Part shown: piece by piece, positions 1 through 64,000 of the stretch | How positions within the stretch are numbered: position 1 is the first letter of the stretch | How the letters are laid out: every line of letters starts with the position of its first letter | Assembly: GCA_009784575.1 (NCBI GenBank) | Contig: WRBK01000001.1 | Location: forward strand, 98,832 to 162,831 | Direction of reading: 5' to 3' | Source of the DNA: Defluviitaleaceae bacterium | GTDB lineage: Bacteria; Bacillota; Clostridia; Lachnospirales; WRAX01 | Length of the DNA stretch: 64,000 nucleotides | Notes under the pieces: generated by a model | Database searches by the model: none | The model's input: only the letters and a program-made list of their open reading frames with translations | Told to the model about the DNA's origin: nothing | Position numbers and translations under genes: made by a program

Positions 1-27
1 GGCCATAGCTGTAATAGAGGTGATATC

Positions 28-1791
28 ATGCGTAAACGACCCGAAAATATCAGGGGAATAAGGCGAGATGCGCATGTATCCAGAGGGAGAAGGTCTTCTG
101 GTGCAAGTGCAAGCCAATCTCATAGAAGATTACCCAAAAGAAGGCTTCGCATAGAGGCTTTTTTTGCCTTTATCTTTGTTCTTATAATTTTTTACATAAT
201 TGGATATTTTTACACAAATATGCGCCGCCCAGAAATATCACAAATGCGCGTTGAGATGGGTGTTTTGGCATATCCAGAGACTTTTAGCGGCATCATTATC
301 CGTGATGAGGTGGTATATTTTGCTAATGAATCTGGAGCGTTGCTGTTTCATGTAGAAAATCATGAAAGGGTGCGTGCAGGGCATGTTGTGGCAAGCATAC
401 AAGATGCTGGACAGGTAGCGACATACCGTGAAAACCTTGCAACCATAGACCAAGATGCTGTGAATATGCTACGACAGCGCACTGGTGTTGCCATCAATGA
501 GGAAGAGATTGCACGGCGAAATCGCGCTATAATGGAGTATATCGACAGCTTGGCTTTTGGCATAACATCAGGTAGCATAGATGGGATTTTTGCGTTAGGC
601 GATACGGTACGCGTAAGTATGCAAAACCGCAACATGCTCTATTTTACAGATGAAATAGCCATGATTGATTATGCATCTGCCAGGGCGCGTGCTTTAGCTG
701 GTTTGGGTGGGGCTATTAGCGATGTACGAGCCACATCTGCTGGCATCTTTTCCAATACAATTGATGGGCTGGAAGCTGAACTGAGCATTGCCAATATGGC
801 AAATATACCCAGAGAGCTGACTGCTGCAATCGAACCTCTAACCACATTCTACAGACCCGAGGTGACATCTGGTGATGCGCTATTTCGGATTGTGCGCTCC
901 AATGATTGGTATATAGCTGCATATATTAGTAATGATTATGCCGCAAACTGGGGTACAAATACGACTGTTACATTATTTATAGAAGAAGGCACTTCTGTTA
1001 TGCCCCTAGCGGTGCAGGTGCATAGCCTAAGCGATGTAGGTCATGGAGAAGCATACGCAATCTTCCGCACAAACAATGACTTAATGCACTTTATAGACCG
1101 TAGAAATGTCACATTTCGCTTGTCACGCGATGCACAGGAGGGTTTTAAAATTCCACATACTGCCATCGTGGAGCGTAGTCGTTTCCCTGTTCCTGCGGAC
1201 TTCACCTTTGTTACCAATAATGTGCGCGCTGTCAACTTAATGACAGGTACAGGCAATGCAAACATAACTGAATCGGTGACGGGTAGTTTTAGTGCTGATG
1301 GCGAGAGATTTTTCATAATGGCTGATAGCGGCAGACTGCGTGTAGGCGATACGCTGATACGGAATCAAGAGCTATTGCAACTAGAAGAATATATGAGCGA
1401 AATCCCTGCTCGATTTGTTTTTGATGCTGAAGGCGGATGGGCAGTAAGTTTGATGATGGTAGATAATGTGATTGTTACACAACGCGTGTCTGGCAACTTT
1501 AACTCCAGTGGGAGCGTGTTTTTGTTAGCAGAAAATAGCAATAGCTTGAGGTCTGGGGATATCTTGGTTATAGAGGAAGCACATTTTCGCTTAGAAGTCG
1601 TAGATACCGTAAAAGGCGTTTTTGTGACAAATATTGGGGCAACGCAGTTCAGAGAAGTGTCCCTAGAAGGTTTTTTTGACGAAAATGCAGATTATATTAT
1701 TCTTGACCCTGCACGAAACCCAAATTTACGCCTTTTCGACAGAATAGCGGCAGATGCACGCGCGGTTTCTGATAGACTATTGTTACATTAG
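28..1791 (+). CDS. HlyD-like membrane-anchored protein next to sepF
   Basis: 587-aa ORF; Arg-rich cytoplasmic N-terminus, one TM helix, HlyD/biotinyl-like extracellular region; sits upstream of sepF as in many Clostridia. Confidence 0.7.
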   Translation: MRKRPENIRGIRRDAHVSRGRRSSGASASQSHRRLPKRRLRIEAFFAFIFVLIIFYIIGYFYTNMRRPEISQMRVEMGVLAYPETFSGIIIRDEVVYFANESGALLFHVENHERVRAGHVVASIQDAGQVATYRENLATIDQDAVNMLRQRTGVAINEEEIARRNRAIMEYIDSLAFGITSGSIDGIFALGDTVRVSMQNRNMLYFTDEIAMIDYASARARALAGLGGAISDVRATSAGIFSNTIDGLEAELSIANMANIPRELTAAIEPLTTFYRPEVTSGDALFRIVRSNDWYIAAYISNDYAANWGTNTTVTLFIEEGTSVMPLAVQVHSLSDVGHGEAYAIFRTNNDLMHFIDRRNVTFRLSRDAQEGFKIPHTAIVERSRFPVPADFTFVTNNVRAVNLMTGTGNANITESVTGSFSADGERFFIMADSGRLRVGDTLIRNQELLQLEEYMSEIPARFVFDAEGGWAVSLMMVDNVIVTQRVSGNFNSSGSVFLLAENSNSLRSGDILVIEEAHFRLEVVDTVKGVFVTNIGATQFREVSLEGFFDENADYIILDPARNPNLRLFDRIAADARAVSDRLLLH

Positions 1792-1877
1792 TCGTAAAAA
1801 GATGTAGATTTCATGATTCCTTGTGCATTTTGACGAGATAAAAATATGGCAATTTTCATATAATGACAAAAAAATTG

Positions 1878-1906
1878 TTGACAAACCTTTGGAAAACGTG
1901 CATAAT
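1878..1906 (+). promoter_or_regulatory. sigA-type promoter for the sepF operon
   Basis: TTGACA-N17-CATAAT read directly, ~65 nt upstream of the sepF start. Confidence 0.6.
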
Positions 1907-1970
1907 AGTAGTCTAACCTGACTCTATATATTGTTTACACATGACAAGAGGCTTTTCAAGGAGGAAAACC

Positions 1971-2561
1971 ATGAGCATATTAAATTCTTTAAGAAACCTC
2001 GTCTCGCAAAGAGGATATGACGACGACGATTATTTATTCGAAGATGAGTTTGATAACGAAGATGATGATAGGTACATACCGAACGGACGATATGAAGAAG
2101 AGCCAATTCCTAGAGCTGGCGCACGTCGTAGCTCTTCGCGTGATAATGAACGCTCCCGCAATTCGGAGTTCACAAAGCGTGTAGAAACCCCTGAAAGAGG
2201 CAGCCGCGCTAGTAGCCAAAAATATACCGAAAAAGAAAAGGATGTCTTTGCTATACATCCTGTTTCTGAACTGGATATCATTGTTTCTGAGCCTTTGGTA
2301 TTTGAAGACGGGCCTGCTATTTGCGATTTGCTAAAGCAACGTAAGCCTGTTATTGTGAACATGGGTAGCGTGGGTGTTCGTGAGGCTCAACGCATTATGG
2401 ACTTTTTGGCGGGAGCAATCTATTCTGTGAATGGTGACCTTCATGTAATAACAGACCGCATATACATTGCCACCCCTGAGAATGTTTCGGTTTCTGACCA
2501 GACGAAAGAGCAACTAAAGCAACATGGTATTTTCTCTAACTTCTTTGGCTCGCGTCAATAA
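1971..2561 (+). CDS. sepF: Cell division protein SepF
   Basis: Acidic N-terminal linker and C-terminal SepF domain (VREAQRIMDFLAGAIYSVNGDL); RBS AAGGAGG before ATG 1971. Confidence 0.93.
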   Translation: MSILNSLRNLVSQRGYDDDDYLFEDEFDNEDDDRYIPNGRYEEEPIPRAGARRSSSRDNERSRNSEFTKRVETPERGSRASSQKYTEKEKDVFAIHPVSELDIIVSEPLVFEDGPAICDLLKQRKPVIVNMGSVGVREAQRIMDFLAGAIYSVNGDLHVITDRIYIATPENVSVSDQTKEQLKQHGIFSNFFGSRQ

Positions 2562-2578
2562 ACGGAGGTTTTGTTTTC

Positions 2579-2869
2579 GTGAATCTTATAGTTGCTGATG
2601 CTGTTGTCATAATAGGAAACCTACTCATAGCTCTGCTGTTTCTTAGGGCTATAATGTCGTGGATGCCTTTTAATCCAAGCGGTATTGGTGGCACAGTTTA
2701 TAGAATACTCTCTGCTATCACAGAACCATTGATATCGCCAGTAAGGCGTCTGGTACAGCGTTCTCCAATAAGTGGGTCAGGCATGTTAATTGATTTTTCG
2801 CCCATGTTGGTTATGCTTGCGATTTTTCTTTTAACCCCTATAATTACAGACCTTTTGCGTAATATGTAA
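2579..2869 (+). CDS. YggT family membrane protein
   Basis: 96 aa, two TM segments, RAIMSWMPFNPSGIGGTVYRILSAITEPLISPVRRL motif; follows sepF. Confidence 0.9.
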   Translation: MNLIVADAVVIIGNLLIALLFLRAIMSWMPFNPSGIGGTVYRILSAITEPLISPVRRLVQRSPISGSGMLIDFSPMLVMLAIFLLTPIITDLLRNM

Positions 2870-2870
2870 T

Positions 2871-3668
2871 ATGACAAAAAAACTACATGAGTTATCTCGA
2901 TTTTTAGGTAAATTGCACAAATCTGATTCAGACTATGCTTTTGCGAAGGTGCTGGATCAGGTTTATTTGTGTCTTGAAAGCGGAATACCTCAATTTACAA
3001 ACTTCCTTGACCCTTTAAGACTTAATTTCGCACAAAATAGTTTGCGTGAACTAGATAAATTTGGCATTGATGTTTTGGTCAATGGAGGATATAATGGAGC
3101 AGAGCGTAAAATATTAGGGTTTTTTCCTGAGCATGAAGGCAATGCAGGCTTTCCTATCGCAAAAATACTGATACAATATGAGGCTAAGTATGCAAACTTA
3201 ACACATAGTGACTTTTTAGGGGCAATATTGGGTCTTGGGTTAGATAGAAGCGTGATTGGCGATGTTGTGATACTGCCTACATCTGCTGTCATCTTGGCTG
3301 AAGCGCATATCTCTGACTTTTTGCTATCAAATCTTCACAAAGTGGGCAAAACATCGGTTTCAACCAGATGCTTAGCAGATGATGAACATTTTTTCGGCAT
3401 GGATAATCGCGTACGTGACAGGCTTATATGCTCATCACCTAGGCTTGATAATGTCTTAGCTGTAGCCTTCAAGCTGTCACGAAGCGATGCTGCATCGCTC
3501 ATAAAGTCTGGCAAAGCCTTTATTAACTGGCAGGAAGCTAATTCACCAACCAAGACTATCAAAGAAGGTGACATGCTCACTTTACGTAAACACGGGCGTG
3601 TACAAATTGTAGAATTTGCAGGGAAATCAAAAAAAGACTATTTTCTGATTGACATTATTCGATTTTGA
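2871..3668 (+). CDS. ylmH: YlmH-family S4-domain RNA-binding protein
   Basis: Conserved ylm synteny; C-terminal S4 domain (SRSDAASLIKSGKAFINW). Confidence 0.85.
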   Translation: MTKKLHELSRFLGKLHKSDSDYAFAKVLDQVYLCLESGIPQFTNFLDPLRLNFAQNSLRELDKFGIDVLVNGGYNGAERKILGFFPEHEGNAGFPIAKILIQYEAKYANLTHSDFLGAILGLGLDRSVIGDVVILPTSAVILAEAHISDFLLSNLHKVGKTSVSTRCLADDEHFFGMDNRVRDRLICSSPRLDNVLAVAFKLSRSDAASLIKSGKAFINWQEANSPTKTIKEGDMLTLRKHGRVQIVEFAGKSKKDYFLIDIIRF

Positions 3669-3676
3669 GGTTTATT

Positions 3677-4840
3677 ATGCAAAAAATAGGTATTATGGGC
3701 GGCACTTTTGACCCTATCCACAATGGACATCTCATAGCGGCACAAGAGGTTTTGCAGAAACTTGAACTAGATAAAATAATTTTTGTGCCTACAGGTACGC
3801 CGCCGCTAAAAGATGCTACAAAAACAACACATGCACATCATAGGCATATACTGTGTGTTCTTGCCACTTTGGATAATCCAAATTTCTCCGTAAGCACCAT
3901 CGAAATTGACCGTGAAGGGACAAGCTATACGATAGATACCATTGAACAGTTGAAAAATGAATATCCTAACGATGAGCTATACTTTATTGTGGGTGCAGAT
4001 GTTGTAGCAAATTTTCATAAATGGCGTCGATTTGAAGATATTTTGCAAATGTGTAAAATTGTAACGACTACAAGACCTAGAAGCCAGCTAAATATTGAAG
4101 AAAATAGAATTATTGCGCTAGAGATTTCTGATATTGATATCTCATCCACAAAAATACGTGAGCTACTTGCGCAAGGCATAATGCCTAGATATCTCATGCC
4201 ACAATCTGCTTGCGACTATATTGTAAAAGAGCAACTATATAGCTACAATCAAAGCTTTGGGCATATCAAGAAAGATTTGCAGATGCAACTATCCGCTGAA
4301 AGGTTTGCACACACACTATCTGTAGTGAAAGAAGCAGAAAGTCTGGGTCGCTACCATTTTCAGGATTCCGAAGCTATTAAGAAATTACGGCTTGCAGCAC
4401 TTTTGCACGATTGCGCAAAGAATTTTTGTGAAGAGCGACCTTTTGATATCATTAACTCTTTATGTCAAGAAAATAATGTTGAACTGGGCGACTTTTTTAG
4501 TAATGCACCTGAGCTTGCACATGGTCTTGTAGGGGCTGCCATAGCTAAGTCAAGATACAGTATAATCGACCATGATATACTTGATGCTATTACCTGCCAT
4601 ACTTTTGGTAAATCAAATATGACAATTTTTGATAAAATTGTATATATTGCAGATTTTATCGAACCAACAAGACCTTATAGCAATGTGCGCAAACATGCTC
4701 GTGAGATTGCCTATAGAAACTTGGATGAGGCGATGATATATATTTTGAAATTCACTATAGAAAAAACAGCCGCAAAAGGACTGCCTATGCATCCAGATAG
4801 TGCGGCGGCACTAAAATATTTGGAGGAAAACCATGGATAA
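3677..4840 (+). CDS. nadD-yqeK: Fused nicotinate-nucleotide adenylyltransferase (NadD) and YqeK HD-domain hydrolase
   Basis: N-terminal GGTFDPIHNGHLIAA nucleotidyltransferase motif; C-terminal LLHDCAKN HD motif; one uninterrupted ORF. Confidence 0.9.
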   Translation: MQKIGIMGGTFDPIHNGHLIAAQEVLQKLELDKIIFVPTGTPPLKDATKTTHAHHRHILCVLATLDNPNFSVSTIEIDREGTSYTIDTIEQLKNEYPNDELYFIVGADVVANFHKWRRFEDILQMCKIVTTTRPRSQLNIEENRIIALEISDIDISSTKIRELLAQGIMPRYLMPQSACDYIVKEQLYSYNQSFGHIKKDLQMQLSAERFAHTLSVVKEAESLGRYHFQDSEAIKKLRLAALLHDCAKNFCEERPFDIINSLCQENNVELGDFFSNAPELAHGLVGAAIAKSRYSIIDHDILDAITCHTFGKSNMTIFDKIVYIADFIEPTRPYSNVRKHAREIAYRNLDEAMIYILKFTIEKTAAKGLPMHPDSAAALKYLEENHG

Positions 4841-5210
4841 TATGGATAATAAAGAAAAGCAGGATGTGATGCCAGCTGTAAAAGCGGGATATAATGCTGT
4901 GGCAGATAAAATGGGCGAGGATATTATTGTGCTGGATATTCGCGAAGTATCTATCATTTCGGAATATTTCATCATAGCAAGCGCGAATAATTCTAATCAG
5001 TTAAAAGCAATGGCGGACCACATGCAAGAAAAATTGTTTGAGCATGGCGTAAAATTGCGCCATATAGAAGGCGTGCAAAGTGCTAGGTGGATTTTGCTTG
5101 ATTTTGGACATATTATAGCACATCTATTTTGCAAAGAGGAACGTGAGTATTACAAGCTAGAGCGACTATGGGGCGATGCTCGCGCGATTTTGCCCGATGA
5201 ATTAGTATAA
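4833..5210 (+). CDS. rsfS: Ribosome silencing factor RsfS
   Basis: DIREVSIISEYFIIASANNSNQLKAMADH; follows nadD-yqeK. Confidence 0.9.
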   Translation: MDNMDNKEKQDVMPAVKAGYNAVADKMGEDIIVLDIREVSIISEYFIIASANNSNQLKAMADHMQEKLFEHGVKLRHIEGVQSARWILLDFGHIIAHLFCKEEREYYKLERLWGDARAILPDELV

Positions 5211-5233
5211 TAGATTTTGAAAAGGTGGATGTA

Positions 5234-7216
5234 ATGGCAAAAAATAGCAATAAACCCAATAGATATGACAATGAAAGCATCACGCAACTGAAAGGTGCTG
5301 ACCGCGTGCGCTTACGCCCGTCGGTTATTTTTGGTTCGGATGATATTGTCGGCTGTCAGCATTCTATTTTTGAGATAATCTCAAACTCTATTGACGAAGC
5401 ACGTGAGGGGTATGGCTCGCGCATAGAAATAACGCGTCATACTGATGGCAGCATTACTAATGTGGATTACGGACGTGGCATACCTGTTGATTATAACACT
5501 CTTGAGCAGAAATATAACTGGGAGTTAGTTTTTTGTGAGCTATATGCTGGTGGTAAGTATAATAACAATGATAGCGAAAACTACCAGTTTAGCTTGGGGC
5601 TAAATGGTCTTGGACTTTGCTCCGCTCAGTACGCCTCACGTTTTATGGATGTTAAGATATACCGCGATGGCTATGAATACTCTTTGTATTTTGAGCGTGG
5701 CGAAAATATAGGCGGTCTTAAAAAAGAAATCTCTACAGATAGCCGCACGGGTACGATTATACGCTGGTTGCCAGATAATGAGGTATTTAAAGATATAGCC
5801 GTGCCTTTGGAATACTTCCAAGACATGCTAAAAAAACAGGCGATTGTCAATGATGGCTTGGTTTTTGTGTTGCATGATGAAGAAAGCGGTGAGGAATTTA
5901 CATATTGTTATGAAAATGGTATAAAGGACTATATGGCTGAAATTTGCGGCGATACTGCATTAACCGAGCCTGTGTATTTTACGCATGAGGCATCTGGGCG
6001 CGACCGTGAGGACTTGCCTAAGTATCTTCTAAAATTTTCCATGATATTTTGCTTTGATAATAATGTGAATCTCCTGCAATATTTCCATAATTCTAGCTTT
6101 TTGGAATATGGCGGCTCTCCAGATAGGGCTGTGAAAAATGCCTTTTTATCGGCCATAGATAGCTATATACGAAATGCAGGATTGTACAAAAAAGATGAGA
6201 AAAAAATAACCTTTACGGATATTGAAGACTCTCTTGTGCTGATTTCTAACTCGTTTTCCACTGTAACCAGCTATGAAAATCAGACAAAAAAAGCTATAAA
6301 TAATAAATTCATACAAGAAGCCATGACGGATTTTTTGAAAAAAAGTCTAGCTGTATATTTTGTGGAAAACAAAGCTGAAGCAGATAAGATAATGGCACAA
6401 GTTATGGTCAATAAACGCAGCCGCGAAACAGCCGAAAAAACACGCCTTTCTGTTAAGAAAAAACTAACAGGTGGCATGGACTTTACGAATCGCGCAGAAA
6501 AGTTTGTTAATTGCCGTACGCGTGATATCACACGTCGTGAGCTATATATAGTGGAGGGGGATTCTGCCCTCGGAGCTTGCAAGCTAGGGCGCGATGCGGA
6601 GTTTCAAGCCATTATGCCTGTGCGCGGCAAAATCCTTAATTGCCTGAAAGCTGACTATAATAAGATTTTTGCAAATGATATTATAACAGACTTGATACGC
6701 GTGCTTGGTTGCGGCGTTGAGGTTAATTCTAAGCATAATAAAGATTTGAACTCCTTTGATATGGATAAGTTAAATTGGGCTAAAATTGTTATCTGTACAG
6801 ATGCTGATTATGACGGTTTCCAAATTCGTACGCTAATACTCACTATGCTTTATCGCCTAATGCCTGCTCTAATCACTGAAAAAAAGGTCTACATAGCCGA
6901 ATCGCCGCTATACGAAATAACGTCGGGCAAGGACACATTTTTTGCATATAGTGATGCAGAGAAAAACGCTATAACTGCCAAAATCAAGGGCAAATATCAT
7001 ATACAGCGCAGCAAGGGCTTGGGTGAAAACGAGCCAGATATGATGTGGCAAACCACTATGAATCCTGCCACGCGCAAGCTTGTTCAAGTGTTGCCAGAAG
7101 ATATGGAGGCAACACGTCAGATGTTCGATGTGCTTTTGGGTGATAATATTAAGGGTCGCAAGGAATTTATCGAGCTTAATGGGCATAAATATATGGATAT
7201 GGTTGATGTTGTGTGA
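5234..7216 (+). CDS. Divergent type IIA topoisomerase B subunit (GyrB/ParE-like), orphan
   Basis: GHKL region (EIISNSIDEAREGYGSRIEI), Toprim (VEGDSALG, DADYDG), C-terminal KGLGE; no A subunit adjacent. Confidence 0.88.
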   Translation: MAKNSNKPNRYDNESITQLKGADRVRLRPSVIFGSDDIVGCQHSIFEIISNSIDEAREGYGSRIEITRHTDGSITNVDYGRGIPVDYNTLEQKYNWELVFCELYAGGKYNNNDSENYQFSLGLNGLGLCSAQYASRFMDVKIYRDGYEYSLYFERGENIGGLKKEISTDSRTGTIIRWLPDNEVFKDIAVPLEYFQDMLKKQAIVNDGLVFVLHDEESGEEFTYCYENGIKDYMAEICGDTALTEPVYFTHEASGRDREDLPKYLLKFSMIFCFDNNVNLLQYFHNSSFLEYGGSPDRAVKNAFLSAIDSYIRNAGLYKKDEKKITFTDIEDSLVLISNSFSTVTSYENQTKKAINNKFIQEAMTDFLKKSLAVYFVENKAEADKIMAQVMVNKRSRETAEKTRLSVKKKLTGGMDFTNRAEKFVNCRTRDITRRELYIVEGDSALGACKLGRDAEFQAIMPVRGKILNCLKADYNKIFANDIITDLIRVLGCGVEVNSKHNKDLNSFDMDKLNWAKIVICTDADYDGFQIRTLILTMLYRLMPALITEKKVYIAESPLYEITSGKDTFFAYSDAEKNAITAKIKGKYHIQRSKGLGENEPDMMWQTTMNPATRKLVQVLPEDMEATRQMFDVLLGDNIKGRKEFIELNGHKYMDMVDVV

Positions 7217-7225
7217 GGTATATAC

Positions 7226-7789
7226 ATGATTTTTAAGCGTGAGTCACTTCCTGAACATATAAAAGAATTTATCAAAGGCGTGTCTTTTAAAGAGGACACG
7301 CCTTTTGGGTATGAAGAACTTACTTATCTTACTATATCTTATGTTGATTTTGGCGATAATAATTGCTTGGGTGACATGATAGTTGCTACTAAGATTGGAG
7401 ATGAGGTGCTTGATATCTTTCGTGAGCTTTACGCCATACGCTTTCCTATCCATCAAATATGCCTTGTTGACCATTATGGCGCGAATGATGAAGCCAGTAT
7501 GTCAGCAAATAATACCCATGCCTTTAATTTCCGCCGTATAGCAGGTAGCGAAACCATATCGCGGCATGGTTACGGTATGGCCATCGACATTAATCCTGTG
7601 CAAAACCCATATATACGCAAAAATGACATTTTGCCTATGGCTGGAATTGGCTATCTAAATCGCAACAATGTACGCTCTGGCATGATTGTGCATGGATGTC
7701 CTGCATATAATGCATTTGTTAGCCATGGATGGACTTGGGGCGGCGATTGGGACACGCCCAAAGATTATCATCACTTTGAGAAGCACTAA
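7226..7789 (+). CDS. M15-family (D-Ala-D-Ala carboxypeptidase-like) peptidase
   Basis: SRHGYGMAIDINPVQNPY and GWTWGGDWDTPKDYHHFE motifs. Confidence 0.8.
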   Translation: MIFKRESLPEHIKEFIKGVSFKEDTPFGYEELTYLTISYVDFGDNNCLGDMIVATKIGDEVLDIFRELYAIRFPIHQICLVDHYGANDEASMSANNTHAFNFRRIAGSETISRHGYGMAIDINPVQNPYIRKNDILPMAGIGYLNRNNVRSGMIVHGCPAYNAFVSHGWTWGGDWDTPKDYHHFEKH

Positions 7790-8213
7790 CACATTAAATC
7801 CCAAAATATACCAAATTTATCGACAAGCGAGCCGCAGCAAGCACTATAACTCACCTTTTTCAAAGGAGACATGATTGTTGCACCATCTGATAAAATCTCA
7901 AAAGCCACCCTTACCTCATTAGCACTATCGAAGGAAACAACAAGACATACTGAATATCCGCTTGGCAAAGAATATCCACTTGGGAGGTTGTTTAAGGGAT
8001 TATCCCATAGCAAAATACGCTGCTTGCCATCATCATCTGTGAATGAAAAATCAAGTCCATATCCTTTTTGATATCGGCATTTGGCGGCAAATCTTGCGGG
8101 TTGGCATCGGAATAACGGCTTAAATAGGTGGGCTCCGCGCCAAAAGCCTTTTCGTAAAGTTCGATTGCTTGTTCACATTGCCTGTTAAATTGTAATAATG
8201 GCTCTATTAGCAT
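7786..8213 (-). pseudogene. PhnB-like VOC protein, frameshifted
   Basis: Two minus-strand ORFs (7992-8213 and 7786-8013) join with one extra G as ...FHSQMMMGKQRILLWDNPLNNLPSGYS... Confidence 0.7.
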
Positions 8214-8219
8214 GATTTA

Positions 8220-8627
8220 TTATATTTCCCCCTCGAATAATCCAATTAAATTGCCCTCTGGGTCTCTAAAGTAAGCGCAATATATCCCGCCCCAAGCATC
8301 CATAAATTGCGGCTCGCCAAGAAACTGCACGCCAGCATACTTCATGCGCTTATAGTCGCCCCTACAATCATCTGTGGTGATAACTGCGCAAATCGTATCT
8401 GGTGACGGAGACATATCTGGCTGCTTATAACCTTGCCACATCTCCACATTCTTTCCGACAAAAATTGCAAAGAGCGGTGGCTCGCCAGTTTTTCTCGCGA
8501 AATTTGTATATGGTCCGCCCTTATCGCCATATACTGGCACAAATCCAAGCTGTTTAGTGCAAAAATCATAATATGTGCCATAATCGCCGCGCACTAAAAT
8601 TGTAACTGATACTCCGTTGAATCCCAT
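8220..8627 (-). CDS. VOC (glyoxalase/bleomycin-resistance fold) protein
   Basis: 135 aa; GVQFLGEPQFMDAWGGIYCAYFRDPEGNLIGLFE C-terminal VOC signature. Confidence 0.88.
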   Translation of the reverse strand: MGFNGVSVTILVRGDYGTYYDFCTKQLGFVPVYGDKGGPYTNFARKTGEPPLFAIFVGKNVEMWQGYKQPDMSPSPDTICAVITTDDCRGDYKRMKYAGVQFLGEPQFMDAWGGIYCAYFRDPEGNLIGLFEGEI

Positions 8628-8701
8628 TTTGTGTTCCTCCTTATTTTTGGTTGAATGATATTATTTTACACAAAATAAAAACGACGTATTGTAAAATTAC
8701 G

Positions 8702-9484
8702 TCATTTTTTGCATATTTGTAGATATTCTTTCGGTGTTAGTCCTATGTTTTTCTTAAAATCTTTGATAAAATGGGATTGGTCATAGAAATCCACTATCTC
8801 CAAAGCATCTGTTGATTTTGTTTCACCAGCGGAAGATGTAAGGAGCTTTAGGCAACGTTGAAAGCGGATAATGGATAATGCGGTTTGTGGTGTGAATCCA
8901 AAATGCTTAATAAAAGCGCGCTGGCATTGTCTCGCGCTTAAATGCAGGTCTTTATACAGCTCCGCAGCGGAGGGCGGTGGAGATATGCTTAAAGAATCAA
9001 ATATATTTGTGAAATCATCTGGCTTCTTATCGCGAACAAGCAGCTCAAGATAATCCTTGATATATGCTTTTGAATCACCCAAGGACAAGTTGAAAAAGGC
9101 GGCAACATCAAAGCTTGGGTCAAATTCATCTAATGAAACATAGTTATCCATAGCGGCTGTAGCGGGCAGTCCAGTTAATTGATAAAAAGCCCCAGGCTTC
9201 ATTCGTGCACCAAAAAAGTTATTTGGCGTACGCACAGTAAAATGGGAATCGGTCTTGCTCATGCCAGCAAAGCCTATTGTTTGATTGCCAAAATTAACAA
9301 TCAAGTCTATGCAACCATCAGTGGCTATCACATTTGTTATAAATTTTTCCTCCGAAGAGCGCGGGCTAGGCTCCCAAAGGCATATCACAAAATCCTTGAG
9401 AGATTTTTCTGTCTTTTCTGTATACAATATATGCTGGGAAAATGTATTATCCAGCAAATATGGTATCTGTAGAGGGTAATACAT
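8702..9484 (-). CDS. AraC-family transcriptional regulator
   Basis: C-terminal AraC HTH (LHLSARQCQRAFIKHFGFTPQTALSIIRFQRCLKLL...GLTPKEYLQICKK). Confidence 0.88.
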   Translation of the reverse strand: MYYPLQIPYLLDNTFSQHILYTEKTEKSLKDFVICLWEPSPRSSEEKFITNVIATDGCIDLIVNFGNQTIGFAGMSKTDSHFTVRTPNNFFGARMKPGAFYQLTGLPATAAMDNYVSLDEFDPSFDVAAFFNLSLGDSKAYIKDYLELLVRDKKPDDFTNIFDSLSISPPPSAAELYKDLHLSARQCQRAFIKHFGFTPQTALSIIRFQRCLKLLTSSAGETKSTDALEIVDFYDQSHFIKDFKKNIGLTPKEYLQICKK

Positions 9485-9500
9485 TATAATCCTCCAAAAT

Positions 9501-10961
9501 CTAAGCCATAGGTATTGTGAAAGAAAACACGCTGCCTTTGTCTAGCTCGCTATCTAAGCTTATGTCTTCACCGTGGACCGCAAGCATTTCCTTAACGATA
9601 GCTAACCCAAGCCCACTACCGCTGCCGCTACCGCGGGATGCATCGGCTTTATAAAAGCGGTCAAAAGCGTATGCTTTGGTGGCATCATCCATACCTATAC
9701 CTGTGTCCGCTATCTCAATATGAATCTTATCACTTTTTACGTGCGTAGAAAGCCGTATTTCACCGCTGTTGGTGAATTTTACTGCGTTTTCTACTAAATT
9801 ATGAACCACTCGGCTCATTTTTTCTTTATCTGCATTTACCAAGGCGCGCTCTTCTGCAAAATCAATATTTACCGAAAGCTCATTACTAGCTATTTGCGAC
9901 TCAAAAAGAATAATGGTTTGACGTAAAAGCTCATTGATATCAAAATTTTGTGTACTTAATTCTGAGCCTCCATCTGAGTCCTGAATATTCGTAAGTGTCA
10001 AAATATCATTAGCTAATGTGGTCAAGCGGCGTGTTTGTCCCAACACAATTTCCAGATATTTTTCCCTGTCCTGCTCATTTATTGTGCCATCCAGCATAGC
10101 TACCAAAAACCCCTGCATTGAAGTTAGCGGCGAGCGCAAATCATGGGAAATATTAGAAATAAACTCACGCCTCGTTTTTTCTATGTCATCCAAGCTTTGT
10201 GCCATATGATTAAACGATTGTGCTAACTGCCCAATCTCGTCTTTTTTTATTGCCCTAATATCTATGCGCCTGCCAAAGCCTCCGCCAGCTATCTCTTTGG
10301 CCGCTCTTCCAACTGAGGTTATGCGGCGTGACATGTTTCGAGATGTGATAAATACAAGAATAAACGATACTACAAGCGCAGATCCCATAGCCAAAAATAC
10401 TAGGCGCATAGCAGATGCGGTAGCGGCGGCGATATCATCCATAGATGAGGACATAAATATCGCGCCCCAAAGCTCGCCTTCAACGATTATAGGATAGCCC
10501 ACTGTAAGCATTGCCATATCAAAAAGTTCACCAGCTGGTATGGGTAGTATTATAGTATCGCCATCAAAAACACGCAGCATCTCTTCATCTAGCTGTATTT
10601 GTAAGATATCGCCTGTGGCTATTATCCCTTCCAAATACCCCTCAAAATAGCTCACCAAAAAAGCACTAGCACCAAGCGTTTCTAATGTATGCATATCGCT
10701 CTCAAAACGTGCCAGAGCTTGGTTGCGTTGCATACCCAAGCCCATGCCAGCACCCATACCACGACCCATTTGCCCAGTTATGCCCTCCAAATGTTCGTAT
10801 GATGCGGCTATGCGTTGCCCTTGGCGCACCAATGTATCGGCGGCTTGATTTACAAAAAAGTTTTGTAGCATATAGTTAAGTCCAAAGGCAAGAATTACAA
10901 AAGCCGCCAATATAGACAACAGATATGCTGCCAATTGCTTAGAAAAAATAGATTTTAACAT
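9501..10961 (-). CDS. Two-component sensor histidine kinase
   Basis: Two TM segments, HAMP, HisKA (EFISNISHDLRSPLTSMQGF), HATPase (ADTGIGM, GSGSGLGLAIVKEM). Confidence 0.95.
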   Translation of the reverse strand: MLKSIFSKQLAAYLLSILAAFVILAFGLNYMLQNFFVNQAADTLVRQGQRIAASYEHLEGITGQMGRGMGAGMGLGMQRNQALARFESDMHTLETLGASAFLVSYFEGYLEGIIATGDILQIQLDEEMLRVFDGDTIILPIPAGELFDMAMLTVGYPIIVEGELWGAIFMSSSMDDIAAATASAMRLVFLAMGSALVVSFILVFITSRNMSRRITSVGRAAKEIAGGGFGRRIDIRAIKKDEIGQLAQSFNHMAQSLDDIEKTRREFISNISHDLRSPLTSMQGFLVAMLDGTINEQDREKYLEIVLGQTRRLTTLANDILTLTNIQDSDGGSELSTQNFDINELLRQTIILFESQIASNELSVNIDFAEERALVNADKEKMSRVVHNLVENAVKFTNSGEIRLSTHVKSDKIHIEIADTGIGMDDATKAYAFDRFYKADASRGSGSGSGLGLAIVKEMLAVHGEDISLDSELDKGSVFSFTIPMA

Positions 10962-10964
10962 GAA

Positions 10965-11657
10965 TTACCTCTCGAATTTATAGCCAACGCCCCATACGGT
11001 TTTGATGCTCCAGCCATCCTCTTCATTTAGCTTTTCCCGCACACGCTTTATATGGACATCCACCGTGCGACTGTCGCCAAAAAAGTCATAGCCCCAAATA
11101 TTGTCTAAAAGCTGGTCACGGGTAAACACGCGCTGAGGATTTGATAGCAAGAAGTATAACAATTCAAATTCTTTGGGTGGAAGCTCTAGCGTGCGACCAT
11201 GATAAACTACAGTATAAGTTGCGGGATTTATAGAAAGGTTTGGGATATTGATAGCCTTGTCATTTGGGTTGTCCTCGTTTGCGCTACCCACGCCATACCG
11301 CCTTAAAACGGCCTTAACCCGCGCTACGAGCTCCTTTCCATCAAAGGGTTTAACGATGTAGTCATCCGCACCCATGGTCAGACCTAGCACCTTATCAAAT
11401 ACTTCGCCTTTGGCGGTTAGCATTATTATAGGCATGGCGGAAATTTTGCGAATTTCTCGGCACAGCTCATGACCATCTATCTCAGGCAACATCAAATCAA
11501 GCAGCACAAGATGCGGTGAAAAAGCAGCAAGCTCTGTCATCACGCCGCCGCCGCTATGCACTTGGCGTGTCTCAAACCCCTCTTTGTCCAGATATAGAGC
11601 AATAAGCTCAGCTATGTTTTTGTCATCATCTACAATCAAGATTTTAAAGTCGTTCAT
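10965..11657 (-). CDS. OmpR-family response regulator
   Basis: Receiver domain (ILIVDDDKNIAELI, LLDLMLPEIDG) plus winged helix C-terminus. Confidence 0.95.
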   Translation of the reverse strand: MNDFKILIVDDDKNIAELIALYLDKEGFETRQVHSGGGVMTELAAFSPHLVLLDLMLPEIDGHELCREIRKISAMPIIMLTAKGEVFDKVLGLTMGADDYIVKPFDGKELVARVKAVLRRYGVGSANEDNPNDKAINIPNLSINPATYTVVYHGRTLELPPKEFELLYFLLSNPQRVFTRDQLLDNIWGYDFFGDSRTVDVHIKRVREKLNEEDGWSIKTVWGVGYKFER

Positions 11658-11671
11658 CTGCTGACCCTCGC

Positions 11672-12400
11672 TTAGTCATATAGTCTGTTATGTGTTATCT
11701 TATCAATTATCGAATCTTGGATTTTAAATGATGCCGCCAAATCAACAAACATTTTGTATAGTTCGTCGCTTGAGTTTAATGCTCGGTTAATCTCATCCAA
11801 AAAGTCAGTTTGATAATGATTGCTCCTGCGCAAATATTCATCAATCATGCTCTTGGGATAAACGAAATCAATGTCAATTTTGCCGAAATAGTCGAGGGCA
11901 TCATCCAATTCAATTTTGGAATATCCTGACTTCTCAAATCTTGCGGGCATTCTTCCTCTATGTGATGCACCTATCAATGCCAAAGCTCTGCCGTGACACT
12001 TTGCGGCATCCAATATATTCTCAAACATTCTATCATCTCGTTCGTTTTGCAGCGTGTTCATCTCTTCGCTTGTTGCTACAATTTTTTGGTGGTCTATGCC
12101 TTTTATTGGAATATGTAACTCGTCTGCAAGGCATCGCGCAAATATCATCTCGAAAGGTCCGCGGACTGTGCCTTGTTCTTTCAGCAAGCCATGGTCTGCC
12201 TCAATTAAAAGTACATCTGGATTTATGGCTTTTATTACATTTTGCAAATGGGAAAGAGAATAATCATGAGTAGCATCAAAATGAAACTGATGTATTGTAC
12301 CCAAAACAAAAATTTGCTGTTCATTTTTCTCAAATAGTAGCAGATTGCTCTCTTTCTTCACCAGAGCGGCTAATGCGGCTTGATATTCTTGTTCAGTCAT
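11672..12400 (-). CDS. TraB/PrgY-like domain protein (putative)
   Basis: IFVLGTIHQFHFD...PDVLLIEADHG resembles TraB/GumN N-terminus; RBS AAGGGGG before ATG 12400. Confidence 0.45.
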   Translation of the reverse strand: MTEQEYQAALAALVKKESNLLLFEKNEQQIFVLGTIHQFHFDATHDYSLSHLQNVIKAINPDVLLIEADHGLLKEQGTVRGPFEMIFARCLADELHIPIKGIDHQKIVATSEEMNTLQNERDDRMFENILDAAKCHGRALALIGASHRGRMPARFEKSGYSKIELDDALDYFGKIDIDFVYPKSMIDEYLRRSNHYQTDFLDEINRALNSSDELYKMFVDLAASFKIQDSIIDKITHNRLYD

Positions 12401-12468
12401 AAAATACCCCCTTTTCCTATATTGTACCACAGAAGTAAGGGGGAGTGTATGAATTATTTGTAAATTTA

Positions 12469-13362
12469 CTAAAACAGCGATAACTGATTATTCCTCTCAT
12501 AGCCCGCCTTGTAGTGCTGAATAATCGCCCGCATATCATACAGCAAACCAAGACGCTCACATTCGGCGGCAAAAACGTTCCAAAGTTTTTTGTAATTGGG
12601 CGGGGGGATATTATAACGATTGCAATATCGCTTGATATATTTTTCCTTAATGTTAGGGAATGATTTATCTAAATACTCGTAAAAATACTCCCTATTACCC
12701 TGCCTAAGTGTCATGCCCATATATGAATATACAAATTTCGCCCCTGCATCCTTTGCTCGCCTTAATATCGCCACAACATTTTCTGGGGTGTCTGTGATAT
12801 ATGGTAGCATCGGCACCATTAGCACGCCACAAAAAATACCTTGCTCTGTTAATGTGTTTATAGCATCGAACCTTTCGGATGTAGGCAAAACATTTGGCTC
12901 TACAAGCCTGCATAAATCATCATTAGCCGCAGTGATAGAGAGTTTAACAAGCACTGGCGAATGAGATTGAATATCGCGTAAAATATCAGTATCACGCGCT
13001 ACAAGTGCGGATTTGGTAGTTAAAGAAACACCAAAACCATAGGCATTTATAAGCTCAAGGCTATGGCGTGTCAGTTGTAGCTTGCCCTCGATGGGATTAT
13101 ATGGGTCGCTCATAGCGCCTGTGCCTATCACGCCCTTTTTCACCTTGCGCCGCAGGTCATCCCTCGTTATTTGCAGGGCGTTTTCCTTCACCTTCACAAT
13201 ATCAAAATCCACATTCCTATAGCAATCACTACGGCTATCGCAATATATGCAACCATGGCTGCATCCGCGGTATATGTTCATATTGTAATCAAGCCCAAAC
13301 CATTGGTCTGGGCTTTGAGTTTTGTATACAATGTTTTTCGCGGGGACAATAGGTATATCCAT
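12469..13362 (-). CDS. SPL-family radical SAM protein
   Basis: NIYRGCSHGCIYCDSR radical SAM cluster motif; GTGAMSDPYNPIE. Confidence 0.9.
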   Translation of the reverse strand: MDIPIVPAKNIVYKTQSPDQWFGLDYNMNIYRGCSHGCIYCDSRSDCYRNVDFDIVKVKENALQITRDDLRRKVKKGVIGTGAMSDPYNPIEGKLQLTRHSLELINAYGFGVSLTTKSALVARDTDILRDIQSHSPVLVKLSITAANDDLCRLVEPNVLPTSERFDAINTLTEQGIFCGVLMVPMLPYITDTPENVVAILRRAKDAGAKFVYSYMGMTLRQGNREYFYEYLDKSFPNIKEKYIKRYCNRYNIPPPNYKKLWNVFAAECERLGLLYDMRAIIQHYKAGYERNNQLSLF

Positions 13363-13366
13363 TGCC

Positions 13367-13645
13367 TTACTTCCAACGCTTTAGCGTAGGCAGAAATTCT
13401 TGTAGCATCTTACGTGCAGCATCGATATCTGGACATACACCATCTGGATTTTCCTCATTTTTCACCAAAAATGGTGCGCAACTCTCAATCATTTCTTCCA
13501 ATGTTTCATTTGGATTATTAAATGCCCCCGAAGGGAAGCAATAATGGCAATAATCCTCACTCTTGCTACCATCGGCATTTTTGCCGAATAACTCATCTGA
13601 TGTCATTGGCATACCGCAGCTTTGACAAAAAATCATAGTTTCCAT
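13367..13645 (-). CDS. Putative zinc-ribbon protein
   Basis: CQSCGMPM...YCHYCFPSGAF two-Cys-pair pattern. Confidence 0.75.
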   Translation of the reverse strand: METMIFCQSCGMPMTSDELFGKNADGSKSEDYCHYCFPSGAFNNPNETLEEMIESCAPFLVKNEENPDGVCPDIDAARKMLQEFLPTLKRWK

Positions 13646-13895
13646 TGTAATTCCTCCGTTTATTTTAATTTGTATTGAATACCACTGAAAGGCAGATAAC
13701 TTTCATATGGTTTTAGCATTGAGACTTCTGGTATTCATGCACCCCCTCAAACCCCTATCATTTATTATATTTATATAATACACAACATAACCTGACAACT
13801 GCATGTCATAATATAAAATTATTTTATATCAACTTACTACCTATTTTCACATATTTATGCTATAATTGCAATAAGAAAAGGAGGAAATAGAAGAT

Positions 13896-15053
13896 ATGAT
13901 AAATTTTAATAGATTGTTTTACATAGGGATATTGCTTTTTTCTGTAGCATTTCTTTTTATCGGTAATCGCATTGCATCGCAAAACATGTTCGAGCCAGAG
14001 TTTGAGCCAATGCCCGTATACTCTGCTGTGGTTATTGAAATAACCGAAAGAGATGAAGAGCAACTGGATTTTGGGTGGGGCTACTATGTAACAAGTCTTC
14101 GCATATTCTTTGATGCTCAAATAACCAGCGGAGAGCTGCTTGATGAGATAGTACATGCAGAGTTTCATGAAATAAGCATGATGGAATTGCCGCTAAAAGA
14201 AGTCGAAGAAGGTGATAAGGTTCTGCTTATATATCATGAGCATATCGGCACCTTTTTCTTCATGGACTATGTAAGAATAAATTATATCTGGATATTGGGC
14301 GGCATATTTTTTGTACTGATAGTGATATTTGGTAGAAAAAAAGGCTTTAACTCCATCATTGCTCTTGGTTTTGTGTGCATGGCTATTTTTGTGGTGTTTA
14401 TCCCTGCCATTTTGTCTGGCATGAATATCTATATCATGGCTGCAATAATATGTGCCTATTCCATCGTTGCAACGCTGCTCATTGTTATAGGTCCAAACAA
14501 AAAAGCGACATCTGCCATGCTTGGCTGTTTGGGCGGGGTGGTTTTTGCTGGCATATTGATGATGTCTATGGATAGCATAATGCACCTTACGGGTCTTGTG
14601 GATTCGGAAGCTCGTTCTTTGCTTAATATACCACTAGAAAACTCCATAAACATAAGAGCCATAATTTTCGCGGGTGTTATTATTGGCTCTACAGGGGCTA
14701 TTATGGATGTAGCTATGTCCATATCATCTTCATTGTGGGAGCTACGGCAAGCAGATATAGCATCAGATTTTCGTAGCTTATTTAGGTCAGGTATTGAAAT
14801 TGGCAAGGACATTTTGGGTACAATGTTAAATACTCTGATATTAGCATATATTGGCAGCTCACTTTCGGTCATCCTTCTGCTTACAGCCAATGCTACATCA
14901 TTCGTAGATTTGTTTAACCGCGAAATGATTATTGTAGAGTTTCTACGCGCCCTTGTTGGTAGCTTCGGAATGTTTCTAACCATACCGCTTACGGCGGCTA
15001 TATGCGGCTGGCTATATATGCGAAATGAGCATAAAGAGAGGTATACGCATTGA
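13896..15053 (+). CDS. YibE/F-like multi-pass membrane protein
   Basis: N-terminal extracytoplasmic domain then multiple TMs; GSTGAIMDVAMSISSSLWE and SSLSVILLLTANAT typical of YibE/F. Confidence 0.85.
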   Translation: MINFNRLFYIGILLFSVAFLFIGNRIASQNMFEPEFEPMPVYSAVVIEITERDEEQLDFGWGYYVTSLRIFFDAQITSGELLDEIVHAEFHEISMMELPLKEVEEGDKVLLIYHEHIGTFFFMDYVRINYIWILGGIFFVLIVIFGRKKGFNSIIALGFVCMAIFVVFIPAILSGMNIYIMAAIICAYSIVATLLIVIGPNKKATSAMLGCLGGVVFAGILMMSMDSIMHLTGLVDSEARSLLNIPLENSINIRAIIFAGVIIGSTGAIMDVAMSISSSLWELRQADIASDFRSLFRSGIEIGKDILGTMLNTLILAYIGSSLSVILLLTANATSFVDLFNREMIIVEFLRALVGSFGMFLTIPLTAAICGWLYMRNEHKERYTH

Positions 15054-15496
15054 AGATAAAAGCGCGACACGTCTGGATATCGCTATCACTAATGATTGCC
15101 CTAGCTATTTTTATATCATCGTCTATAGAAGGTGCGGCATCTGCCATTGGCAGCATGGCGATAGTTGACTGGATACGTCAACTTTTTGATATAGACATTG
15201 GGAGGCATACGTTAAATATCTATGTGCGAAATTTGGCACATTTTCTTGTGTTTTTTCTGCTTGGGTTTTGTCTAACATGTGCGATGAAATATGTGTTCAA
15301 GCACAAGAGGCTTGTATTTTGGATATCATGGGGCATAGCGACCGCCTATGGAGTGCTGGATGAGATACATCAATATTTTGTTCCAGGGCGCATATTTTTG
15401 ATTTCTGACATGGTTATTAATGCCATCGGAGCATTCTTTGGTGTGACCTTGGCATATCTGTTATTTGTAAGAAAAAGCAAAAAGGGAAGGGGATGA
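15050..15496 (+). CDS. VanZ-like family protein
   Basis: Four TMs; GIATAYGVLDEIHQYFVPGR motif; 4-nt overlap with the upstream gene. Confidence 0.88.
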   Translation: MKIKARHVWISLSLMIALAIFISSSIEGAASAIGSMAIVDWIRQLFDIDIGRHTLNIYVRNLAHFLVFFLLGFCLTCAMKYVFKHKRLVFWISWGIATAYGVLDEIHQYFVPGRIFLISDMVINAIGAFFGVTLAYLLFVRKSKKGRG

Positions 15497-15500
15497 ACAA

Positions 15501-16178
15501 GTGGATTTCACGGATTTCATTATACGCATAGTGTTTGCTATTTTGCTTGGCTTTCTGATAGGTTTGGAACGTCAGCTTACCAGCCATACAGCAGGCATAC
15601 GCACCAATATTCTAGTAAGCCTAGGAGCTTGCCTATTTACACTGTTTTCACAATTAATGGGTGTATATGATACCACACGTATAGCGGCGCAGGTTGTCAC
15701 GGGTATAGGCTTTTTGTGCGGCGGCGTAATTTTTAAAGAAGGTCTTAATGTAAGGGGACTAAACACAGCGGCGACCATATGGTGTACAGCTGCCATTGGC
15801 GTTTTAACCAGTAGCGGCTTGATTCATTTTGCTGCCGCCGCAACGGTTATCCTTATCGCCAGTAACCTAGTCTTTAGATATATTTCTGATAAAATAAGAC
15901 CGCTTGCGAATTTTGGAGACGAAGAAAATGTCTATATGCTTTCCGTGACATGCCTAGAAGAAGACGAGTTTAACATTCGCTCTGTTATAATAGACAATCT
16001 CGGTAAAGCGCGCCTACAGCTAACAAACCTAGAAAGTGCGGACGAAATAGGCAATAAAGTAGAAATTGAGGCAACGGTGATTATTTATGGCAAACGCAGA
16101 GACGAATTGATAGAAAGGCTAACGGCGCAAGTAGCTCTTGAAAAAGGGGTTACGAAGGCGGGCTGGGAGATGATGTGA
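15501..16178 (+). CDS. MgtC/SapB family protein
   Basis: LLGFLIGLERQLTSHTAGIRTNILVSLGACLFTLFS; GIGFLCGGVIFKEG. Confidence 0.92.
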   Translation: MDFTDFIIRIVFAILLGFLIGLERQLTSHTAGIRTNILVSLGACLFTLFSQLMGVYDTTRIAAQVVTGIGFLCGGVIFKEGLNVRGLNTAATIWCTAAIGVLTSSGLIHFAAAATVILIASNLVFRYISDKIRPLANFGDEENVYMLSVTCLEEDEFNIRSVIIDNLGKARLQLTNLESADEIGNKVEIEATVIIYGKRRDELIERLTAQVALEKGVTKAGWEMM

Positions 16179-16256
16179 AGCGATTTGACTATTTTGACAT
16201 GACATAGTATAATTTATTTATATCTTGAAACTTAAATAAAAGCGCGGTGATGAGAG

Positions 16257-17309
16257 ATGATGAGGAAATATATTGACTTTGCTCCAAGTTCGTTTAGGTT
16301 TATTGATTTATTTTGTGGAATAGGCGGCATTAGGCTTGGCATGGAAAAAGTGGGTTTTGACTGTGTCTTTTCAAGTGATATAAATGACGAATGCAAGAAA
16401 ACGTACCATGCTAATTTTAACGAGATACCACATGGAGATGTCAGGGATATCTCAGAAGATGATATTCCTGATTTTGATATTTTGTGCGCTGGCTTTCCTT
16501 GCCAACCTTTTAGCATATCTGGCAAGCAAAAGGGCTTCGGAGATAGCAGAGGTACTTTATTTTTTGAAATATGCAGAATAATTAAAGCAAAGCAACCATC
16601 CATTGTTTTTCTTGAGAATGTAAAACATTTGATACACCATGATGAAAGACGAACCCTAAAAGTCATTCTTGAACAACTCAGAAAACTAGGATATTTTGTT
16701 GAGTGGAAAGTATTGAATGCCCTTGATTATGGTGCTCCTCAAAACAGAGAGCGAATCATTATTGTTGCATCAAAAGAATATCCATTCAACTTTTCTGACA
16801 TCCAAAAAACGAACCGTGAATCTTTGCTTGATTTTCTTGATGTCAGCGGAGAATTTGAATACCTCGACCAAGAGGATTACACAATCATTGAAAACCCTAA
16901 GACACAAAAGCAATCTGGCTTACGCTTTATTGGCTATAGAAATAAGTCCATACGAAAAGCAGGTGTTCGCCCGAACACTGAACATCTGTCACGAGTACAT
17001 AAGCAACCTAATAGGATTTACTGTGTAAGCGGAACACACCCAACCTTGCCATCACAAGAAACATCAGGAAGATTTTGGATTTTGTTGCCTGACAACAGAG
17101 TTAGAAAATTAACTATTGATGAATGTTTTCGCATCATGGGTTTTCCTGATAATTTTGCGCGACCCTCAAGTTTAGGCGAGCAGTACAAGCAAATTGGAAA
17201 TTCAGTTTGCGTTCCTATGGTTGAGGCTGTTGCAAATGCGATTAAAGAGCAATACTACAATCAAAAGCAAGGAGTGTTTAATAATGGCACATACAGAACT
17301 GCTAAATAA
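16257..17309 (+). CDS. DNA (cytosine-5) methyltransferase
   Basis: FIDLFCGIGGIRLG, AGFPCQPFSISGKQKGF, FLENVKHL, and C-terminal QIGNSVCVPM motifs. Confidence 0.95.
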   Translation: MMRKYIDFAPSSFRFIDLFCGIGGIRLGMEKVGFDCVFSSDINDECKKTYHANFNEIPHGDVRDISEDDIPDFDILCAGFPCQPFSISGKQKGFGDSRGTLFFEICRIIKAKQPSIVFLENVKHLIHHDERRTLKVILEQLRKLGYFVEWKVLNALDYGAPQNRERIIIVASKEYPFNFSDIQKTNRESLLDFLDVSGEFEYLDQEDYTIIENPKTQKQSGLRFIGYRNKSIRKAGVRPNTEHLSRVHKQPNRIYCVSGTHPTLPSQETSGRFWILLPDNRVRKLTIDECFRIMGFPDNFARPSSLGEQYKQIGNSVCVPMVEAVANAIKEQYYNQKQGVFNNGTYRTAK

Positions 17310-18393
17310 AGTTTATGACTTTGCTTTGTCGATAGCCTTTTCTGAAATAGAAGAATTTACGAATATCAATAATGATGTAAGAGAAAATATAGAGTATATT
17401 ATTTCACGTTCTGAAAGTAACAAAGGCATGGTTACGGTACTCACAACACTACTTGCACATAAAGCTGTTGCCCCAGAACAAGATATTCGCTATCATCAGG
17501 CAAGCTTGGAAAATGGGTTCGCAGGACGCTGAATAGACCAAAACCATGTAACACCCTTTATGAAAAAGGTCGCATTTCCATCTATGGCAGAATCTGGTTG
17601 GCTCACACGCTCACTTGAACAAGCTCATCCTTATACATTGGATTATCCAGGCAGGATAACGCCAAAAGAGGCAAAGAAGGCTTTTCTCTCCATTGTCGAT
17701 AAAATTCAGACCACAAATGAAAATCCTCGTGATATCTTAGCATTTATGTTTATGTTATTGATTAGGCAAAGGGATAGCATGAAAGTAGAGCTTGCTAAAC
17801 CTTATAGCCTGTCTATTTCTTCCATAATTAACTTGCTAGAGGGACATTTTACCGCAAAATATGCATCATCTGGCGCATCTCGGTTGCCAACACTGGCAGT
17901 GTACGCCGCATATCAGTGCATGATGTTTCAAGTTTCGCGATACAGCGATAAAATCCTTTGCTCCCTTGAAAGTCATAATTCGTCTGATGCGCAATCGGGC
18001 AGAATTGGAGATGTTGATATCAATTATGAAGATAATACTGCTTTTGAAGGTGTTGAAATAAAACATGATATCAAAATAACCAAAAGTCTTGTAGTGGATG
18101 CCTACGAGAAATTCAAAATTCATAATACTGATAGATACTATCTTTTAACTACTGCGAATATGGATAATGCTGATTGGGCTGGTATAAATGAGGAAATTGA
18201 GCGGATAGCACATATTCATGGCTGTCAAGTTATTGTCAATGGTGTTTATGATACTCTAAGATACTACCTTAGGTTGCTTTCGAGTACGGCAGAGTTTGTG
18301 GAACATTATGTCGAGTGCATGAAAGATGATGAAACCATAAAATTTCAACACAAAACAATGTGGAACGACATTGTTGCTAGGAGACAGAGATGA
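17284..18393 (+). pseudogene. Type II restriction endonuclease partner of the m5C methyltransferase, split by an in-frame TGA
   Basis: ORF 17284-17532 stops at TGA 17530-17532; the same frame stays open to 17560-18393 and across the gap (ENGFAGR*IDQNHVTPFMKKVAFPSMAESGW). Confidence 0.72.
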
Positions 18394-18426
18394 TTAGGGC
18401 AATGTAAATATTTTTTAAAAAATCTC

Positions 18427-18455
18427 TTGACACGGTAGCATCATAGGTGTACAAT
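18427..18455 (+). promoter_or_regulatory. sigA promoter for the M-box leader
   Basis: TTGACA-N17-TACAAT. Confidence 0.75.
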
Positions 18456-18473
18456 TAAGGAAATTGGAGAAAC

Positions 18474-18645
18474 TTGTTAGGTGAGGCTCCTAAAAGAACA
18501 TAGGCTGCTGCCCTTAAATGTCGAGAGACATCGCAAGGGTATAACAGGCATCGTCGGATTAAGGCGTTGCTTAATGTAGCTGATGAGGGATGATTTTTCC
18601 TGATTCTACGTCTTTTAGTGCTAAAGCTCGTACGAGGGGTTGATT
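18474..18645 (+). ncRNA. M-box (ykoK leader) Mg2+ riboswitch
   Basis: Hallmark blocks GTTAGGTGAGGCTCCTA, GGCTGCTGCCC...AATGTC, ATAACAGGCATCGTC, and TTTTAGTGCTAAAGCTCGTACGAGG. Confidence 0.93.
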
Positions 18646-18690
18646 GTTCTGATGCAGAAAATTCTGCATTTGGACATATGTTTGAATACG

Positions 18691-18713
18691 ACGACCCCTT
18701 GCGGTCGTTTTTT
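18691..18713 (+). terminator. Intrinsic terminator of the M-box expression platform
   Basis: ACGACC-CCTTGC-GGTCGT stem-loop followed by T-run. Confidence 0.85.
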
Positions 18714-18847
18714 GTTGGTCTTTGCGCCAAGCAAGTAGGGGGGTGAGATTATGGATTCGGATGGTAAGTGTCGAAGTAGTATCAGCAGCACAATTGGCAA
18801 TTATTATTTAACAAAATCGAAAGAAACAAAAGAAATGGAGAAAGAAC

Positions 18848-19624
18848 ATGAGTTTATTAGAAGCCATAATCTTGGGATTGATACAAGGGTTATCGGAGTT
18901 TTTGCCTGTATCTAGCTCTGGTCATTTGCTTGTGTTTCATCATCTTTTTGGGATAACGGCAGAAGATAACCTAACCTTCATAATAACGCTGAATATGGGG
19001 AGCTTATTACCTTTATTGTTTGTGTTTCGCAAGGATATTTGGGCATTGATAAAAAACCCTTTTCAAAAACTAACAGCCCTGCTGGTAATAGCTACTTTGC
19101 CGCTTATTATCGTTACATTGCTGTTTGAAGGGCTTATTGAATCCATGTTCTATACGGTACAGTTTTTGCCCATTGGCTTTATAATTACAGGCGTGGCTCT
19201 GCTTCTTTCTGATAGGCTCAAAAAGAACAAAAAAGATATAGATGGTATCAGGCTTATAGATGCTGTACTTATAGGTTGCGCCCAGGCTGTTGCTGTTTTC
19301 CCTGGCATATCCCGCTCGGGCAGCACCATAACAGCAACAATGGCAAGAGGCATAAATCGCGAAAACGCCGCAAAGTTTTCTTTCTTAATGTCTGTGCCTG
19401 CGGCTATAGGGGCTATGGTCTTTCGCATAAGCCGCATTATGGCAGACCCTACCTTGATTGATAATTTGAATTTTGTCAATCTTACGGCGGGATTTATTAC
19501 GGCAGCTGTATCTGGCTACCTAGCAATAAACTTTATGCTTGCGCTAGTGAAGAAAGCTAAGTTGAAATATTTTGCGATATACTATATCTTTTCGCTTGTT
19601 GTTTTGATAGTCTTATTTTTCTAA
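18848..19624 (+). CDS. uppP: Undecaprenyl-diphosphatase
   Basis: LGLIQGLSEFLPVSSSGHLL and FPGISRSGSTITATMARGI motifs. Confidence 0.96.
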   Translation: MSLLEAIILGLIQGLSEFLPVSSSGHLLVFHHLFGITAEDNLTFIITLNMGSLLPLLFVFRKDIWALIKNPFQKLTALLVIATLPLIIVTLLFEGLIESMFYTVQFLPIGFIITGVALLLSDRLKKNKKDIDGIRLIDAVLIGCAQAVAVFPGISRSGSTITATMARGINRENAAKFSFLMSVPAAIGAMVFRISRIMADPTLIDNLNFVNLTAGFITAAVSGYLAINFMLALVKKAKLKYFAIYYIFSLVVLIVLFF

Positions 19625-19626
19625 AT

Positions 19627-19707
19627 TAATTTAAATGAACGCCCCACAGCATTTGCGCTAGCGCAAATGCTGTGCAAATCGCGAAGCGATTTGCATCAAT
19701 TAAATTA
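19627..19707. repeat. Compact nested inverted-repeat element (two abutting hairpins inside an outer inverted repeat)
   Basis: Perfect 30-bp palindrome 19645-19674, hairpin TGCAAATCGC-GAA-GCGATTTGCA 19673-19695, outer 12-bp arms 19627-19638/19696-19707 (11/12). Confidence 0.75.
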
Positions 19708-19797
19708 AAAATTCCATTTTTATTTTAATTGACTATATAATAATTGTTGCCGATGGTTTTACAGAAAATTGCAAACAATAATAATCGGAGGTGCAAT

Positions 19798-21162
19798 ATG
19801 ACATTAAAAGAAAATATTTTAAACCACATAACTAGCAAGAGTATGGAAAACCTAAAGATTCTTCTTGCTAGCGCAGAAGAAATGGAGCTTTTGGATGCTT
19901 TTTATGACCTATCTGCGGAAGAGCAGGTAATTGTGTTTAGGCTTTTGGCAAAAGACGTTGCTTTGTCGGTATTTGAGGAACTGGACACCGACGAACAGCA
20001 AAACTTGTTGCGTTCTTTTGCAGACGATAGAACAATTGAGCTTGTCAATGAAATGGCTCCCGATGATAGGGTGCGCCTATTAGAAGAATTGCCAGCCAGC
20101 GTTGCTAAAAAGCTACTCAATTCCATATCCCCAGAGGAAAGAAAGGTCACAAATATCCTTATGGGATATAAAGACGAAACTGCTGGGCGCATAATGACAA
20201 CGGAGTTTATTTCGCTGAGCCGCGATATGACAGTGTCACAAGCCCTAGATAAAGTGCGCAAGCAAGCCCCTGATAAAGAATCGGTATATACCCTTTATGT
20301 AACGGATAAAGCAAAGGTGCTGGAAGGTGTTTTGTCGCTAAAAGAGCTGGTATGCGCCGACCTTGATGCAAAAATAGAAGATATTATGCGTTTAAGAACT
20401 ATTAGTGTGCTAACCGATACCGACCAAGAAGAGGTAGCTCGCAATATGAAAGAACTCGACCTCCTTGCCATCCCTGTTGTAGATAACGAAGGGCGAATTG
20501 TTGGTATTGTAACCATTGATGATGCCATAGATATTTTGGAAGATGAAACAACAGAGGACATTCTCGACCATGCAGGCTTTGCTGATACGGCGGGCAACGA
20601 AAATAGCCGTAGTGAGCTTTTAGTAAATGGCGCGCTGTGGAAAATCTGGCGCGTAAGAGTGCCTGTTTTATTGATAACATTACTGTTCGGTTTTATTACA
20701 GGTGCAATTATTGATGACTTTGAAGCTAGGCTAGGTGCAATAGGCATGGTAGCTATATTTATCCCGCTTATTATGGGTATGGGCGGCGATGTAGGCACAC
20801 AGTCAGCTACTGTTTTTGCTCGCGGCGTGGTTTTGGGTCATATTCAAATGAAAAACTTTTTTAAGCACTTTATGAAAGAGGTTTGGGTAGGGTTTACAAT
20901 CGGTACTGTGCTAGGTGCTGTGACGGGGGTTGTGGCGGCATGGTGGCAAGGTGAGCCTATGCTAGGGCTTGCGGTCGGGCTGGCACTTGCTGTAACCATG
21001 ACTGTGGCGGCTATGCTTGGCTTCTTCGTTCCGTACTTGCTACTAAAATTTAACCTTGACCAAGCTGCTGGCTCTGCGCCTATAATAACGTCTATTAAAG
21101 ATATTGCAGGACTGGTAATTTACTTCTTGTTTGTCAGTATGTTTTTGGGATATATGTTGTAA
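19798..21162 (+). CDS. mgtE: Magnesium transporter MgtE
   Basis: N-domain, CBS pair, and C-terminal TM domain (PLIMGMGGDVGTQSATVFARGV); RBS GGAGG. Confidence 0.96.
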   Translation: MTLKENILNHITSKSMENLKILLASAEEMELLDAFYDLSAEEQVIVFRLLAKDVALSVFEELDTDEQQNLLRSFADDRTIELVNEMAPDDRVRLLEELPASVAKKLLNSISPEERKVTNILMGYKDETAGRIMTTEFISLSRDMTVSQALDKVRKQAPDKESVYTLYVTDKAKVLEGVLSLKELVCADLDAKIEDIMRLRTISVLTDTDQEEVARNMKELDLLAIPVVDNEGRIVGIVTIDDAIDILEDETTEDILDHAGFADTAGNENSRSELLVNGALWKIWRVRVPVLLITLLFGFITGAIIDDFEARLGAIGMVAIFIPLIMGMGGDVGTQSATVFARGVVLGHIQMKNFFKHFMKEVWVGFTIGTVLGAVTGVVAAWWQGEPMLGLAVGLALAVTMTVAAMLGFFVPYLLLKFNLDQAAGSAPIITSIKDIAGLVIYFLFVSMFLGYML

Positions 21163-21177
21163 CGAAAGGAAAATAAT

Positions 21178-22013
21178 ATGCTAAAGCAAAATAGAGCCGC
21201 AAGGCTCTTTGTTAAAACGGTCTTGATATCTGTGAATGTAATGCTGATAATAGGCGGAGGTGTGTGGCTAGCTGTAGACAATGCAGTTAGGTCACCAGAA
21301 ATGCCGCCTATTATGGCGGCTAATATAAGTTCTAGGGATAATGGGGACGATAGCGAATTGAGCGGTGGCGAATACGCCGAACTGCTACCTCCTCGGCTAA
21401 TACAATTTGAAGAGCGCAAGCTGCCGCTTTCGATGCCGAAACGGGCGAAGGTTACATAATTAGCATATCTCGCGATACTTTGGTAGATGTGGAGCGCAAT
21501 AGTAGAAAAATTGTTTCTGCATATCCTGTCGGTCGCCTGCATGGCGGCGGGCATGAGGGTGGTGTGGAGCGAATGAGATGTGAAGTGTCCACCCTGATTG
21601 GCTTTAGACCAGATTTTATATCAGGGTGGACTATGAAGCGTTTGTACGTATGGTTGATTCGGTTGGTGGAATAGAAGAGGGTGCTTTAGCAAGTGCTGGT
21701 GGCTGTATTTAGAGAACTCCTAACACCTGCATCAATATTAAGAATCCCAGAGTTTGTGGGTATTTTTAATGACCATGTATATTCATGTATATTCGGATTT
21801 AGCCATGGGTGAGTTATTGTGGTTTGCAAATGAAGCTCGCAATATTGGTGGCTTGGATGGCCGAGTCTCTATACCTTGCCTATGGTAGGCACTAGTGGTG
21901 CGCCTATGTGGTACGAGCTAGCTGATGAAGAGGGTGTACTAGAGCTGATAAATCGCACAATAAACCCATTTATCCGCGATATTACTGATGATGATTTACG
22001 TATTGTACGATAA
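21178..22013 (+). pseudogene. Degraded LytR-CpsA-Psr (LCP) family gene
   Basis: N-terminal TM ORF (93 aa) then LCP fragments in shifted frames (ISIPRDTLVDVERNSRKI, GRLHGGG-HEGGVERM, YEAFVRMVDSVGG, ELLTPASILRIPEFVGIFNDHVYS). Confidence 0.75.
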
Positions 22014-22023
22014 ATATATGAAG

Positions 22024-22884
22024 TTACATATATTTCCTGAAAATATTTTGTGCTTTGGTCTTGATTATTTCGCGAACATGCGGAGGCTCTAGCACTTCTA
22101 TGCATTCCCCTAGAGATAGTATAAAACCATAGACCCAATTGTCCTCTGTCCATGTGACGGTTGCAATAAGGTTGCCATCTGGCTGCTTTTCTATCATATC
22201 TTCGCTAAACTCATCGTATGCGCGATATGCCATTTCGGGAGCTATGCGTAATTTCATAGTAATGTATTGTTCTTGATAATTACCATGGTTTGTGTCATCT
22301 ATGATATCTAAAAAGCTTCGTTCTGTGAAATGTTCGTCTGATATATTAAGGTTTTTGACACGTGAGAGCTTATACAGCCTCATATCCTGCTTGGTTAGGC
22401 AATAGCCTTTTATGTACCATGAGCGGGATTTGAACCATAGCTGTATAGGCTCTACGCGCCTAAATGTTTTTTCGCCATATCTATTAAAATAATCAAATTC
22501 CGCAATACGTTTTTGTAAAATCGCGCCCTTAAAATCTTCAAAAGAGCTATCGCTAAAGCTCCAATCAGAAAAATCCACTTCTAACCAGTTTACAGCAGTT
22601 TTATTGAATAATGCAGATAATTTTGACAATGCTTGTCCAGCCTCATCTGGTTTTACAGCCTGCAAGCCATACAAAGCCGCCAATATTTCATTCTGTTCTT
22701 GCTCGTTTAGAATCGATTTGTTTAAAACAAAATCAGGCAGAAGGCTAATTCCGCCGTTTCTTCCTTGTTCTGTGTATATGGGGATGCCAGCTAGGCTTAA
22801 AGTGTCTATATCGCGATAAATCGTACGCGTAGAAACGCCGAATTGCTCGGCTAGCTCCTTTGCAGATACGCGCCTTTTGTGCAA
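22024..22884 (-). CDS. HTH_11/WYL-domain transcriptional regulator
   Basis: N-terminal RVSAKELAEQFGVSTRTIYRDIDTLSLAGIPIYTEQG; central WYL-like region (YFNRYGEKTFRRVEPIQLWFKSRSWYIKGYC). Confidence 0.93.
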   Translation of the reverse strand: MHKRRVSAKELAEQFGVSTRTIYRDIDTLSLAGIPIYTEQGRNGGISLLPDFVLNKSILNEQEQNEILAALYGLQAVKPDEAGQALSKLSALFNKTAVNWLEVDFSDWSFSDSSFEDFKGAILQKRIAEFDYFNRYGEKTFRRVEPIQLWFKSRSWYIKGYCLTKQDMRLYKLSRVKNLNISDEHFTERSFLDIIDDTNHGNYQEQYITMKLRIAPEMAYRAYDEFSEDMIEKQPDGNLIATVTWTEDNWVYGFILSLGECIEVLEPPHVREIIKTKAQNIFRKYM

Positions 22885-22924
22885 GAGGGTATAAATTATC
22901 TCAAATAATCTGTTGATTTGGATG

Positions 22925-24148
22925 CTATCGCCTCCTCGTTTTTAACCGCACAAAGCGGGATGATTTGGACGACCCAGGGTAGGCGGAAATCACCTCTTGA
23001 TATAGCTTTGCGACATTTTGACCATATTTTTGACTGGATAGATGGTGTATGGAAGAAAGCGCAGTGGCGGTTATGCGTTCGCGCTCTACCTTATTGGTCA
23101 AAGCATTTACCACAAGCTGCGGCAGGTCGTTATCATCATGGAAGGTATAGCCCGTCTCGTTATTACGCACGAGCTTTTCTATGCTTGTATCAAATTTAGC
23201 AATCACAGGCAAACCAGCCGCCATGGCCTCCACATATGTAAGCCCCTGTGTTTCTGTGAGAGATGCATTTACAAATACATCACCAAGCTGATAATATTTT
23301 CCAATTTCACTCCAAGGTCTAGCACCAGTGAACATAACATTTGCGCTAATGTTCAAGCTTTTGGCTAACTGCCCAAGTTCTACTTTGGCTGGACCATCAC
23401 CAACTATGATAAGGCGTGTATTTGGCAGCATTTCTAGGATTTTTGGCATTTGATTTATAATAACATCCATGCTTTTTTCCTTGGCAATACGCCCAAGTGA
23501 TAGCATAATATGGTCATTTTGCGGTATGCCAAGAGATTGCTTTAAATCTGCTATATCCTGCGATGAATGCGACTGCGGTGCAAAGGGTGCAAAATCTATG
23601 CCCGTAGGTATAACCCTAATAGGTCGCTCTACGCCGTAGTTATGGAGGTAGTTTTCTGCTTTTTCTGTAGGTGCAATAACAACCCTTGCCCTATTGCAAA
23701 AAAACCTAGAAAACCGCCGCGCCATTTTTGGCGTTATAATATGTCCGCCAGCTACATAATGCACATAATCCTCCCATAGCGTATGGTAGGTATGTACAAG
23801 AGGTATATTCTTAGATTCAGAAACAATTTTGCCAAAAATGCCTAGAGAAAATTCAGAGTGAGTATGCACAACATCTAGCTTTAGCTTACGAATTTTTAGA
23901 AGGGCTTTTGGTGAATATATAAGCCCTACGCGATGCGAAGGTAAAAACACGAGGGGCATTGAAGGCATACGGAAAATATCAGGCTCACGCTTTGCGCGCG
24001 GGTCTGTAGTGGTAAAGATATATACATTATGACCTTGAGCAGTAAGCTCCTTTTGCAAGAGATGTACGGATGTAGCAACACCGTTAATCTGTGGAAAATA
24101 AGTATCGGTAAAGAGACCTATGTTTAGGCTGTGATTTTTGCTCATCAC
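22925..24148 (-). CDS. Glycosyltransferase family 4 (diacylglycerol glucosyltransferase-like)
   Basis: NIGLFTDTYFPQINGVATSVHLL and FVNASLTETQGLTYVEAMAAGLPVIA. Confidence 0.9.
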   Translation of the reverse strand: MMSKNHSLNIGLFTDTYFPQINGVATSVHLLQKELTAQGHNVYIFTTTDPRAKREPDIFRMPSMPLVFLPSHRVGLIYSPKALLKIRKLKLDVVHTHSEFSLGIFGKIVSESKNIPLVHTYHTLWEDYVHYVAGGHIITPKMARRFSRFFCNRARVVIAPTEKAENYLHNYGVERPIRVIPTGIDFAPFAPQSHSSQDIADLKQSLGIPQNDHIMLSLGRIAKEKSMDVIINQMPKILEMLPNTRLIIVGDGPAKVELGQLAKSLNISANVMFTGARPWSEIGKYYQLGDVFVNASLTETQGLTYVEAMAAGLPVIAKFDTSIEKLVRNNETGYTFHDDNDLPQLVVNALTNKVERERITATALSSIHHLSSQKYGQNVAKLYQEVISAYPGSSKSSRFVRLKTRRR

Positions 24149-24852
24149 TTTGCCTCCTCAAAAAGTGCGTTTATATGCTTTATGGCTATGTTTTTGCCAG
24201 GCATATTTGATGCCTGCACTTTGTCCAGCAACCCCTGCAATGCAACAAGGTTTCGAGAATTTTTGTATATATCTGCGAGTAGTGTGTAGGACTGGCTAAG
24301 CTCTGAGCCTACATTAACAGATTCTTCAAGCACTTTCTGTGCATCATCAGTATTTTCAGTAGCAATCAGAGCCTCCGCCCAAAAACGCACGGCATGTATA
24401 AAATTTGTGAAATTTTCTTCATAATTTGCGACATTATCCAAATTTGCTGCACCAAACATTTGCTTTAGCTCCACATTGGTATATTGCCTATCAAATCTTA
24501 GCATCTTTTTTTGCGCCGCATCTAGCACTTTTGTTTGCCACATATATGGCGGCACGGGCTTTTGCATATCTTCTTGGCTGTATTGTACTATAGGCAAACG
24601 CGCCATATCTGGTGTAAAGAAAAGCTCCTCGCCTATCTCTTTATTTCTAGTCTGATTTGCGGCTTCGTTTGCTTCCATCATATCTTGCGTATTTTGCCTT
24701 GCAGCATCTTTGCGCTTGCGGTTTGTAACTCTGATAGCCAAACCTATAACGACAATAAGGACAACGATAGGTATAATCCCACGCAAAACATTATGCATGA
24801 GGTTTTCAGCAAAAGAGCCGTCCAAAGCAAGTATTGTGATAAAATTGGTCAT
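24145..24852 (-). CDS. Hypothetical membrane-anchored protein with helical C-terminal repeats
   Basis: N-terminal TM, long helical soluble region; 4-nt overlap with the downstream glycosyltransferase gene. Confidence 0.6.
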   Translation of the reverse strand: MTNFITILALDGSFAENLMHNVLRGIIPIVVLIVVIGLAIRVTNRKRKDAARQNTQDMMEANEAANQTRNKEIGEELFFTPDMARLPIVQYSQEDMQKPVPPYMWQTKVLDAAQKKMLRFDRQYTNVELKQMFGAANLDNVANYEENFTNFIHAVRFWAEALIATENTDDAQKVLEESVNVGSELSQSYTLLADIYKNSRNLVALQGLLDKVQASNMPGKNIAIKHINALFEEAK

Positions 24853-24949
24853 AGTAATATAGTCCCTCCCGACAAAGAGGGCGGCAACTTGTGATGCTAA
24901 CCGCCCTACATTTAATATATCACAAACTCACAGAAAATAAAAGCGAAAA

Positions 24950-26140
24950 TTATCCATTCATTTTATTAAAAGTTTGTCCTAAAATTTCTATGCCGCGCTC
25001 TAGTTGTTCATCTGATGGCGAAGAGAAGTTTATGCGGAAATATTGTGATTTTTGTGTGGGGTCTACAAAGAAAGCATTGCCCCAAACTATAGCCACGCCG
25101 CCATCAAGTGCTTGCGCACAATAATCTATCATATCTATATGCTCTGGCAAGCGGCAAAACACATATAGCCCGCCTTCTGGTTTAACATAGCTAACATTGT
25201 CGCCAAGATGTTTTTCTAGCATATCGAATGTTAGTTGCAGCTTGCCCCTGTACATACTACATACTTTTTCAATATGATTTGCAAGACCATTATCTTTCAT
25301 AAACTCGTTTACAATCATTTGATTTAGCATAGGCGTATGTACATCGCTTGCTTGTTTTGCTACAGCCATTTTTGTTGCATATTGTTTCGGTAAATGCATA
25401 AAGCCAACACGCAGACCAGGTGAAATAGTTTTGGAAAAACTGCCAGCATAAAGCACAATGTTTTCTGTATCAAAAGACTTGATAGACGGGATGTTTTCAC
25501 CAAAATAGCGCAATCTGCCGTATGGGTCATCTTCCAAAATAAGGGTGTTGTATTTAACGGCAAGCTCATAAACACGTTTGCGCTTTTCAAGCGACATTGT
25601 CCAGCCTGATGGGTTTTGGAAATTAGGGATAACATAGATAAAACGGACATTTTTTTCGCGCTTTAAGGCTTCTTCCAACTTGTCCATATTCATGCCGTCA
25701 AATTCCATATCTATACCAACCACATTTGCGCGGTATGAAGCAAAAGAGTTCAAAGAACCTATGAAAGTAGGGTTTTCGGTGATGATGGTATCGCCATCAT
25801 TGCAAAAAATCTTGGCGCATAGCTCTATACCCTGTGTTGCGCCAGATGTGATGATGAGGTCATTATCCTTGCCTGATATGCCGAATCTTTCGGCTTGATA
25901 TGCAATTATTTGTTCACGAAGCGGCGCGTAGCCTTCTGATGGTCCATATTGTAATGCCAAAACTGGATGCTCTTTAAGAATTTTGTGGGAAAGCTCGGCT
26001 ACTTCTTCTGCGGGAAAAGCAGCTGGAGAGGGGTTTCCTGCGGCAAAAGCAATGGCTTTGCCAGGCCCTGTTTTTTTCAAAATTTCGTATACAGCGGCGG
26101 GTTCTAGCTTTTGTACTCTGTCTGCAAAGTGCATATTCAT
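24950..26140 (-). CDS. PLP-dependent aminotransferase (class I/II, 2-aminoadipate transaminase-like)
   Basis: SGATQGIELCAKIF, IPNFQNPSGWTMS, YAGSFSKTISPGLRVGF (PLP lysine). Confidence 0.92.
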   Translation of the reverse strand: MNMHFADRVQKLEPAAVYEILKKTGPGKAIAFAAGNPSPAAFPAEEVAELSHKILKEHPVLALQYGPSEGYAPLREQIIAYQAERFGISGKDNDLIITSGATQGIELCAKIFCNDGDTIITENPTFIGSLNSFASYRANVVGIDMEFDGMNMDKLEEALKREKNVRFIYVIPNFQNPSGWTMSLEKRKRVYELAVKYNTLILEDDPYGRLRYFGENIPSIKSFDTENIVLYAGSFSKTISPGLRVGFMHLPKQYATKMAVAKQASDVHTPMLNQMIVNEFMKDNGLANHIEKVCSMYRGKLQLTFDMLEKHLGDNVSYVKPEGGLYVFCRLPEHIDMIDYCAQALDGGVAIVWGNAFFVDPTQKSQYFRINFSSPSDEQLERGIEILGQTFNKMNG

Positions 26141-26321
26141 GGTATTCCTCCTCAAAAAATTGTAAGATATTACATAATCATAGCTATAGTATACAGTATT
26201 TTTTTGTTAAAGTCTACTATGGATTTATTGACTATTGACTTTTTTCTTCAAATTTACTATATTAAGTGTATGGAAACTTTGTTTCTAATTTAACGAAGGA
26301 TGGGCAAAGGGGGAAAGATTA

Positions 26322-27218
26322 GTGTTAAAGAATTTTGAAGAACTAAAGGGCAAGGTGCTGAAAATCAAAGAAAAAAAGGTGATAGCACTTGCTTGTGCGG
26401 CGGACGCAGCATCTTTGGAGGCTCTGCGTGATGCTGAAAAAGAGCTTGGTGTAGACTATTTGCTGATAGGCGATGCCGCAGCTATCTTGGATGTGGCAGG
26501 CAAGGTCGGTTTTGATATTGACCAAGAAAAGATTTTGCAAGCGGATGATGAAGTGACGGCGGCGGAAATGGCTGTAACCTTGGTTTGTGAAGGTCGCGCA
26601 GATATATTGATGAAAGGCAAAATGCAAACCGCAAGCCTGCTAAAGGCTGTTGTGGATAAGGAAAAAGGCATAAGGACAGGTGGGCTGATGTCTCATATGG
26701 CTGTGCTAGAATGCCCTGCTTATCATAAATTAATTTATATCACAGATGGCGGCATGGTGACACAACCTGATGCAGAGCAAAAGCGCGGTATCTTGATGAA
26801 TAGTGTGGACTTTTTACGCCAAATGGGCTATGAAATGCCAAAGGCGGCTGTGCTTGCGGCTGTGGAAGCTGTCAATCCTAAAATGCAAGAAACTGTGGAT
26901 GCAGCGGCACTGGCAGAGGCTAACGCTAAGGGTGAGCTTGCTGGTTGCATTGTGGAAGGACCGCTTTCTTTTGACCTAGCCATATCAGCAGAATCTGCTA
27001 AAACTAAAGGCGTAGAAAGCCACGTGGCAGGGGATGTTGATATATTTATTGCCCCAGAAATGGCTACGGGCAATATCCTTGCAAAGTCCTTGATATATCT
27101 TGCGGGTGCGAAAATGGCTGGTTGCATACTTGGTGCAAAAGCCCCCATTATCGTGGTCTCACGTGGGGCTGGCGCAGAAGAAAAGATGCTGTCTATATTG
27201 CTGACCATGGCTGTGTAA
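26322..27218 (+). CDS. ptb: Phosphate butyryltransferase
   Basis: LMKGKMQTASLLKAVVDKEKGIRTGGLMSH and VAGDVDIFIAPEMATGNILAKSL. Confidence 0.93.
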   Translation: MLKNFEELKGKVLKIKEKKVIALACAADAASLEALRDAEKELGVDYLLIGDAAAILDVAGKVGFDIDQEKILQADDEVTAAEMAVTLVCEGRADILMKGKMQTASLLKAVVDKEKGIRTGGLMSHMAVLECPAYHKLIYITDGGMVTQPDAEQKRGILMNSVDFLRQMGYEMPKAAVLAAVEAVNPKMQETVDAAALAEANAKGELAGCIVEGPLSFDLAISAESAKTKGVESHVAGDVDIFIAPEMATGNILAKSLIYLAGAKMAGCILGAKAPIIVVSRGAGAEEKMLSILLTMAV

Positions 27219-27226
27219 ATTGCCGC

Positions 27227-27612
27227 AGGAGGTGACGCTCATGCTAAGGGCATGGCTACGGAGGATAGTGATGTGGGTTTAGTGATTGATACTGAGCCGC
27301 ATGTGCGGGGCTGGGATTTTGAGGGTATCTACATGGATATTTCTGAATGCCTAGAGCGCAAAGTAGACTTGATTCCGCGCTAAGTTGTTGCGCCAAGCGG
27401 CAGAATAGGCACAGAGCTTGCAGAAACTGGGATGGTGATATATGAAAAGCAAGGACAAGGTTTGCGTTGAGAAAATCAGCAATTACTGTAAATAGCTGGC
27501 TTGCGAAACAGAGTTATCCATGAATATGATAAATTAAATCTACCTTTTGTTTGGCAAACTATAAACAGAAGGCATCCCAGAACTACTTACATACACACAA
27601 GAAATACTAAAT
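27227..27612 (+). pseudogene. Relic of an HEPN/MNT toxin-antitoxin module
   Basis: MNT-like DVGLVIDTEPHVRGWDFEGIYMDISECLERKVDLIPR*; HEPN-like MKSKDKVCVEKISNYC and LRNRVIHEYDKLNLPFVWQTI in shifted frames. Confidence 0.75.
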
Positions 27613-27638
27613 GACATAAATTTACAGGAGGAAAAGCA

Positions 27639-29438
27639 ATGAGAGTTCTTATGACAGGCGACGAGGCTTTAGCCCGCGGCGCGTATGAGGCAGGGGTACA
27701 TTTTGCATCAGCATACCCAGGCACACCAAGCACAGAGATTTTGCAAAACATGACACAGTACAAAGAGGTGTTTTCAGAATGGGCACCAAACGAGAAGGTG
27801 TCGCTTGAGGCGGCTGCTGGCGCATCTATCGCTGGTATGCGTACCATGGCATCCATGAAGCATGTAGGCGTAAATGTGGCGGCAGATGCTTTGTTTACTT
27901 TTGCCTACACTGGCGTAAACGGTGGCTGTGTTATTATCACAGCAGATGAGCCAGGTATGCATTCATCGCAAAATGAGCAAGACAACCGCTACTATGCACA
28001 AGCATCCAAAATACCTATGCTTGAGCCGTCAAATAGCCAAGAGTGTATTGATATGATGAAGGTTGCTTTTGAACTTAGCGAAGAGTATGACACACCAGTG
28101 CTTATTAGAATAACCACACGCATAGCGCATTCTAAGAGCATTGTAGAGCTAAAGGATAGGGTAGAAGTGCCTATTCGTGAATATGTAAAGGATATCAAGA
28201 AAAATCTGCCTGTGCCTGCTGTGGCTGTTGGCTTGCGTATACGCGTAGAAGAGCGTATGAACAAACTAGCTGTTTACGCAGACAAGACCAATCTAAACTA
28301 CATTGAAAAAGGTGGCACGATAGGCGTTATTGCCTCTGGCAAATCTGTTGAGTTTGCGAAAGAGGTGTTTGGTGACAGTGCAACATATCTAAAGCTGGGC
28401 TTTACATATCCATTGCCAGACAAGCTGTTGGATGAATTTTATAAGCAAATTGGTGACGGCAAAGTTTATGTTATCGAAGAAAATGACCCATGGTTGCAAC
28501 ATTGGGTAGAGCGCAGAGGCTACAAGTGCATAGGCAAGCCGACCATACCGCCATATGGAGAAATGACACCAGATGTTTTGCGTGCCGCCATTTATGGCGA
28601 AACCCTACCGACCTTGGATGTGCCAACAGATAAGGCTGTGCCACGCCCACCTGTATTTTGTAGCGGCTGTCCACACCGTGGTTTCTTCTATGAGCTTGCA
28701 AAGCGCAAAGATACAGTTATTGCAGGCGATATTGGCTGTTATACCCTTGGCTTTATAGAGCCTTATAATGCTATTGACTATGTTATCTGCATGTCTTCCG
28801 CATTTTCTGCGGCGCATGGTAGCCAGATAGCCTTTGATAAGGCGGGCAATGGCAAACGTGCTGTTGGTGTGCTTGGCGATTCTACATTCTTCCATATGGG
28901 GCTTAATGGACTTATCGAAGTGCTTTACAATGGCTCTAAGACTATCTGCGTTATCCTTGATAACCGCATAACGGGCATGACAGGCGGTCAGGAGCATCCA
29001 GGCACTGGTAAGGATGCCCATGGCCAAACTGCTCATGAAATGGATATTGAGGCTGTATGCCGCGCACTTGGCGCAAAAAATGTGACCGTGGTTAATCCGA
29101 ATAACCTACAACAGGTGCGCAATGCCCTTGATGCGGCATATGCTAAGGACGAGCCATCTGTAATCATAACTCGCTGGCCATGCGTGCTAAAGCCAGATAT
29201 GGATGATGCAGTGTATGAAGAATTTGGTCAAGACCTATTTAAGAAAAAATACTGCGTAGATGAATCCAAGTGCATAGGCTGTAAAGTTTGTATGAAAGTG
29301 GGTTGCCCATCTATCTCTATGAAAGAGGCAACAGGAGCTAATAAGCTTGGTCAGCTATCACAAATAGATGCTACATGCGTGGGCTGTGATGTTTGCGCGC
29401 AGGTTTGCCCGACTAAGGCGATTGGACCGAAGGCGTAA
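27639..29438 (+). CDS. iorA: Indolepyruvate ferredoxin oxidoreductase, alpha subunit
   Basis: 599 aa; TPP domain (GDIGCYTLGF), C-terminal 2x[4Fe-4S] (CIGCKVCMKVGCP, CVGCDVCAQVCP). Confidence 0.96.
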   Translation: MRVLMTGDEALARGAYEAGVHFASAYPGTPSTEILQNMTQYKEVFSEWAPNEKVSLEAAAGASIAGMRTMASMKHVGVNVAADALFTFAYTGVNGGCVIITADEPGMHSSQNEQDNRYYAQASKIPMLEPSNSQECIDMMKVAFELSEEYDTPVLIRITTRIAHSKSIVELKDRVEVPIREYVKDIKKNLPVPAVAVGLRIRVEERMNKLAVYADKTNLNYIEKGGTIGVIASGKSVEFAKEVFGDSATYLKLGFTYPLPDKLLDEFYKQIGDGKVYVIEENDPWLQHWVERRGYKCIGKPTIPPYGEMTPDVLRAAIYGETLPTLDVPTDKAVPRPPVFCSGCPHRGFFYELAKRKDTVIAGDIGCYTLGFIEPYNAIDYVICMSSAFSAAHGSQIAFDKAGNGKRAVGVLGDSTFFHMGLNGLIEVLYNGSKTICVILDNRITGMTGGQEHPGTGKDAHGQTAHEMDIEAVCRALGAKNVTVVNPNNLQQVRNALDAAYAKDEPSVIITRWPCVLKPDMDDAVYEEFGQDLFKKKYCVDESKCIGCKVCMKVGCPSISMKEATGANKLGQLSQIDATCVGCDVCAQVCPTKAIGPKA

Positions 29439-29442
29439 TAAT

Positions 29443-29900
29443 ATGAAAATGGTCTACATGCGGCATAGCGAACCAGCATACCCTAATTTTGAAGAGATGG
29501 GACTGATTGGCTTTGGTCGTGACTTGGCATCTTTGACACCGAAAGGTATTGAAATTGCTGATAAAGCGGCGAAAAATCCGATGCTGGATGGTGCAGACAT
29601 AATTGTGTCTTCGCCCTTGACTAGAGCCTTGCAGACTGCGGGGATAATCGCGAGACATACAGACCTTCCGTTAGAAGTGGAGCTAGGTTTTATAGAACGT
29701 CGTGTTGATTTGAGTCAAAAGCTCAATCATGCAGAAAGGGAATCTTTATATAAAGATTATGAATTGTTGTGTCACATGGTAAACTAGGGCGAAGATTCCG
29801 CATGGGCAGACTTGATTTTTGTGGCATGTTTGAATTTGATTATACACCAGAATTTGAACTATTGCCTTATACTGAACGTGATATAGAGAATAACAACTAG
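29443..29900 (+). pseudogene. Histidine phosphatase (phosphoglycerate mutase-like), truncated/frameshifted
   Basis: MKMVYMRHSEPAYP...SSPLTRALQTA intact N-terminus; stop at ~29787; later out-of-frame CGMFEFDYTPEFE tail. Confidence 0.6.
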
Positions 29901-29910
29901 GAGGTTTATA

Positions 29911-30483
29911 ATGACAAAATCAATACTATTAGTAGGGGTTGGCGGCCAAGGAACTATCTTGGCTGGCAAAATATTAACCACGGGCTTGCTTTCTGCAGGC
30001 TATGATGTGAAGATGAGTGAAATACACGGCATGAGTCAGCGCGGCGGCTCGGTGTCCACGCATGTGCGCTACAGCAAAGAGCAGGTACATAGCGCGGTGA
30101 TAGAAAAAGGCGGCGCGGATGTACTTATTAGCTTTGAGCAAATGGAGGCTATGCGCTGGCTTGGCTACCTAAAGCCGGGCGGCAGGGCTGTTATTAATAG
30201 CCAAGTAATATTGCCGCAAAGTGTGTTGACGGGTCAGCGCGAGTATCCGCAGGGCATTTTGGAAGACATTGGCAGCAAGGTAGAAACCACCGTCCTCAAT
30301 GCTACGGAAGAGGCGGCAAAAATAGGCAATCCACGTGGTCAGAATGTACTGCTTGTAGGCACAGCGGCGAAATTGCTTGGCTTGGGTGACATTGATTGGA
30401 AGGCTATCATCGCGCAAAATGTGAAAGAGCAGTTTGTGGAAATGAATCAGAAAGCGTTTGATAAGGGGTTTGAGTTAGTTTAG
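29911..30483 (+). CDS. iorB: Indolepyruvate oxidoreductase, beta subunit
   Basis: SILLVGVGGQGTILAGKIL; EIHGMSQRGGSVSTHVRYS. Confidence 0.96.
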   Translation: MTKSILLVGVGGQGTILAGKILTTGLLSAGYDVKMSEIHGMSQRGGSVSTHVRYSKEQVHSAVIEKGGADVLISFEQMEAMRWLGYLKPGGRAVINSQVILPQSVLTGQREYPQGILEDIGSKVETTVLNATEEAAKIGNPRGQNVLLVGTAAKLLGLGDIDWKAIIAQNVKEQFVEMNQKAFDKGFELV

Positions 30484-30492
30484 GCTTTGCCG

Positions 30493-30556
30493 AGGCATTG
30501 TAGGGGCGGTTTTCGCGTGTGGAATGGCGAACACAGTTCGCCCCTACGAAATGCCT
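30493..30556. repeat. Interspersed inverted repeat (GTAGGGGCG...CGCCCCTAC type)
   Basis: AGGCATT-GTAGGGGCG paired with CGCCCCTACGAAATGCCT, 2-nt bulge. Confidence 0.7.
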
Positions 30557-30674
30557 TGTTATGGCGGAGCGGTACTTTTGCATCTGTGAAGTTTGTGGGT
30601 ATAATGAAAAGACTGGCTTGGTTTGTATTGTTACGCTGTTTTGTGTGAGGATTATTTGTAAGGAAGGTGATAAA

Positions 30675-31304
30675 ATGGCTATTCGTGAAGAGGATTTGAG
30701 GGTGAGATTTGGTTCAGGCAAGATTTATACCCATGAGGAGTTTATGAAACTAAAGCATAGCGACGAATCTGTGCGGATAGAGCTTATTGACGGCGAAATA
30801 TATTTTATGGCAACGCCAAGGTTCAGCCACCAAAGGATTAGCGGAAACTTGCATGGAGCATTGTGGAATTATCTAAAAGATAAGGATTGCGAAGTCTTTG
30901 CCGCACCCATAACGGTGAAGTTGAAAAACGAAAAAAAACATGACACCACAGTCCAGCCAGATTTGGTTGTTATTTGTGATGAAACGAAAATTTCAGACGA
31001 TTTGGTCTGTGAGGGGTCGCCAGAGCTTGTGATAGAGATTTTGTCCCCATCTACTGCAAAAATGGATAAGACTATAAAGCTTGAAAGATATCTTGAAAAC
31101 GGTGCGCATGAGTATTGGATAATAGACCCTGTGGATAGGATTATACAGGTCTTTACATTGAAAAATGGTGACTATGTGATGAAAAGCTATACGGATGATG
31201 ATGTGATAACATCCGTTGTTTTGCCTGATTTAGGGATTCCTTTGCCTGACATTTTTCCGCCAGAAGACACTAATGATGAAAATAACCAACAGGAGGAGAT
31301 ATAA
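30675..31304 (+). CDS. Uma2-family (DUF820) putative endonuclease
   Basis: YTHEEFMKL...RIELIDGEIYFMATP...TTVQPDLVVICDE...GSPELVIEILSPST. Confidence 0.93.
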   Translation: MAIREEDLRVRFGSGKIYTHEEFMKLKHSDESVRIELIDGEIYFMATPRFSHQRISGNLHGALWNYLKDKDCEVFAAPITVKLKNEKKHDTTVQPDLVVICDETKISDDLVCEGSPELVIEILSPSTAKMDKTIKLERYLENGAHEYWIIDPVDRIIQVFTLKNGDYVMKSYTDDDVITSVVLPDLGIPLPDIFPPEDTNDENNQQEEI

Positions 31305-32413
31305 TGGAACATTTAGTATTAGCAATTAACCCAGGGTCTACATCCACAAAAATAGGACTTTTCCGCGGCGATACACCTGTGTTTATCAAAAACATAGAAC
31401 ATGACCGCGACGAGATAATGGCATTTCCTGATATGCCTAGCCAGCGTGAATTTAGGCTAAAGTATGTGCTTGCGGCTCTTGAGGAACATGGCGTAAAGCC
31501 AAGTGACCTATCGGGTGTTGTTGGGCGCGGCGGGCTTATGCCGACCATCGAAACAGGCGGCTATGAGATAAACGACCTAATGAAAGAATGGATAACAGCC
31601 GAGCGCGGCGGCTCTCATGCCTCAAATCTTGGCTCTTTGCTAGCGGATTTGGTGGCGCATGAGGCAGGTTGCGGCGCGTATATCTATGATAGTGTTGCAA
31701 GCGGCAGATTACCAGAAATTGCGGCTATTACGGGCTTTCCTGAAATAAAGCGCAAGTCGCTTTCGCATGTACTTAACTCGCGCGCGCAATCTATTGAATA
31801 TGCTAAAAAAGTTGATAAACGTTTTGAAGATATGAATGTCATTATTGCGCATCTTGGCGGTGGCATATCGCTTTCTGTGTACGAAAAAGGCACGCTAACG
31901 GATTCTGTTGGTGATGATTGGGGCCCATTCTCGCCTGAGCGTGCTGGTCAAGCACCCCTTATGGACTTTGTAAATATTTTCCATGACAGTGGCATAGACA
32001 AAAAGTCGTTAAAGAAGAAATTGCGCGGCGCGGGTGGCGTTGTGGCACATCTTGGCACAACAGACATGCGCGAAGTAGAGCAAATGATAGCAGACGGCAA
32101 CGAAAATGCAAAAAATGTACTTGGGGCTATGTGCTATAATGTGGCAAAAGCCATTGGTAGCCTTGCTACGGCTGTTAATGGCAAGGTTGATATCATCATC
32201 ATCACAGGTGGCATAGCAAAATCTGCTATGGTAACAGGCTTGATTTGTGAACGCGTGAAATTTATCGCGCCAATAGAGATAATGCCTGGTGAATATGAGC
32301 TAGAAGCCCTTGCGGCGGGTTGCTTACGCATGATAACAGGCGAAGAGCCGCCAAAGCTGCTTGTGCGCATTGATGAAGATGGCATAGGTTATAGCGAAAT
32401 AAAGAAAAGATGA
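31304..32413 (+). CDS. buk: Butyrate kinase
   Basis: AINPGSTSTKIGLF, VIIAHLGGGISLSVYEKG, GAGGVVAHLGTTDMREVE. Confidence 0.96.
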   Translation: MEHLVLAINPGSTSTKIGLFRGDTPVFIKNIEHDRDEIMAFPDMPSQREFRLKYVLAALEEHGVKPSDLSGVVGRGGLMPTIETGGYEINDLMKEWITAERGGSHASNLGSLLADLVAHEAGCGAYIYDSVASGRLPEIAAITGFPEIKRKSLSHVLNSRAQSIEYAKKVDKRFEDMNVIIAHLGGGISLSVYEKGTLTDSVGDDWGPFSPERAGQAPLMDFVNIFHDSGIDKKSLKKKLRGAGGVVAHLGTTDMREVEQMIADGNENAKNVLGAMCYNVAKAIGSLATAVNGKVDIIIITGGIAKSAMVTGLICERVKFIAPIEIMPGEYELEALAAGCLRMITGEEPPKLLVRIDEDGIGYSEIKKR

Positions 32414-32542
32414 GATAAAGAACAAAGACCTCTACAGTCAGCACTAGAGGCTCTATAAAGCTATGGTTGAGTGGGGGTCAACTTATACTTGATTGACGGC
32501 TTTGCTATTGCATGTTACAATTTCAGCGGAGGGGATGAAAAT

Positions 32543-33154
32543 ATGACTATAGGTGAAAAAATATCGGCATTGCGCCGCCAAAAAGGCATGAGCCAAAAGC
32601 AATTGGCTGAGGCTATCATAATTTCGCCGCAGGCTGTTTCGCGCTGGGAGCAGGACGAAAATATGCCCGACCTAGAAAATATCGTGCGGCTTTCTTCTAT
32701 TTTTGATGTATCCACGGACTATTTGCTGAAAAATGGCGAGTTTGTGACGGCTAAAGGCGAAGATGATAAAGATGATAAAGATGATAAAGATGACGACGAC
32801 TGGGACACAAAGCATGATAGGAATGACAGACCATATAATTTCATTATCAGTAATATATATGGCATTGCCTTAGTTGCTTTTTTGATAATTGGCTTTGGTT
32901 TCGACCATTGGCGGTATGCGTGGCTGATGTTTATAGCGGCCTGGGGTATAAAAGTTCTTGTAAACCTTATACGCAACCGTTTTGACCTTATTTTTGACTT
33001 TGACACCCTAGCCACAGTAGCGTTTTTGGTTATGGGCTTTGGTTGGCAAATGTGGCATCCTGGCTGGATGGCTTTTCCTATAGCGTGGCTTTTGAAAGGG
33101 CTTACGAGGGATTTTAGGCGCAATAGAGAATATAAAAGGCGGGATATGCAATAA
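32543..33154 (+). CDS. XRE-family regulator with membrane C-terminus
   Basis: N-terminal HTH (GEKISALRRQKGMSQKQLAEAIIISPQAVSRWEQDENMPD), Asp/Lys repeat linker, TM segments. Confidence 0.92.
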   Translation: MTIGEKISALRRQKGMSQKQLAEAIIISPQAVSRWEQDENMPDLENIVRLSSIFDVSTDYLLKNGEFVTAKGEDDKDDKDDKDDDDWDTKHDRNDRPYNFIISNIYGIALVAFLIIGFGFDHWRYAWLMFIAAWGIKVLVNLIRNRFDLIFDFDTLATVAFLVMGFGWQMWHPGWMAFPIAWLLKGLTRDFRRNREYKRRDMQ

Positions 33155-33208
33155 TATGTAGAGGCGGTCATGTAGATGCTTGCATCACGAGTGGCCGCCT
33201 TTTTAATG

Positions 33209-34465
33209 TCACGAAATATATGTGATATTCGCACCGAGTGCCTGTAAATCATTTTGTATAGCCGCGTATCCACGCTCTACATAGCAGGCATTTTTTACTA
33301 TGGTTTGCCCATGAGCCGCAAGACCCGCCAGCACCAATGCCGCACCCCCGCGCAAATCCATAGCTTCTACTGTCGTACCATGCAGGCTTGGCGCGCCTTG
33401 TATATGGAAAAATCTGCTATCAGGGCTGGCTATTTTCGCACCCATTTTCGCTAGCTCTGGCACATGCTTATCACGGGATTCAAAGAGGGTTTCTTCGATG
33501 GTGGTATTGCCATGTGCTATGGCTAGCATAGCCATTAGCTGTGGCTGCATATCAGTAGGAAAGCCAGGATGCGGGCTGGTGGTAATATATCCTAGCCCAT
33601 GCAATCTATGCGGCGCAGAAAGGCATATAGCATTATCTTCCAAAGTCACAAAAGTCCCAAGGTCAATAAACTTTTCTACAATTGGTCGCATATTATAATG
33701 TGCGCCTGTGTTTTTAAGGCGTATAGCACCGCCTGTAATGGCCGCCGCCGCTAGATATGTGCCAGCCACAATGCGGTCAGGCATAATTGTGTATTCGGCA
33801 TCGCGAAGCTCATGTACGCCTTCTATGGTGATGGTGCTGGAGCCAGCACCGCTTACTTTCGCGCCCATGGCTATCATAAAGCCCTGCAAATCAACTATCT
33901 CTGGTTCTTTTGCTGCATTTTCTATTATTGTTACGCCATCTGCCAAAGCCGCGGCTATCATGATGTTTTGGGTAGCTCCCACACTTGGGTTTGCTAAATG
34001 TATCTTGCCGCCCGCGAGTTCATTTGCCTTTGCAACTATCTTTTCATCATCAATATCAATGGTCGCGCCTAGCTTCTTAAAGCCTTGCAGATGTAGGTCG
34101 ATTGGTCTTGCGCCCAGATGGCATCCACCTGGTTGATATGCCGAAAATTTGCGGAATCTGGCTAATAGTCCGCCCGCAAATATAATGGAGCTGCGCATTT
34201 TTTCCATTTGATGCCGCGGCAAATCGTGGGTGATGATACTGCGAGCATCTATGACAACCGTGTTGCCATCATAAAACACCTTACATCCTAAATGCCTAAG
34301 AATATCTATGGCGCAACGAATATCGGAAATATCAGGACAGTTGTGAATGATGCTACGACGACCAATAACCGCTGCCGCCAAAATAGGTAAGGCGGCATTT
34401 TTGCTTCCTGGTGTGGCTACCTCGCCCAAAAGCCGCCTGCCGCCTGTGATGATATATTCTGCCAT
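33209..34465 (-). CDS. murA: UDP-N-acetylglucosamine 1-carboxyvinyltransferase
   Basis: PGSKNAALPILAAAV, GCHLGARPIDLHLQGF, HPGFPTDMQPQLMA. Confidence 0.94.
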   Translation of the reverse strand: MAEYIITGGRRLLGEVATPGSKNAALPILAAAVIGRRSIIHNCPDISDIRCAIDILRHLGCKVFYDGNTVVIDARSIITHDLPRHQMEKMRSSIIFAGGLLARFRKFSAYQPGGCHLGARPIDLHLQGFKKLGATIDIDDEKIVAKANELAGGKIHLANPSVGATQNIMIAAALADGVTIIENAAKEPEIVDLQGFMIAMGAKVSGAGSSTITIEGVHELRDAEYTIMPDRIVAGTYLAAAAITGGAIRLKNTGAHYNMRPIVEKFIDLGTFVTLEDNAICLSAPHRLHGLGYITTSPHPGFPTDMQPQLMAMLAIAHGNTTIEETLFESRDKHVPELAKMGAKIASPDSRFFHIQGAPSLHGTTVEAMDLRGGAALVLAGLAAHGQTIVKNACYVERGYAAIQNDLQALGANITYIS

Positions 34466-34550
34466 AAAAATCACCGCCAAAATGGAAATATAAACCATAG
34501 TATGCTGGCGGGGGAGATGTGTTACAGAATATGTTGATTTTGGATAAATT

Positions 34551-34647
34551 CCAACTTGCTCAAGTTTTTAAGAGACTTACTTGATGAGCAAGTCGCGATA
34601 AACGCCTGTATCATCGGATTTACAGTGACTTGCTCATGGTCAAGTCA
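34551..34647. repeat. Left 97-bp arm of inverted repeat bounding the peptide/regulator cassette
   Basis: Reverse complement matches 36438-36534 with three substitutions, no gaps. Confidence 0.93.
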
Positions 34648-34664
34648 TTTCATCTAAATACATA

Positions 34665-34691
34665 AAAGGGGCAGTCTTTTGACTGCCCCTA
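34665..34691 (-). terminator. Terminator downstream of the cassette regulator
   Basis: Minus-strand AGGGGCAGTC-AAAA-GACTGCCCCT followed by TTTT. Confidence 0.8.
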
Positions 34692-34701
34692 AATGGTTTT
34701 G

Positions 34702-35775
34702 TTAGTCATCCTCTGCTTTGCTGGGTAATTGTATCCTTGCATTGGGTAGCAGCTCTGCTACGGATGCTATGTATTCAAGCTCGCTGTCAGTGAGCCTATC
34801 TGCAACCAATCTTATCTTTTCCATCGATTTATTGCGCATGGTTGATTCGTAGCTGACTGGCTTGTTAGTACCAACCCCTTCATAAAGGGCATCGATAGGA
34901 ACTTTAAGGGCATTTGCGACCTTGTATATATTTTGGGCTGAAATGCCCGACGAACCATTTTCCATTTGATTAATATATGTACTCACATAACCCACAATGG
35001 CCGCTATCTCTGCTGTTGAATACCCAGCCTCTTTCCGTATACGCCTAATGTTTGCACCGATGGCTTTATCAAGCTGCCTTTTGCTTAAATTTACTTCAAC
35101 AAGACCCTCGAACTGCTTGGCATCTGCCTCCATCATCTTATAAACTTCATCTGTTCCATAGCGCGCTAACCCACTAAAACCAGCCCTTTGTGCCTCGGCA
35201 TCGCCGTAAAAGAAGCCATACCTTATGGTGGCTATAGCTCTAGGCATACCAAGTGTGCGTTTACCTCCGCAAATATCTGTAATGGCGCGATAGCAATTGG
35301 AAAATCTTTTTGCCAACTCATCAGATGGGATTAGGTTATCTGAATCGAAGTATTTAGCTCTGAGCAAGCGACTCTGAGTGTTTATATATATGGATAGCTT
35401 TACGCCTTTATATCGTTTTTCATAAGAGTGGTCTTCTAATTTCTTTAGTGCTTTTTCTGCAAGTTCATAGGCTTGTTCGGCTGTATAAGTGCTATTTAAA
35501 ACAGCAGCGATAAGTCTAATGTCATAAAAATGCCATTCATTAATATTGGATAACCTTTCAAATATTGGAGCAACTATTTCACAGCCAGCCTCAAAGTCAT
35601 TATCTTTATTTTCAACAGAATAAGCCTCTAGCAACCTTAAACCATCTTCAATCTGGGCATCAATGCCATTGGTTTTGAGGTAATCTAAAAGCTTAGCCTT
35701 TATCTCTTCATTTTTATCGGCGTTATGATTTCCGCCCATTTCAAAAACTTCGTCAAGTAACTTAAATTTCAGCAA
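34702..35775 (-). CDS. HTH regulator with long helical N-terminal domain and C-terminal XRE HTH
   Basis: C-terminal IGANIRRIRKEAGYSTAEIAAIVGYVSTYINQMENG HTH; N-terminal ~230 aa all-helical, TPR-like in character; TTG start with AAAGGAG RBS. Confidence 0.8.
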   Translation of the reverse strand: MLKFKLLDEVFEMGGNHNADKNEEIKAKLLDYLKTNGIDAQIEDGLRLLEAYSVENKDNDFEAGCEIVAPIFERLSNINEWHFYDIRLIAAVLNSTYTAEQAYELAEKALKKLEDHSYEKRYKGVKLSIYINTQSRLLRAKYFDSDNLIPSDELAKRFSNCYRAITDICGGKRTLGMPRAIATIRYGFFYGDAEAQRAGFSGLARYGTDEVYKMMEADAKQFEGLVEVNLSKRQLDKAIGANIRRIRKEAGYSTAEIAAIVGYVSTYINQMENGSSGISAQNIYKVANALKVPIDALYEGVGTNKPVSYESTMRNKSMEKIRLVADRLTDSELEYIASVAELLPNARIQLPSKAEDD

Positions 35776-35806
35776 AGATTATCTACTCCTTTACCCCTTT
35801 TATATA

Positions 35807-35884
35807 TTAGTCTTCAACTATACCATCACAACAACACCACGTAAACGGCATAAACAATCGCGTAAACAAAGATAAAAACATCAT
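35807..35884 (-). CDS. 25-aa peptide MMFLSLFTRLFMPFTWCCCDGIVED (copy 1)
   Basis: 26 codons with stop; RBS AAGGTGG; 16/25 identical to copy 2. Confidence 0.8.
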   Translation of the reverse strand: MMFLSLFTRLFMPFTWCCCDGIVED

Positions 35885-35922
35885 TATGTCATACCACCTT
35901 CCATAAATAAATAGACATTGGG

Positions 35923-36000
35923 TTAATCTTCAACTGGAGCACCGCAACAACACCATCCAAAAGGCATAAACACCTGTGTAAACAAAGATAAAAACATCAT
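35923..36000 (-). CDS. 25-aa peptide MMFLSLFTQVFMPFGWCCCGAPVED (copy 2)
   Basis: RBS AAGGAGG; same length and frame as copies 1 and 3. Confidence 0.85.
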   Translation of the reverse strand: MMFLSLFTQVFMPFGWCCCGAPVED

Positions 36001-36043
36001 AATATCACACCTCCTTTTTATAATATATCTGACACAAATTTAT

Positions 36044-36115
36044 CGGCGTTATGATTTCCGCCCATTTCAAAGGCTTCATCCAGCAATTTGAATTTCAGCA
36101 AAGAACATCGTCCCC
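36044..36115 (-). pseudogene. Duplicated 5' fragment of the regulator gene (LKFKLLDEAFEMGGNHNADK-FVSDIL*)
   Basis: Near-identical to 35718-35775 plus upstream region, diverging after GATAAA. Confidence 0.85.
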
Positions 36116-36141
36116 TTCATTCTCACCATTTAGATACTGGG

Positions 36142-36219
36142 TCAATCTTCAATTGGTATATCACAACAGCACCATCCAAAAGGCATAAACACCTGCGTAA
36201 ACAAAGATAAAAACATCAT
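36142..36219 (-). CDS. 25-aa peptide MMFLSLFTQVFMPFGWCCCDIPIED (copy 3)
   Basis: RBS AAAGGAGG; first gene after the promoter. Confidence 0.85.
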   Translation of the reverse strand: MMFLSLFTQVFMPFGWCCCDIPIED

Positions 36220-36282
36220 AATATCAAACCTCCTTTCTACAATATGCCTAGCATAAATGCCGCCATTCAGTTAGTTACAAAA

Positions 36283-36310
36283 ATAATATCATATATTGTC
36301 GAAAAGTCAA
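36283..36310 (-). promoter_or_regulatory. Promoter of the peptide/regulator operon
   Basis: Minus strand TTGACT-N16-TATTAT. Confidence 0.65.
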
Positions 36311-36361
36311 TAGAAAAAGTCACACACTTTTCTTAAAAAATGTATGACTTTTTCTATTGAC
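36306..36361. promoter_or_regulatory. Perfect 17-bp inverted repeat overlapping the -35 (candidate operator)
   Basis: GTCAATAGAAAAAGTCA (36306-36322) and TGACTTTTTCTATTGAC (36345-36361). Confidence 0.85.
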
Positions 36362-36437
36362 TCTCTTGGTAAAGTGTGGTACGGCATAGCAGGGGCTAGT
36401 TGGGGTGATATATGCTGTTTATGAGTAAAGTCATTTC

Positions 36438-36534
36438 TGACTTGACCATGAACAAGTCACTATAAATCCGATGATACAGGCGTTTATCGCGACTTGCTCA
36501 TCAAGTAAGTCTCTTAAAAACTTGAACAAGTTGG
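36438..36534. repeat. Right 97-bp arm of inverted repeat bounding the cassette
   Basis: See 34551-34647. Confidence 0.93.
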
Positions 36535-36571
36535 AGCTGATATGAGCATTAATTTACTCATGAATTTCCCC

Positions 36572-36600
36572 TTGACATTTATGTTTTACGAGTGTAGAAT
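36572..36600 (+). promoter_or_regulatory. Promoter with BlaI-like operator in the spacer
   Basis: TTGACA-N17-TAGAAT; TTTACGAGTGTAGA (36585-36598) contains TAC-N4-GTA dyad. Confidence 0.55.
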
Positions 36601-36631
36601 GAAAGTAGATATTATTTATGGAGGGGTGTGC

Positions 36632-37021
36632 GTGGATATGACAATTACAAGACTACCAGATGCCGAGCTGGCTATTATGAAGATTATTTGGCAATGCGGC
36701 GGAAGTGCCACTTCTGTTGATATAATGAGGGAGCTAGAGGGCAAAAAGCAATGGGCTGTCACCACTGTGCTTAATTTTTTGGCGCGGCTGGCAAAAAAAG
36801 GCTTTTTGAGCGTGCGGCGCGAGAATAAAGCAAATATCTACACATCCATCATAGACGAGGAGATTTATTTGCAAGCTGAAAGTGCATCCTTTTTGGAGCG
36901 GCTGCATGATAATTCGCTTACGGGGCTTTTTGCTTCGCTTTATGGTGGTCAAGCCATTTCGCAGGATGACCTAGCCGAACTAAGACGTTTTATTGACGAA
37001 AAGGCGGGTGAGGCGCAATGA
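36632..37021 (+). CDS. BlaI/MecI/CopY family repressor
   Basis: LPDAELAIMKIIWQCGGSATSVDIMRELEGKKQWAVTTVLNFLARLAKKGFL. Confidence 0.93.
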   Translation: MDMTITRLPDAELAIMKIIWQCGGSATSVDIMRELEGKKQWAVTTVLNFLARLAKKGFLSVRRENKANIYTSIIDEEIYLQAESASFLERLHDNSLTGLFASLYGGQAISQDDLAELRRFIDEKAGEAQ

Positions 37022-38832
37022 CCACATTGTATGCCGTGGCAAGCACTGCCCTTGTTACAGCACCTATAATCCTGCTTATACTAGCCGCTACGCCCTTCAT
37101 GAACAAAAAATATGCGGCGGATGGGCGATATTTGCTGTGGCTGGTTATATGCGCGGCATTATTGTTGCCATTTGTGCGCGGTATATTGCCTGCGCCAACC
37201 CCTGCTTTGCAAATACAAATGCCATTTGAGGGCTTGCCCATGCAAGAACTGCAAATAGTACATATATTGCAACCAGTAGCGGCTACATACACAGCAAACA
37301 CGATGGCTTTAGGCAATATGCTATATGCACTTTGGATTTTTGGGATAATTTTGGCTATATGCTATTATGGCTTGCGCCACTTGTGTTTTATGATACCGAT
37401 AAGACTTGGAAGCATAGAAGAAAAAGACCCTGCTACATTAACGCTATATTACGATAAAATGAAGCAATTGCTTGGCAAGAATATAAATATAGAACTTTGG
37501 AGAAGCAATAATGTTAGTTCGCCGATGCTGATAGGGCTATTGCGCCCAAAGATTATCTTGCCTAACAAGCCATACAGCGAAAGAGAGCTTGTGTTAATTT
37601 TTCGGCATGAGCTAACGCATTGTGCAAGGCGGGATATATGGTGCAAACTGCTAATGATGCTTATAAAATGCCTGTATTGGTTTAACCCTGCTGTTCATTT
37701 GATGGCTAAGCAAGCAAATAAGGATATGGAAACCATATGTGACGAGCGCACGATACGGGGCATGGGCATAGATGATAAAAAGCACTATAGCGAGCTGATA
37801 TTGAGTATGGCAACGGTAAAACCCTCTCGCCAAGGGCATCTTGCTACATCGATGAACACAGGCGGCAAAAAGGCGTTAAAGCAACGCTTTGAAGGCATAT
37901 TGAGCAAAGGCAAAAAGCGGGGCGGGTTGCTATTTGGGGGTATTGGCATTACCATTGCGGCATCTGCTATGCTTGTTGGCATAAGCTTTGCGGCAGAGCA
38001 GGTAGATTCTGCTTTGCAAGGACATGGCGAGGGGTTAAGCTCCGCCATTAATCTTTCACATTTTATGCCGCCAAGGGGGTATAGTTGGCAAAATTTGGTG
38101 AATTTGCTGGATGAAAATATAATGCAGATTACATATAATAGCGAAAATATTATATCGCGCGAAATAAACCTGCAACAGCCAATACATACAATTAATGCGG
38201 ATTTTCTGGCGCGGATATATGTGATACCCAGCGAAACAAACTTTGTACGCGTAGAAACGGATGCATTGCTAATGGGGGTGCTGGATGTAAGCTTTAATGG
38301 CGGTGAACTAACAATCGCCAGACCTTCGGGCAATATTTTATCTGATGTACATTTTGGTGAGTTTACTGTAATTCATATAGGAACAACAGGCTATTTTAGT
38401 GATGTGGGCATTAGCATACTTTATGCGGAGCAGGCGCATCAGCCAAGAGACATAAATATACATACGGCGCGCATAAACCCTGTAAATGTGACATTATACG
38501 CGCCAGAGGCAACTTTGGAAGTGGTGGGCATGAACAGCGTTAGCTTTTTTGGAGAAAGTGATGTGCTAACGCTGGATAGCCACTCAAACGATTGGGGGCA
38601 TGTGAATATGAGAAACCTGCCTGTGCGCGAAGCAAACCTTAACCTTGTGGGGCGCACACATACAGTGGTTAATGCAACAGAGCAGCTAAATGTGACATCC
38701 CAAGCGAGGATTGCAGATGGCTCTGAACAATTTATCGCGAATTGGGTGGACTTTATAGGCGAACCACTAATAACGGAGCAAGTATTATCTGGCAGACTAA
38801 ATATGCAAAATGCGGGGTGTAATGTAGAATGA
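37018..38832 (+). CDS. BlaR1/MecR1-type M56 metallopeptidase with beta-helix-like extracellular domain
   Basis: TM helices, LIFRHELTHCARRDIWCKLL zinc-peptidase motif; C-terminus resembles DUF4097/DUF2807-type repeats. Confidence 0.88.
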   Translation: MTTLYAVASTALVTAPIILLILAATPFMNKKYAADGRYLLWLVICAALLLPFVRGILPAPTPALQIQMPFEGLPMQELQIVHILQPVAATYTANTMALGNMLYALWIFGIILAICYYGLRHLCFMIPIRLGSIEEKDPATLTLYYDKMKQLLGKNINIELWRSNNVSSPMLIGLLRPKIILPNKPYSERELVLIFRHELTHCARRDIWCKLLMMLIKCLYWFNPAVHLMAKQANKDMETICDERTIRGMGIDDKKHYSELILSMATVKPSRQGHLATSMNTGGKKALKQRFEGILSKGKKRGGLLFGGIGITIAASAMLVGISFAAEQVDSALQGHGEGLSSAINLSHFMPPRGYSWQNLVNLLDENIMQITYNSENIISREINLQQPIHTINADFLARIYVIPSETNFVRVETDALLMGVLDVSFNGGELTIARPSGNILSDVHFGEFTVIHIGTTGYFSDVGISILYAEQAHQPRDINIHTARINPVNVTLYAPEATLEVVGMNSVSFFGESDVLTLDSHSNDWGHVNMRNLPVREANLNLVGRTHTVVNATEQLNVTSQARIADGSEQFIANWVDFIGEPLITEQVLSGRLNMQNAGCNVE

Positions 38833-41800
38833 AAAAAATTAGGAATATATGCTTAAAATCCATGCTACGTCAGCGGTTGCGGACATTGCTGCTTGTATTG
38901 CTGATAGCTGCTGCATCTTTTGCTTTTGTTTTGCGCACGGTGGAATACATCGTGGTTCATGACCAAATAATGGAAATGAGCGAGACATACCAAACCATAG
39001 GCTTTATTGAGCCTGTGGAGGGCGGCAACCATACCAATATTGCTCATGTGGCAGATATACTATACACGAGCGAGCATGTAATGTTTGAAGATAGGCGCAT
39101 GACATTTGAAGGCGTGCTTCAAGGTATGAATAATATTGATTTTATGGGTATGCAGGCAGGCTTGGATGCTGCCGACCAATTGAGCATCACTGATGTGTAT
39201 TTTTACGCAACTATTCTTGAATTATGGGATAGTCCATGGGCTGGACAGGAGTGGCCATGGGTGCATATTGATACTATATATGCGGGCTATGAAGAGCATG
39301 CCAATCTTAATCTAAGAGTATGGGTATTGCTTGATACCCATGAGCTTGGGCGTGAGAGCTTTGATATGCTTGAAGTAGGTGAGAGGTTTTTCTTTAGAGC
39401 GCGGTACTATATGCAATGGGGTACTTTTGGTCCTCTTACGCCACAGATAGGCAGAGGTGATGTGCTAACATTACTTCCAGTTAATGAAGATGCAGGTATA
39501 ACCATTATCCCTGTAGCCGAAGGAGAGAGTATAGACCTTGATGCACCAGAATTTGCGCATATAACAGAATATATGGAGTCCGCAAGCAGAGACCACAGAA
39601 CTACACAGGTAACAGGTACACATGACCTACAGGCTTCCCCTGCCTTTGCTGGCAACCATGCACAATTAAGAATGATACATGGACGGGCAATAGATGGCGA
39701 TGATAATGCAGAGCAAAACCATGTGGCAAATATAAGCACGCGCTTTGCGAACTTGCGCAACATAGAAATAGGGGACACAATAGAGATTGCTATATATCCC
39801 GAGCAATTTGTGGATGGCATAGCCCATGGCTTTGGGAGACCTCTTGTGCGCTCTGTGCCTGAAGGCGAGCCATATATGCTTTCGGTAGAGGTTGTTGGTA
39901 TTTTTGCGTACTTTCCGCCCGGTGGGATGTTTAGCACCATTATCCCTACGGGTATATATGTTCCTGCATCTATTTTACCAGAGGGCATGACATTATCGCC
40001 GCCGCATAGGGATATTGCTTGGGCTGATTATGATAATTATTTGGCGGCGGGGTGGTACAATTTCGCGCTAGCAGATGCGGCGCATGAACAAGAGTTTTTG
40101 GCATGGTTTTGGGAGCATCCAGAGCTATTTGACTACAATGTGGTTATTATTGGAGATGGCGGGGATGCGCTTAATTTCCAAGCATCTGCACAGCCTGTTT
40201 TGTTGGCAATACTATTTAATGCAGTGATATTCTGGGCGGTGCTTATCCTTGTTATGGCTCTTGTGGCATTTATCTTTGTGCGGCAACGTCAAAGAGATAT
40301 TGCGATATATCGTGCGCTGGGTGCAAGCAAGCTTGTGGTTATGTGGCATATGTTAAAGACCGCATTGATATTTGTTGTACCTTCTGCTGTGGCGGGCAGT
40401 ATTGCGGGCTGGTTCTTGGCTTTACGTGCCGCCGCTACTGTGCTAGAGCCTTTTGCGGTATTTATGCAAGAGCCAGCGGGCTTGGTGCATCCGCTTTTGC
40501 GCCAGCCGCCGCCACAAGTGATAGAATTTGATTTGGAGCTAGGCGCATATTGGCTCATCGGGCTTGCGGGATTTGTTGTTGTGCTTCTGATGGTTATGGT
40601 TTTGTGTGGCACATTGCGTATACTTGGTGCATCTGTGCTTGCGCTCTTGCAAGGCTATAGCTCAAGGGGCGGCACAAAAAAGGTCACTGTAGCGGCAACG
40701 GATGGTGAGCAAGAAGCCTTGGCGATATCTGGGCTTGCCTCGCAAGAGCTTGACATACCAACATCACCGCCAGTGGTATTTTATGGAGCTAGGCGCGATG
40801 CTGCAATACGTTTTATAAATAGGCATATCTTGCGCTCGCCGATAAAGTCCATGCTTGGGCTTGTTATTGCCCTTGCTTTTGTAGCAGCCCTTGGTTGGCT
40901 ACAAGAATCAATGGTGCGTAGCGATAATGAGGTTGATAGGCTTTATGCCACAACTATAGTGCATGGGCAAATGGGTACAAACCTGCCTGGCGCGGAAATA
41001 TCAGCATCTGTAACAAACTTTTTTGCCCCTGGCTTTCTTATTAATGATGTTATTCGCCCGCAGATGGTAGGGGTGGTGCAAGAGCTGGCAGGGCAAACCG
41101 ATGTAGTCTTTTGGGGAGAGGTAGAAGGAGCAGAGCATGTTTATATCACCAATCTGTATTTAGAATCTGGGTTTATACGTTCATTTTTTGTGCATTCGCC
41201 TGATGGTGGCGGCTTGCAAGAAAATTGGCAAGAGATAACGGGCATAGACCAAGATGAAGGACTATTTGCCAATTTCAGCTTATTTGATAGACTGTTTGCT
41301 TTCAATGATATTGATAGATTTGTAAGCGAAAACACCGACCATAGAGGTGTTGTGGAGTTTGAGTTTGGGGCAGGCTTTGAGATAGCGGATTTTACTGGCT
41401 TTGAGGTGGGTGGGCGCATACCAGTAATAATTTCGCAAGAATCCCTAGAGAGTAATGGTCTGAGCGTGGGTGACTATATAAATATAGGCTATTTCACGCT
41501 AACCATTTCGAGCTATAGCTATGTGCCAGCGCAGATAATAGGCGTACATAATGGACATATACTGCGGGATGATATGGAATATGCATCCTTGATTCCGCTG
41601 TCGGCTTTGGAAGATATGCTAGGCAATCTGATGGGATATATCACGTTGGCATTTGAGGTAGACACGATACATAACAGGGAGATTGTGCATATTAGGGACA
41701 CATTGCAAGAAGTGGCGAATACCCAAAGAGGACATCTAAACCTAACAATGTCGCTATTTTTGCAAGATGAAGAGCTTAGGAATGTAGCAAATGCCCTAGA

Positions 41801-42161
41801 GCAAACAATGCTCTTGTTGGAACTTTTGTATCCTGTTGCTATAATAATGTCTATTGTGATAGCGATGGGGCTTTCTATGCTATTAATGTTACAAACAGCA
41901 AGAAATGCTGCCATAATGCGCGTATTGGGCGCACCAAAGCAGAAAACGCGGACTATGCTTGCTGTAGAGATGCTTTTGGTGTGCTTGGTAGGGCTCGCTG
42001 CCTCGTCATTGGTATTCATTGTTATGGGCTGGGGTTTTGGTATACAGTCAATAGCGAGTATTGCGGGAATGTATTTTGGCGGCGCGCTTATAGGGGCTGC
42101 CGCAGGAGCATATATGGTAACAAAACGACCACCGCTAGAATTGTTGCAAGTGAGAGAATAG
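38829..42161 (+). CDS. FtsX-like ABC transporter permease
   Basis: 1110 aa; FtsX TM blocks around FVRQRQRDIAIYRALGASKLVVMWHMLKTALIF and ARNAAIMRVLGAPKQKTRTMLAVEMLL. Confidence 0.92.
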   Translation: MKKIRNICLKSMLRQRLRTLLLVLLIAAASFAFVLRTVEYIVVHDQIMEMSETYQTIGFIEPVEGGNHTNIAHVADILYTSEHVMFEDRRMTFEGVLQGMNNIDFMGMQAGLDAADQLSITDVYFYATILELWDSPWAGQEWPWVHIDTIYAGYEEHANLNLRVWVLLDTHELGRESFDMLEVGERFFFRARYYMQWGTFGPLTPQIGRGDVLTLLPVNEDAGITIIPVAEGESIDLDAPEFAHITEYMESASRDHRTTQVTGTHDLQASPAFAGNHAQLRMIHGRAIDGDDNAEQNHVANISTRFANLRNIEIGDTIEIAIYPEQFVDGIAHGFGRPLVRSVPEGEPYMLSVEVVGIFAYFPPGGMFSTIIPTGIYVPASILPEGMTLSPPHRDIAWADYDNYLAAGWYNFALADAAHEQEFLAWFWEHPELFDYNVVIIGDGGDALNFQASAQPVLLAILFNAVIFWAVLILVMALVAFIFVRQRQRDIAIYRALGASKLVVMWHMLKTALIFVVPSAVAGSIAGWFLALRAAATVLEPFAVFMQEPAGLVHPLLRQPPPQVIEFDLELGAYWLIGLAGFVVVLLMVMVLCGTLRILGASVLALLQGYSSRGGTKKVTVAATDGEQEALAISGLASQELDIPTSPPVVFYGARRDAAIRFINRHILRSPIKSMLGLVIALAFVAALGWLQESMVRSDNEVDRLYATTIVHGQMGTNLPGAEISASVTNFFAPGFLINDVIRPQMVGVVQELAGQTDVVFWGEVEGAEHVYITNLYLESGFIRSFFVHSPDGGGLQENWQEITGIDQDEGLFANFSLFDRLFAFNDIDRFVSENTDHRGVVEFEFGAGFEIADFTGFEVGGRIPVIISQESLESNGLSVGDYINIGYFTLTISSYSYVPAQIIGVHNGHILRDDMEYASLIPLSALEDMLGNLMGYITLAFEVDTIHNREIVHIRDTLQEVANTQRGHLNLTMSLFLQDEELRNVANALEQTMLLLELLYPVAIIMSIVIAMGLSMLLMLQTARNAAIMRVLGAPKQKTRTMLAVEMLLVCLVGLAASSLVFIVMGWGFGIQSIASIAGMYFGGALIGAAAGAYMVTKRPPLELLQVRE

Positions 42162-42174
42162 GGGGATTTGGAAT

Positions 42175-42831
42175 ATGCTAAGCATAGAAAATATTGGTTA
42201 TCGCTATAAAAATGGCGACCGTGACGTGTTAAAGAATGTTTGTGCAGACTTTAAGGCGGGGCAGTTTCATTCGATAGTTGGGCCATCTGGTAGTGGCAAA
42301 ACAACGCTGCTGTCCATTATGGCGGGGCTTGACAAGCCATCTAGCGGCAAAGTTATGATACATGGCAAGGATCTAAGCAAGATGAATCTGGATAAATACC
42401 GCCGCGAAGATATTTCGATGATATTCCAAGCGTTCCATCTGTTTCCATTGTTGACGGCGATAGAAAACACTTGCTATCCAATGGAAGCCAATGGCGCATT
42501 GCGCAAGCATGCCCTAGAGCGGGCAAAAACACTGTTGGAGAGCGTGGGCATAGGTGAAGAAAAACATAAGCGTTATCCTGCCAACCTTTCTGGTGGCGAG
42601 CAACAGCGCGTGGCAATAGCCCGCTCGCTTTCTACGGGTGCTAAAGTTATCTTGGCGGATGAACCTACGGGCAATTTGGACGTGGCAAATGGTGATGCCA
42701 TAATCGGTATTCTGAAACGTCTGGCTCATGAACAAGAATACTGCGTGATTGTAGTTACTCATAATATGGAGATAGCGGAAGCATCTGATAAGGTATTTAG
42801 AATGTCTGATGGTGTTTTAAGCGTGGGGTAA
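42175..42831 (+). CDS. ABC transporter ATP-binding protein (LolD/MacB-like)
   Basis: GPSGSGKTTLL Walker A, LSGGEQQRVAIARSL signature, VILADEPTGNLD Walker B. Confidence 0.96.
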   Translation: MLSIENIGYRYKNGDRDVLKNVCADFKAGQFHSIVGPSGSGKTTLLSIMAGLDKPSSGKVMIHGKDLSKMNLDKYRREDISMIFQAFHLFPLLTAIENTCYPMEANGALRKHALERAKTLLESVGIGEEKHKRYPANLSGGEQQRVAIARSLSTGAKVILADEPTGNLDVANGDAIIGILKRLAHEQEYCVIVVTHNMEIAEASDKVFRMSDGVLSVG

Positions 42832-43037
42832 ATCTTTTTGGAAACGAAGATGCGGAATCCGATGGAGTTTTGGGCGCAGGGCGTGAGAGGGTTGAACATG
42901 AAGAGAGACCAATTATAACCATGTGAGAGATTCGGGTTACAAATAATAGATGATAGCAAAACCCTCTCATACAAGGAGGGAAATCCTTTTTTGGGAGGGT
43001 TTCTTTATTATGGAGGGTGGGATTGGCAAGGCTATAG

Positions 43038-43154
43038 AATTTAACTTGAAAATGGGCTTCTGCCCATGTCAATGCTTGCATCAATGAGGCTTGGAATGCG
43101 CCTGATGCCGCGTATTCCAAGTTCGACACAAGACTCTTTTTAACAAAAATGACT
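43038..43154. repeat. 117-bp structured interspersed repeat, copy A
   Basis: Gapless alignment with 50748-50864; compensatory stem changes. Confidence 0.85.
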
Positions 43155-43535
43155 GTACTCAGTCAAGCATTGCGAGCAAACCCCAGAAAATGTAACATCG
43201 TGACTATCAACTCGAAAGCCATATTTGCTCTCTATAGTCCCTTCGATGTTGTCAAATAGCTCAATTTCTAGGTCGAATGTTCCCTCGCAATTGTTGCAAT
43301 GAAAATGATAATGTGGCTCGACATAACCATCATAGCGCGCCACACCATCTAGCGTAGCTATCTGCGATATAGTCCCTTGCTCCACCAATTGGCGCAAGTT
43401 TCGATAAACGGTCGCCATGCCTATAGATGGGTAATTTTTTTGAATTTCTTTGTACAGTCCCTCGGCGGTAGGATGTGTTTTGGTCGCGCGAAGGGTGTCT
43501 AGGATGATTTGGCGTTGCACTGTATTGCGTGTCAT
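43140..43535 (-). CDS. Fur-family repressor (PerR-like)
   Basis: RQIILDTLRATKTHPTAEGLYKEI; HYHFHCNNCEGTFD; CSQC. Confidence 0.93.
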   Translation of the reverse strand: MTRNTVQRQIILDTLRATKTHPTAEGLYKEIQKNYPSIGMATVYRNLRQLVEQGTISQIATLDGVARYDGYVEPHYHFHCNNCEGTFDLEIELFDNIEGTIESKYGFRVDSHDVTFSGVCSQCLTEYSHFC

Positions 43536-45172
43536 TCTAAATGTCCTACCAATTCTTCGATACCCTTTTTACCAAACAACACATCCTTATTGTTTATGAT
43601 AAGTGCTGGTACGCTCATTATATCATGCTCATCCCTTAATTCGGGATAATGCTGCAAATCTACCATTTCGGCTGTTATGCCGTTGTTTAGGATGGCTACG
43701 CGCTGGCAAGCCTGAACAAGCTCAGGACACATGGTGCAAGATAGCGAGATGCCAATTTTTAGGCTATATGGCTTGTTGATATTTTTAATGCGCTCTTTTA
43801 GTGCATCTGGTATTGCTTGCCCTGGCCCTGCCAGATTGTATATGGCTAATATGAAAGATTCTAGCTCATGACCCCCTGGTATACCATGGAAATTTACGCC
43901 AGAATACACACCGCCTGCGCCCATAAGGGCAATAACGGGATAGAGGTCTGTGGTGATTTTTGCTTCTACATCTGGGTTTTCGCCTTTTTGGAATATATTT
44001 ACAGGCACTCTGCTTGTGATGTTAGCAAATTCCTCTAAAAATGCGCGTATTTCGCTAGAAACTTCGCAATTTGGCTCTAACACAGCGACTATAGATGCCT
44101 CGCCAGATAGTCTGCCCATAACATGTTTTATTTGGGTGGCGGTATCGCCATCAAGCAAGCTTGCTTTTGAGCCATGCTGATTATCTTCAAGCGGCTTTTC
44201 TTCGCGCTCAATTTCTATGCCTAGCTTGTGCTTTGTGTCATCGATGTATTTTTCTATGGCTGTGGATGCTATTGCGCCGTCTGCTGTTGCTGTAACAAGT
44301 TGGCGTAGACGTTTTGGACGTATATCGCCAGCTGCATATATGCCTGCCACATTTGTCTGCATATCGTCATTGGTTGGGATATAACCCCAATTATCCATAT
44401 CTATGTGTCCTTTAAAAACATTGCTTTCTGGCTGATAGCCTACGAATACAAAGCAGCCAAATGTGCCTGTGTCCACTTCATGCACCCAAGTTTCTTTGGT
44501 TTCGTTATCAATGAACATGGCTTCTTTAACGAGATTTGTGCCGCGTACATACATAATCTCAGAATTAAACTTTACCTCGATTTTTGGATGTGTTAAAACC
44601 TTATCCGCTATGGTTTTGGAGCATGTAAATTCTGGCTCGCGTGCTATTACGGTTACTTTTTTAGCGAAACGGGTAAGGAAGATTGCTTCTTCGGCGGCGG
44701 CAAAGCCAGCACCTATCACAAAAACATCCTTGCCTGTGAAAAACTCACCATCGCAGGTTGCACAATATGCTACACCACGCCCAGCAAATTCCTTTTCGCC
44801 TTCAAAACCAAGCTGACGTGGCTTTGCGCCTGTGGCTATAATAACGCCGACGGATGAAAATGTTTCGCCATTATCTAAGGTGATGGCTTTGATATCGCCG
44901 CCAAAATCAACAGCGGCAACGTCACCTGTTGTAAAATCCACGCCAAAATGCACGGCTTGTCGCTTCATTTCAGCAACAAGAGCCGCTCCGCTAGTGGAAA
45001 ATACACCAGGGTAGTTTACCACCTCTGCCGTAATTTTTATTTGGCCACCTATGTCAGATTTTTCTACAACCAAGGTTTTTAACTTGGCGCGTCCTGCATA
45101 GATGGCGGCACTAAGACCAGCCGCTCCAGCACCTATAATTATCAAGTCGTATATATTTTTTGTATTATCCAT
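43532..45172 (-). CDS. Thioredoxin reductase-like flavoprotein with C-terminal AhpF-type thioredoxin-fold domains
   Basis: GAGAAGLSAAIYAGRA, CATC redox motif, C-terminal SCTMCPELVQACQ...VPALIIN. Confidence 0.92.
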   Translation of the reverse strand: MDNTKNIYDLIIIGAGAAGLSAAIYAGRAKLKTLVVEKSDIGGQIKITAEVVNYPGVFSTSGAALVAEMKRQAVHFGVDFTTGDVAAVDFGGDIKAITLDNGETFSSVGVIIATGAKPRQLGFEGEKEFAGRGVAYCATCDGEFFTGKDVFVIGAGFAAAEEAIFLTRFAKKVTVIAREPEFTCSKTIADKVLTHPKIEVKFNSEIMYVRGTNLVKEAMFIDNETKETWVHEVDTGTFGCFVFVGYQPESNVFKGHIDMDNWGYIPTNDDMQTNVAGIYAAGDIRPKRLRQLVTATADGAIASTAIEKYIDDTKHKLGIEIEREEKPLEDNQHGSKASLLDGDTATQIKHVMGRLSGEASIVAVLEPNCEVSSEIRAFLEEFANITSRVPVNIFQKGENPDVEAKITTDLYPVIALMGAGGVYSGVNFHGIPGGHELESFILAIYNLAGPGQAIPDALKERIKNINKPYSLKIGISLSCTMCPELVQACQRVAILNNGITAEMVDLQHYPELRDEHDIMSVPALIINNKDVLFGKKGIEELVGHLE

Positions 45173-45184
45173 TTATGCTCACCT

Positions 45185-46879
45185 CTAATTGGCTTTGCTA
45201 AGATTGGCAGAAAGATTTTGAATCATGCATTCTAAATAACCCACTATCTCTTCTATGCTTTTCTTGCCGAACAACACATCCTTATCGTTTATAATAAGGG
45301 CAGGCACACTCATTATGTCGTGTCTGTTTCTCAACTCGGGATAATGTTGCAAATCTAGCATTTCTGCTGTTATGTTGTTATTCAAAATAGCCACACGCTG
45401 ACATACCTGAACAAGCTCAGGACATATGGGGCATGTAAGGGAAACACCTATTTTGAAATTATAAGACTTATCAATGCTTCTTATGCGCCCTCTAAGATTA
45501 TCAGACATAGCTTGCCCTGGACCTGCTATGTTATAAATCGCTAACACAAACGATTCTAGCTCATGACCACCTGGTATGCCAGCATAACCCACGCCAGAAT
45601 ATGCTCCATTTTCTCCCATAAGTGCTATTATTGGGTATGCATCGGAGGATATCTCATTCTCTAGCATGGGGTTTTCACCTATCATCTGAATGCTTATTGA
45701 AACCCTATCGGTAATGCTAGCAAATTCATCCAAGAAATTTCTTATGCCAAGCGAAACCTTGCAATTAGGTTTTAGGATAGCCTGTATGGAGACCTCGCCC
45801 TGGCACCGCTCCATTACATACTGTATTTGCTTTGAGGTATCCCCGTAGAGTATGCCGTATTTTTCGGCATCTTGATTTTGAAAGTTATCGCTATATATTA
45901 TCGTACCTAAATTTTGCCTTGCTTCAATGATATGACTTTGTATGCTTGTTGCAGCTATAGCACCATCGGTAGCAGAATTGACAAATTTTATTGACTCTTT
46001 GGAGCGAACCTCTCCTGCTGCACAAATGCCAGAAACATTTGTATGCATATCTTTATCAACCATGATATAACCAGAGCTATCTATTTCTGTATGATTGCTA
46101 AAAATATCGCTTTCAGGCAAATGGCCAGCAAATACAAAGACCCCGAAAGTGCCTTCAGTTACTTTGTGTGTCCAAGTTTCTGCGGTTTGGTTATTAATAA
46201 ACATAACCTCTTTAACAAGATTTGTACCGCGTACATGTACGATATCTGTATTAAATTTTACGTCTATTTTTTTGTTGGACAAAACGCTGTCGGCTATTGC
46301 CTTTGAGCAATTGAGCCTTGGGGTATTTGCTATTATTGTCACTTTTTTAGCGAAATATGTTAGCAACATTGCCTCGCCTGCGGCATTATTTCCGTTGCCA
46401 ATAACAAATACATCCTTGCCAACAAAAAAGTCGCCGTCGCATGAGGCACTGTAGGCAATGCCACGCCCAGCAAACTCCTTTTCCCCAACAAAGCCAAGGG
46501 TTTCTGGCTTTGTTCCAGTGGCGATGATAACACCAAGCGAATAATATGTTTCGCCACTAAAACCATTGACCTCTTTAATGTCTTTGCTAAAGTCAACATC
46601 ACGTACTTCGTCCACATTAAAAATCGCTCCAAAATGCATAGCCTGTTTTCGTAATTGAACCAAATGCAGGGCTTGCCTTTTCATTTGAGCAACCATTCCT
46701 GCCCCGATTTCAGAAAAAGCACCGTGAGCATTAGTGAAATCTGGTGCGATTTTTATTATGCCGTGGGTATCGGTCTTTTCAATGACCAAAACCTTTAGCT
46801 TGGCGTGTCCTGCATACACAGCAGCACTGAGACCAGCGACCCCAGCACCGATGATGATTAAGTCATACATATTTTTCAT
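45185..46879 (-). CDS. Paralogous TrxR/AhpF-like flavoprotein lacking the first active-site Cys (SASC)
   Basis: Collinear with 43532-45172; GRGIAYSASCDGDFF in place of GRGVAYCATCDGEFF. Confidence 0.9.
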   Translation of the reverse strand: MKNMYDLIIIGAGVAGLSAAVYAGHAKLKVLVIEKTDTHGIIKIAPDFTNAHGAFSEIGAGMVAQMKRQALHLVQLRKQAMHFGAIFNVDEVRDVDFSKDIKEVNGFSGETYYSLGVIIATGTKPETLGFVGEKEFAGRGIAYSASCDGDFFVGKDVFVIGNGNNAAGEAMLLTYFAKKVTIIANTPRLNCSKAIADSVLSNKKIDVKFNTDIVHVRGTNLVKEVMFINNQTAETWTHKVTEGTFGVFVFAGHLPESDIFSNHTEIDSSGYIMVDKDMHTNVSGICAAGEVRSKESIKFVNSATDGAIAATSIQSHIIEARQNLGTIIYSDNFQNQDAEKYGILYGDTSKQIQYVMERCQGEVSIQAILKPNCKVSLGIRNFLDEFASITDRVSISIQMIGENPMLENEISSDAYPIIALMGENGAYSGVGYAGIPGGHELESFVLAIYNIAGPGQAMSDNLRGRIRSIDKSYNFKIGVSLTCPICPELVQVCQRVAILNNNITAEMLDLQHYPELRNRHDIMSVPALIINDKDVLFGKKSIEEIVGYLECMIQNLSANLSKAN

Positions 46880-47058
46880 AATATCCACCTAAAATTATAT
46901 CTCTTATATTGCGACTAATATTTTAGCATATTTAGGTGGTATATGTCAATGCTGTCAAATGTCTTGAATGGACTTTTGCGTTGCTATAGAATTGGTGTTA
47001 ATGGATTGCTGTAATCCATATACCTCTATAGCAACGCTATTTATCCGCTCCTAAATGT

Positions 47059-47622
47059 TTAGAGTTTTCCAATTAAATCCAAACCTGGCTTTAGAGTTTC
47101 TTGACCTGGCTTCCAATTAGCTGGGCATACTTGGTCACCATTTTTTGCTACGAACTGAGCCGCCTGAACTTTGCGCAACAGGTCAGAAGCAGAGCGACCA
47201 ATGCCAAGGCTATTTACTTCGTATGCTACAATTTCGCCTTGTGGATTGATTATGAAAGAGCCGCGAAGTGCCAAGCCCTCTTCAGGGATTAAAACGCCAA
47301 AATCTTCGGAGATTTTGTGGGTTGGGTCGGCTAGCATAGGGTATTTGATTTTTTTGATAGTGTCCGATGTATCGTGCCATGCTTTGTGTGTAAAATGTGT
47401 GTCAGTAGAAACGGAATAAATCTCGCAACCTATTTTTTGAAATTCGTCATAGGTATCTGCTAGGTCACCAAGCTCTGTGGGGCATACAAAGGTGAAATCC
47501 GCTGGGTAAAACACGAAAGCGGACCATTTACCCATGAGGTTGCTTAATGTTACTTCTTTAAAGTCGCCATTTACAAAAGCTTGTGCCTTAAATTCTGATA
47601 CCTTTTTCCCAATTAATGACAT
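47059..47622 (-). CDS. ahpC: Peroxiredoxin AhpC
   Basis: FYPADFTFVCPTELGDLADTYDEF, VCPANWKPG. Confidence 0.96.
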   Translation of the reverse strand: MSLIGKKVSEFKAQAFVNGDFKEVTLSNLMGKWSAFVFYPADFTFVCPTELGDLADTYDEFQKIGCEIYSVSTDTHFTHKAWHDTSDTIKKIKYPMLADPTHKISEDFGVLIPEEGLALRGSFIINPQGEIVAYEVNSLGIGRSASDLLRKVQAAQFVAKNGDQVCPANWKPGQETLKPGLDLIGKL

Positions 47623-47649
47623 AATAGTACCTCCAGATAATAATTTATT

Positions 47650-47706
47650 ATTGATAATTAATATCAATTGCAAACTAATATTAACATAGAATTATTCTCT
47701 TGTCAA
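47650..47706 (-). promoter_or_regulatory. ahpC promoter with Fur/PerR-like box
   Basis: Minus strand TTGACA-N17-TAATAT followed by TGATATT-A-ATTATCA (7-1-7). Confidence 0.75.
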
Positions 47707-47798
47707 TACCTAATTTTATTTTATTTGTAAAAATTTATAAGGAAATGATAAAAGGGCGCAACTGTAATAGCTGCACCCCTTTGATTACCACTGAATTA

Positions 47799-48467
47799 TT
47801 ATCTGCTTAACATCTTACGAATATGCAATTTAAGCTCTTTAAAAGCACTGCGGCGGCACATATCATCAAGAACATCAATTAAAGCTGCCGCTTCGTCATC
47901 TGAGATAAAATCTCTGTTATTAGCCAAAAAGGCGGCACGATTTTGGACAATTCTAATTAAGATTTCATTTTCGCCAGCCCTGTCGCCAATCATCTCTGAT
48001 ACTGTTTTGTTTTTTGATGCAAATTGAATGAATTGCTTGTTCATCAATGGGAAGTTGAGCTTGCCCCATTCATCGCTGTACATATCAACTATTGCGATAA
48101 ATTCATCGCTATCTACCACATTTGCTGTGGCATCTTCATGCGTGCCTGGTGCTTCATCTTCTGGCACTTCGATTTCGCCGTCCTCTACAGTCTCCGTGGC
48201 GATAAATCTCACCTTGCCGCGGGCAGAGTAAGCAAGCCCAACAAGCTCTGCGATAGCTTCATCAAATGCCTCTTCGGGAAAGAATTCAAGCTTGTTATGA
48301 GCATTAGGAACAATGCCGCCAGAACGCTTGTCCAGCTCCACAAAAGCAGTCTCGTCGCGGTCGGTGCGGTGGATTTTGATGCCGCTACCACCTTGCTTTA
48401 GCCTGATTTTGTAGGCGATGGCGGGTATGGTGTTCAGTTCTACAACTTTACTTCTAATAATATTCAT
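47799..48467 (-). CDS. Hypothetical protein
   Basis: Good ORF with RBS, no recognised domain. Confidence 0.6.
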   Translation of the reverse strand: MNIIRSKVVELNTIPAIAYKIRLKQGGSGIKIHRTDRDETAFVELDKRSGGIVPNAHNKLEFFPEEAFDEAIAELVGLAYSARGKVRFIATETVEDGEIEVPEDEAPGTHEDATANVVDSDEFIAIVDMYSDEWGKLNFPLMNKQFIQFASKNKTVSEMIGDRAGENEILIRIVQNRAAFLANNRDFISDDEAAALIDVLDDMCRRSAFKELKLHIRKMLSR

Positions 48468-48650
48468 GATACGTCCTCCATGGCATAGTGGTTTTGCTTG
48501 TCTAACATATTTTAACATTAATATTGGGTTTTGTAAAGAGGATAGTTGGAGAGATGCGAGTTTGTGATATTGACTTCGCTGGGAAGATGACGTATAATGG
48601 CTATACTAAAAGATTCGCACGACTTTCCAAACATAAGGGAGGAATAAAAT

Positions 48651-49325
48651 ATGTCTGTTACATATGAAATGTTATTGAACGATGAACAAGTACGCTCATA
48701 TATTCAAGTAGGTAATGAGGCTCTTTATGCCCTAGGTTTTACAGAGCATAGCTTCACCCACCTAAATTATGTGGCGGAAAACGCTGCATTGATACTGAAA
48801 ACCCTAGGGCATTCCGATGAAATGGTTGAGTTGGCTAAAATTGCTGCATTGCTGCACGACATCGGGAATATGACGAATCGCAGATATCATGCGCCCATAG
48901 GGGCAGAGATTGCAAGGACTATACTTGAGCGATATGGTATGCCATACAGGGACATAGGGAATATTTGTGGTGCTATTGGCAACCATGATGAAGGAACTGG
49001 CAAGCCTGTAAACATTGTTTCTGCCGCCCTCATTATAGCTGATAAATCTGACGTGCGCCGCTCTAGGGTTCAAGAAACCTGCATGGAAAACATCCTTGCT
49101 GATATTCACGACAGGGTCAACTATGCCGTTACACGCGCTGAGGTTAAAGTAATACGCACAGAAGCAATTGCTTTCGTAAGGCTATGCCTTGACCTCGACA
49201 TTGACTTCACCCCCGTGCTAGACTATTTTGAGATATTTCTTTCGCGCATGATGATGTGCCGCCGTGCCGCCGCGTTTTTGGGGGCTGAGTTTGAGTTGTT
49301 TATCAATGAGGCTAAGATAGTGTAG
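48651..49325 (+). CDS. HD-domain phosphohydrolase
   Basis: IAALLHDIGNMTNRRYHAPIGAEIA; GNHDEGTGKP. Confidence 0.9.
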   Translation: MSVTYEMLLNDEQVRSYIQVGNEALYALGFTEHSFTHLNYVAENAALILKTLGHSDEMVELAKIAALLHDIGNMTNRRYHAPIGAEIARTILERYGMPYRDIGNICGAIGNHDEGTGKPVNIVSAALIIADKSDVRRSRVQETCMENILADIHDRVNYAVTRAEVKVIRTEAIAFVRLCLDLDIDFTPVLDYFEIFLSRMMMCRRAAAFLGAEFELFINEAKIV

Positions 49326-49501
49326 GGTGCGGGTCGCATCTATGCTTTAGATTTTTGGGATTTTGGATATTTCAATTGCGGCTTACATGTCTTGGTTTTG
49401 CTAGATGAACGACGTATAATGGCTATAATGCGCGGTTCAAGACAGCAAGTCGAGCTACATAAAATTATATTATGTGAGACAACAAAGCGGGTGGGTGTTA
49501 T

Positions 49502-50725
49502 ATGAACCAACAATTTGAAAATTATGCAACACTTTTTGTTAGGGTCGGTGGAAATGTCCAGAAAGGTCAATTAGTTGTTATCTCATCCGACATTTCTGTT
49601 GCAGATTATGCACATATGGTAGAAGTCGCTGCCTACGATGCAGGGGCATCAGAAGTTATTATTAACTGGCATGATGATATTTCTGCACGAACACGCTATT
49701 TGAAAGGCGCAGATGAGATATTTAACCACTATCCAGAGTGGCGAATTAGCCAGTATAAAGAGTGGGATGACCAAGGGGCGGTATACCTAACAATTTTATC
49801 ATATGACCCAGATTACTTGACAGGAGTAAAAGACGATAGACTGTCTCGCCAATACAGAGTGACAGCAGAGAAGCTAAAAGCCCATAAAGCAAATACGGGT
49901 AGTTATAAAAATCGTTGGAGTTTATGTGCTTTTCCATCAAAACAATGGGCAATCAAAGTGTTTCCGACTTATCCAGCAGCAGAAGCTATGAAAAAGTTAG
50001 CAGAGCAAATTCTAATCGCATCTAGGGCAGATTCGCACCCTCTCCAAGCATGGAAAATACATTGCGATAACTTTGTTGCTAGACAAAATTATTTAAACCA
50101 AGCACAGTTTAAGACACTTCATTTTACAAATAATATAGGAACAAATGTAAAGATAGGATTACCTCAAAACCATTATTGGATTGGTGGTGTGTGCCATGAC
50201 CAACAAGGCATCCCCTTTTGCCCCAACATTCCTACCGAAGAAATTTTCACGGCACCAAATAGAAATGATGTAAATGGTAAGATTATAGCAACCAAGCCAT
50301 TTTCTTATATAGGGCATACAATTGAGGGATTAGAGCTGACATTTAAAGATGGTGTTATCACCCACTTTAAGGCTACAAGAAATGAGCATATTTTCAATAA
50401 GTTAATTACTTTAGATGAAGGCAGTAACCGCCTAGGAGAGGTGGCACTTGTACCTAAGTCATCTCCTATTAATCACTTAGGAACGGTATTTCACAATATT
50501 ATGTTTGACGAAAATACTACTTGCCATTTAGCATTAGGTAGAGCTTACGCCACCAATCTACAGGGAGGCGTTAACATGACAAGAGAAGAGCTGCTTCATC
50601 AAGGGTTAAATGATTCTGCTATTGCTGAAAACTTTGTTTTCGGTACAGATGATATGAATGTTGCAGGTATTACTCAACAAGGTAAGGAAATATGGCTTAT
50701 TCAAAATGGGGAATATTCAATATAG
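49502..50725 (+). CDS. M29-family aminopeptidase
   Basis: NVQKGQLVVISSDISVADYAHMVEVAAYDAGASEVIINWHDD; HLGTVFHNIMFDENTTCHLALG. Confidence 0.93.
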   Translation: MNQQFENYATLFVRVGGNVQKGQLVVISSDISVADYAHMVEVAAYDAGASEVIINWHDDISARTRYLKGADEIFNHYPEWRISQYKEWDDQGAVYLTILSYDPDYLTGVKDDRLSRQYRVTAEKLKAHKANTGSYKNRWSLCAFPSKQWAIKVFPTYPAAEAMKKLAEQILIASRADSHPLQAWKIHCDNFVARQNYLNQAQFKTLHFTNNIGTNVKIGLPQNHYWIGGVCHDQQGIPFCPNIPTEEIFTAPNRNDVNGKIIATKPFSYIGHTIEGLELTFKDGVITHFKATRNEHIFNKLITLDEGSNRLGEVALVPKSSPINHLGTVFHNIMFDENTTCHLALGRAYATNLQGGVNMTREELLHQGLNDSAIAENFVFGTDDMNVAGITQQGKEIWLIQNGEYSI

Positions 50726-50747
50726 CGTAATCAAAAAGTAGTATAGT

Positions 50748-50864
50748 AATTTAACTTGAAAATGGGCTTCTGCCCATATCGATGCTCGCATCAACGAGGC
50801 TTTGAATGCGCCTGGTGCCGCGCATTCAAAGCTCGACACAAGATCCTTTTCAACTAAAATGACT
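50748..50864. repeat. 117-bp structured interspersed repeat, copy B
   Basis: See 43038-43154. Confidence 0.85.
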
Positions 50865-51065
50865 ACAATGACAAATTTTATGCCTTTGTTTATTAATAGA
50901 GAAGTTTGGCAACAGAAAATAAGCATTATTGTGAAGTTGATATAACTTCACATTATCCATATACTGTCACCCATCTCAAACATAGCAAAATAATTTCGCA
51001 TATCCCCATAAAGCTTAACAAAAACATGGGCGCGGTCACCAAACCGCGCCCATACCTATTCTCAT

Positions 51066-51469
51066 CTACTTCCCATAAAACATCCTTTTGCTCCCCAAAT
51101 AATCCTCCACCTTCTCAATGCATTCGCCGAACCGCTGAAAATGCACAACCTCCCGCTCGCGCAGGAATTTGATTGGGTTTGCTATTTCTGGCTCATTGCC
51201 TATGAGGTCTAGTAGGTATTCGTAGGTGGAGCGGGCTTTTTGCTCTGCTGCCATGTTTTCGTAGAGGTCAGTTATTGGGTCGCCTTTGGACTGTATGCTC
51301 ATTGCGCTCCATGGTATGCCTGCGGCAGATTGTGGAAAGACCGCAAGTCCGTGGTCGGCGTAGTAGGGGTCTAGCCCTGCCTCGCGCATCTCCTTAGCTG
51401 TTGCGCCTTGGGTTAGCTGTGTTACCATTGCGCCTATCATCTCCAGATGCGCTAGTTCTTCTGTACCTA
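51066..51469 (-). pseudogene. cotJC: cotJC C-terminal part (manganese catalase-like spore coat protein), separated from its 5' part
   Basis: ...GTEELAHLEMIGAMVTQLTQGATAKEM... to stop at 51066; in-frame continuation found at 56396-56582. Confidence 0.93.
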
Positions 51470-51480
51470 CATCGTGTACA

Positions 51481-52389
51481 TTAATGGCGGCTTCGTCTGT
51501 GTCTATTGAGCATATCTTCTGCTTTTTGGAATGCTTCGCGGCTGATTATAGGGGCATGATGGTCTTTTATGATTATAAATTCCTCTTCGCCTTGGTTTTG
51601 TTTTTTGTCATGGGTTAGATAGTCAGGTGTGAAAGTCTTTTTCTGAACTAGGTCGCCGCAGTATTTTTCATTGCGTAGTATTTTGTGGATGGTGGTGTGC
51701 GACCATTCTTTGCGACCTGTTATTGTTGTGTATCTTTCTTGTGAAAGGGTGCGGGCTATGGCGTGGCAACCCATGCCTTTGTTTATGTACATGTCGAAGA
51801 TAAGGCGAATTATGCTTGCGCCCTCTTCGTTTATGTGCATCTTGCCATTGCGCACATCATAGCCTAGCATACTGCGCCCAAAGACTACACCTTTTTCCAT
51901 CTGCCGCTTTTGCCCCCATTTTACGCGCTCGGAGGTTTTGCGGCTTTCTTCTTGGGCTATGGATGCCATTATGGTTAGGCGTAGCTCTGCATCTGCATCT
52001 AAGGTGTTTATATTGTCATTTAAAAAAATAACGCCTATGCCATGTTTTTTTAATTCGCGGGTATATTGTATACTATCTAGCGTATTGCGGGCAAATCTTG
52101 ATATTTCCTTAGTGAGGATGAGGTCAAAATCCCCTGATACGGCGGCTGATATCATGCGGTTAAAATCCTTGCGTTTTTTGGTGCTGGTGCCAGAAATGCC
52201 TTTATCCGCAAAGATTTCATGTAGTTGCCACTTCGGTATTTTTTGTATGTATTGCTCAAAATATGCCCGCTGGGATTCTAAGGAGTTTGCTTGGTCGAGA
52301 CTATCTGTAGAAACGCGGCAATATGCAGCTACGCGCTTGTATTGCGCAGCTTTTGCACGCATCTTGTTCATTTTCTCATATTTTTCCAT
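51481..52389 (-). CDS. Serine recombinase (resolvase plus recombinase domains; no C-terminal zinc ribbon/coiled coil)
   Basis: AAYCRVSTDSLDQANSLESQ catalytic Ser region; ISRFARN; ends at AEDMLNRHRRSRH*. Confidence 0.93.
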   Translation of the reverse strand: MEKYEKMNKMRAKAAQYKRVAAYCRVSTDSLDQANSLESQRAYFEQYIQKIPKWQLHEIFADKGISGTSTKKRKDFNRMISAAVSGDFDLILTKEISRFARNTLDSIQYTRELKKHGIGVIFLNDNINTLDADAELRLTIMASIAQEESRKTSERVKWGQKRQMEKGVVFGRSMLGYDVRNGKMHINEEGASIIRLIFDMYINKGMGCHAIARTLSQERYTTITGRKEWSHTTIHKILRNEKYCGDLVQKKTFTPDYLTHDKKQNQGEEEFIIIKDHHAPIISREAFQKAEDMLNRHRRSRH

Positions 52390-52512
52390 TTTGCATCACC
52401 TACCCATATATCTTATGTATACATACTTGACTTTTATGGGCTAAATCGCTATAATTCAGATATATAGTTATATTACCATATTCTAAATTTATTGAGATGA
52501 GGGGATATTGAC

Positions 52513-53235
52513 ATGAACGTGAATAAAAGAGGTTTTTTTAGCTGGCTGTTTTTCCAAGACCCTGATAAGGTGAAAGGGAAGGGCAATGCGACATATGTGC
52601 ATGATTCAGTTACTGCTCCTGCACAAGATAGATGGTTAAGGCTAACAATTATTATGAATGGTGCGGCAAGAAGCATGGAGATGAGAGCATTCCCTATAAA
52701 CATTGGGCGTATGGATTCATATGGAGGCATAAAGATAGACGATAAGAATGTTTGTAAACAACATGCTGTGATAAATCTGCAAGATGGAATTTTAACTATA
52801 ACTGACAATAACTCTAAAAACGGCGTGCGTGTGGGTGGAAATAAAATTGTGCCGAATATAACGACACCTCTGGCATGTGCAGATAGTGTGCAGATAGGCT
52901 ATGCAGAGATTGTTATTGATGATTTTTCTGGTTCTTTATCTAGCTTTGGCATTGACAGCACAGCTTTTCCCGACAGTGTCGGATATGCACCACAAAAACC
53001 GCAAGTTGATATACCACAAGAATCTGTGGCGGCAGCAAACCCTGCTAACAATACCTGCTCTGGCTGCGGCAATACAAATAATCCTGAAAGCAAGTTTTGT
53101 AAAGGTTGCGGCAAACCTATGGGCATCGTCGCCCCTGCCCCTGCCCCTGTTAAGCCATTTTGTGATAAATGCGGCGCGAAGAATGTGAATATGGCTAATT
53201 TCTGTGCGGGATGCGGAAATAATCTTCAGCAATAA
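52513..53235 (+). CDS. FHA-domain protein with two C-terminal zinc ribbons (element cargo)
   Basis: FPINIGRMDSYGGIKIDDKNVCKQHAVINLQDGILTITDNNSKNGVRVGG; CSGCGNTNNPESKFCKGCGK; CDKCGAKNVNMANFCAGCG. Confidence 0.9.
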   Translation: MNVNKRGFFSWLFFQDPDKVKGKGNATYVHDSVTAPAQDRWLRLTIIMNGAARSMEMRAFPINIGRMDSYGGIKIDDKNVCKQHAVINLQDGILTITDNNSKNGVRVGGNKIVPNITTPLACADSVQIGYAEIVIDDFSGSLSSFGIDSTAFPDSVGYAPQKPQVDIPQESVAAANPANNTCSGCGNTNNPESKFCKGCGKPMGIVAPAPAPVKPFCDKCGAKNVNMANFCAGCGNNLQQ

Positions 53236-53253
53236 TAATTTCTGGAAGGCGGG

Positions 53254-56200
53254 ATGATTATGTCAAAACAGAAAAGACGAATTAAGCCTATGCTTAGGGG
53301 ATTAATTGCAAGCTTTCTTGCGATTATTTTGTTATTTGCTACCCCTTTTGCGCCCACGGTATATGCAAACGACCCGCGCGATGCACTTTTAGGCGTGTGG
53401 CGCGGTACATATGTAAATAATTTGGGGATAAATGGCTATGAATTCATAATATTTAGGGAGGGCGCGGACTATTTGGCCGTGGTACATTTCTTCCCTGTTG
53501 AAGGTAGTCCTGCTGGGCAACAGTCTGGCAGCACGCTAAATAATGTGATTATAAGCGATACTGCTGGATGGTTTGAGATAGTGCCGTTTATGGATTTGGA
53601 TATGCCGTCTGGATGGACGGCATCTGGGCAGGCTGTTACGCTTAGTGGTGGTGGCGCAACCATGACAGGGCATATTCGTAATTCGCCAGAGTTTACGCTC
53701 GATGTGGCCTTGGTAGGAAATACGGACTTTCCGTTGGCTGGCTGGATAAGCCATGACCATATTGCGGATATACATGGTGTTTGTATTTTTTGCGATATCT
53801 TTGTCGGCGATGGCATAGCTGGTTTTATAATGAGAATCTATTACGACCCTATGGCAGAATCTGGAAATAGATATGCCAATTGGCAATACAACGAAGTGTG
53901 GATATCTGATGTGGACTGGTTTAGAGATGCATCACGCGCCCTTAATGAGCTATGGGAAGTTGATGTTATCGATATGTGGTTTGTGGAAAACAGACTATAT
54001 GTGGATTTGAATAATTTTCACCCTGGTGGCTCTAGCGGCGGCTTTTCTGCCACAACCGCACTAATTTTGTCGCTTGCTAGCATTCCAAATGTAGATGAAA
54101 TTGTGGTTATGGTGAATGGCGCAAGAGATGTAGAGAGCGACCATTTTTCGCTTAGGGGCATTTTTGAAATTACAAGGAATAATGTGGATGCTATTTGGGG
54201 GTGGGATGGCAGTGAGCCTAGTAGGATATTACAAGTGCCAGACCAACCTGTCGAGTTAGAAACCCTTAGCCAATTTTTCCAAACATGGCAAGATGCCTAT
54301 ATCGCGCTTTTGCGCGAGTATTCAGGTAGGGAGCTTGTACAATGGCATGGGCTGGGCGGGCAGTTTGTATTGTTTGATATAGACCTAGATGGCGTGCCAG
54401 AGCTGCTTGTGGCTAATAGCTTTCATTTTCAGGGGTATTTTGCGGTGTATACATTCGCTAATGGTGTGATAGTGCCTATAGAATCTGAGGTTTTTTATGA
54501 TTATGGAGTTATGCTTGCTCCTTTGGGAAATAGAGCAGGGATTATAACAGACAGCTTTGAGGCTGGGTTTTCATCGACTGCCTTGATGGTTATTGAGGGT
54601 CGTAGGCTTGTGGCAGAAACAAGACTGCATTCTGCCAGCACGTTTGCAACTGGAAATATTGCTACATGGCAAATAGACGGATGGGCAGTGCCAGAGGCTG
54701 AATTTGAAGCAGCTTATAGAGCGATTATTGGTGAACATGGCGAAAATGAATTGATAGAGCGACATGATATATCAGAACCAACCATACAAAATGTGATTTT
54801 TGGATGGCAACCAAGAGCAACGTTTTTTGAGGCAGAATCTGGACCAAATCAATACATAATAGCACCAACGCCTCAACATCTGCTCTTTGTTCCGCAGCCA
54901 TGGGTTTTGCAAGATGTAACGGAGCAGATGGCGGCAAATCAGCAGATTCGTAATGTAATACAAGGGCTAACGCCTGACCAACGAAATTCTGGTGATGCGA
55001 TGAATATGGCTACATTACATATAGAAAATTTGCAACGAAGAGGCACAACGCAGCCTTTGCCACAAAGCGGAACTATAGATGCAGGCATGTTGCTTGCGGC
55101 ATCTAGTGCGGCTGACAATATTCATGCAGAAATAAATAGTGCGCTTGCTTTTGAGAATATGAGCTTGATGCGCAATCTGCGTACAAATGTTAATTTTGTT
55201 GCGGCAAATACTGATGGTATGCTATTTGTAAGATTCTCTGATAACCCTAGCCCCATTGCATCTTTTGACAATGTAACTGTGGAAGGGGATTTTGTGTCTA
55301 TCACTGTAGCGCGTGAACATGCCTTGCAAGGCAATGAGGTTAGTGTAAGAATGCCGCAAAACAACGTGGCTATAGTTGCGGCAAGTGTTGGTGGCTTTTC
55401 TGCATTTCTTGCCAGGCTTGCAGATTTCTCCTCGCCATTAACCATTCTTGCCAACTATTGGTCTATAATTGCTATCATCGCACTTGTGGCAGTCGCTATT
55501 ATTTTGGGAATGAATGGTAAGAAATTTAGACTATGGGTTGTGCCGACCTTTGCTGTACTTTTGCTAGCAACCAATATTGGCATGACGCTTTGGGTGATGA
55601 ATTTAAACCAAGACCCCGCTGGTGCTGTAGTGCAAAATAATGAAGAAATGGATGATGCATTAGCGGATGTGGAAATAGAAATGACGAACGGTATACAGGT
55701 TACGCTTTCTTTGCCGACAGATGGTGTGGATATGCCGCAAAATATGGTTCTTTTGAATGCTCATGGGCAACCCCAGCACACAAAATTCAACCCAATTACA
55801 AATACAATAGATGCAACAGTGAGTGAATCTGGTATATTTACATTGGTTGAGCCAGAGATTTTGATTACTGACATAGGTGACAAAAATCCATTAATGCAGG
55901 ATGCTATAATAAGGCTGGTTGCTAGAGACATCATGCAAGGGGCGGAAATGCCAGATGGTAGTATACACTTTAATCCTGATTATGAAATAACATTGCTAGA
56001 CTTTGTCTCTGCTATGGCTGGGGCTTTTAATCGGTCGATAAACTTTCAAATTAGTTTTGATGGTACTACAAAAGCCCAAATGACATCAATGATTGCTGAT
56101 TTGCTGGTTGAGCATAGGGGCTATTTGATGCCATCTGAGCAATATGAGATTGACCAGATACTTTCGAAATATCTTGATAGGCATGATATAGCTTTGTGGC

Positions 56201-56337
56201 TGGAGTTGGATGTTGCGTTGGCTACAAAAACCAATGCGCTTATTTTCAGAGCTGATGGGCTGTTTGCGCCTGATAGTGTGATGACTAGAGGGGATGCTGC
56301 TGTTATAATTTATAGGTTGTTTAACCGCGCATGGTAG
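53254..56337 (+). CDS. Large secreted/membrane protein with SLH-like C-terminus (element cargo)
   Basis: Signal peptide; TM near aa 730-780; C-terminal DIGDKNPLMQDAIIRLVARDIMQG... FAPDSVMTRGDAAVIIYRLF resembles SLH repeats. Confidence 0.75.
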   Translation: MIMSKQKRRIKPMLRGLIASFLAIILLFATPFAPTVYANDPRDALLGVWRGTYVNNLGINGYEFIIFREGADYLAVVHFFPVEGSPAGQQSGSTLNNVIISDTAGWFEIVPFMDLDMPSGWTASGQAVTLSGGGATMTGHIRNSPEFTLDVALVGNTDFPLAGWISHDHIADIHGVCIFCDIFVGDGIAGFIMRIYYDPMAESGNRYANWQYNEVWISDVDWFRDASRALNELWEVDVIDMWFVENRLYVDLNNFHPGGSSGGFSATTALILSLASIPNVDEIVVMVNGARDVESDHFSLRGIFEITRNNVDAIWGWDGSEPSRILQVPDQPVELETLSQFFQTWQDAYIALLREYSGRELVQWHGLGGQFVLFDIDLDGVPELLVANSFHFQGYFAVYTFANGVIVPIESEVFYDYGVMLAPLGNRAGIITDSFEAGFSSTALMVIEGRRLVAETRLHSASTFATGNIATWQIDGWAVPEAEFEAAYRAIIGEHGENELIERHDISEPTIQNVIFGWQPRATFFEAESGPNQYIIAPTPQHLLFVPQPWVLQDVTEQMAANQQIRNVIQGLTPDQRNSGDAMNMATLHIENLQRRGTTQPLPQSGTIDAGMLLAASSAADNIHAEINSALAFENMSLMRNLRTNVNFVAANTDGMLFVRFSDNPSPIASFDNVTVEGDFVSITVAREHALQGNEVSVRMPQNNVAIVAASVGGFSAFLARLADFSSPLTILANYWSIIAIIALVAVAIILGMNGKKFRLWVVPTFAVLLLATNIGMTLWVMNLNQDPAGAVVQNNEEMDDALADVEIEMTNGIQVTLSLPTDGVDMPQNMVLLNAHGQPQHTKFNPITNTIDATVSESGIFTLVEPEILITDIGDKNPLMQDAIIRLVARDIMQGAEMPDGSIHFNPDYEITLLDFVSAMAGAFNRSINFQISFDGTTKAQMTSMIADLLVEHRGYLMPSEQYEIDQILSKYLDRHDIALWLELDVALATKTNALIFRADGLFAPDSVMTRGDAAVIIYRLFNRAW

Positions 56338-56381
56338 GAATTTAAGCGAATTGAAAACCAGCTTATGCATTTAGAACAACC

Positions 56382-56582
56382 CTATGTACACGACATACCT
56401 ATATCGTTCAATATGGCCTTGGCTTCGGGCGTGACCATCGTAAATCTTTGTGAAAGATAGCGTATGGCCGCGCCCAATTCGCCGTCTGGGCCTCCATACT
56501 GCGTAATTATCACCTTTGCCAGCCTTGGGTTGGGCTTTTTTATATTTACGGGGAATTGGAGTTTTTTCTCATAAATCCACAT
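56382..56582 (-). pseudogene. cotJC: cotJC N-terminal part
   Basis: MWIYEKKLQFPVNIKKPNPRLAKVIITQYGGPDGELGAAIRYLSQRFTM...ILNDIG then divergent MSCT*. Confidence 0.95.
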
Positions 56583-56603
56583 ATTGTCCTCCTGAGGGGG
56601 CTG

Positions 56604-56897
56604 TTATATTTTGAAATTGGCATCTGTTTCCCATGGCCATGGGTCGGTTATCCATTTCCAGCTATCGTTGCTTGCTGAGGTTTGGTGTCGCATAATTAGG
56701 GGGCCAAAGGTTGTCTCGTAGGCGTTTCGTAGTTTTTCGGCATCTTCAGATACTTGGGAGAAAATGGACAGGGCGTGTGCATCTTTTGGGTTGACATCTA
56801 GGTATAGCCCAAGGTCTACTAGCATGAAATCTAGTATTGACAGGCGTTTTAGGAGTTCTTCTTGGTCATGATGACTATGCATTGCTATTGTCGTCAA
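56604..56897 (-). CDS. cotJB: Spore coat protein CotJB
   Basis: ELLKRLSILDFMLVDLGLYLDVNPKDAHAL...WKWITDPWPWE; RBS GGAGG before TTG 56897. Confidence 0.92.
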   Translation of the reverse strand: MTTIAMHSHHDQEELLKRLSILDFMLVDLGLYLDVNPKDAHALSIFSQVSEDAEKLRNAYETTFGPLIMRHQTSASNDSWKWITDPWPWETDANFKI

Positions 56898-57123
56898 GAT
56901 TTTCGCCCTCCTTTCTTTCGATATTTTGTGAATGAGCATGGGCATGTCTGCCGTGATAGGGAATGTGCAGCTCTGGAAAGATAGTGCCTGCTACAAAACC
57001 ATCTTTTGCGGAAAATAGCTCACAGAGCTTTTGGCGCGGTACATAGGCTCTGCCAAAGCCAATGAATTTCATTTTTGGCACATAGTCTTTGCAATCGTCA
57101 TTAGTTCTTACAGCATTTGTCAT
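56875..57123 (-). CDS. cotJA: Spore coat associated protein CotJA
   Basis: RAYVPRQKLCELFSAKDGFVAGTIFPELHIPY. Confidence 0.9.
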   Translation of the reverse strand: MTNAVRTNDDCKDYVPKMKFIGFGRAYVPRQKLCELFSAKDGFVAGTIFPELHIPYHGRHAHAHSQNIERKEGENLDDNSNA

Positions 57124-57289
57124 ATAAAGTCCTCCTAGACAGGGTTATTCCCATAGTATTCCAGCACGAATCGTTATGTTACAGTTATATTTCAAACTTT
57201 GTGCATAAAAATTCAAGGCTTGTCAAATAATAGGTTTGAAAATTAATATGACGTGAAAACGAATTCCTATATACAAGGAGGAGTTACAT

Positions 57290-57466
57290 TTGAAAGCAAC
57301 GGGAATTGTAAGAAGAATTGATGATTTGGGGCGTGTGGTTATCCCTAAGGAGATAAGGCGCACCTTGAGAATAAGGGAAGGTGACCCATTACTGATAATG
57401 TTGGATAAAGTAAAGAAGCGGGAGTTTGCGGTGCTTCAGCTAGGGGAGAGGTTGGATTTTACATAG
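57290..57466 (+). CDS. Short AbrB/SpoVT-type DNA-binding protein (58 aa)
   Basis: MKATGIVRRIDDLGRVVIPKEIRRTLRIREGDPLLIM...; TTG start with AAGGAGGAG RBS; below the ORF track length cutoff. Confidence 0.85.
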   Translation: MKATGIVRRIDDLGRVVIPKEIRRTLRIREGDPLLIMLDKVKKREFAVLQLGERLDFT

Positions 57467-57471
57467 GCAAT

Positions 57472-59295
57472 CTACTTCTTGCTTGGGATTTCGTTCACTA
57501 GGAATGCATCCAGCTCATCGTGAAGCGATGAGAGCATTGGGTAGCAGTTCTTTGAATACCAACTACATAACTTGATTACAGCAGACAAAAAATACTTTGA
57601 TAAGTTCCCATTACCTTCAATACTACATATCATTCCATGAGCAATTTTGTTTCGCAAGTTCGCTCCCGTATCCTCTATGAGCAGCCCTTTGAACATGAAT
57701 AGGAGGTTTTCATCATAGCAGTCAATTAATTCCTCGGAGTTGAAAATCGAAGTCATCAATTTCCATTCTTCTGTGCGGTTCTCGTTGAAATTTGTTACGA
57801 GTCCGCCACATGATTTGACAAGTTCTCTAAAGAGATTTTCGACCTGCGGTACAAGAAGATGTAATGCAGAATAATAATCGCCATTTAGACCTAGGGCAAA
57901 TCCTGTTTTGAAAATGTGTTTCCTGTTATCAGGGATAAACCAATTATGGTCAACTAAAAAATCCATGTCGTTTGCGACAATACCTTTGTGTTCGTTTTGT
58001 ATAATACTTAAAACCATACCCATAAACGATAACGCTGAAAGATCTTGTATCCGTGTCATCATATGTAACATATGTTTTTCAAAAAGAGCATGATTGGATT
58101 TTGGATCGTTAATGTCAAGAGGGGGAATGTGTGCAATTATTTTACCACCACTATCCAGAAGCGTGGTGGTAAAGAGCTTACTGAAAAAGAACTCACTATG
58201 ACTTTGTAGAACTTCATTTTCTAACTCTTGCTTGGTTGGAAAGTGGGTCAGCATACCTAATATCATGATTTTTTCTTGCAAACTTCGTTGGCACAGAAAG
58301 TCCTTTAGTTTAATATATTCTTGTGTTCTGTCGACCTCATGCGACATGACTGGCATTTTCTTAACATACTCACTTTTGAGTGAGTCCATCTCTAGCCTTA
58401 TTCGCTTTACATCATCTGGTCTATTTGCATTGCGGTACAATAAAACAGCCGATTCAAAAAAGTGGATTGCGTGTTGCAAGTCTGATATGCTATCCTTTGA
58501 AATATAATCCCGAGCGAGACCTTCCATGTATGTAGCATAATCATTTTGTGCGATTAGTACGCCTTCATCGTTTTTGAGTTTGCGAAGCAGTTTGATTTTT
58601 AGATCAAAAGCCGACTCTGCTCTTGATATATTATTTTTCTGGCAAGCATCATCAATAATCTTGTTGACGAATACAACATAATCCTGTAGCTTGTTGAATC
58701 CATTGTCTATCATCAGACCAATCATATTAATAGATAAAAAGAGTGTGTCCGTTCCGTCAATTTCTTTAATTACAGAGTCAATATAAGTGCATAAATCCAA
58801 AAAAGAATTTGAGCTATGATTTTTGCCTAGCTGAAGAGCTATTCTATTTGCTTTTTTTATGAAACTAAAATATGTACTCCAATTTTCTTTGTCAAATGTC
58901 GACTTTGCACATTCTTTATACGCTCCGACAGCCTTTACTGCGCATATATAATCTTTCCTAACCGTCCAAAGCAAATCTGATATCCGAGCAATCAAAATAG
59001 GGCGGGATAAATCATCAATAATTAATCTAAGGTTATCCAAATCTTCGTCTTTGAAATCAGATACACTCAAAGGCTGCCCATTATTCAAAACAGCTGAACC
59101 GAACGGAGCGTTTTCTTTCTTAACATCGTGATGTAGTGACATAGCGTTCCCTAGAAGCCTAAAGACAGCTTGCTCGTTTGCGTCCTTAGAACTATCTGCC
59201 AACTTATGCAAGTTGCAACCATAAATAAATGTGTACGTATCAATATCAGTAAACACATCTGTCATCTGCGTAATTATTTCGGGCGTTATTTGCAT
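57472..59295 (-). CDS. DUF4209-like helical protein with HEPN-like RNKIAHG motif (putative defence)
   Basis: 607 aa; GDYYSALHLLVPQVENLFRELV...LRNKIAHGMI C-terminal region. Confidence 0.6.
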   Translation of the reverse strand: MQITPEIITQMTDVFTDIDTYTFIYGCNLHKLADSSKDANEQAVFRLLGNAMSLHHDVKKENAPFGSAVLNNGQPLSVSDFKDEDLDNLRLIIDDLSRPILIARISDLLWTVRKDYICAVKAVGAYKECAKSTFDKENWSTYFSFIKKANRIALQLGKNHSSNSFLDLCTYIDSVIKEIDGTDTLFLSINMIGLMIDNGFNKLQDYVVFVNKIIDDACQKNNISRAESAFDLKIKLLRKLKNDEGVLIAQNDYATYMEGLARDYISKDSISDLQHAIHFFESAVLLYRNANRPDDVKRIRLEMDSLKSEYVKKMPVMSHEVDRTQEYIKLKDFLCQRSLQEKIMILGMLTHFPTKQELENEVLQSHSEFFFSKLFTTTLLDSGGKIIAHIPPLDINDPKSNHALFEKHMLHMMTRIQDLSALSFMGMVLSIIQNEHKGIVANDMDFLVDHNWFIPDNRKHIFKTGFALGLNGDYYSALHLLVPQVENLFRELVKSCGGLVTNFNENRTEEWKLMTSIFNSEELIDCYDENLLFMFKGLLIEDTGANLRNKIAHGMICSIEGNGNLSKYFLSAVIKLCSWYSKNCYPMLSSLHDELDAFLVNEIPSKK

Positions 59296-59316
59296 ATATA
59301 GCTCCTTACTTCTATT

Positions 59317-60342
59317 CTAATCTTCCTTAATCTCATATTTCCTCATAACTCGCTTCTCGATATCTTCAGCAGACGGCAACGTATCCGCCAACTCCTGCGG
59401 CACAAAGTCAGACAACCTATATTCGCTCACGCCGATAGGCTTGTTGATATCCTTCAGCGCATATTCGGCAGTCAGCTTGTCCCTCTCCTTGCAAAGCAAA
59501 ATGCCAATCGATGGATTATCCTGCTCATGCTTCAACATATCATCCACCGCCGAAAGATAGAAATTCAGCTTGCCTGCATATTCCGGTTTGAAATCCGTAT
59601 TTTTCAATTCGATAACGATATAACAGCGCAGCTTGGTGTTATAAAACAGCGAGTCAATATAATAATCCTTGCCGCTAATCTCCAAATGATATTGGTTGCC
59701 CACAAAGGCAAAGCCCGTCCCAAGCTCCATAATCGTCTTAGCTATGCTCGCAACAAGTTCCTGCCCAATTTCGCGCTCAATAATTCCCTCGCGCTGCTCA
59801 ACAAAATCAAAAACATACGGATTTTTGAAAGTCTCAATCGCAAGATTGCTTTGTGATTGCGGGAGTAGGGCTTTGTAGTTTGTTGCCTTCTCACCAATCG
59901 CTTGTCGCTCATAAGTTTTCGTATCAACATAATATTCAAGAGACGATAAAGACCACCCATTCTCAATTGCTTGGGCAGCATACCACAAATACTCATCCAG
60001 CGCTTTGGTTTTGTCAAAAAGATATTTATTATGCGACCATGTCAAAAGTGCAGACACTGCCTGCAGATTTTCCTCATCCTGCACAAGTCGTGCAAATTTT
60101 TTCATGTATTGCAAATTGCGAACAGAAAATCCCTTTGTATCAGGAAAATCCAACCTAATGTCGCGCGCAAGGTTTTCAACAAAGCGATTGCCATAACTGC
60201 TATTTTCAAATATGACTTTGCCGATATTCCAATATAAAACTATCTGCTCACGATTTGCACCAAGTACGGCGCGATATTGCGCCTCTCGGATTGCAATTTT
60301 GATGTTCGCTAGGACTTCCATGTACCCCTTATCATTTATCAA
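59317..60342 (-). CDS. PDDEXK nuclease-domain protein (DUF1016/YhcG type)
   Basis: YWNIGKVIFENSSYGNRFVENLARDIRLDFPDTKGFSVRNLQYMKKFA; YIDSLFYNTKLRCYIVIELKN catalytic D/ExK. Confidence 0.92.
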   Translation of the reverse strand: MINDKGYMEVLANIKIAIREAQYRAVLGANREQIVLYWNIGKVIFENSSYGNRFVENLARDIRLDFPDTKGFSVRNLQYMKKFARLVQDEENLQAVSALLTWSHNKYLFDKTKALDEYLWYAAQAIENGWSLSSLEYYVDTKTYERQAIGEKATNYKALLPQSQSNLAIETFKNPYVFDFVEQREGIIEREIGQELVASIAKTIMELGTGFAFVGNQYHLEISGKDYYIDSLFYNTKLRCYIVIELKNTDFKPEYAGKLNFYLSAVDDMLKHEQDNPSIGILLCKERDKLTAEYALKDINKPIGVSEYRLSDFVPQELADTLPSAEDIEKRVMRKYEIKED

Positions 60343-60367
60343 CATATCGTCCTCCTGTGCTGATAAG

Positions 60368-63300
60368 CTAACGCTCATTAAATATTTTCGAAAGCTCATT
60401 CAAAATTGTGTTACGAACCTTTCCTCTCAAACTGTATCTATCGCCAAAATCACTAAAATGTAGTGACAAGGCCATATTTGATACTCCAACACCATAGCCT
60501 TTACGTGAAAGGAACTTTAAGGTCTTGACGGCTTTGCCTAGGTTATCTCTGGTATTCCAGTTACTTCTTTCGGAAGTATCCATAATTTCAACAAGAGTGT
60601 CACACTCGCTAAGTTTGTGTTTTGCTTCCCAAGTTACAGTTACCGTGCAATCCTTTGGCAGATTTCGCTGCCTATCGTCGGTATTAGCAAAAATAATTAC
60701 CTGAAACTGGATTGGTCCACAGGCATAAAAAGTTAAATCATTCTTCAACGTAGGAAATAAATTATCAACGAAATGACGATATGATATCTGATATGCATCG
60801 TAATATGTAGCTACTCGTTCTTTGATCTGATCAATAGTATACCCTCCATAAATACTACTTGTTTGAATGCCTTCACCTTCGCTTCTTGGCGGAAAGTTTC
60901 TTTTTGGAGTCAGAGAGAATAGTGGGTCAATACCGCTCTCTATAACGCTTGTGATAAGTGCATACAGTATAACGAAACTGATATTATTTTCTCCAAATCC
61001 ATTTCTCTTAAGGTACTCCAAGTTTATTACAGGATGAAATAGCTCCTTAAGTTCTGCAAGTGAAACATTTCTCAAAGATAAACTTGCCCTTTCCGTCTTG
61101 AAGGCCTCAGCTACTACTTCTTTAGGGAGTAATTTCAAGCATTGTTCAAGATATTCACATTGAGCAAAAGGATGCTCGGAAAATAATAAGGAATCGCCCT
61201 CCAAAGTTCTTTTGAGAACTTTATATACTATCTTTACTGCGATTTCGCGGGCACAATCGATCCCATTAAAATAATGTCTTAAGTCATAACTAAAATTTCT
61301 TTGACCATCAGTAAATGAAAGAGTAGGGGTTATGACGCAATCTTGATCATCAACTTTGGTGATGGTCGGGCGAATGTTTGTGAAATCTACAATGACTCTA
61401 TCTGCGATATTGATATCGCTTTCGGCTCCATCGATACAAATGTATATATAGTAATCATTCAAGTTGATACTTCCATCAACTACTGCGACTGCATTTTCCA
61501 AGTCCGCGCTATCCCTAAGCTCTCTCCAAGGGTGGAAACTCTGAATCATACTTGAGAAATGAGTACGCACTATATTTTCGTAACTAATAATTAATTGTTG
61601 AAATAGGTTCTTGCATGCGGCTTCGGTCAAATTGTCGGCATATTCATTTGAAAAGCTATATCTCGCATATAAGCACTTCACATAAAGAGCAAGATTATTT
61701 CCTTCCAGATAATCCAGCAATTTATTTTGAAAACCAGAATTCCTGATGCTCCCAAACATCAGAATCAGAGCGTTTATATATTCATCTTTTTCGCTTGCGA
61801 TACCAATATAATCATAAATCTGATCTTCGCTACTTTCGGCCAAATAGATAGAGCAAAAATATTCTTTAACCGCATCAAACTGAAAGTTAGTAACGCCGTC
61901 ATATTGATAAATCAATTTGCTATCTGTAAGCTCTTTAAACACAACTGACACATCGGAATTTGGCAATATCGACAAAATTTTTTCCGATAATTTAATGTCG
62001 TCCTTTGGGTTCATAGTCATCTCAAAAGCAACAGTAGCTAAAATTTGCCTTAAAGATGTATCGAGAGAATACTTGGGAATCCTTTTGTCCAACAAATTGA
62101 TGATATAGTGGTTGTATACAGCCGCCAGATTTTTTGGCTTTATACCATGCGCTTGTTCTTTTTCTATGAACGAAAGATACATGGACAAAAACAACGGGGC
62201 GCACAAGAAATCTTTTAGGTTTTGACTTACTCCGTGAGTCAACCAAATTCTATAGCCCAAAACTTTGTGGGCAATATCGTTTATTTGTTCTTCGGATAAA
62301 CCTTTCAGTTCAAACTGTTTAAACAAATGGGGCAACATCTTGATTGAGCTATCTCGTTTAGTCGTGACGATCATACCCAAATCACTACTTGTAGAAATAT
62401 CATCTATCTCTTTTAGTAGCACATCGAGGTTGTTTCTGCACTCATCAAGACCATCAAACAACAAGAAAAAATTATTTGACATAAGCCCACTCTTTACACC
62501 GGCAAGCGTCAGTGAAGGTATATAATGACGTAGCTCGGCAAATATACCGCCCTCTAAAGTGTCAAATGACCTACTCCACAAACTACAACGCAAAACAATG
62601 GGCACAACATCGCTCTTGCCGTCTAAATATCTCATTGATAAAATCTTAGCGATGTTATACAGACAATATGTTTTTCCGTATCCAGACTGAGCAGTTATCA
62701 CGGACTTGGATGCATTGATTACATTATACAAGGAAATGGAATTTGAACTCGCGCATACAAACGATTGCTCTGCGCGCCATTCATGCTCTGGTATGTTCAT
62801 TGAAAGCATAGATAAGCAATAATCATCAAATACCCTATTTTGAATTTGATTATCATCAACAAGATGACTCTTCTTTTGATTTAAGACATCGAAGCTAATG
62901 TGACTTTCTAATTCAGTCCAGTGAGTGAGCAAATCGGCAACATCGCATGATAAGATTGGCTTATCAGCACCACCATCTATGACTTTGAATACAGCAATTT
63001 TTGCACCATTCGTCACCAAGTAATACAAAGCTTTTGTCCACATAACATATGAAATAGCTTGCCCCAAAGAGCCTTCAATATTTTCTGAAGGCCTCTTTAA
63101 CTCGACAACCAAAAGAGAGTGGTTTGCTACCCAATTTCTGCTTTCTAATGTGTCTGTTTTATTATTCTTATAATACATTGACGAGAACAAAACAATATCG
63201 GCATACTTTGTTTTCTTTTCGCCGCCAAGGTTCATGTGTACAGGAAATTCCTCAGAACGATTCACTCGAGGATGGCCCAGTGACTCCAATATAGGATTGG

Positions 63301-63403
63301 CTATTTTTGTCCTAACTTCTGTTTCGGATGCCAAAGTCATATTTTTAAAACTTGCAATCTGTTGTAGTATACTGTTATTGCTTTCATCTAGAATGTTTGC
63401 CAT
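60368..63403 (-). CDS. STAND NTPase: N-terminal HsdR_N-like nuclease domain fused to NACHT (bNACHT-type defence candidate)
   Basis: KYADIVLF...LLVVELKRP (PD-(D/E)xK); AQSGYGKTYCLYNIA (Walker A); FFLLFDGLDECRN (NACHT Walker B). Confidence 0.8.
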   Translation of the reverse strand: MANILDESNNSILQQIASFKNMTLASETEVRTKIANPILESLGHPRVNRSEEFPVHMNLGGEKKTKYADIVLFSSMYYKNNKTDTLESRNWVANHSLLVVELKRPSENIEGSLGQAISYVMWTKALYYLVTNGAKIAVFKVIDGGADKPILSCDVADLLTHWTELESHISFDVLNQKKSHLVDDNQIQNRVFDDYCLSMLSMNIPEHEWRAEQSFVCASSNSISLYNVINASKSVITAQSGYGKTYCLYNIAKILSMRYLDGKSDVVPIVLRCSLWSRSFDTLEGGIFAELRHYIPSLTLAGVKSGLMSNNFFLLFDGLDECRNNLDVLLKEIDDISTSSDLGMIVTTKRDSSIKMLPHLFKQFELKGLSEEQINDIAHKVLGYRIWLTHGVSQNLKDFLCAPLFLSMYLSFIEKEQAHGIKPKNLAAVYNHYIINLLDKRIPKYSLDTSLRQILATVAFEMTMNPKDDIKLSEKILSILPNSDVSVVFKELTDSKLIYQYDGVTNFQFDAVKEYFCSIYLAESSEDQIYDYIGIASEKDEYINALILMFGSIRNSGFQNKLLDYLEGNNLALYVKCLYARYSFSNEYADNLTEAACKNLFQQLIISYENIVRTHFSSMIQSFHPWRELRDSADLENAVAVVDGSINLNDYYIYICIDGAESDINIADRVIVDFTNIRPTITKVDDQDCVITPTLSFTDGQRNFSYDLRHYFNGIDCAREIAVKIVYKVLKRTLEGDSLLFSEHPFAQCEYLEQCLKLLPKEVVAEAFKTERASLSLRNVSLAELKELFHPVINLEYLKRNGFGENNISFVILYALITSVIESGIDPLFSLTPKRNFPPRSEGEGIQTSSIYGGYTIDQIKERVATYYDAYQISYRHFVDNLFPTLKNDLTFYACGPIQFQVIIFANTDDRQRNLPKDCTVTVTWEAKHKLSECDTLVEIMDTSERSNWNTRDNLGKAVKTLKFLSRKGYGVGVSNMALSLHFSDFGDRYSLRGKVRNTILNELSKIFNER

Positions 63404-63419
63404 GCCGTATTCCTCCTAG

Positions 63420-63647
63420 CTAATTGCTATGTAGATTTTTTAAATCATACTGAACTTTTATCGTCTCCGTCAACAACCCAACCGCATTCACAATATGGTC
63501 AAAATCATCTATAGTCATGGTCTTGCCTTTGTGGGATTTGAACCATTTATCCGGCACTTGGCAGCTGCTTATTCGGTATGTCCCAATACCATTTTGTTTC
63601 AGCAAAGCCCTGTCTGATATCTCGTGCAAGACTTCCGATGTGACCAT
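63420..63647 (-). CDS. Small hypothetical protein, first gene of the defence-like operon
   Basis: 75-aa ORF, same strand, 16 nt upstream of the NACHT gene. Confidence 0.5.
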   Translation of the reverse strand: MVTSEVLHEISDRALLKQNGIGTYRISSCQVPDKWFKSHKGKTMTIDDFDHIVNAVGLLTETIKVQYDLKNLHSN

Positions 63648-63666
63648 TGTCTAACGACCTTTTGAC

Positions 63667-64000
63667 TTAATTAGCCCCCCTGTAAAAAACCGCAAATCCA
63701 GTACCTGACTGCCCACTATACGCAAATACTAACTCACCATTTGCACCAACAGACATAAGGGTTACGTGTATTTCTGTAACGGAAATTATCGGCTCCATTG
63801 TTTTATTTTCAAAATCTAAGCGGCGTATGTATGAACGCTCTTCGAAGCCTACCTGATGACTGCCATGGCCGCCCAGCGTGCTGCTAACATACCAAATCCG
63901 AGGATTATTTGGATCAGGGATAAATGCACTCCAAGTTTCATTTTTATTGAACCTCCACCAATCTGCAGGGGATAGTATGCCGGTCTCGAAATCGAAATAG
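63667..64000 (-). CDS. C-terminal part of a hypothetical protein running off the window
   Basis: Open frame with no start in window: ...SPADWWRFNKNETWSAFIPDPNNPRIWYVSSTLGGHGSHQVGFEERSYIRRLDF...GQSGTGFAVFYRGAN*. Confidence 0.65.
   Translation of the reverse strand, partial: YFDFETGILSPADWWRFNKNETWSAFIPDPNNPRIWYVSSTLGGHGSHQVGFEERSYIRRLDFENKTMEPIISVTEIHVTLMSVGANGELVFAYSGQSGTGFAVFYRGAN

What the first reader, a model, noticed from the sequence alone, without database searches (positions are those of the whole stretch)
34551..36534. 97-bp, 3-mismatch inverted repeats bracket the peptide/regulator cassette with no transposase inside
Arms 34551-34647 and 36438-36534 are gapless reverse complements (94/97). 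Each arm contains three small dyads sharing ACTTG/CAAGT stems (AACTTGCTCAAGTT, ACTTGATGAGCAAGT, GACTTGCTCATGGTCAAGTC). The boundaries fall between murA and blaI. This could be a non-autonomous mobile cassette, an invertible segment, or a pair of identical regulatory repeats. If invertible, the outer promoters (murA side versus blaI side) would swap.
Basis: partly seen in the sequence, partly recalled or inferred. Interest (0 to 1): 0.7.

Follow-up and report, generated by a model that had tools for sequence, protein, structure and literature searches.

The report
Paired palindromic mini-repeats around pheromone genes
The two 97-bp inverted repeats are two copies of a short, dispersed, MITE-like palindromic repeat found only in this genome among all the collections searched; here they bracket a self-contained peptide-pheromone/receptor cassette, so the locus looks like a small transposase-less composite cassette rather than a flip switch.

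Summary
In detail: 34550-34647 and 36438-36535 are near-perfect inverted repeats, far beyond chance (94/97 against at most 51/97 in shuffles). Each arm is itself a complete copy of a roughly 97-117 bp palindromic repeat. The host genome holds six copies at four places: this inverted pair, a second inverted pair around a phage-type AAA/DnaB-like ATPase gene, and two solo copies (after dnaJ; between lepB and ppiB). None was found in 294 other genomes of the order, and none of the phage, plasmid and viral hits was a real relative. At lepB-ppiB a congener and a family member lack the element, so it inserts. It behaves like a MITE; the pairs resemble MITE-bounded composite structures (TIME-COMP, IMU). 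No target duplication and no partner transposase were found, so movement of the bracketed segment as a unit is inferred. Inversion with promoter swapping is not supported: the cassette's promoter, three pheromone genes, receptor and terminator lie inside the arms, and blaI's promoter lies outside. The arms are not part of the circuit: three paralogous cassettes lack them. The cargo is perhaps the more interesting part: an Rgg/PlcR-like receptor with swapped domain order and three tandem Cys-rich propeptide genes.

The parts
34550..34647 (+). Left arm: 97-bp palindromic element (long A-end outward on the murA side, short B-end inward)
36438..36535 (-). Right arm: inverted copy of the same element (A-end outward on the blaI side), 94/97 identical
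34667..34690 (-). Rho-independent-type terminator of the receptor gene, inside the arms
   Evidence: 10-bp stem, 7 GC pairs, T-rich tail on the - strand
34702..35775 (-). Receptor/regulator gene (357 aa, TTG start): Rgg/PlcR-like helical peptide-binding domain at residues 1-227, HTH_3 at 243-296
35807..35884 (-). Propeptide gene 3: MMFLSLFTRLFMPFTWCCCDGIVED
35923..36000 (-). Propeptide gene 2: MMFLSLFTQVFMPFGWCCCGAPVED, AGGAGG ribosome site
36039..36117 (-). Duplicated fragment of the receptor's 5' end between propeptide genes 1 and 2 (trace of a tandem duplication)
   Evidence: D2, 85% to 35713-35791
36142..36219 (-). Propeptide gene 1: MMFLSLFTQVFMPFGWCCCDIPIED, AGGAGG ribosome site
36283..36310 (-). 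Promoter of the peptide-receptor operon (TTGACT-16-TATTAT, TG before -10)
36305..36362 (.). 27-bp inverted repeat overlapping the -35: operator-like; same layout upstream of the C25 paralog
   Evidence: (I2)
36572..36600 (+). blaI promoter (TTGACA-17-TAGAAT), outside the right arm

Best explanation
Each arm is a separate copy of a short non-autonomous palindromic insertion element of about 97 bp (full symmetrical form about 117 bp), MITE-like, presumably moved in trans by a transposase not present in the assembly. Two copies sit in inverted orientation on either side of a self-contained pheromone/receptor operon, giving a composite-transposon-like structure whose outer ends could be used to move the whole segment of about 2 kb. 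Shown: dispersed copies, palindromic ends, restriction to this genome among those searched, an empty site for one solo copy, a second inverted pair in the genome. Inferred: the transposase in trans, and past or present movement of the bracketed segment as one unit (I put that step alone at about 0.35; independent insertions plus homogenisation of the arms is the main alternative).
For: Six copies at four places in a 1.84-Mb draft genome (BLAST; the covariance model gives the same six and nothing else of note). The solo copy at C1:4669-4788 is palindromic over its whole length, and each 97-bp copy matches the family on both strands. No copy in 294 other genomes of the order including two congeners, none in plasmid or phage records. 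lepB-ppiB gap: 139 bp with the element in this genome, against about 10 bp in congener G001 and about 16 bp in family member G007. Two of the four places are inverted pairs with the same (A) ends outward; under random placement two pairs within 2 kb have P about 2e-4. The second pair brackets a lone AAA_25/DnaB_C-like ATPase gene with phage-derived relatives. MITE-bounded segments moved without an internal transposase are documented (PMC4133298, PMC13367494).
Against: No convincing target-site duplication around solos or pairs (by eye). No partner transposase identified: no Y1 transposase in the genome; DDE families were not surveyed, and the draft is 81% complete. The C3 arms are only about 82% alike, no closer than copies at different loci, so that pair may be two independent insertions. 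Neither cassette is present twice; the receptor's paralogs (46-52% identical) have no arms. The murA neighbourhood is rearranged in relatives, so no empty murA-blaI site could be examined.
Confidence: 0.7

Rival explanations
1. Two independent insertions of the same MITE-like element on either side of a resident pheromone/receptor operon, later homogenised by gene conversion between the arms; the segment has never moved as a unit. (This shares the element reading with the best explanation and differs only in the unit-movement step.)
For: The elements insert singly elsewhere. The receptor family is resident across the family of bacteria without arms. C3 arms are as different from each other as from other copies. 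No outer target duplication.
Against: Two of four places being close inverted pairs with A-ends outward is unlikely by chance (P about 2e-4 for the pairing); the window arms at 97% would need a separate homogenising event.
Confidence: 0.45
2. Invertible DNA segment: recombination between the arms flips the cassette as a phase-variation switch.
For: 97-bp arms at 94/97 identity are long enough for RecA-mediated inversion (general knowledge). A resolvase-type serine recombinase ORF lies about 15 kb away (51481-52389).
Against: Promoter, genes and terminator all lie inside the arms, and blaI's promoter outside, so flipping would not change which promoter drives which gene. No recombinase gene inside. 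Solo copies of the arm exist elsewhere, so the arm is not a dedicated inversion site.
Confidence: 0.07
3. The arms are regulatory repeats (protein-binding sites or RNA hairpins) that belong to the pheromone circuit.
For: Strong predicted hairpins; several dyads that could bind a dimer.
Against: The same element flanks unrelated genes (dnaJ, lepB/ppiB, nitroreductase/AAA ATPase). Three paralogous circuits have no arms, and at least one keeps the operator-like inverted repeat and promoter. Orientation relative to transcription is inconsistent (sense at C3 left, antisense at C3 right and C35). No Rfam family matched above its gathering score.
Confidence: 0.08

Closest known systems
[quoted passage not shown] PMC4133298, PMC13367494)
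   Same: Two short gene-free elements with inverted-repeat ends, in direct or inverted orientation, bracket 1-11 kb without a transposase; a transposase acts in trans; direct repeats are often missing around database copies.
   Different: TIMEs are about 244-262 bp with Tn3-type ends of about 38-40 bp, found mainly in Proteobacteria and often on plasmids. Here the elements are 97-117 bp with AACTTG/GACTTG ends, on long contigs of a draft genome; no mobilisation shown.
IMU (integron mobilization unit; listed in PMC13367494)
   Same: Inverted MITE pair around genes with no transposase; [quoted passage not shown]
   Different: Element sequence and cargo (blaGES-5 integron) differ; here mobility is not tested.
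REP/BIME palindromic repeats with RAYT (Y1) transposases
   Same: Short intergenic palindromes, singly and in inverted pairs.
   Different: No Y1 transposase family match in this genome; only six copies.
RRNPPA peptide-pheromone systems (Rgg, PlcR), for the cargo
   Same: Adjacent small propeptide gene(s) and a helical-repeat receptor with HTH; sensor domain matches Rgg/PlcR structures, Z 13-17.
   Different: Domain order is swapped (sensor first, HTH second) and propeptides end in CCC-x3-4-ED; no pheromone activity shown.

Membership tests
MITE | Short (about 50-500 bp), no coding capacity | tested here: met
   97-117 bp, intergenic at all six places
MITE | Terminal inverted repeats | tested here: met
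   about 43-bp terminal inverted repeats in the solo copy C1:4669-4788; a short B-end in the 97-bp form
MITE | Several dispersed copies with insertion polymorphism | tested here: met
   six copies at four places; lepB-ppiB junction without it in G001 and G007
MITE | Target-site duplication | tested here: inconclusive
   no convincing duplication seen; copies are 76-84% alike between loci and so may be old; in PMC4133298 only four of the database TIMEs had direct repeats
MITE | Related autonomous element with the same ends | tested here: inconclusive
   no transposase at any of the six copies; genome 81% complete; none found in relatives
TIME/TIME-COMP | Tn3-type terminal repeats of about 38-40 bp | tested here: not met
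   ends are AACTTG.../GACTTG..., unlike Tn3-family ends, which begin GGGG (my knowledge)
REP/BIME (RAYT-mobilised) | Y1 (RAYT/IS200-IS605) transposase in the genome | tested here: not met
   PF01797: no match in the 81%-complete genome, while it rings in control genomes
Invertible DNA switch | A promoter or gene fragment whose connection changes on inversion | tested here: not met
   complete transcription unit inside the arms, outer blaI promoter outside (consensus-based)
Invertible DNA switch | Both orientations present in a population | not testable with these tools
   one draft assembly, no reads
RRNPPA (cargo) | Helical-repeat peptide-binding domain plus adjacent propeptide gene | tested here: met
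   model 1-227 aligns to Rgg144 74-287, Z 17.3, rmsd 3.4 over 207 residues; small propeptide ORFs with ribosome sites
RRNPPA (cargo) | N-terminal HTH followed by C-terminal repeat domain | tested here: not met
   HTH_3 at 243-296 of 357, after the helical domain

The most novel reading that the evidence does not exclude
The arms delimit a transposase-less mobile cassette that carries a complete peptide-pheromone communication system of an undescribed domain-swapped Rgg/PlcR-like class (three tandem Cys-rich propeptides plus receptor), moved by a new family of palindromic mini-elements.
Probability: 0.25. Interest if true: 0.65.

Novelty: new member of a known kind. Interest (0 to 1): 0.42.

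Why it matters
MITE-bounded segments without a transposase are known mainly from resistance plasmids of Proteobacteria. An example from an uncultured lineage, with a pheromone system as cargo, would show the same gene-capture route acting on communication genes. The cargo itself points to peptide-receptor systems with inverted domain order, an architecture that a published large-scale detector used as a reason to discard clusters (PMC10075063).

Tried and rejected
Rfam: no family above its gathering score. Genome contigs pattern scan: 7 hits in unrelated phyla, and viral contigs: 24 hits to half-patterns; re-alignment with whole elements gave only matches of 18-28 nt around the pattern, treated as chance. 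Search for an empty murA-blaI site: the gene order around murA is rearranged in all relatives read, and no relative of the M56 peptidase next to blaI was found in either congener. Element tree: six short rows, no supported fork. Receptor homologs in viral contigs: none. Base composition: the segment between the arms (38% GC) is lower than murA (48%) but within the window's range, so no evidence of foreign origin. No inverted repeats near the serine recombinase at 51.5-52.4 kb.

Full report
Observation. The inverted repeat is real and slightly longer than stated: 34550-34647 and 36438-36535, 97% complementary, 1790 bp apart. The best 97-nt inverted match in resampled sequence is 49-51 of 97, against 94 here. 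The three dyads are there, but they are parts of one palindrome: the inner part of each arm folds as a 19-nt stem (I5), and the whole arm folds at about -32 to -35 kcal/mol.

What the arm is. A search of the host genome (1.84 Mb, 41 contigs, 81% complete) finds six copies: this pair, a second inverted pair on contig 3 (30365-30462 and 31661-31758), a solo copy beside dnaJ on contig 1 (4669-4788) and a solo copy between lepB and ppiB on contig 35 (773-870). A covariance model built from the six finds no seventh of note. The dnaJ copy is the symmetrical form, about 117 bp with 43-bp terminal repeats. The other five lack about 21 nt from one end, which gives a long A-end and a short B-end; in the lepB-ppiB copy the centre is turned round relative to the ends. 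So each arm is a complete element and not merely the end of a larger one.

It is an insertion. No copy exists in 57 relatives by BLAST, or in 294 other genomes of the order by covariance model (stricter filters), including two congeners. Plasmid and phage records gave nothing. In congener G001 and family member G007, lepB and ppiB are adjacent with gaps of about 10 and 16 bp; in this genome the gap is 139 bp and holds the element. No target duplication is convincing at any of the sites. No Y1 transposase is in the genome; other transposase families were not surveyed.

Pairs. Two of the four places are inverted pairs 1.2-1.8 kb apart, both with A-ends outward. With six random positions, two pairs within 2 kb have P about 2e-4. 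The contig-3 pair brackets one gene, an AAA_25/DnaB_C-like ATPase with relatives among phage-derived records and PHROG helicase families, between a nitroreductase and a Cu_amine_oxidN1/DUF1266 protein. Its arms are only about 82% alike. The window pair is 97% alike and brackets the pheromone cassette. I read this as MITE-bounded composite structures, as in TIME-COMP and IMU, but the literature systems have mobilisation data and this one does not. For the unit-movement step alone, independent insertion plus gene conversion is at least as likely.

Not a switch, not a regulator. The operon inside has its own promoter (36283-36310, -), an operator-like 27-bp inverted repeat (36305-36362) and a terminator (34667-34690); blaI's promoter is outside the right arm. 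Inversion would carry the whole unit round without exchanging promoters. Three paralogous loci in the same genome (contigs 25, 18, 5) have the peptide and receptor without arms; contig 25 also keeps the operator-like repeat; two of the three receptors carry in-frame stops.

Cargo. Three tandem 25-aa propeptide genes (MMFLSLFT[QR][VL]FMPF[GT]WCCC...ED) precede a 357-aa receptor. A structure prediction (mean pLDDT 83.6) places an Rgg/PlcR-like helical domain at residues 1-227 (Rgg144, Z 17.3, rmsd 3.4 over 207 residues) and an HTH at 233-303, the reverse of the Rgg/PlcR order. The top Z is above the level at which helical repeats match by common arrangement, and the top rows are nearly all Rgg/PlcR receptors, but sequence identity is 9-13%. 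Most homologs read in the family of bacteria also have a small peptide ORF upstream. RRNPP_detector discarded clusters with an N-terminal TPR region.

Verdict. Observation confirmed; interpretation partly supported. The arms are ordinary in kind (a MITE-like family confined, in the data searched, to one genome); the cassette reading is plausible and unproven; the inversion reading is unlikely.

Noticed in passing
window 34702-36362 (-); paralogs L034, L035, L036; homologs L039-L047: Peptide-pheromone-like system with a domain-swapped Rgg/PlcR-like receptor (sensor N-terminal, HTH C-terminal) and Cys-rich propeptides; four loci in this genome (two receptors with in-frame stops), relatives across the family with diverse peptides often ending in CG/CGG.
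   Followed up: partly
window 35713-35791 and 36039-36117: The start of the receptor gene is duplicated between propeptide genes 1 and 2 (85% identical), a trace of the tandem duplication that made extra propeptide genes.
   Followed up: partly
L035:5536-5633; L034:6209-6260; L009:4322-4367: A second intergenic repeat family (GTCATTGCGAGGGCTACAGGTTGCTCC...GCAATCCATTA); a truncated copy abuts the left arm of the contig-3 pair, and copies lie upstream of two pheromone paralogs.
   Followed up: partly
window 51481-52389 (-): Serine recombinase ORF (Resolvase + Recombinase domains, 302 aa), shorter than typical large serine recombinases; no inverted repeats nearby. Possible remnant of an integrated element.
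   Followed up: partly
L009:4557-5642: Lone phage/plasmid-replication-type AAA_25 ATPase bracketed by the second arm pair; a paralog lies on contig 12 (48710-49684).
   Followed up: partly
window 36542-42831: BlaI-type repressor, M56 (BlaR1-like) peptidase with a DUF2807 domain, FtsX-type permease and ABC ATPase in a row: a possible cell-envelope stress operon.
   Followed up: no

Follow-up and report, generated by a model that had tools for sequence, protein, structure and literature searches.

The cotJC gene in the window (the whole 64,000-nucleotide stretch of DNA that was analysed) is split by a small element encoding its own serine recombinase, and precise removal of this element would restore an intact reading frame. 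We consider it likely that, as with skin, this cotJC-intervening element is cut out in the mother cell during sporulation; the excision, its timing and its restriction to one cell type are inferred. The features discussed below are, in window coordinates:

51066..51463, minus strand: C-terminal part of cotJC (remaining codons and stop; 398 nt; Pfam Mn_catalase positions 72-196)
51452..51481, minus strand: right junction attR (element-side arm ATGTACACGATGTA at 51481-51468; crossover GG at 51467-51466)
51464..56401, minus strand: cotJC-intervening element (both 6-bp core copies counted; predicted excised circle 4932 bp)
51481..52389, minus strand: short serine recombinase, 302 aa (Resolvase, 20-168, and Recombinase, 189-295, domains only)
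52410..52437, minus strand: possible sigma-E-like (mother-cell) promoter ATA-N17-CATAAGAT, weak
52513..53235, plus strand: cargo, protein of 240 aa with an FHA domain and a double zinc ribbon (Pfam)
53254..56337, plus strand: cargo, predicted surface/membrane protein of 1027 aa with an S-layer-homology stretch at its C-terminus (ORF list, Pfam)
56384..56413, minus strand: left junction attL (crossover GG at 56399-56398; element-side arm TATGTCGTGTACAT at 56397-56384)
56396..56582, minus strand: N-terminal part of cotJC (codons 1-62 plus core; 187 nt; Pfam Mn_catalase positions 1-63)
56604..56945, minus strand: cotJB, intact (Pfam)
56875..57123, minus strand: cotJA, intact (Pfam)

The split cotJC and the element within it

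The N-terminal reading frame covers the first 62 cotJC codons on the minus strand and then meets a stop after MSCT. Joined at a core common to both ends of the element (TAGGTA on the minus strand, TACCTA on the plus strand, at 56401-56396 and 51469-51464), the two halves give 585 nt, that is 194 aa and a stop, and read ILNDIG/TEELAHLEM across the join; the join sequence expected after excision is AACGATATAGGTACAGAAGAACTAG. According to Pfam, the halves are successive parts of one Mn_catalase domain. Both are free of stops and frameshifts and are 81-92% identical to the intact cotJC of relatives. Moreover, two members of the family carry an uninterrupted cotJC of 194 aa, which is collinear with the joined protein and 85% and 82% identical to it end to end. 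No second cotJC copy was found in the window's genome (1.84 Mb searched in 41 contigs, 81% complete).

An earlier note on this locus had proposed the coordinates of the two halves, the TACCTA core and the in-frame join of 194 codons, all of which held to the base when recomputed. The same goes for its element of about 4.93 kb (4932 bp from crossover GG to crossover GG) and for intact cotJA and cotJB genes upstream of the N-terminal part, confirmed with Pfam. The check it put forward, collinearity with the intact CotJC of relatives, was passed with both relatives described above, and the second intact cotJC that would have refuted it was not found in the 81%-complete genome. Absent from it were the shortness of the recombinase (only 302 aa, without the C-terminal domains of large serine recombinases and with a stop abutting the attP arm) and the finding that cotJC splitting is widespread and multi-site.

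In the excised circle, the ends of the element would meet as ATGTACACGATGTA-GG-TATGTCGTGTACAT, a 30-bp palindromic attP around a non-palindromic GG, with the predicted circle-junction sequence ACACGATGTAGGTATGTCGTGT. The arms are complementary at 12 of 14 positions (P about 3e-6 per centre), a level reached by 2 of the 63,958 centres in the window, and the pairing is well beyond chance. It is worth noting that the symmetry argument for the short site is based on two sites only, the second of which (in genome G068) is imperfect. The stop codon of the recombinase directly abuts the attP arm. The idea that the recombinase frame continues across attP in the circle was rejected, as a stop is present before or just after the core in both the window and G068.

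Apart from the recombinase, the element carries just the two cargo genes, and nothing in it encodes phage structural or lysis functions. The cotJ genes are expressed in the mother cell. Of the features by which sporulation-intervening elements are recognised, the following are present: insertion inside the coding region of a sporulation gene active in the mother cell, a short direct repeat at the ends, a precise join that restores the frame, and a site-specific recombinase encoded by the element and abutting attR. The ATA-N17-CATAAGAT motif places its -10 about 28 nt 5' of the recombinase start. It has 25 matches in 128 kb (both strands), so that about 0.02 would be expected in the 123-bp gap; as it is inferred from sequence alone, a sigma-E-like promoter remains a possibility with weak support.

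Two further observations concern the flank of the cotJ genes. An ORF of 58 aa at 57290-57466 (plus strand) corresponds to the first 39 residues of SpoVT, the remainder being absent, and may be a truncated spoVT or a short AbrB-type regulator beside cotJ. A possible defence cluster at 57472-63403 (minus strand) comprises a DUF7380/DUF4209 protein (PADLOC candidate PDC-S39), a YhcG/DUF1016 nuclease (PDC-S02) and a 1011-aa protein with HSDR_N_2 and NACHT.

Recurrence of split cotJC across the order

The 80 closest relatives of the recombinase were fetched from GTDB genomes; they are 66-72% identical to it over the first 295 aa. A cotJC N-terminal piece lies on the same locus in 70 of them, and in 62 the recombinase stop is at most 700 bp from that piece. 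The junctions fall at the same GG, and the junction codon is the same as that of the window at about 75 other loci. The attP of these relatives is longer, about 48 bp, with inner arms GCTTCTCT/AGAGAAGC and outer arms GGAACATTTC/GAAATGTTCC. Their recombinase adjoins the N-terminal half of cotJC, whereas in the window and in genomes G011, G164, G068 and G219 it adjoins the C-terminal half.

Some of these elements have features of their own. In many full-length elements (loci L041-L120, e.g., L042 11638-11680) the open reading frame of the recombinase extends beyond the junction by tens of bases, antisense to cotJC, and the C-terminus of such recombinases is host-encoded when the element is integrated. 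The cotJC element of locus L068 (4166-9036) carries cas9, cas1, cas2 and a fourth cas-like gene, i.e., a type II CRISPR-Cas locus. AbiE-like cargo seen by eye in locus L085 had no Pfam match and is not claimed.

Splitting at other codons was sought in 392 genomes of the window's order. A cotJC match was obtained in 235, and partial matches were followed up. In about 90 of the 235, cotJC is present only as complementary pieces with no intact close copy, and about 18 genomes hold three or more pieces. These totals are approximate because contig ends in draft assemblies also interrupt genes. The breaks cluster near aa 31, 65, 98 and 134 of cotJC: 109 of 125 piece starts and 109 of 111 piece ends lie within 8 aa of them, compared with 36% of positions (the tally was typed by hand and is descriptive only). 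The pieces are collinear, on the same strand and on one contig in about 30 genomes, where they are 1.5 to 53 kb apart. Among these are the single-contig chromosomes G040, G119, G162, G231, G254 and G331, and in G185 and G223 two elements and three collinear pieces share one contig. Different cotJC sites are associated with different recombinase types. Many of the elements are small (about 2 to 10 kb), and some occur in cultured gut commensals. Isolates with the element include Roseburia sp. 1XD42-69 (L059), Blautia sp. An249 (L063) and Parablautia muri D42-62 (L087).

Three loci deserve separate mention. Downstream of the split gene, locus L170 (G094 C3) has three extra cotJC tails (aa 98-191, at 640-906, 3938-4216 and 13547-13825), as if elements at the aa-98 site supplied their own replacement 3' end. 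Locus L192 (G144 C68) has two copies of the cotJC C-terminal half about 3.5 kb apart on one contig, possibly tandem elements. The 1.5-kb site-B insert of locus L157 (G385 C99 99000-102500) contains only a 305-aa recombinase-like ORF and is apparently a remnant.

The short recombinase and its host

The window enzyme (302 aa) stops right after its Recombinase domain and has neither the zinc ribbon nor the coiled coil. The same truncated form is found at the same cotJC site in G068 (288 aa) and G219 (285 aa), while the zinc ribbon is present in the full-length cousins at loci L117, L164 and L168. All three short enzymes carry complete Resolvase and Recombinase domains, and they form one clade among the full-length cotJC recombinases (UFBoot 93, SH-aLRT 98, 94% of bootstrap trees). 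In an order-wide search with the G068 enzyme, the three were the top matches and the only clearly short ones in the close group; a further close match, in G271, lies at a contig edge and its length cannot be judged. The best NCBIfam resemblances are to CcrB and XisF, far below their cut-offs. With the catalytic and Recombinase domains present and the zinc ribbon with coiled coil missing, the window enzyme is a short derivative of the large serine recombinases and not a canonical member. Some members of the recombinase family are carried by phages. The viral contigs searched contained no relatives of the short clade, and the sole match to the intact attP pattern in viral contigs lies within a phage structural gene and was judged to be due to chance.

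An ORF of about 60 aa lies upstream of the recombinase in 82 of 100 family members and in none of the three short ones, although several of the members without it are cut by contig ends. It has no Pfam match; that it is a directionality factor is a suspicion only, its function being inferred. As to candidates for such a factor, no small ORF was found beside the window recombinase, and a trans-acting factor elsewhere is not excluded. In a Listeria integrase, deletion of the coiled coil leaves an enzyme that fails to integrate but needs no factor to excise between any pair of sites on one molecule, attL x attR among them (PMC3783163). In the one case tested, removal of the zinc ribbon weakened DNA binding by an integrase about 25-fold (PMC3783163). 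This speaks against activity of the short enzyme, unless the compact palindrome or the expression level compensates.

G068 and G219, which belong to the same genus, share the same element, in which an aminotransferase gene is divergent from the short recombinase and the latter abuts the C-terminal half of cotJC. Between them, dN is 0.06 and dS 1.01 for the C-terminal half, and dN is 0.25 and dS 1.16 for the recombinase. The low dN relative to dS therefore indicates that purifying selection maintains the split cotJC as well as the short recombinase. Between the window and its relatives dS is saturated, and selection since the window's own insertion is not measurable.

Neither Spo0A nor SpoIVA was detected in the window's 81%-complete genome, although 13 of the 16 genomes of the family have each. 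One same-genus genome is also without detected Spo0A and SpoIVA, though a third genome has both. The sporulation regulators were sought in a sample of about a quarter of the window's genome, in which sigE with spoIIGA and sigF are present. An N-terminal half of sigK (locus L260 1394-1008, minus strand, contig C9 of the window's genome) ends in SRCIENAIGA followed by a stop, and its break, CIEN/AIGA, is the classical skin insertion point; the C-terminal half was not located in the sampled quarter. The possibility that the lineage has lost sporulation, suggested by the missing Spo0A and SpoIVA, is weakened by sigE-spoIIGA, sigF and the split sigK. The genome is thus likely to be that of a sporulator with two interrupted sporulation genes, cotJC and sigK.

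Interpretation and comparison with known systems

In the explanation that we favour, a serine recombinase would have integrated a small non-phage element at cotJC codon 62, with the crossover GG inside a palindromic attP, and both halves would be kept in frame by the host. During sporulation, recombination of attL with attR by the element's own enzyme in the mother cell would release the 4932-bp circle and restore cotJABC for spore-coat assembly. The forespore chromosome would retain the element, which would therefore be inherited. A less firm proposal is that domestication has made the short recombinase an enzyme of excision only: the parts it has lost, zinc ribbon and coiled coil, impose integration and prevent attL x attR recombination, so their loss would remove the need for a directionality factor, and control would then rest on expression. 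Mother-cell excision has precedents in skin, SPbeta, gin and yin.

The earlier note's reading of the locus as a cotJC-intervening element is strongly supported by the collinear join, the palindromic ends, the intact relatives and the elements at the same codon elsewhere, and the precedents it invoked, sigK (skin) and spsM, were both confirmed in the literature. It had left undecided whether the element is developmentally excised or locked; we favour excision, which itself was not observed.

The strongest rival is a locked insertion, in which the recombinase is truncated, there is no directionality factor, and the two halves are remnants of a lost cotJC. In its favour are the absence of the zinc ribbon and coiled coil from the window recombinase, the absence of the small upstream ORF, the failure to find Spo0A and SpoIVA in the 81%-complete genome and the reported partial redundancy of cotJC homologues in C. 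difficile (PMC11222575). Against it, the halves are free of stops and frameshifts and remain 81-92% identical to those of intact relatives, the short recombinases remain under purifying selection as a single clade that spans two families, the attP arms are undecayed and other sporulation regulators are present. We regard it as unlikely, since the split cotJC is under purifying selection in the species pair with the same element and sigE/spoIIGA, sigF and a split sigK are present.

Less probable still is an ordinary mobile element for which cotJC is a harmless attachment site, with random or stress-driven excision, no sporulation programme and only incidental integrity of cotJC. The varied, mobile-like cargo of the relatives, e.g., the CRISPR-Cas locus of L068, and the phage-borne members of the recombinase family would fit this. 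However, that several recombinase types favour one mother-cell gene, and that split cotJC is under purifying selection, fits rebuilding on need better. The two readings overlap, because random excision would also rebuild cotJC in some cells. An assembly or binning artefact, conceivable in a draft genome of 41 contigs, is all but excluded here by the exact-codon junctions with palindromic ends and the related split in G011, and is refuted for the phenomenon by the same architecture on the single-contig chromosomes G119, G162, G231, G254 and G331.

A bolder version of programmed excision would make cotJC a docking gene for independent elements at four sites throughout the order, with up to three programmed mother-cell excisions, and with one clade, including the window's, whose recombinase was domesticated to stand-alone, excision-only action by loss of the zinc ribbon, the coiled coil and the accessory small protein. 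Taken as a whole, we lean slightly against this version on the present evidence.

Only a few genes, in most cases in single strains, are known to undergo programmed DNA rearrangement during sporulation. Here, more than a third of the genomes sampled from one order that have cotJC have it split. With elements this small, it becomes testable how many excisions one gene tolerates, what makes sporulation genes favoured docking sites, and whether a serine integrase can turn into an excisionase free of a directionality factor. For annotation, a split cotJC is easily recorded as unrelated fragments or pseudogenes, and some of the elements have functional-looking cargo, e.g., the Cas9 locus. No cotJC-intervening element was found described in the literature searched, a search that was not exhaustive; within that limit, the cotJC elements are a large, apparently undescribed group of a known kind of programmed element. 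The C. difficile phage phi027 adjoins a cotJC homologue and may be related.

Among known systems, skin in sigK (B. subtilis, C. difficile) likewise interrupts a mother-cell sporulation gene, encodes its own serine recombinase and leaves a precise, frame-restoring join. The cotJC element differs from it in hitting another gene, in being much smaller and without phage genes, and in its short recombinase with no directionality factor found; moreover, the cotJC of relatives may hold up to three elements. The window enzyme shares the Resolvase catalytic and recombinase domains with the large serine recombinases (A118/LI integrase, CcrB, XisF), but the zinc ribbon and coiled coil are missing from it and from the G068 and G219 enzymes. 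The gin element in gerE of B. cereus ATCC 10987 is also non-phage, with a serine recombinase and a palindromic attachment site; however, it measures 28.6 kb, has three full recombinases and needs GirC plus GirX (PMC5595907), compared with 4.9 kb and one short recombinase here. Likewise, vfbin (spoVFB), vrin (spoVR), SPbeta (spsM) and yin (yabG) are prophage-like or intervening elements in mother-cell sporulation genes, with targets other than cotJC. Of these, yin is known from a single strain, whereas one order alone has cotJC elements in about 90 of 235 genomes.

Follow-up and report, generated by a model that had tools for sequence, protein, structure and literature searches.

A candidate defence cluster in a Defluviitaleaceae bacterium, led by a putative nuclease-NACHT sensor and probably composed of autonomous modules

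Four adjacent genes in a 64,000-nucleotide stretch of contig WRBK01000001.1 from a Defluviitaleaceae bacterium (hereafter the window) raise the question of whether a nuclease-NACHT protein, a DUF1016/YhcG nuclease and a DUF4209 protein are parts of a single antiphage system or independent neighbours. A preliminary description had proposed a multi-gene defence island of four co-directional genes. We confirmed all four open reading frames (ORFs), each on the minus strand:

63420..63647, minus strand: 75-aa ORF, relic corresponding to the C-terminus of a type IIG/ISP restriction-modification enzyme (PADLOC REase_MTase_IIG)
60368..63403, minus strand: HSDR_N-type PD-(D/E)XK nuclease-NACHT STAND protein, 1011 aa, predicted (Pfam, motifs, C-terminal homology)
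59317..60345, minus strand: DUF1016/YhcG PD-(D/E)XK nuclease, 342 aa with the corrected start (Pfam, PADLOC PDC-S02)
57472..59295, minus strand: DUF7380 and DUF4209 protein, 607 aa, predicted helical-repeat solenoid with a C-terminal HEPN-type RX4H motif (Pfam, PADLOC PDC-S39)

The smallest ORF had been counted as a member of the operon. Judged by its sequence matches, it is a type IIG/ISP restriction-modification relic and no component of a system: it matches positions 1021–1073 of the 1096 positions of the PADLOC REase_MTase_IIG model (E = 2.7e-5), and weakly matches the ends of Nostoc type ISP enzymes. The same model has no further match in the assembly (1.84 Mb in 41 contigs, estimated to be 81% complete) that could represent the rest of such an enzyme, and a restriction gene presumably once stood at this site. 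The gene upstream of the relic is cut off because the contig stops at window base 64000, and the remaining part has no Pfam match. A neighbouring CotJC gene is truncated. The locus has no Rfam match and no informative repeats, comparison with the flanks of relatives yielded no usable empty site, and a ResIII search within the genome itself gave no lead for the locus.

The listed ORF for YhcG starts at position 60399 and encodes 360 aa, which would give a 32-nt overlap with the NACHT gene. We rejected translational overlap of the two genes: an AGGAGG sequence lies 5 nt before the codon at position 60345 (protein start MLINDKGY), and a close homolog of YhcG (locus L059) begins MLINDDKY, at the residue corresponding to this codon. 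The start of YhcG is therefore most likely at 60345 rather than 60399, which makes the overlap spurious. With this correction, the gaps are 16 nt between the relic and the NACHT gene, 22 nt between the NACHT gene and YhcG, and 21 nt between YhcG and the DUF4209 gene. AGGAGG also precedes the start of the NACHT gene, and the DUF4209 gene has a ribosome-binding site of its own, AAGGAG.

The 1011-aa protein had been described as a fusion of an HsdR_N-like nuclease with a NACHT NTPase, and Pfam bears this out, with matches to HSDR_N_2 (E = 7.9e-9) and NACHT (E = 1.8e-6; 28.3 bits against a cut-off of 26.7, i.e. 1.6 bits above it). The motifs named in that description are present, with ADIVLF starting at residue 68, VVELKRP at 99, SGYGKTY at 240 and LLFDGLDE at 314, such that Walker A, Walker B and the D...ExK nuclease motif are all intact. 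The protein thus combines a central NACHT NTPase with a predicted N-terminal PD-(D/E)XK nuclease domain, as expected of a bNACHT/STAND protein. The C-terminal region of about 470 residues matches no Pfam family, and no PADLOC model, including the Avs models, matches the protein at E-values up to 1. An AlphaFold2 (AF2) single-sequence model had a pLDDT of 32.5, too low for use. Searches of the PDB with the individual protein sequences of the locus gave no match, and a search with an alignment retrieved only the NACHT domain of NLRC4, weakly (E = 0.002). These data support a predicted architecture of nuclease, NACHT and C-terminal sensor region. The same design, a single protein with an N-terminal PD-(D/E)XK-type nuclease, a central NACHT and a C-terminal sensor region, is found in bNACHT25 and bNACHT32 (clade 6, PD-(D/E)XK-NACHT), which are antiphage proteins that require a nuclease active-site residue (PMC12169576). 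The likeness drawn here is one of design; the window protein has an HSDR_N_2-type nuclease and a C-terminal region outside any Pfam family.

The nearest relative of the NACHT protein is encoded on a plasmid of Lysinibacillus fusiformis and aligns over residues 218–1008. The C-terminal regions of the two proteins share 26% identity with a score of 115 bits, whereas 100 shuffled sequences scored no more than 23.5. The N-terminus of the L. fusiformis protein is a trypsin domain of the Avs1b type (E = 8e-20), and the gene upstream encodes an Avs1a-type MBL nuclease (E = 1.4e-90). L. fusiformis therefore carries the Avs1-type pair of MBL nuclease (Avs1a) and trypsin (Avs1b, a trypsin-STAND protein), here attached to NACHT and C-terminal parts related to those of the window protein; the MBL nuclease-trypsin pair has been shown experimentally to be an antiphage effector and has been acquired repeatedly (PMC12799240). 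In the window, by contrast, the HsdR_N nuclease replaces the trypsin domain, no PADLOC Avs model matches, and no Avs1a MBL partner lies directly upstream of the NACHT gene, where we found the relic and the cut-off gene. A third member, in genome G791 from the same taxonomic order as the window, has yet another N-terminus, without a Pfam match; a profile comparison of the C-terminal regions gives an hhalign probability of 99.3. The gene for this third member adjoins a fragment of the C-terminus of hsdR. More distantly related is an HSDR_N_2-NACHT protein of Phaeobacter (NZ_CP031953), which shares the architecture of the window protein, with 22% identity over 618 columns and a marginal C-terminal similarity (26.9 bits, against up to 23.1 for shuffles). 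The Phaeobacter partners differ from those in the window, being SIR2 and DUF87/HerA genes.

The C-terminal region of about 470 residues therefore appears to define an unclassified family that recurs in two further proteins. Across the window protein and these two securely related proteins there are three different N-termini, and such swapping of effectors suggests an immune STAND sensor; we infer that the NACHT protein belongs to a family of effector-swapping immune sensors. Direct searches of the genome contigs returned no homolog of either the NACHT protein or the DUF4209 protein, and the phages and viral contigs searched held no homolog of the NACHT protein. The NACHT body had no other occurrence among 390 genomes of the class, one methyltransferase match aside; this weak match, in genome G310, was rejected as a relative since it is an HSDR_N-N6-methyltransferase. 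Further low-scoring matches in the phylum cover only the NACHT part of the protein.

The second large gene had been described as a DUF1016-type PDDEXK nuclease. Consistent with this, the 360-aa ORF matches DUF1016_N (E = 7e-34) and YhcG_C (E = 1.6e-60) in Pfam, and matches PADLOC PDC-S02 over its full length (E = 1.4e-128). Residues D245, D249, E264 and K266 (numbered from the 60399 start) are invariant in five YhcG sequences, such that both domains expected of PDC-S02 are present and the PD-(D/E)XK residues are intact. DUF1016 is already catalogued by PADLOC, as the single-gene defence candidate PDC-S02, and elsewhere PDC-S02 sometimes overlaps or adjoins type I restriction-modification genes, whereas the window has only a restriction-modification relic. 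YhcG was present in 25 of the 195 genomes in our survey of the class. In two viral contigs (L117 and L119) YhcG stands alone among tail genes, as identified by eye, suggesting that it can act autonomously.

The third large gene encodes the 607-aa protein that had been described as helical and DUF4209/HEPN-like with an RNKIAHG motif. Pfam matches to DUF7380 (E = 5.8e-26) and DUF4209 (E = 2.3e-10) agree with this description, as does a near full-length match to PADLOC PDC-S39 (E = 5.7e-114 over residues 31–582). RNKIAHG is present, and R548 and H553 of the R-X4-H motif do not vary across two alignments, one of 10 and one of 15 diverse sequences. DUF4209 was placed in the HEPN superfamily in 2013, and its occurrence in operons related to restriction-modification was remarked upon (PMC3710099). 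An AF2 model of the protein is fairly confident (mean pLDDT 81.4) and helical, with a TPR-like solenoid; structure searches with this model matched mainly the TPR-like part (residues 18–314). We rejected the Foldseek/VIA matches as proof of a HEPN fold, since they represent generic helical repeats and 14-3-3/TPR folds. The RX4H motif points to a predicted HEPN RNase, and the model to a TPR-like solenoid that would carry it. DUF4209 is likewise already catalogued, as the PADLOC single-gene defence candidate PDC-S39, which had no other occurrence among the 195 genomes surveyed and for which the literature searched gave no functional data. In a Salmonella record and in an Escherichia P2-type phage, DUF4209 genes lie between gpA (replication protein) and gpQ (portal), an interval described as a defence hotspot in P2 (PMC9122126), and in further viral contigs DUF4209 lies beside portal or terminase-like genes. 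In the gpA-gpQ interval DUF4209 stands alone, without the partners seen in the window. This repeated placement in the P2 hotspot supports DUF4209 as a defence gene.

We then compared the neighbours of relatives of each gene in the flanks fetched, which spanned a few to about 10 kb. The 40 loci with DUF4209 relatives comprised 15 on plasmids, 1 in a phage, 3 in other genomes and 21 on viral contigs; several of the viral loci are near-identical P2 relatives, such that the independent cases number fewer than 40. None of the 40 had a member of the NACHT family. Neither a NACHT relative nor DUF4209 was found at 25 other YhcG loci (16 in the class and 9 on viral contigs), and neither YhcG nor DUF4209 was found at the other NACHT loci, those of L. 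fusiformis, Phaeobacter and G791; with only these three, one of them the distant Phaeobacter locus, the NACHT family tests the rarity of the trio weakly. The trio was thus absent from all 40, all 25 and all 3 loci, and in this sample it appears not to be conserved as a linked unit. The only neighbouring pair of any two of the genes was YhcG and DUF4209 on one Pontibacter plasmid. With that exception, the circumstance that the preliminary description had named as refuting its proposal, a lack of co-occurrence in other genomes, largely applies.

Each of the three genes belongs to an already known kind. The proposal of a multi-gene defence island holds insofar as each of the three large genes is of a defence-associated kind and they lie close together in one direction; as a claim of a single new multi-gene system, it is for the most part unsupported. 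A check against PADLOC that had been suggested gave a divided result, with two genes catalogued as single-gene candidates and the NACHT protein matching no model. We consider it probable that the locus is a small defence cluster, led by the nuclease-NACHT sensor, whose modules are each probably autonomous. The tight spacing of 22 and 21 nt and the separate ribosome-binding sites count against separate modules, since they also resemble a co-evolved operon.

One alternative is a true two-gene system in which the YhcG nuclease is paired with the DUF4209 HEPN protein, the nuclease-NACHT gene being a separate neighbour. On a plasmid of Pontibacter akesuensis, which belongs to another phylum, YhcG lies directly upstream of DUF4209 on the same strand, 84 nt away and in the same order as in the window, and the two proteins may cooperate. 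In Deinococcus sp. QL22, both genes lie within about 5.4 kb of each other, by a type I restriction-modification locus. These are, however, the only 2 of the 40 DUF4209 loci with YhcG, the other 38 lacking it in the fetched flanks, and similarity to the Pontibacter protein is largely confined to the C-terminal DUF4209 part, that protein having no DUF7380 match. Moreover, plasmids often carry YhcG (426 records), so that the two genes could plausibly have come together once by chance within defence islands. We regard a dedicated pair as unlikely on this balance.

A single new three-component system would have the NACHT sensor activate two further nucleases; one sensor with several effectors is a conceivable design, and would fit the co-directional genes and their short gaps. 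We consider it quite improbable, given that the L. fusiformis, Phaeobacter and G791 NACHT loci lack both partners, that no NACHT-family member lies near the 40 DUF4209 or the 25 other YhcG loci, and that the NACHT protein already has an effector of its own. Least probable of all is a decaying island of leftovers from past transfers with no present role in defence, to which the relic directly upstream, the truncated CotJC gene and internal stops in the YhcG copies of several class relatives would point, but against which stand three intact large frames that have kept their conserved active-site motifs and are preceded by ribosome-binding sites.

In a cluster of autonomous modules led by the nuclease-NACHT sensor, the C-terminal region of the NACHT protein would recognise a phage product; the three genes may be co-transcribed. 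By analogy with other STAND proteins, the NACHT ATPase would then oligomerise and so cluster the N-terminal HsdR_N-type nuclease domains, leading to cutting of DNA and arrest of the infection, probably at a cost to the cell. YhcG would add a second PD-(D/E)XK nuclease, putatively a DNase, and the predicted HEPN RNase of DUF4209 would probably act on RNA once infection had been sensed.

A bolder combination, to which we give little credence, is that the C-terminal region marks a new family of NACHT sensors that exchange effectors (an HsdR_N nuclease, an Avs1-type trypsin with its MBL nuclease, and the unassigned N-terminus of the G791 protein), and that it has been joined by YhcG-DUF4209 as a nuclease-RNase system of two genes in its own right. 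The C-terminal family of the NACHT protein is the best remaining lead, followed by the YhcG-DUF4209 pair, and the tempting but weak claim of a three-part system is corrected. A candidate sensor with three N-termini offers a defined route to asking what the C-terminal region detects: if the effector changes while the sensor persists, the phage trigger may be common to the family.

The Lysinibacillus fusiformis plasmid locus among the NACHT-family relatives (L005) contains the following pair:

10031-14364: Avs1a-type MBL nuclease and trypsin-NACHT protein

The Avs1b model matched the trypsin-NACHT protein in its N-terminus only, and the locus has the nuclease-protease pair joined to another sensor. 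At a second locus (L128:6443-10540), an hsdR C-terminal fragment adjoins a NACHT-family member, echoing the restriction-modification relic upstream of the NACHT gene in the window.

The Pontibacter akesuensis plasmid (L110:3559-6408) has a DUF4209 gene directly preceded by YhcG, the same gene order as in the window. YhcG is solo in two viral contigs (L117:4962-6014 and L119:4995-6035), inserted in both between genes for a tail protein and a tape-measure-like protein.

We also noted three features near the defence cluster in the window:

51481-52389: serine recombinase, 302 aa, with Resolvase and Recombinase domains
56382-56582: CotJC-like ORF, 66 aa, matching positions 1-63 of the 284 of Mn catalase
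57290-57466, plus strand: 58-aa ORF whose N-terminal domain is of MazE/AbrB type (E = 1.7e-8)

The MazE/AbrB-type ORF lies immediately downstream of the DUF4209 gene. The CotJC-like ORF, preceded by CotJA and CotJB ORFs, is a truncated cotJC adjoining an SLH-domain protein gene. The serine recombinase lies ~5 kb away from the cluster and may be a marker of a mobile segment.
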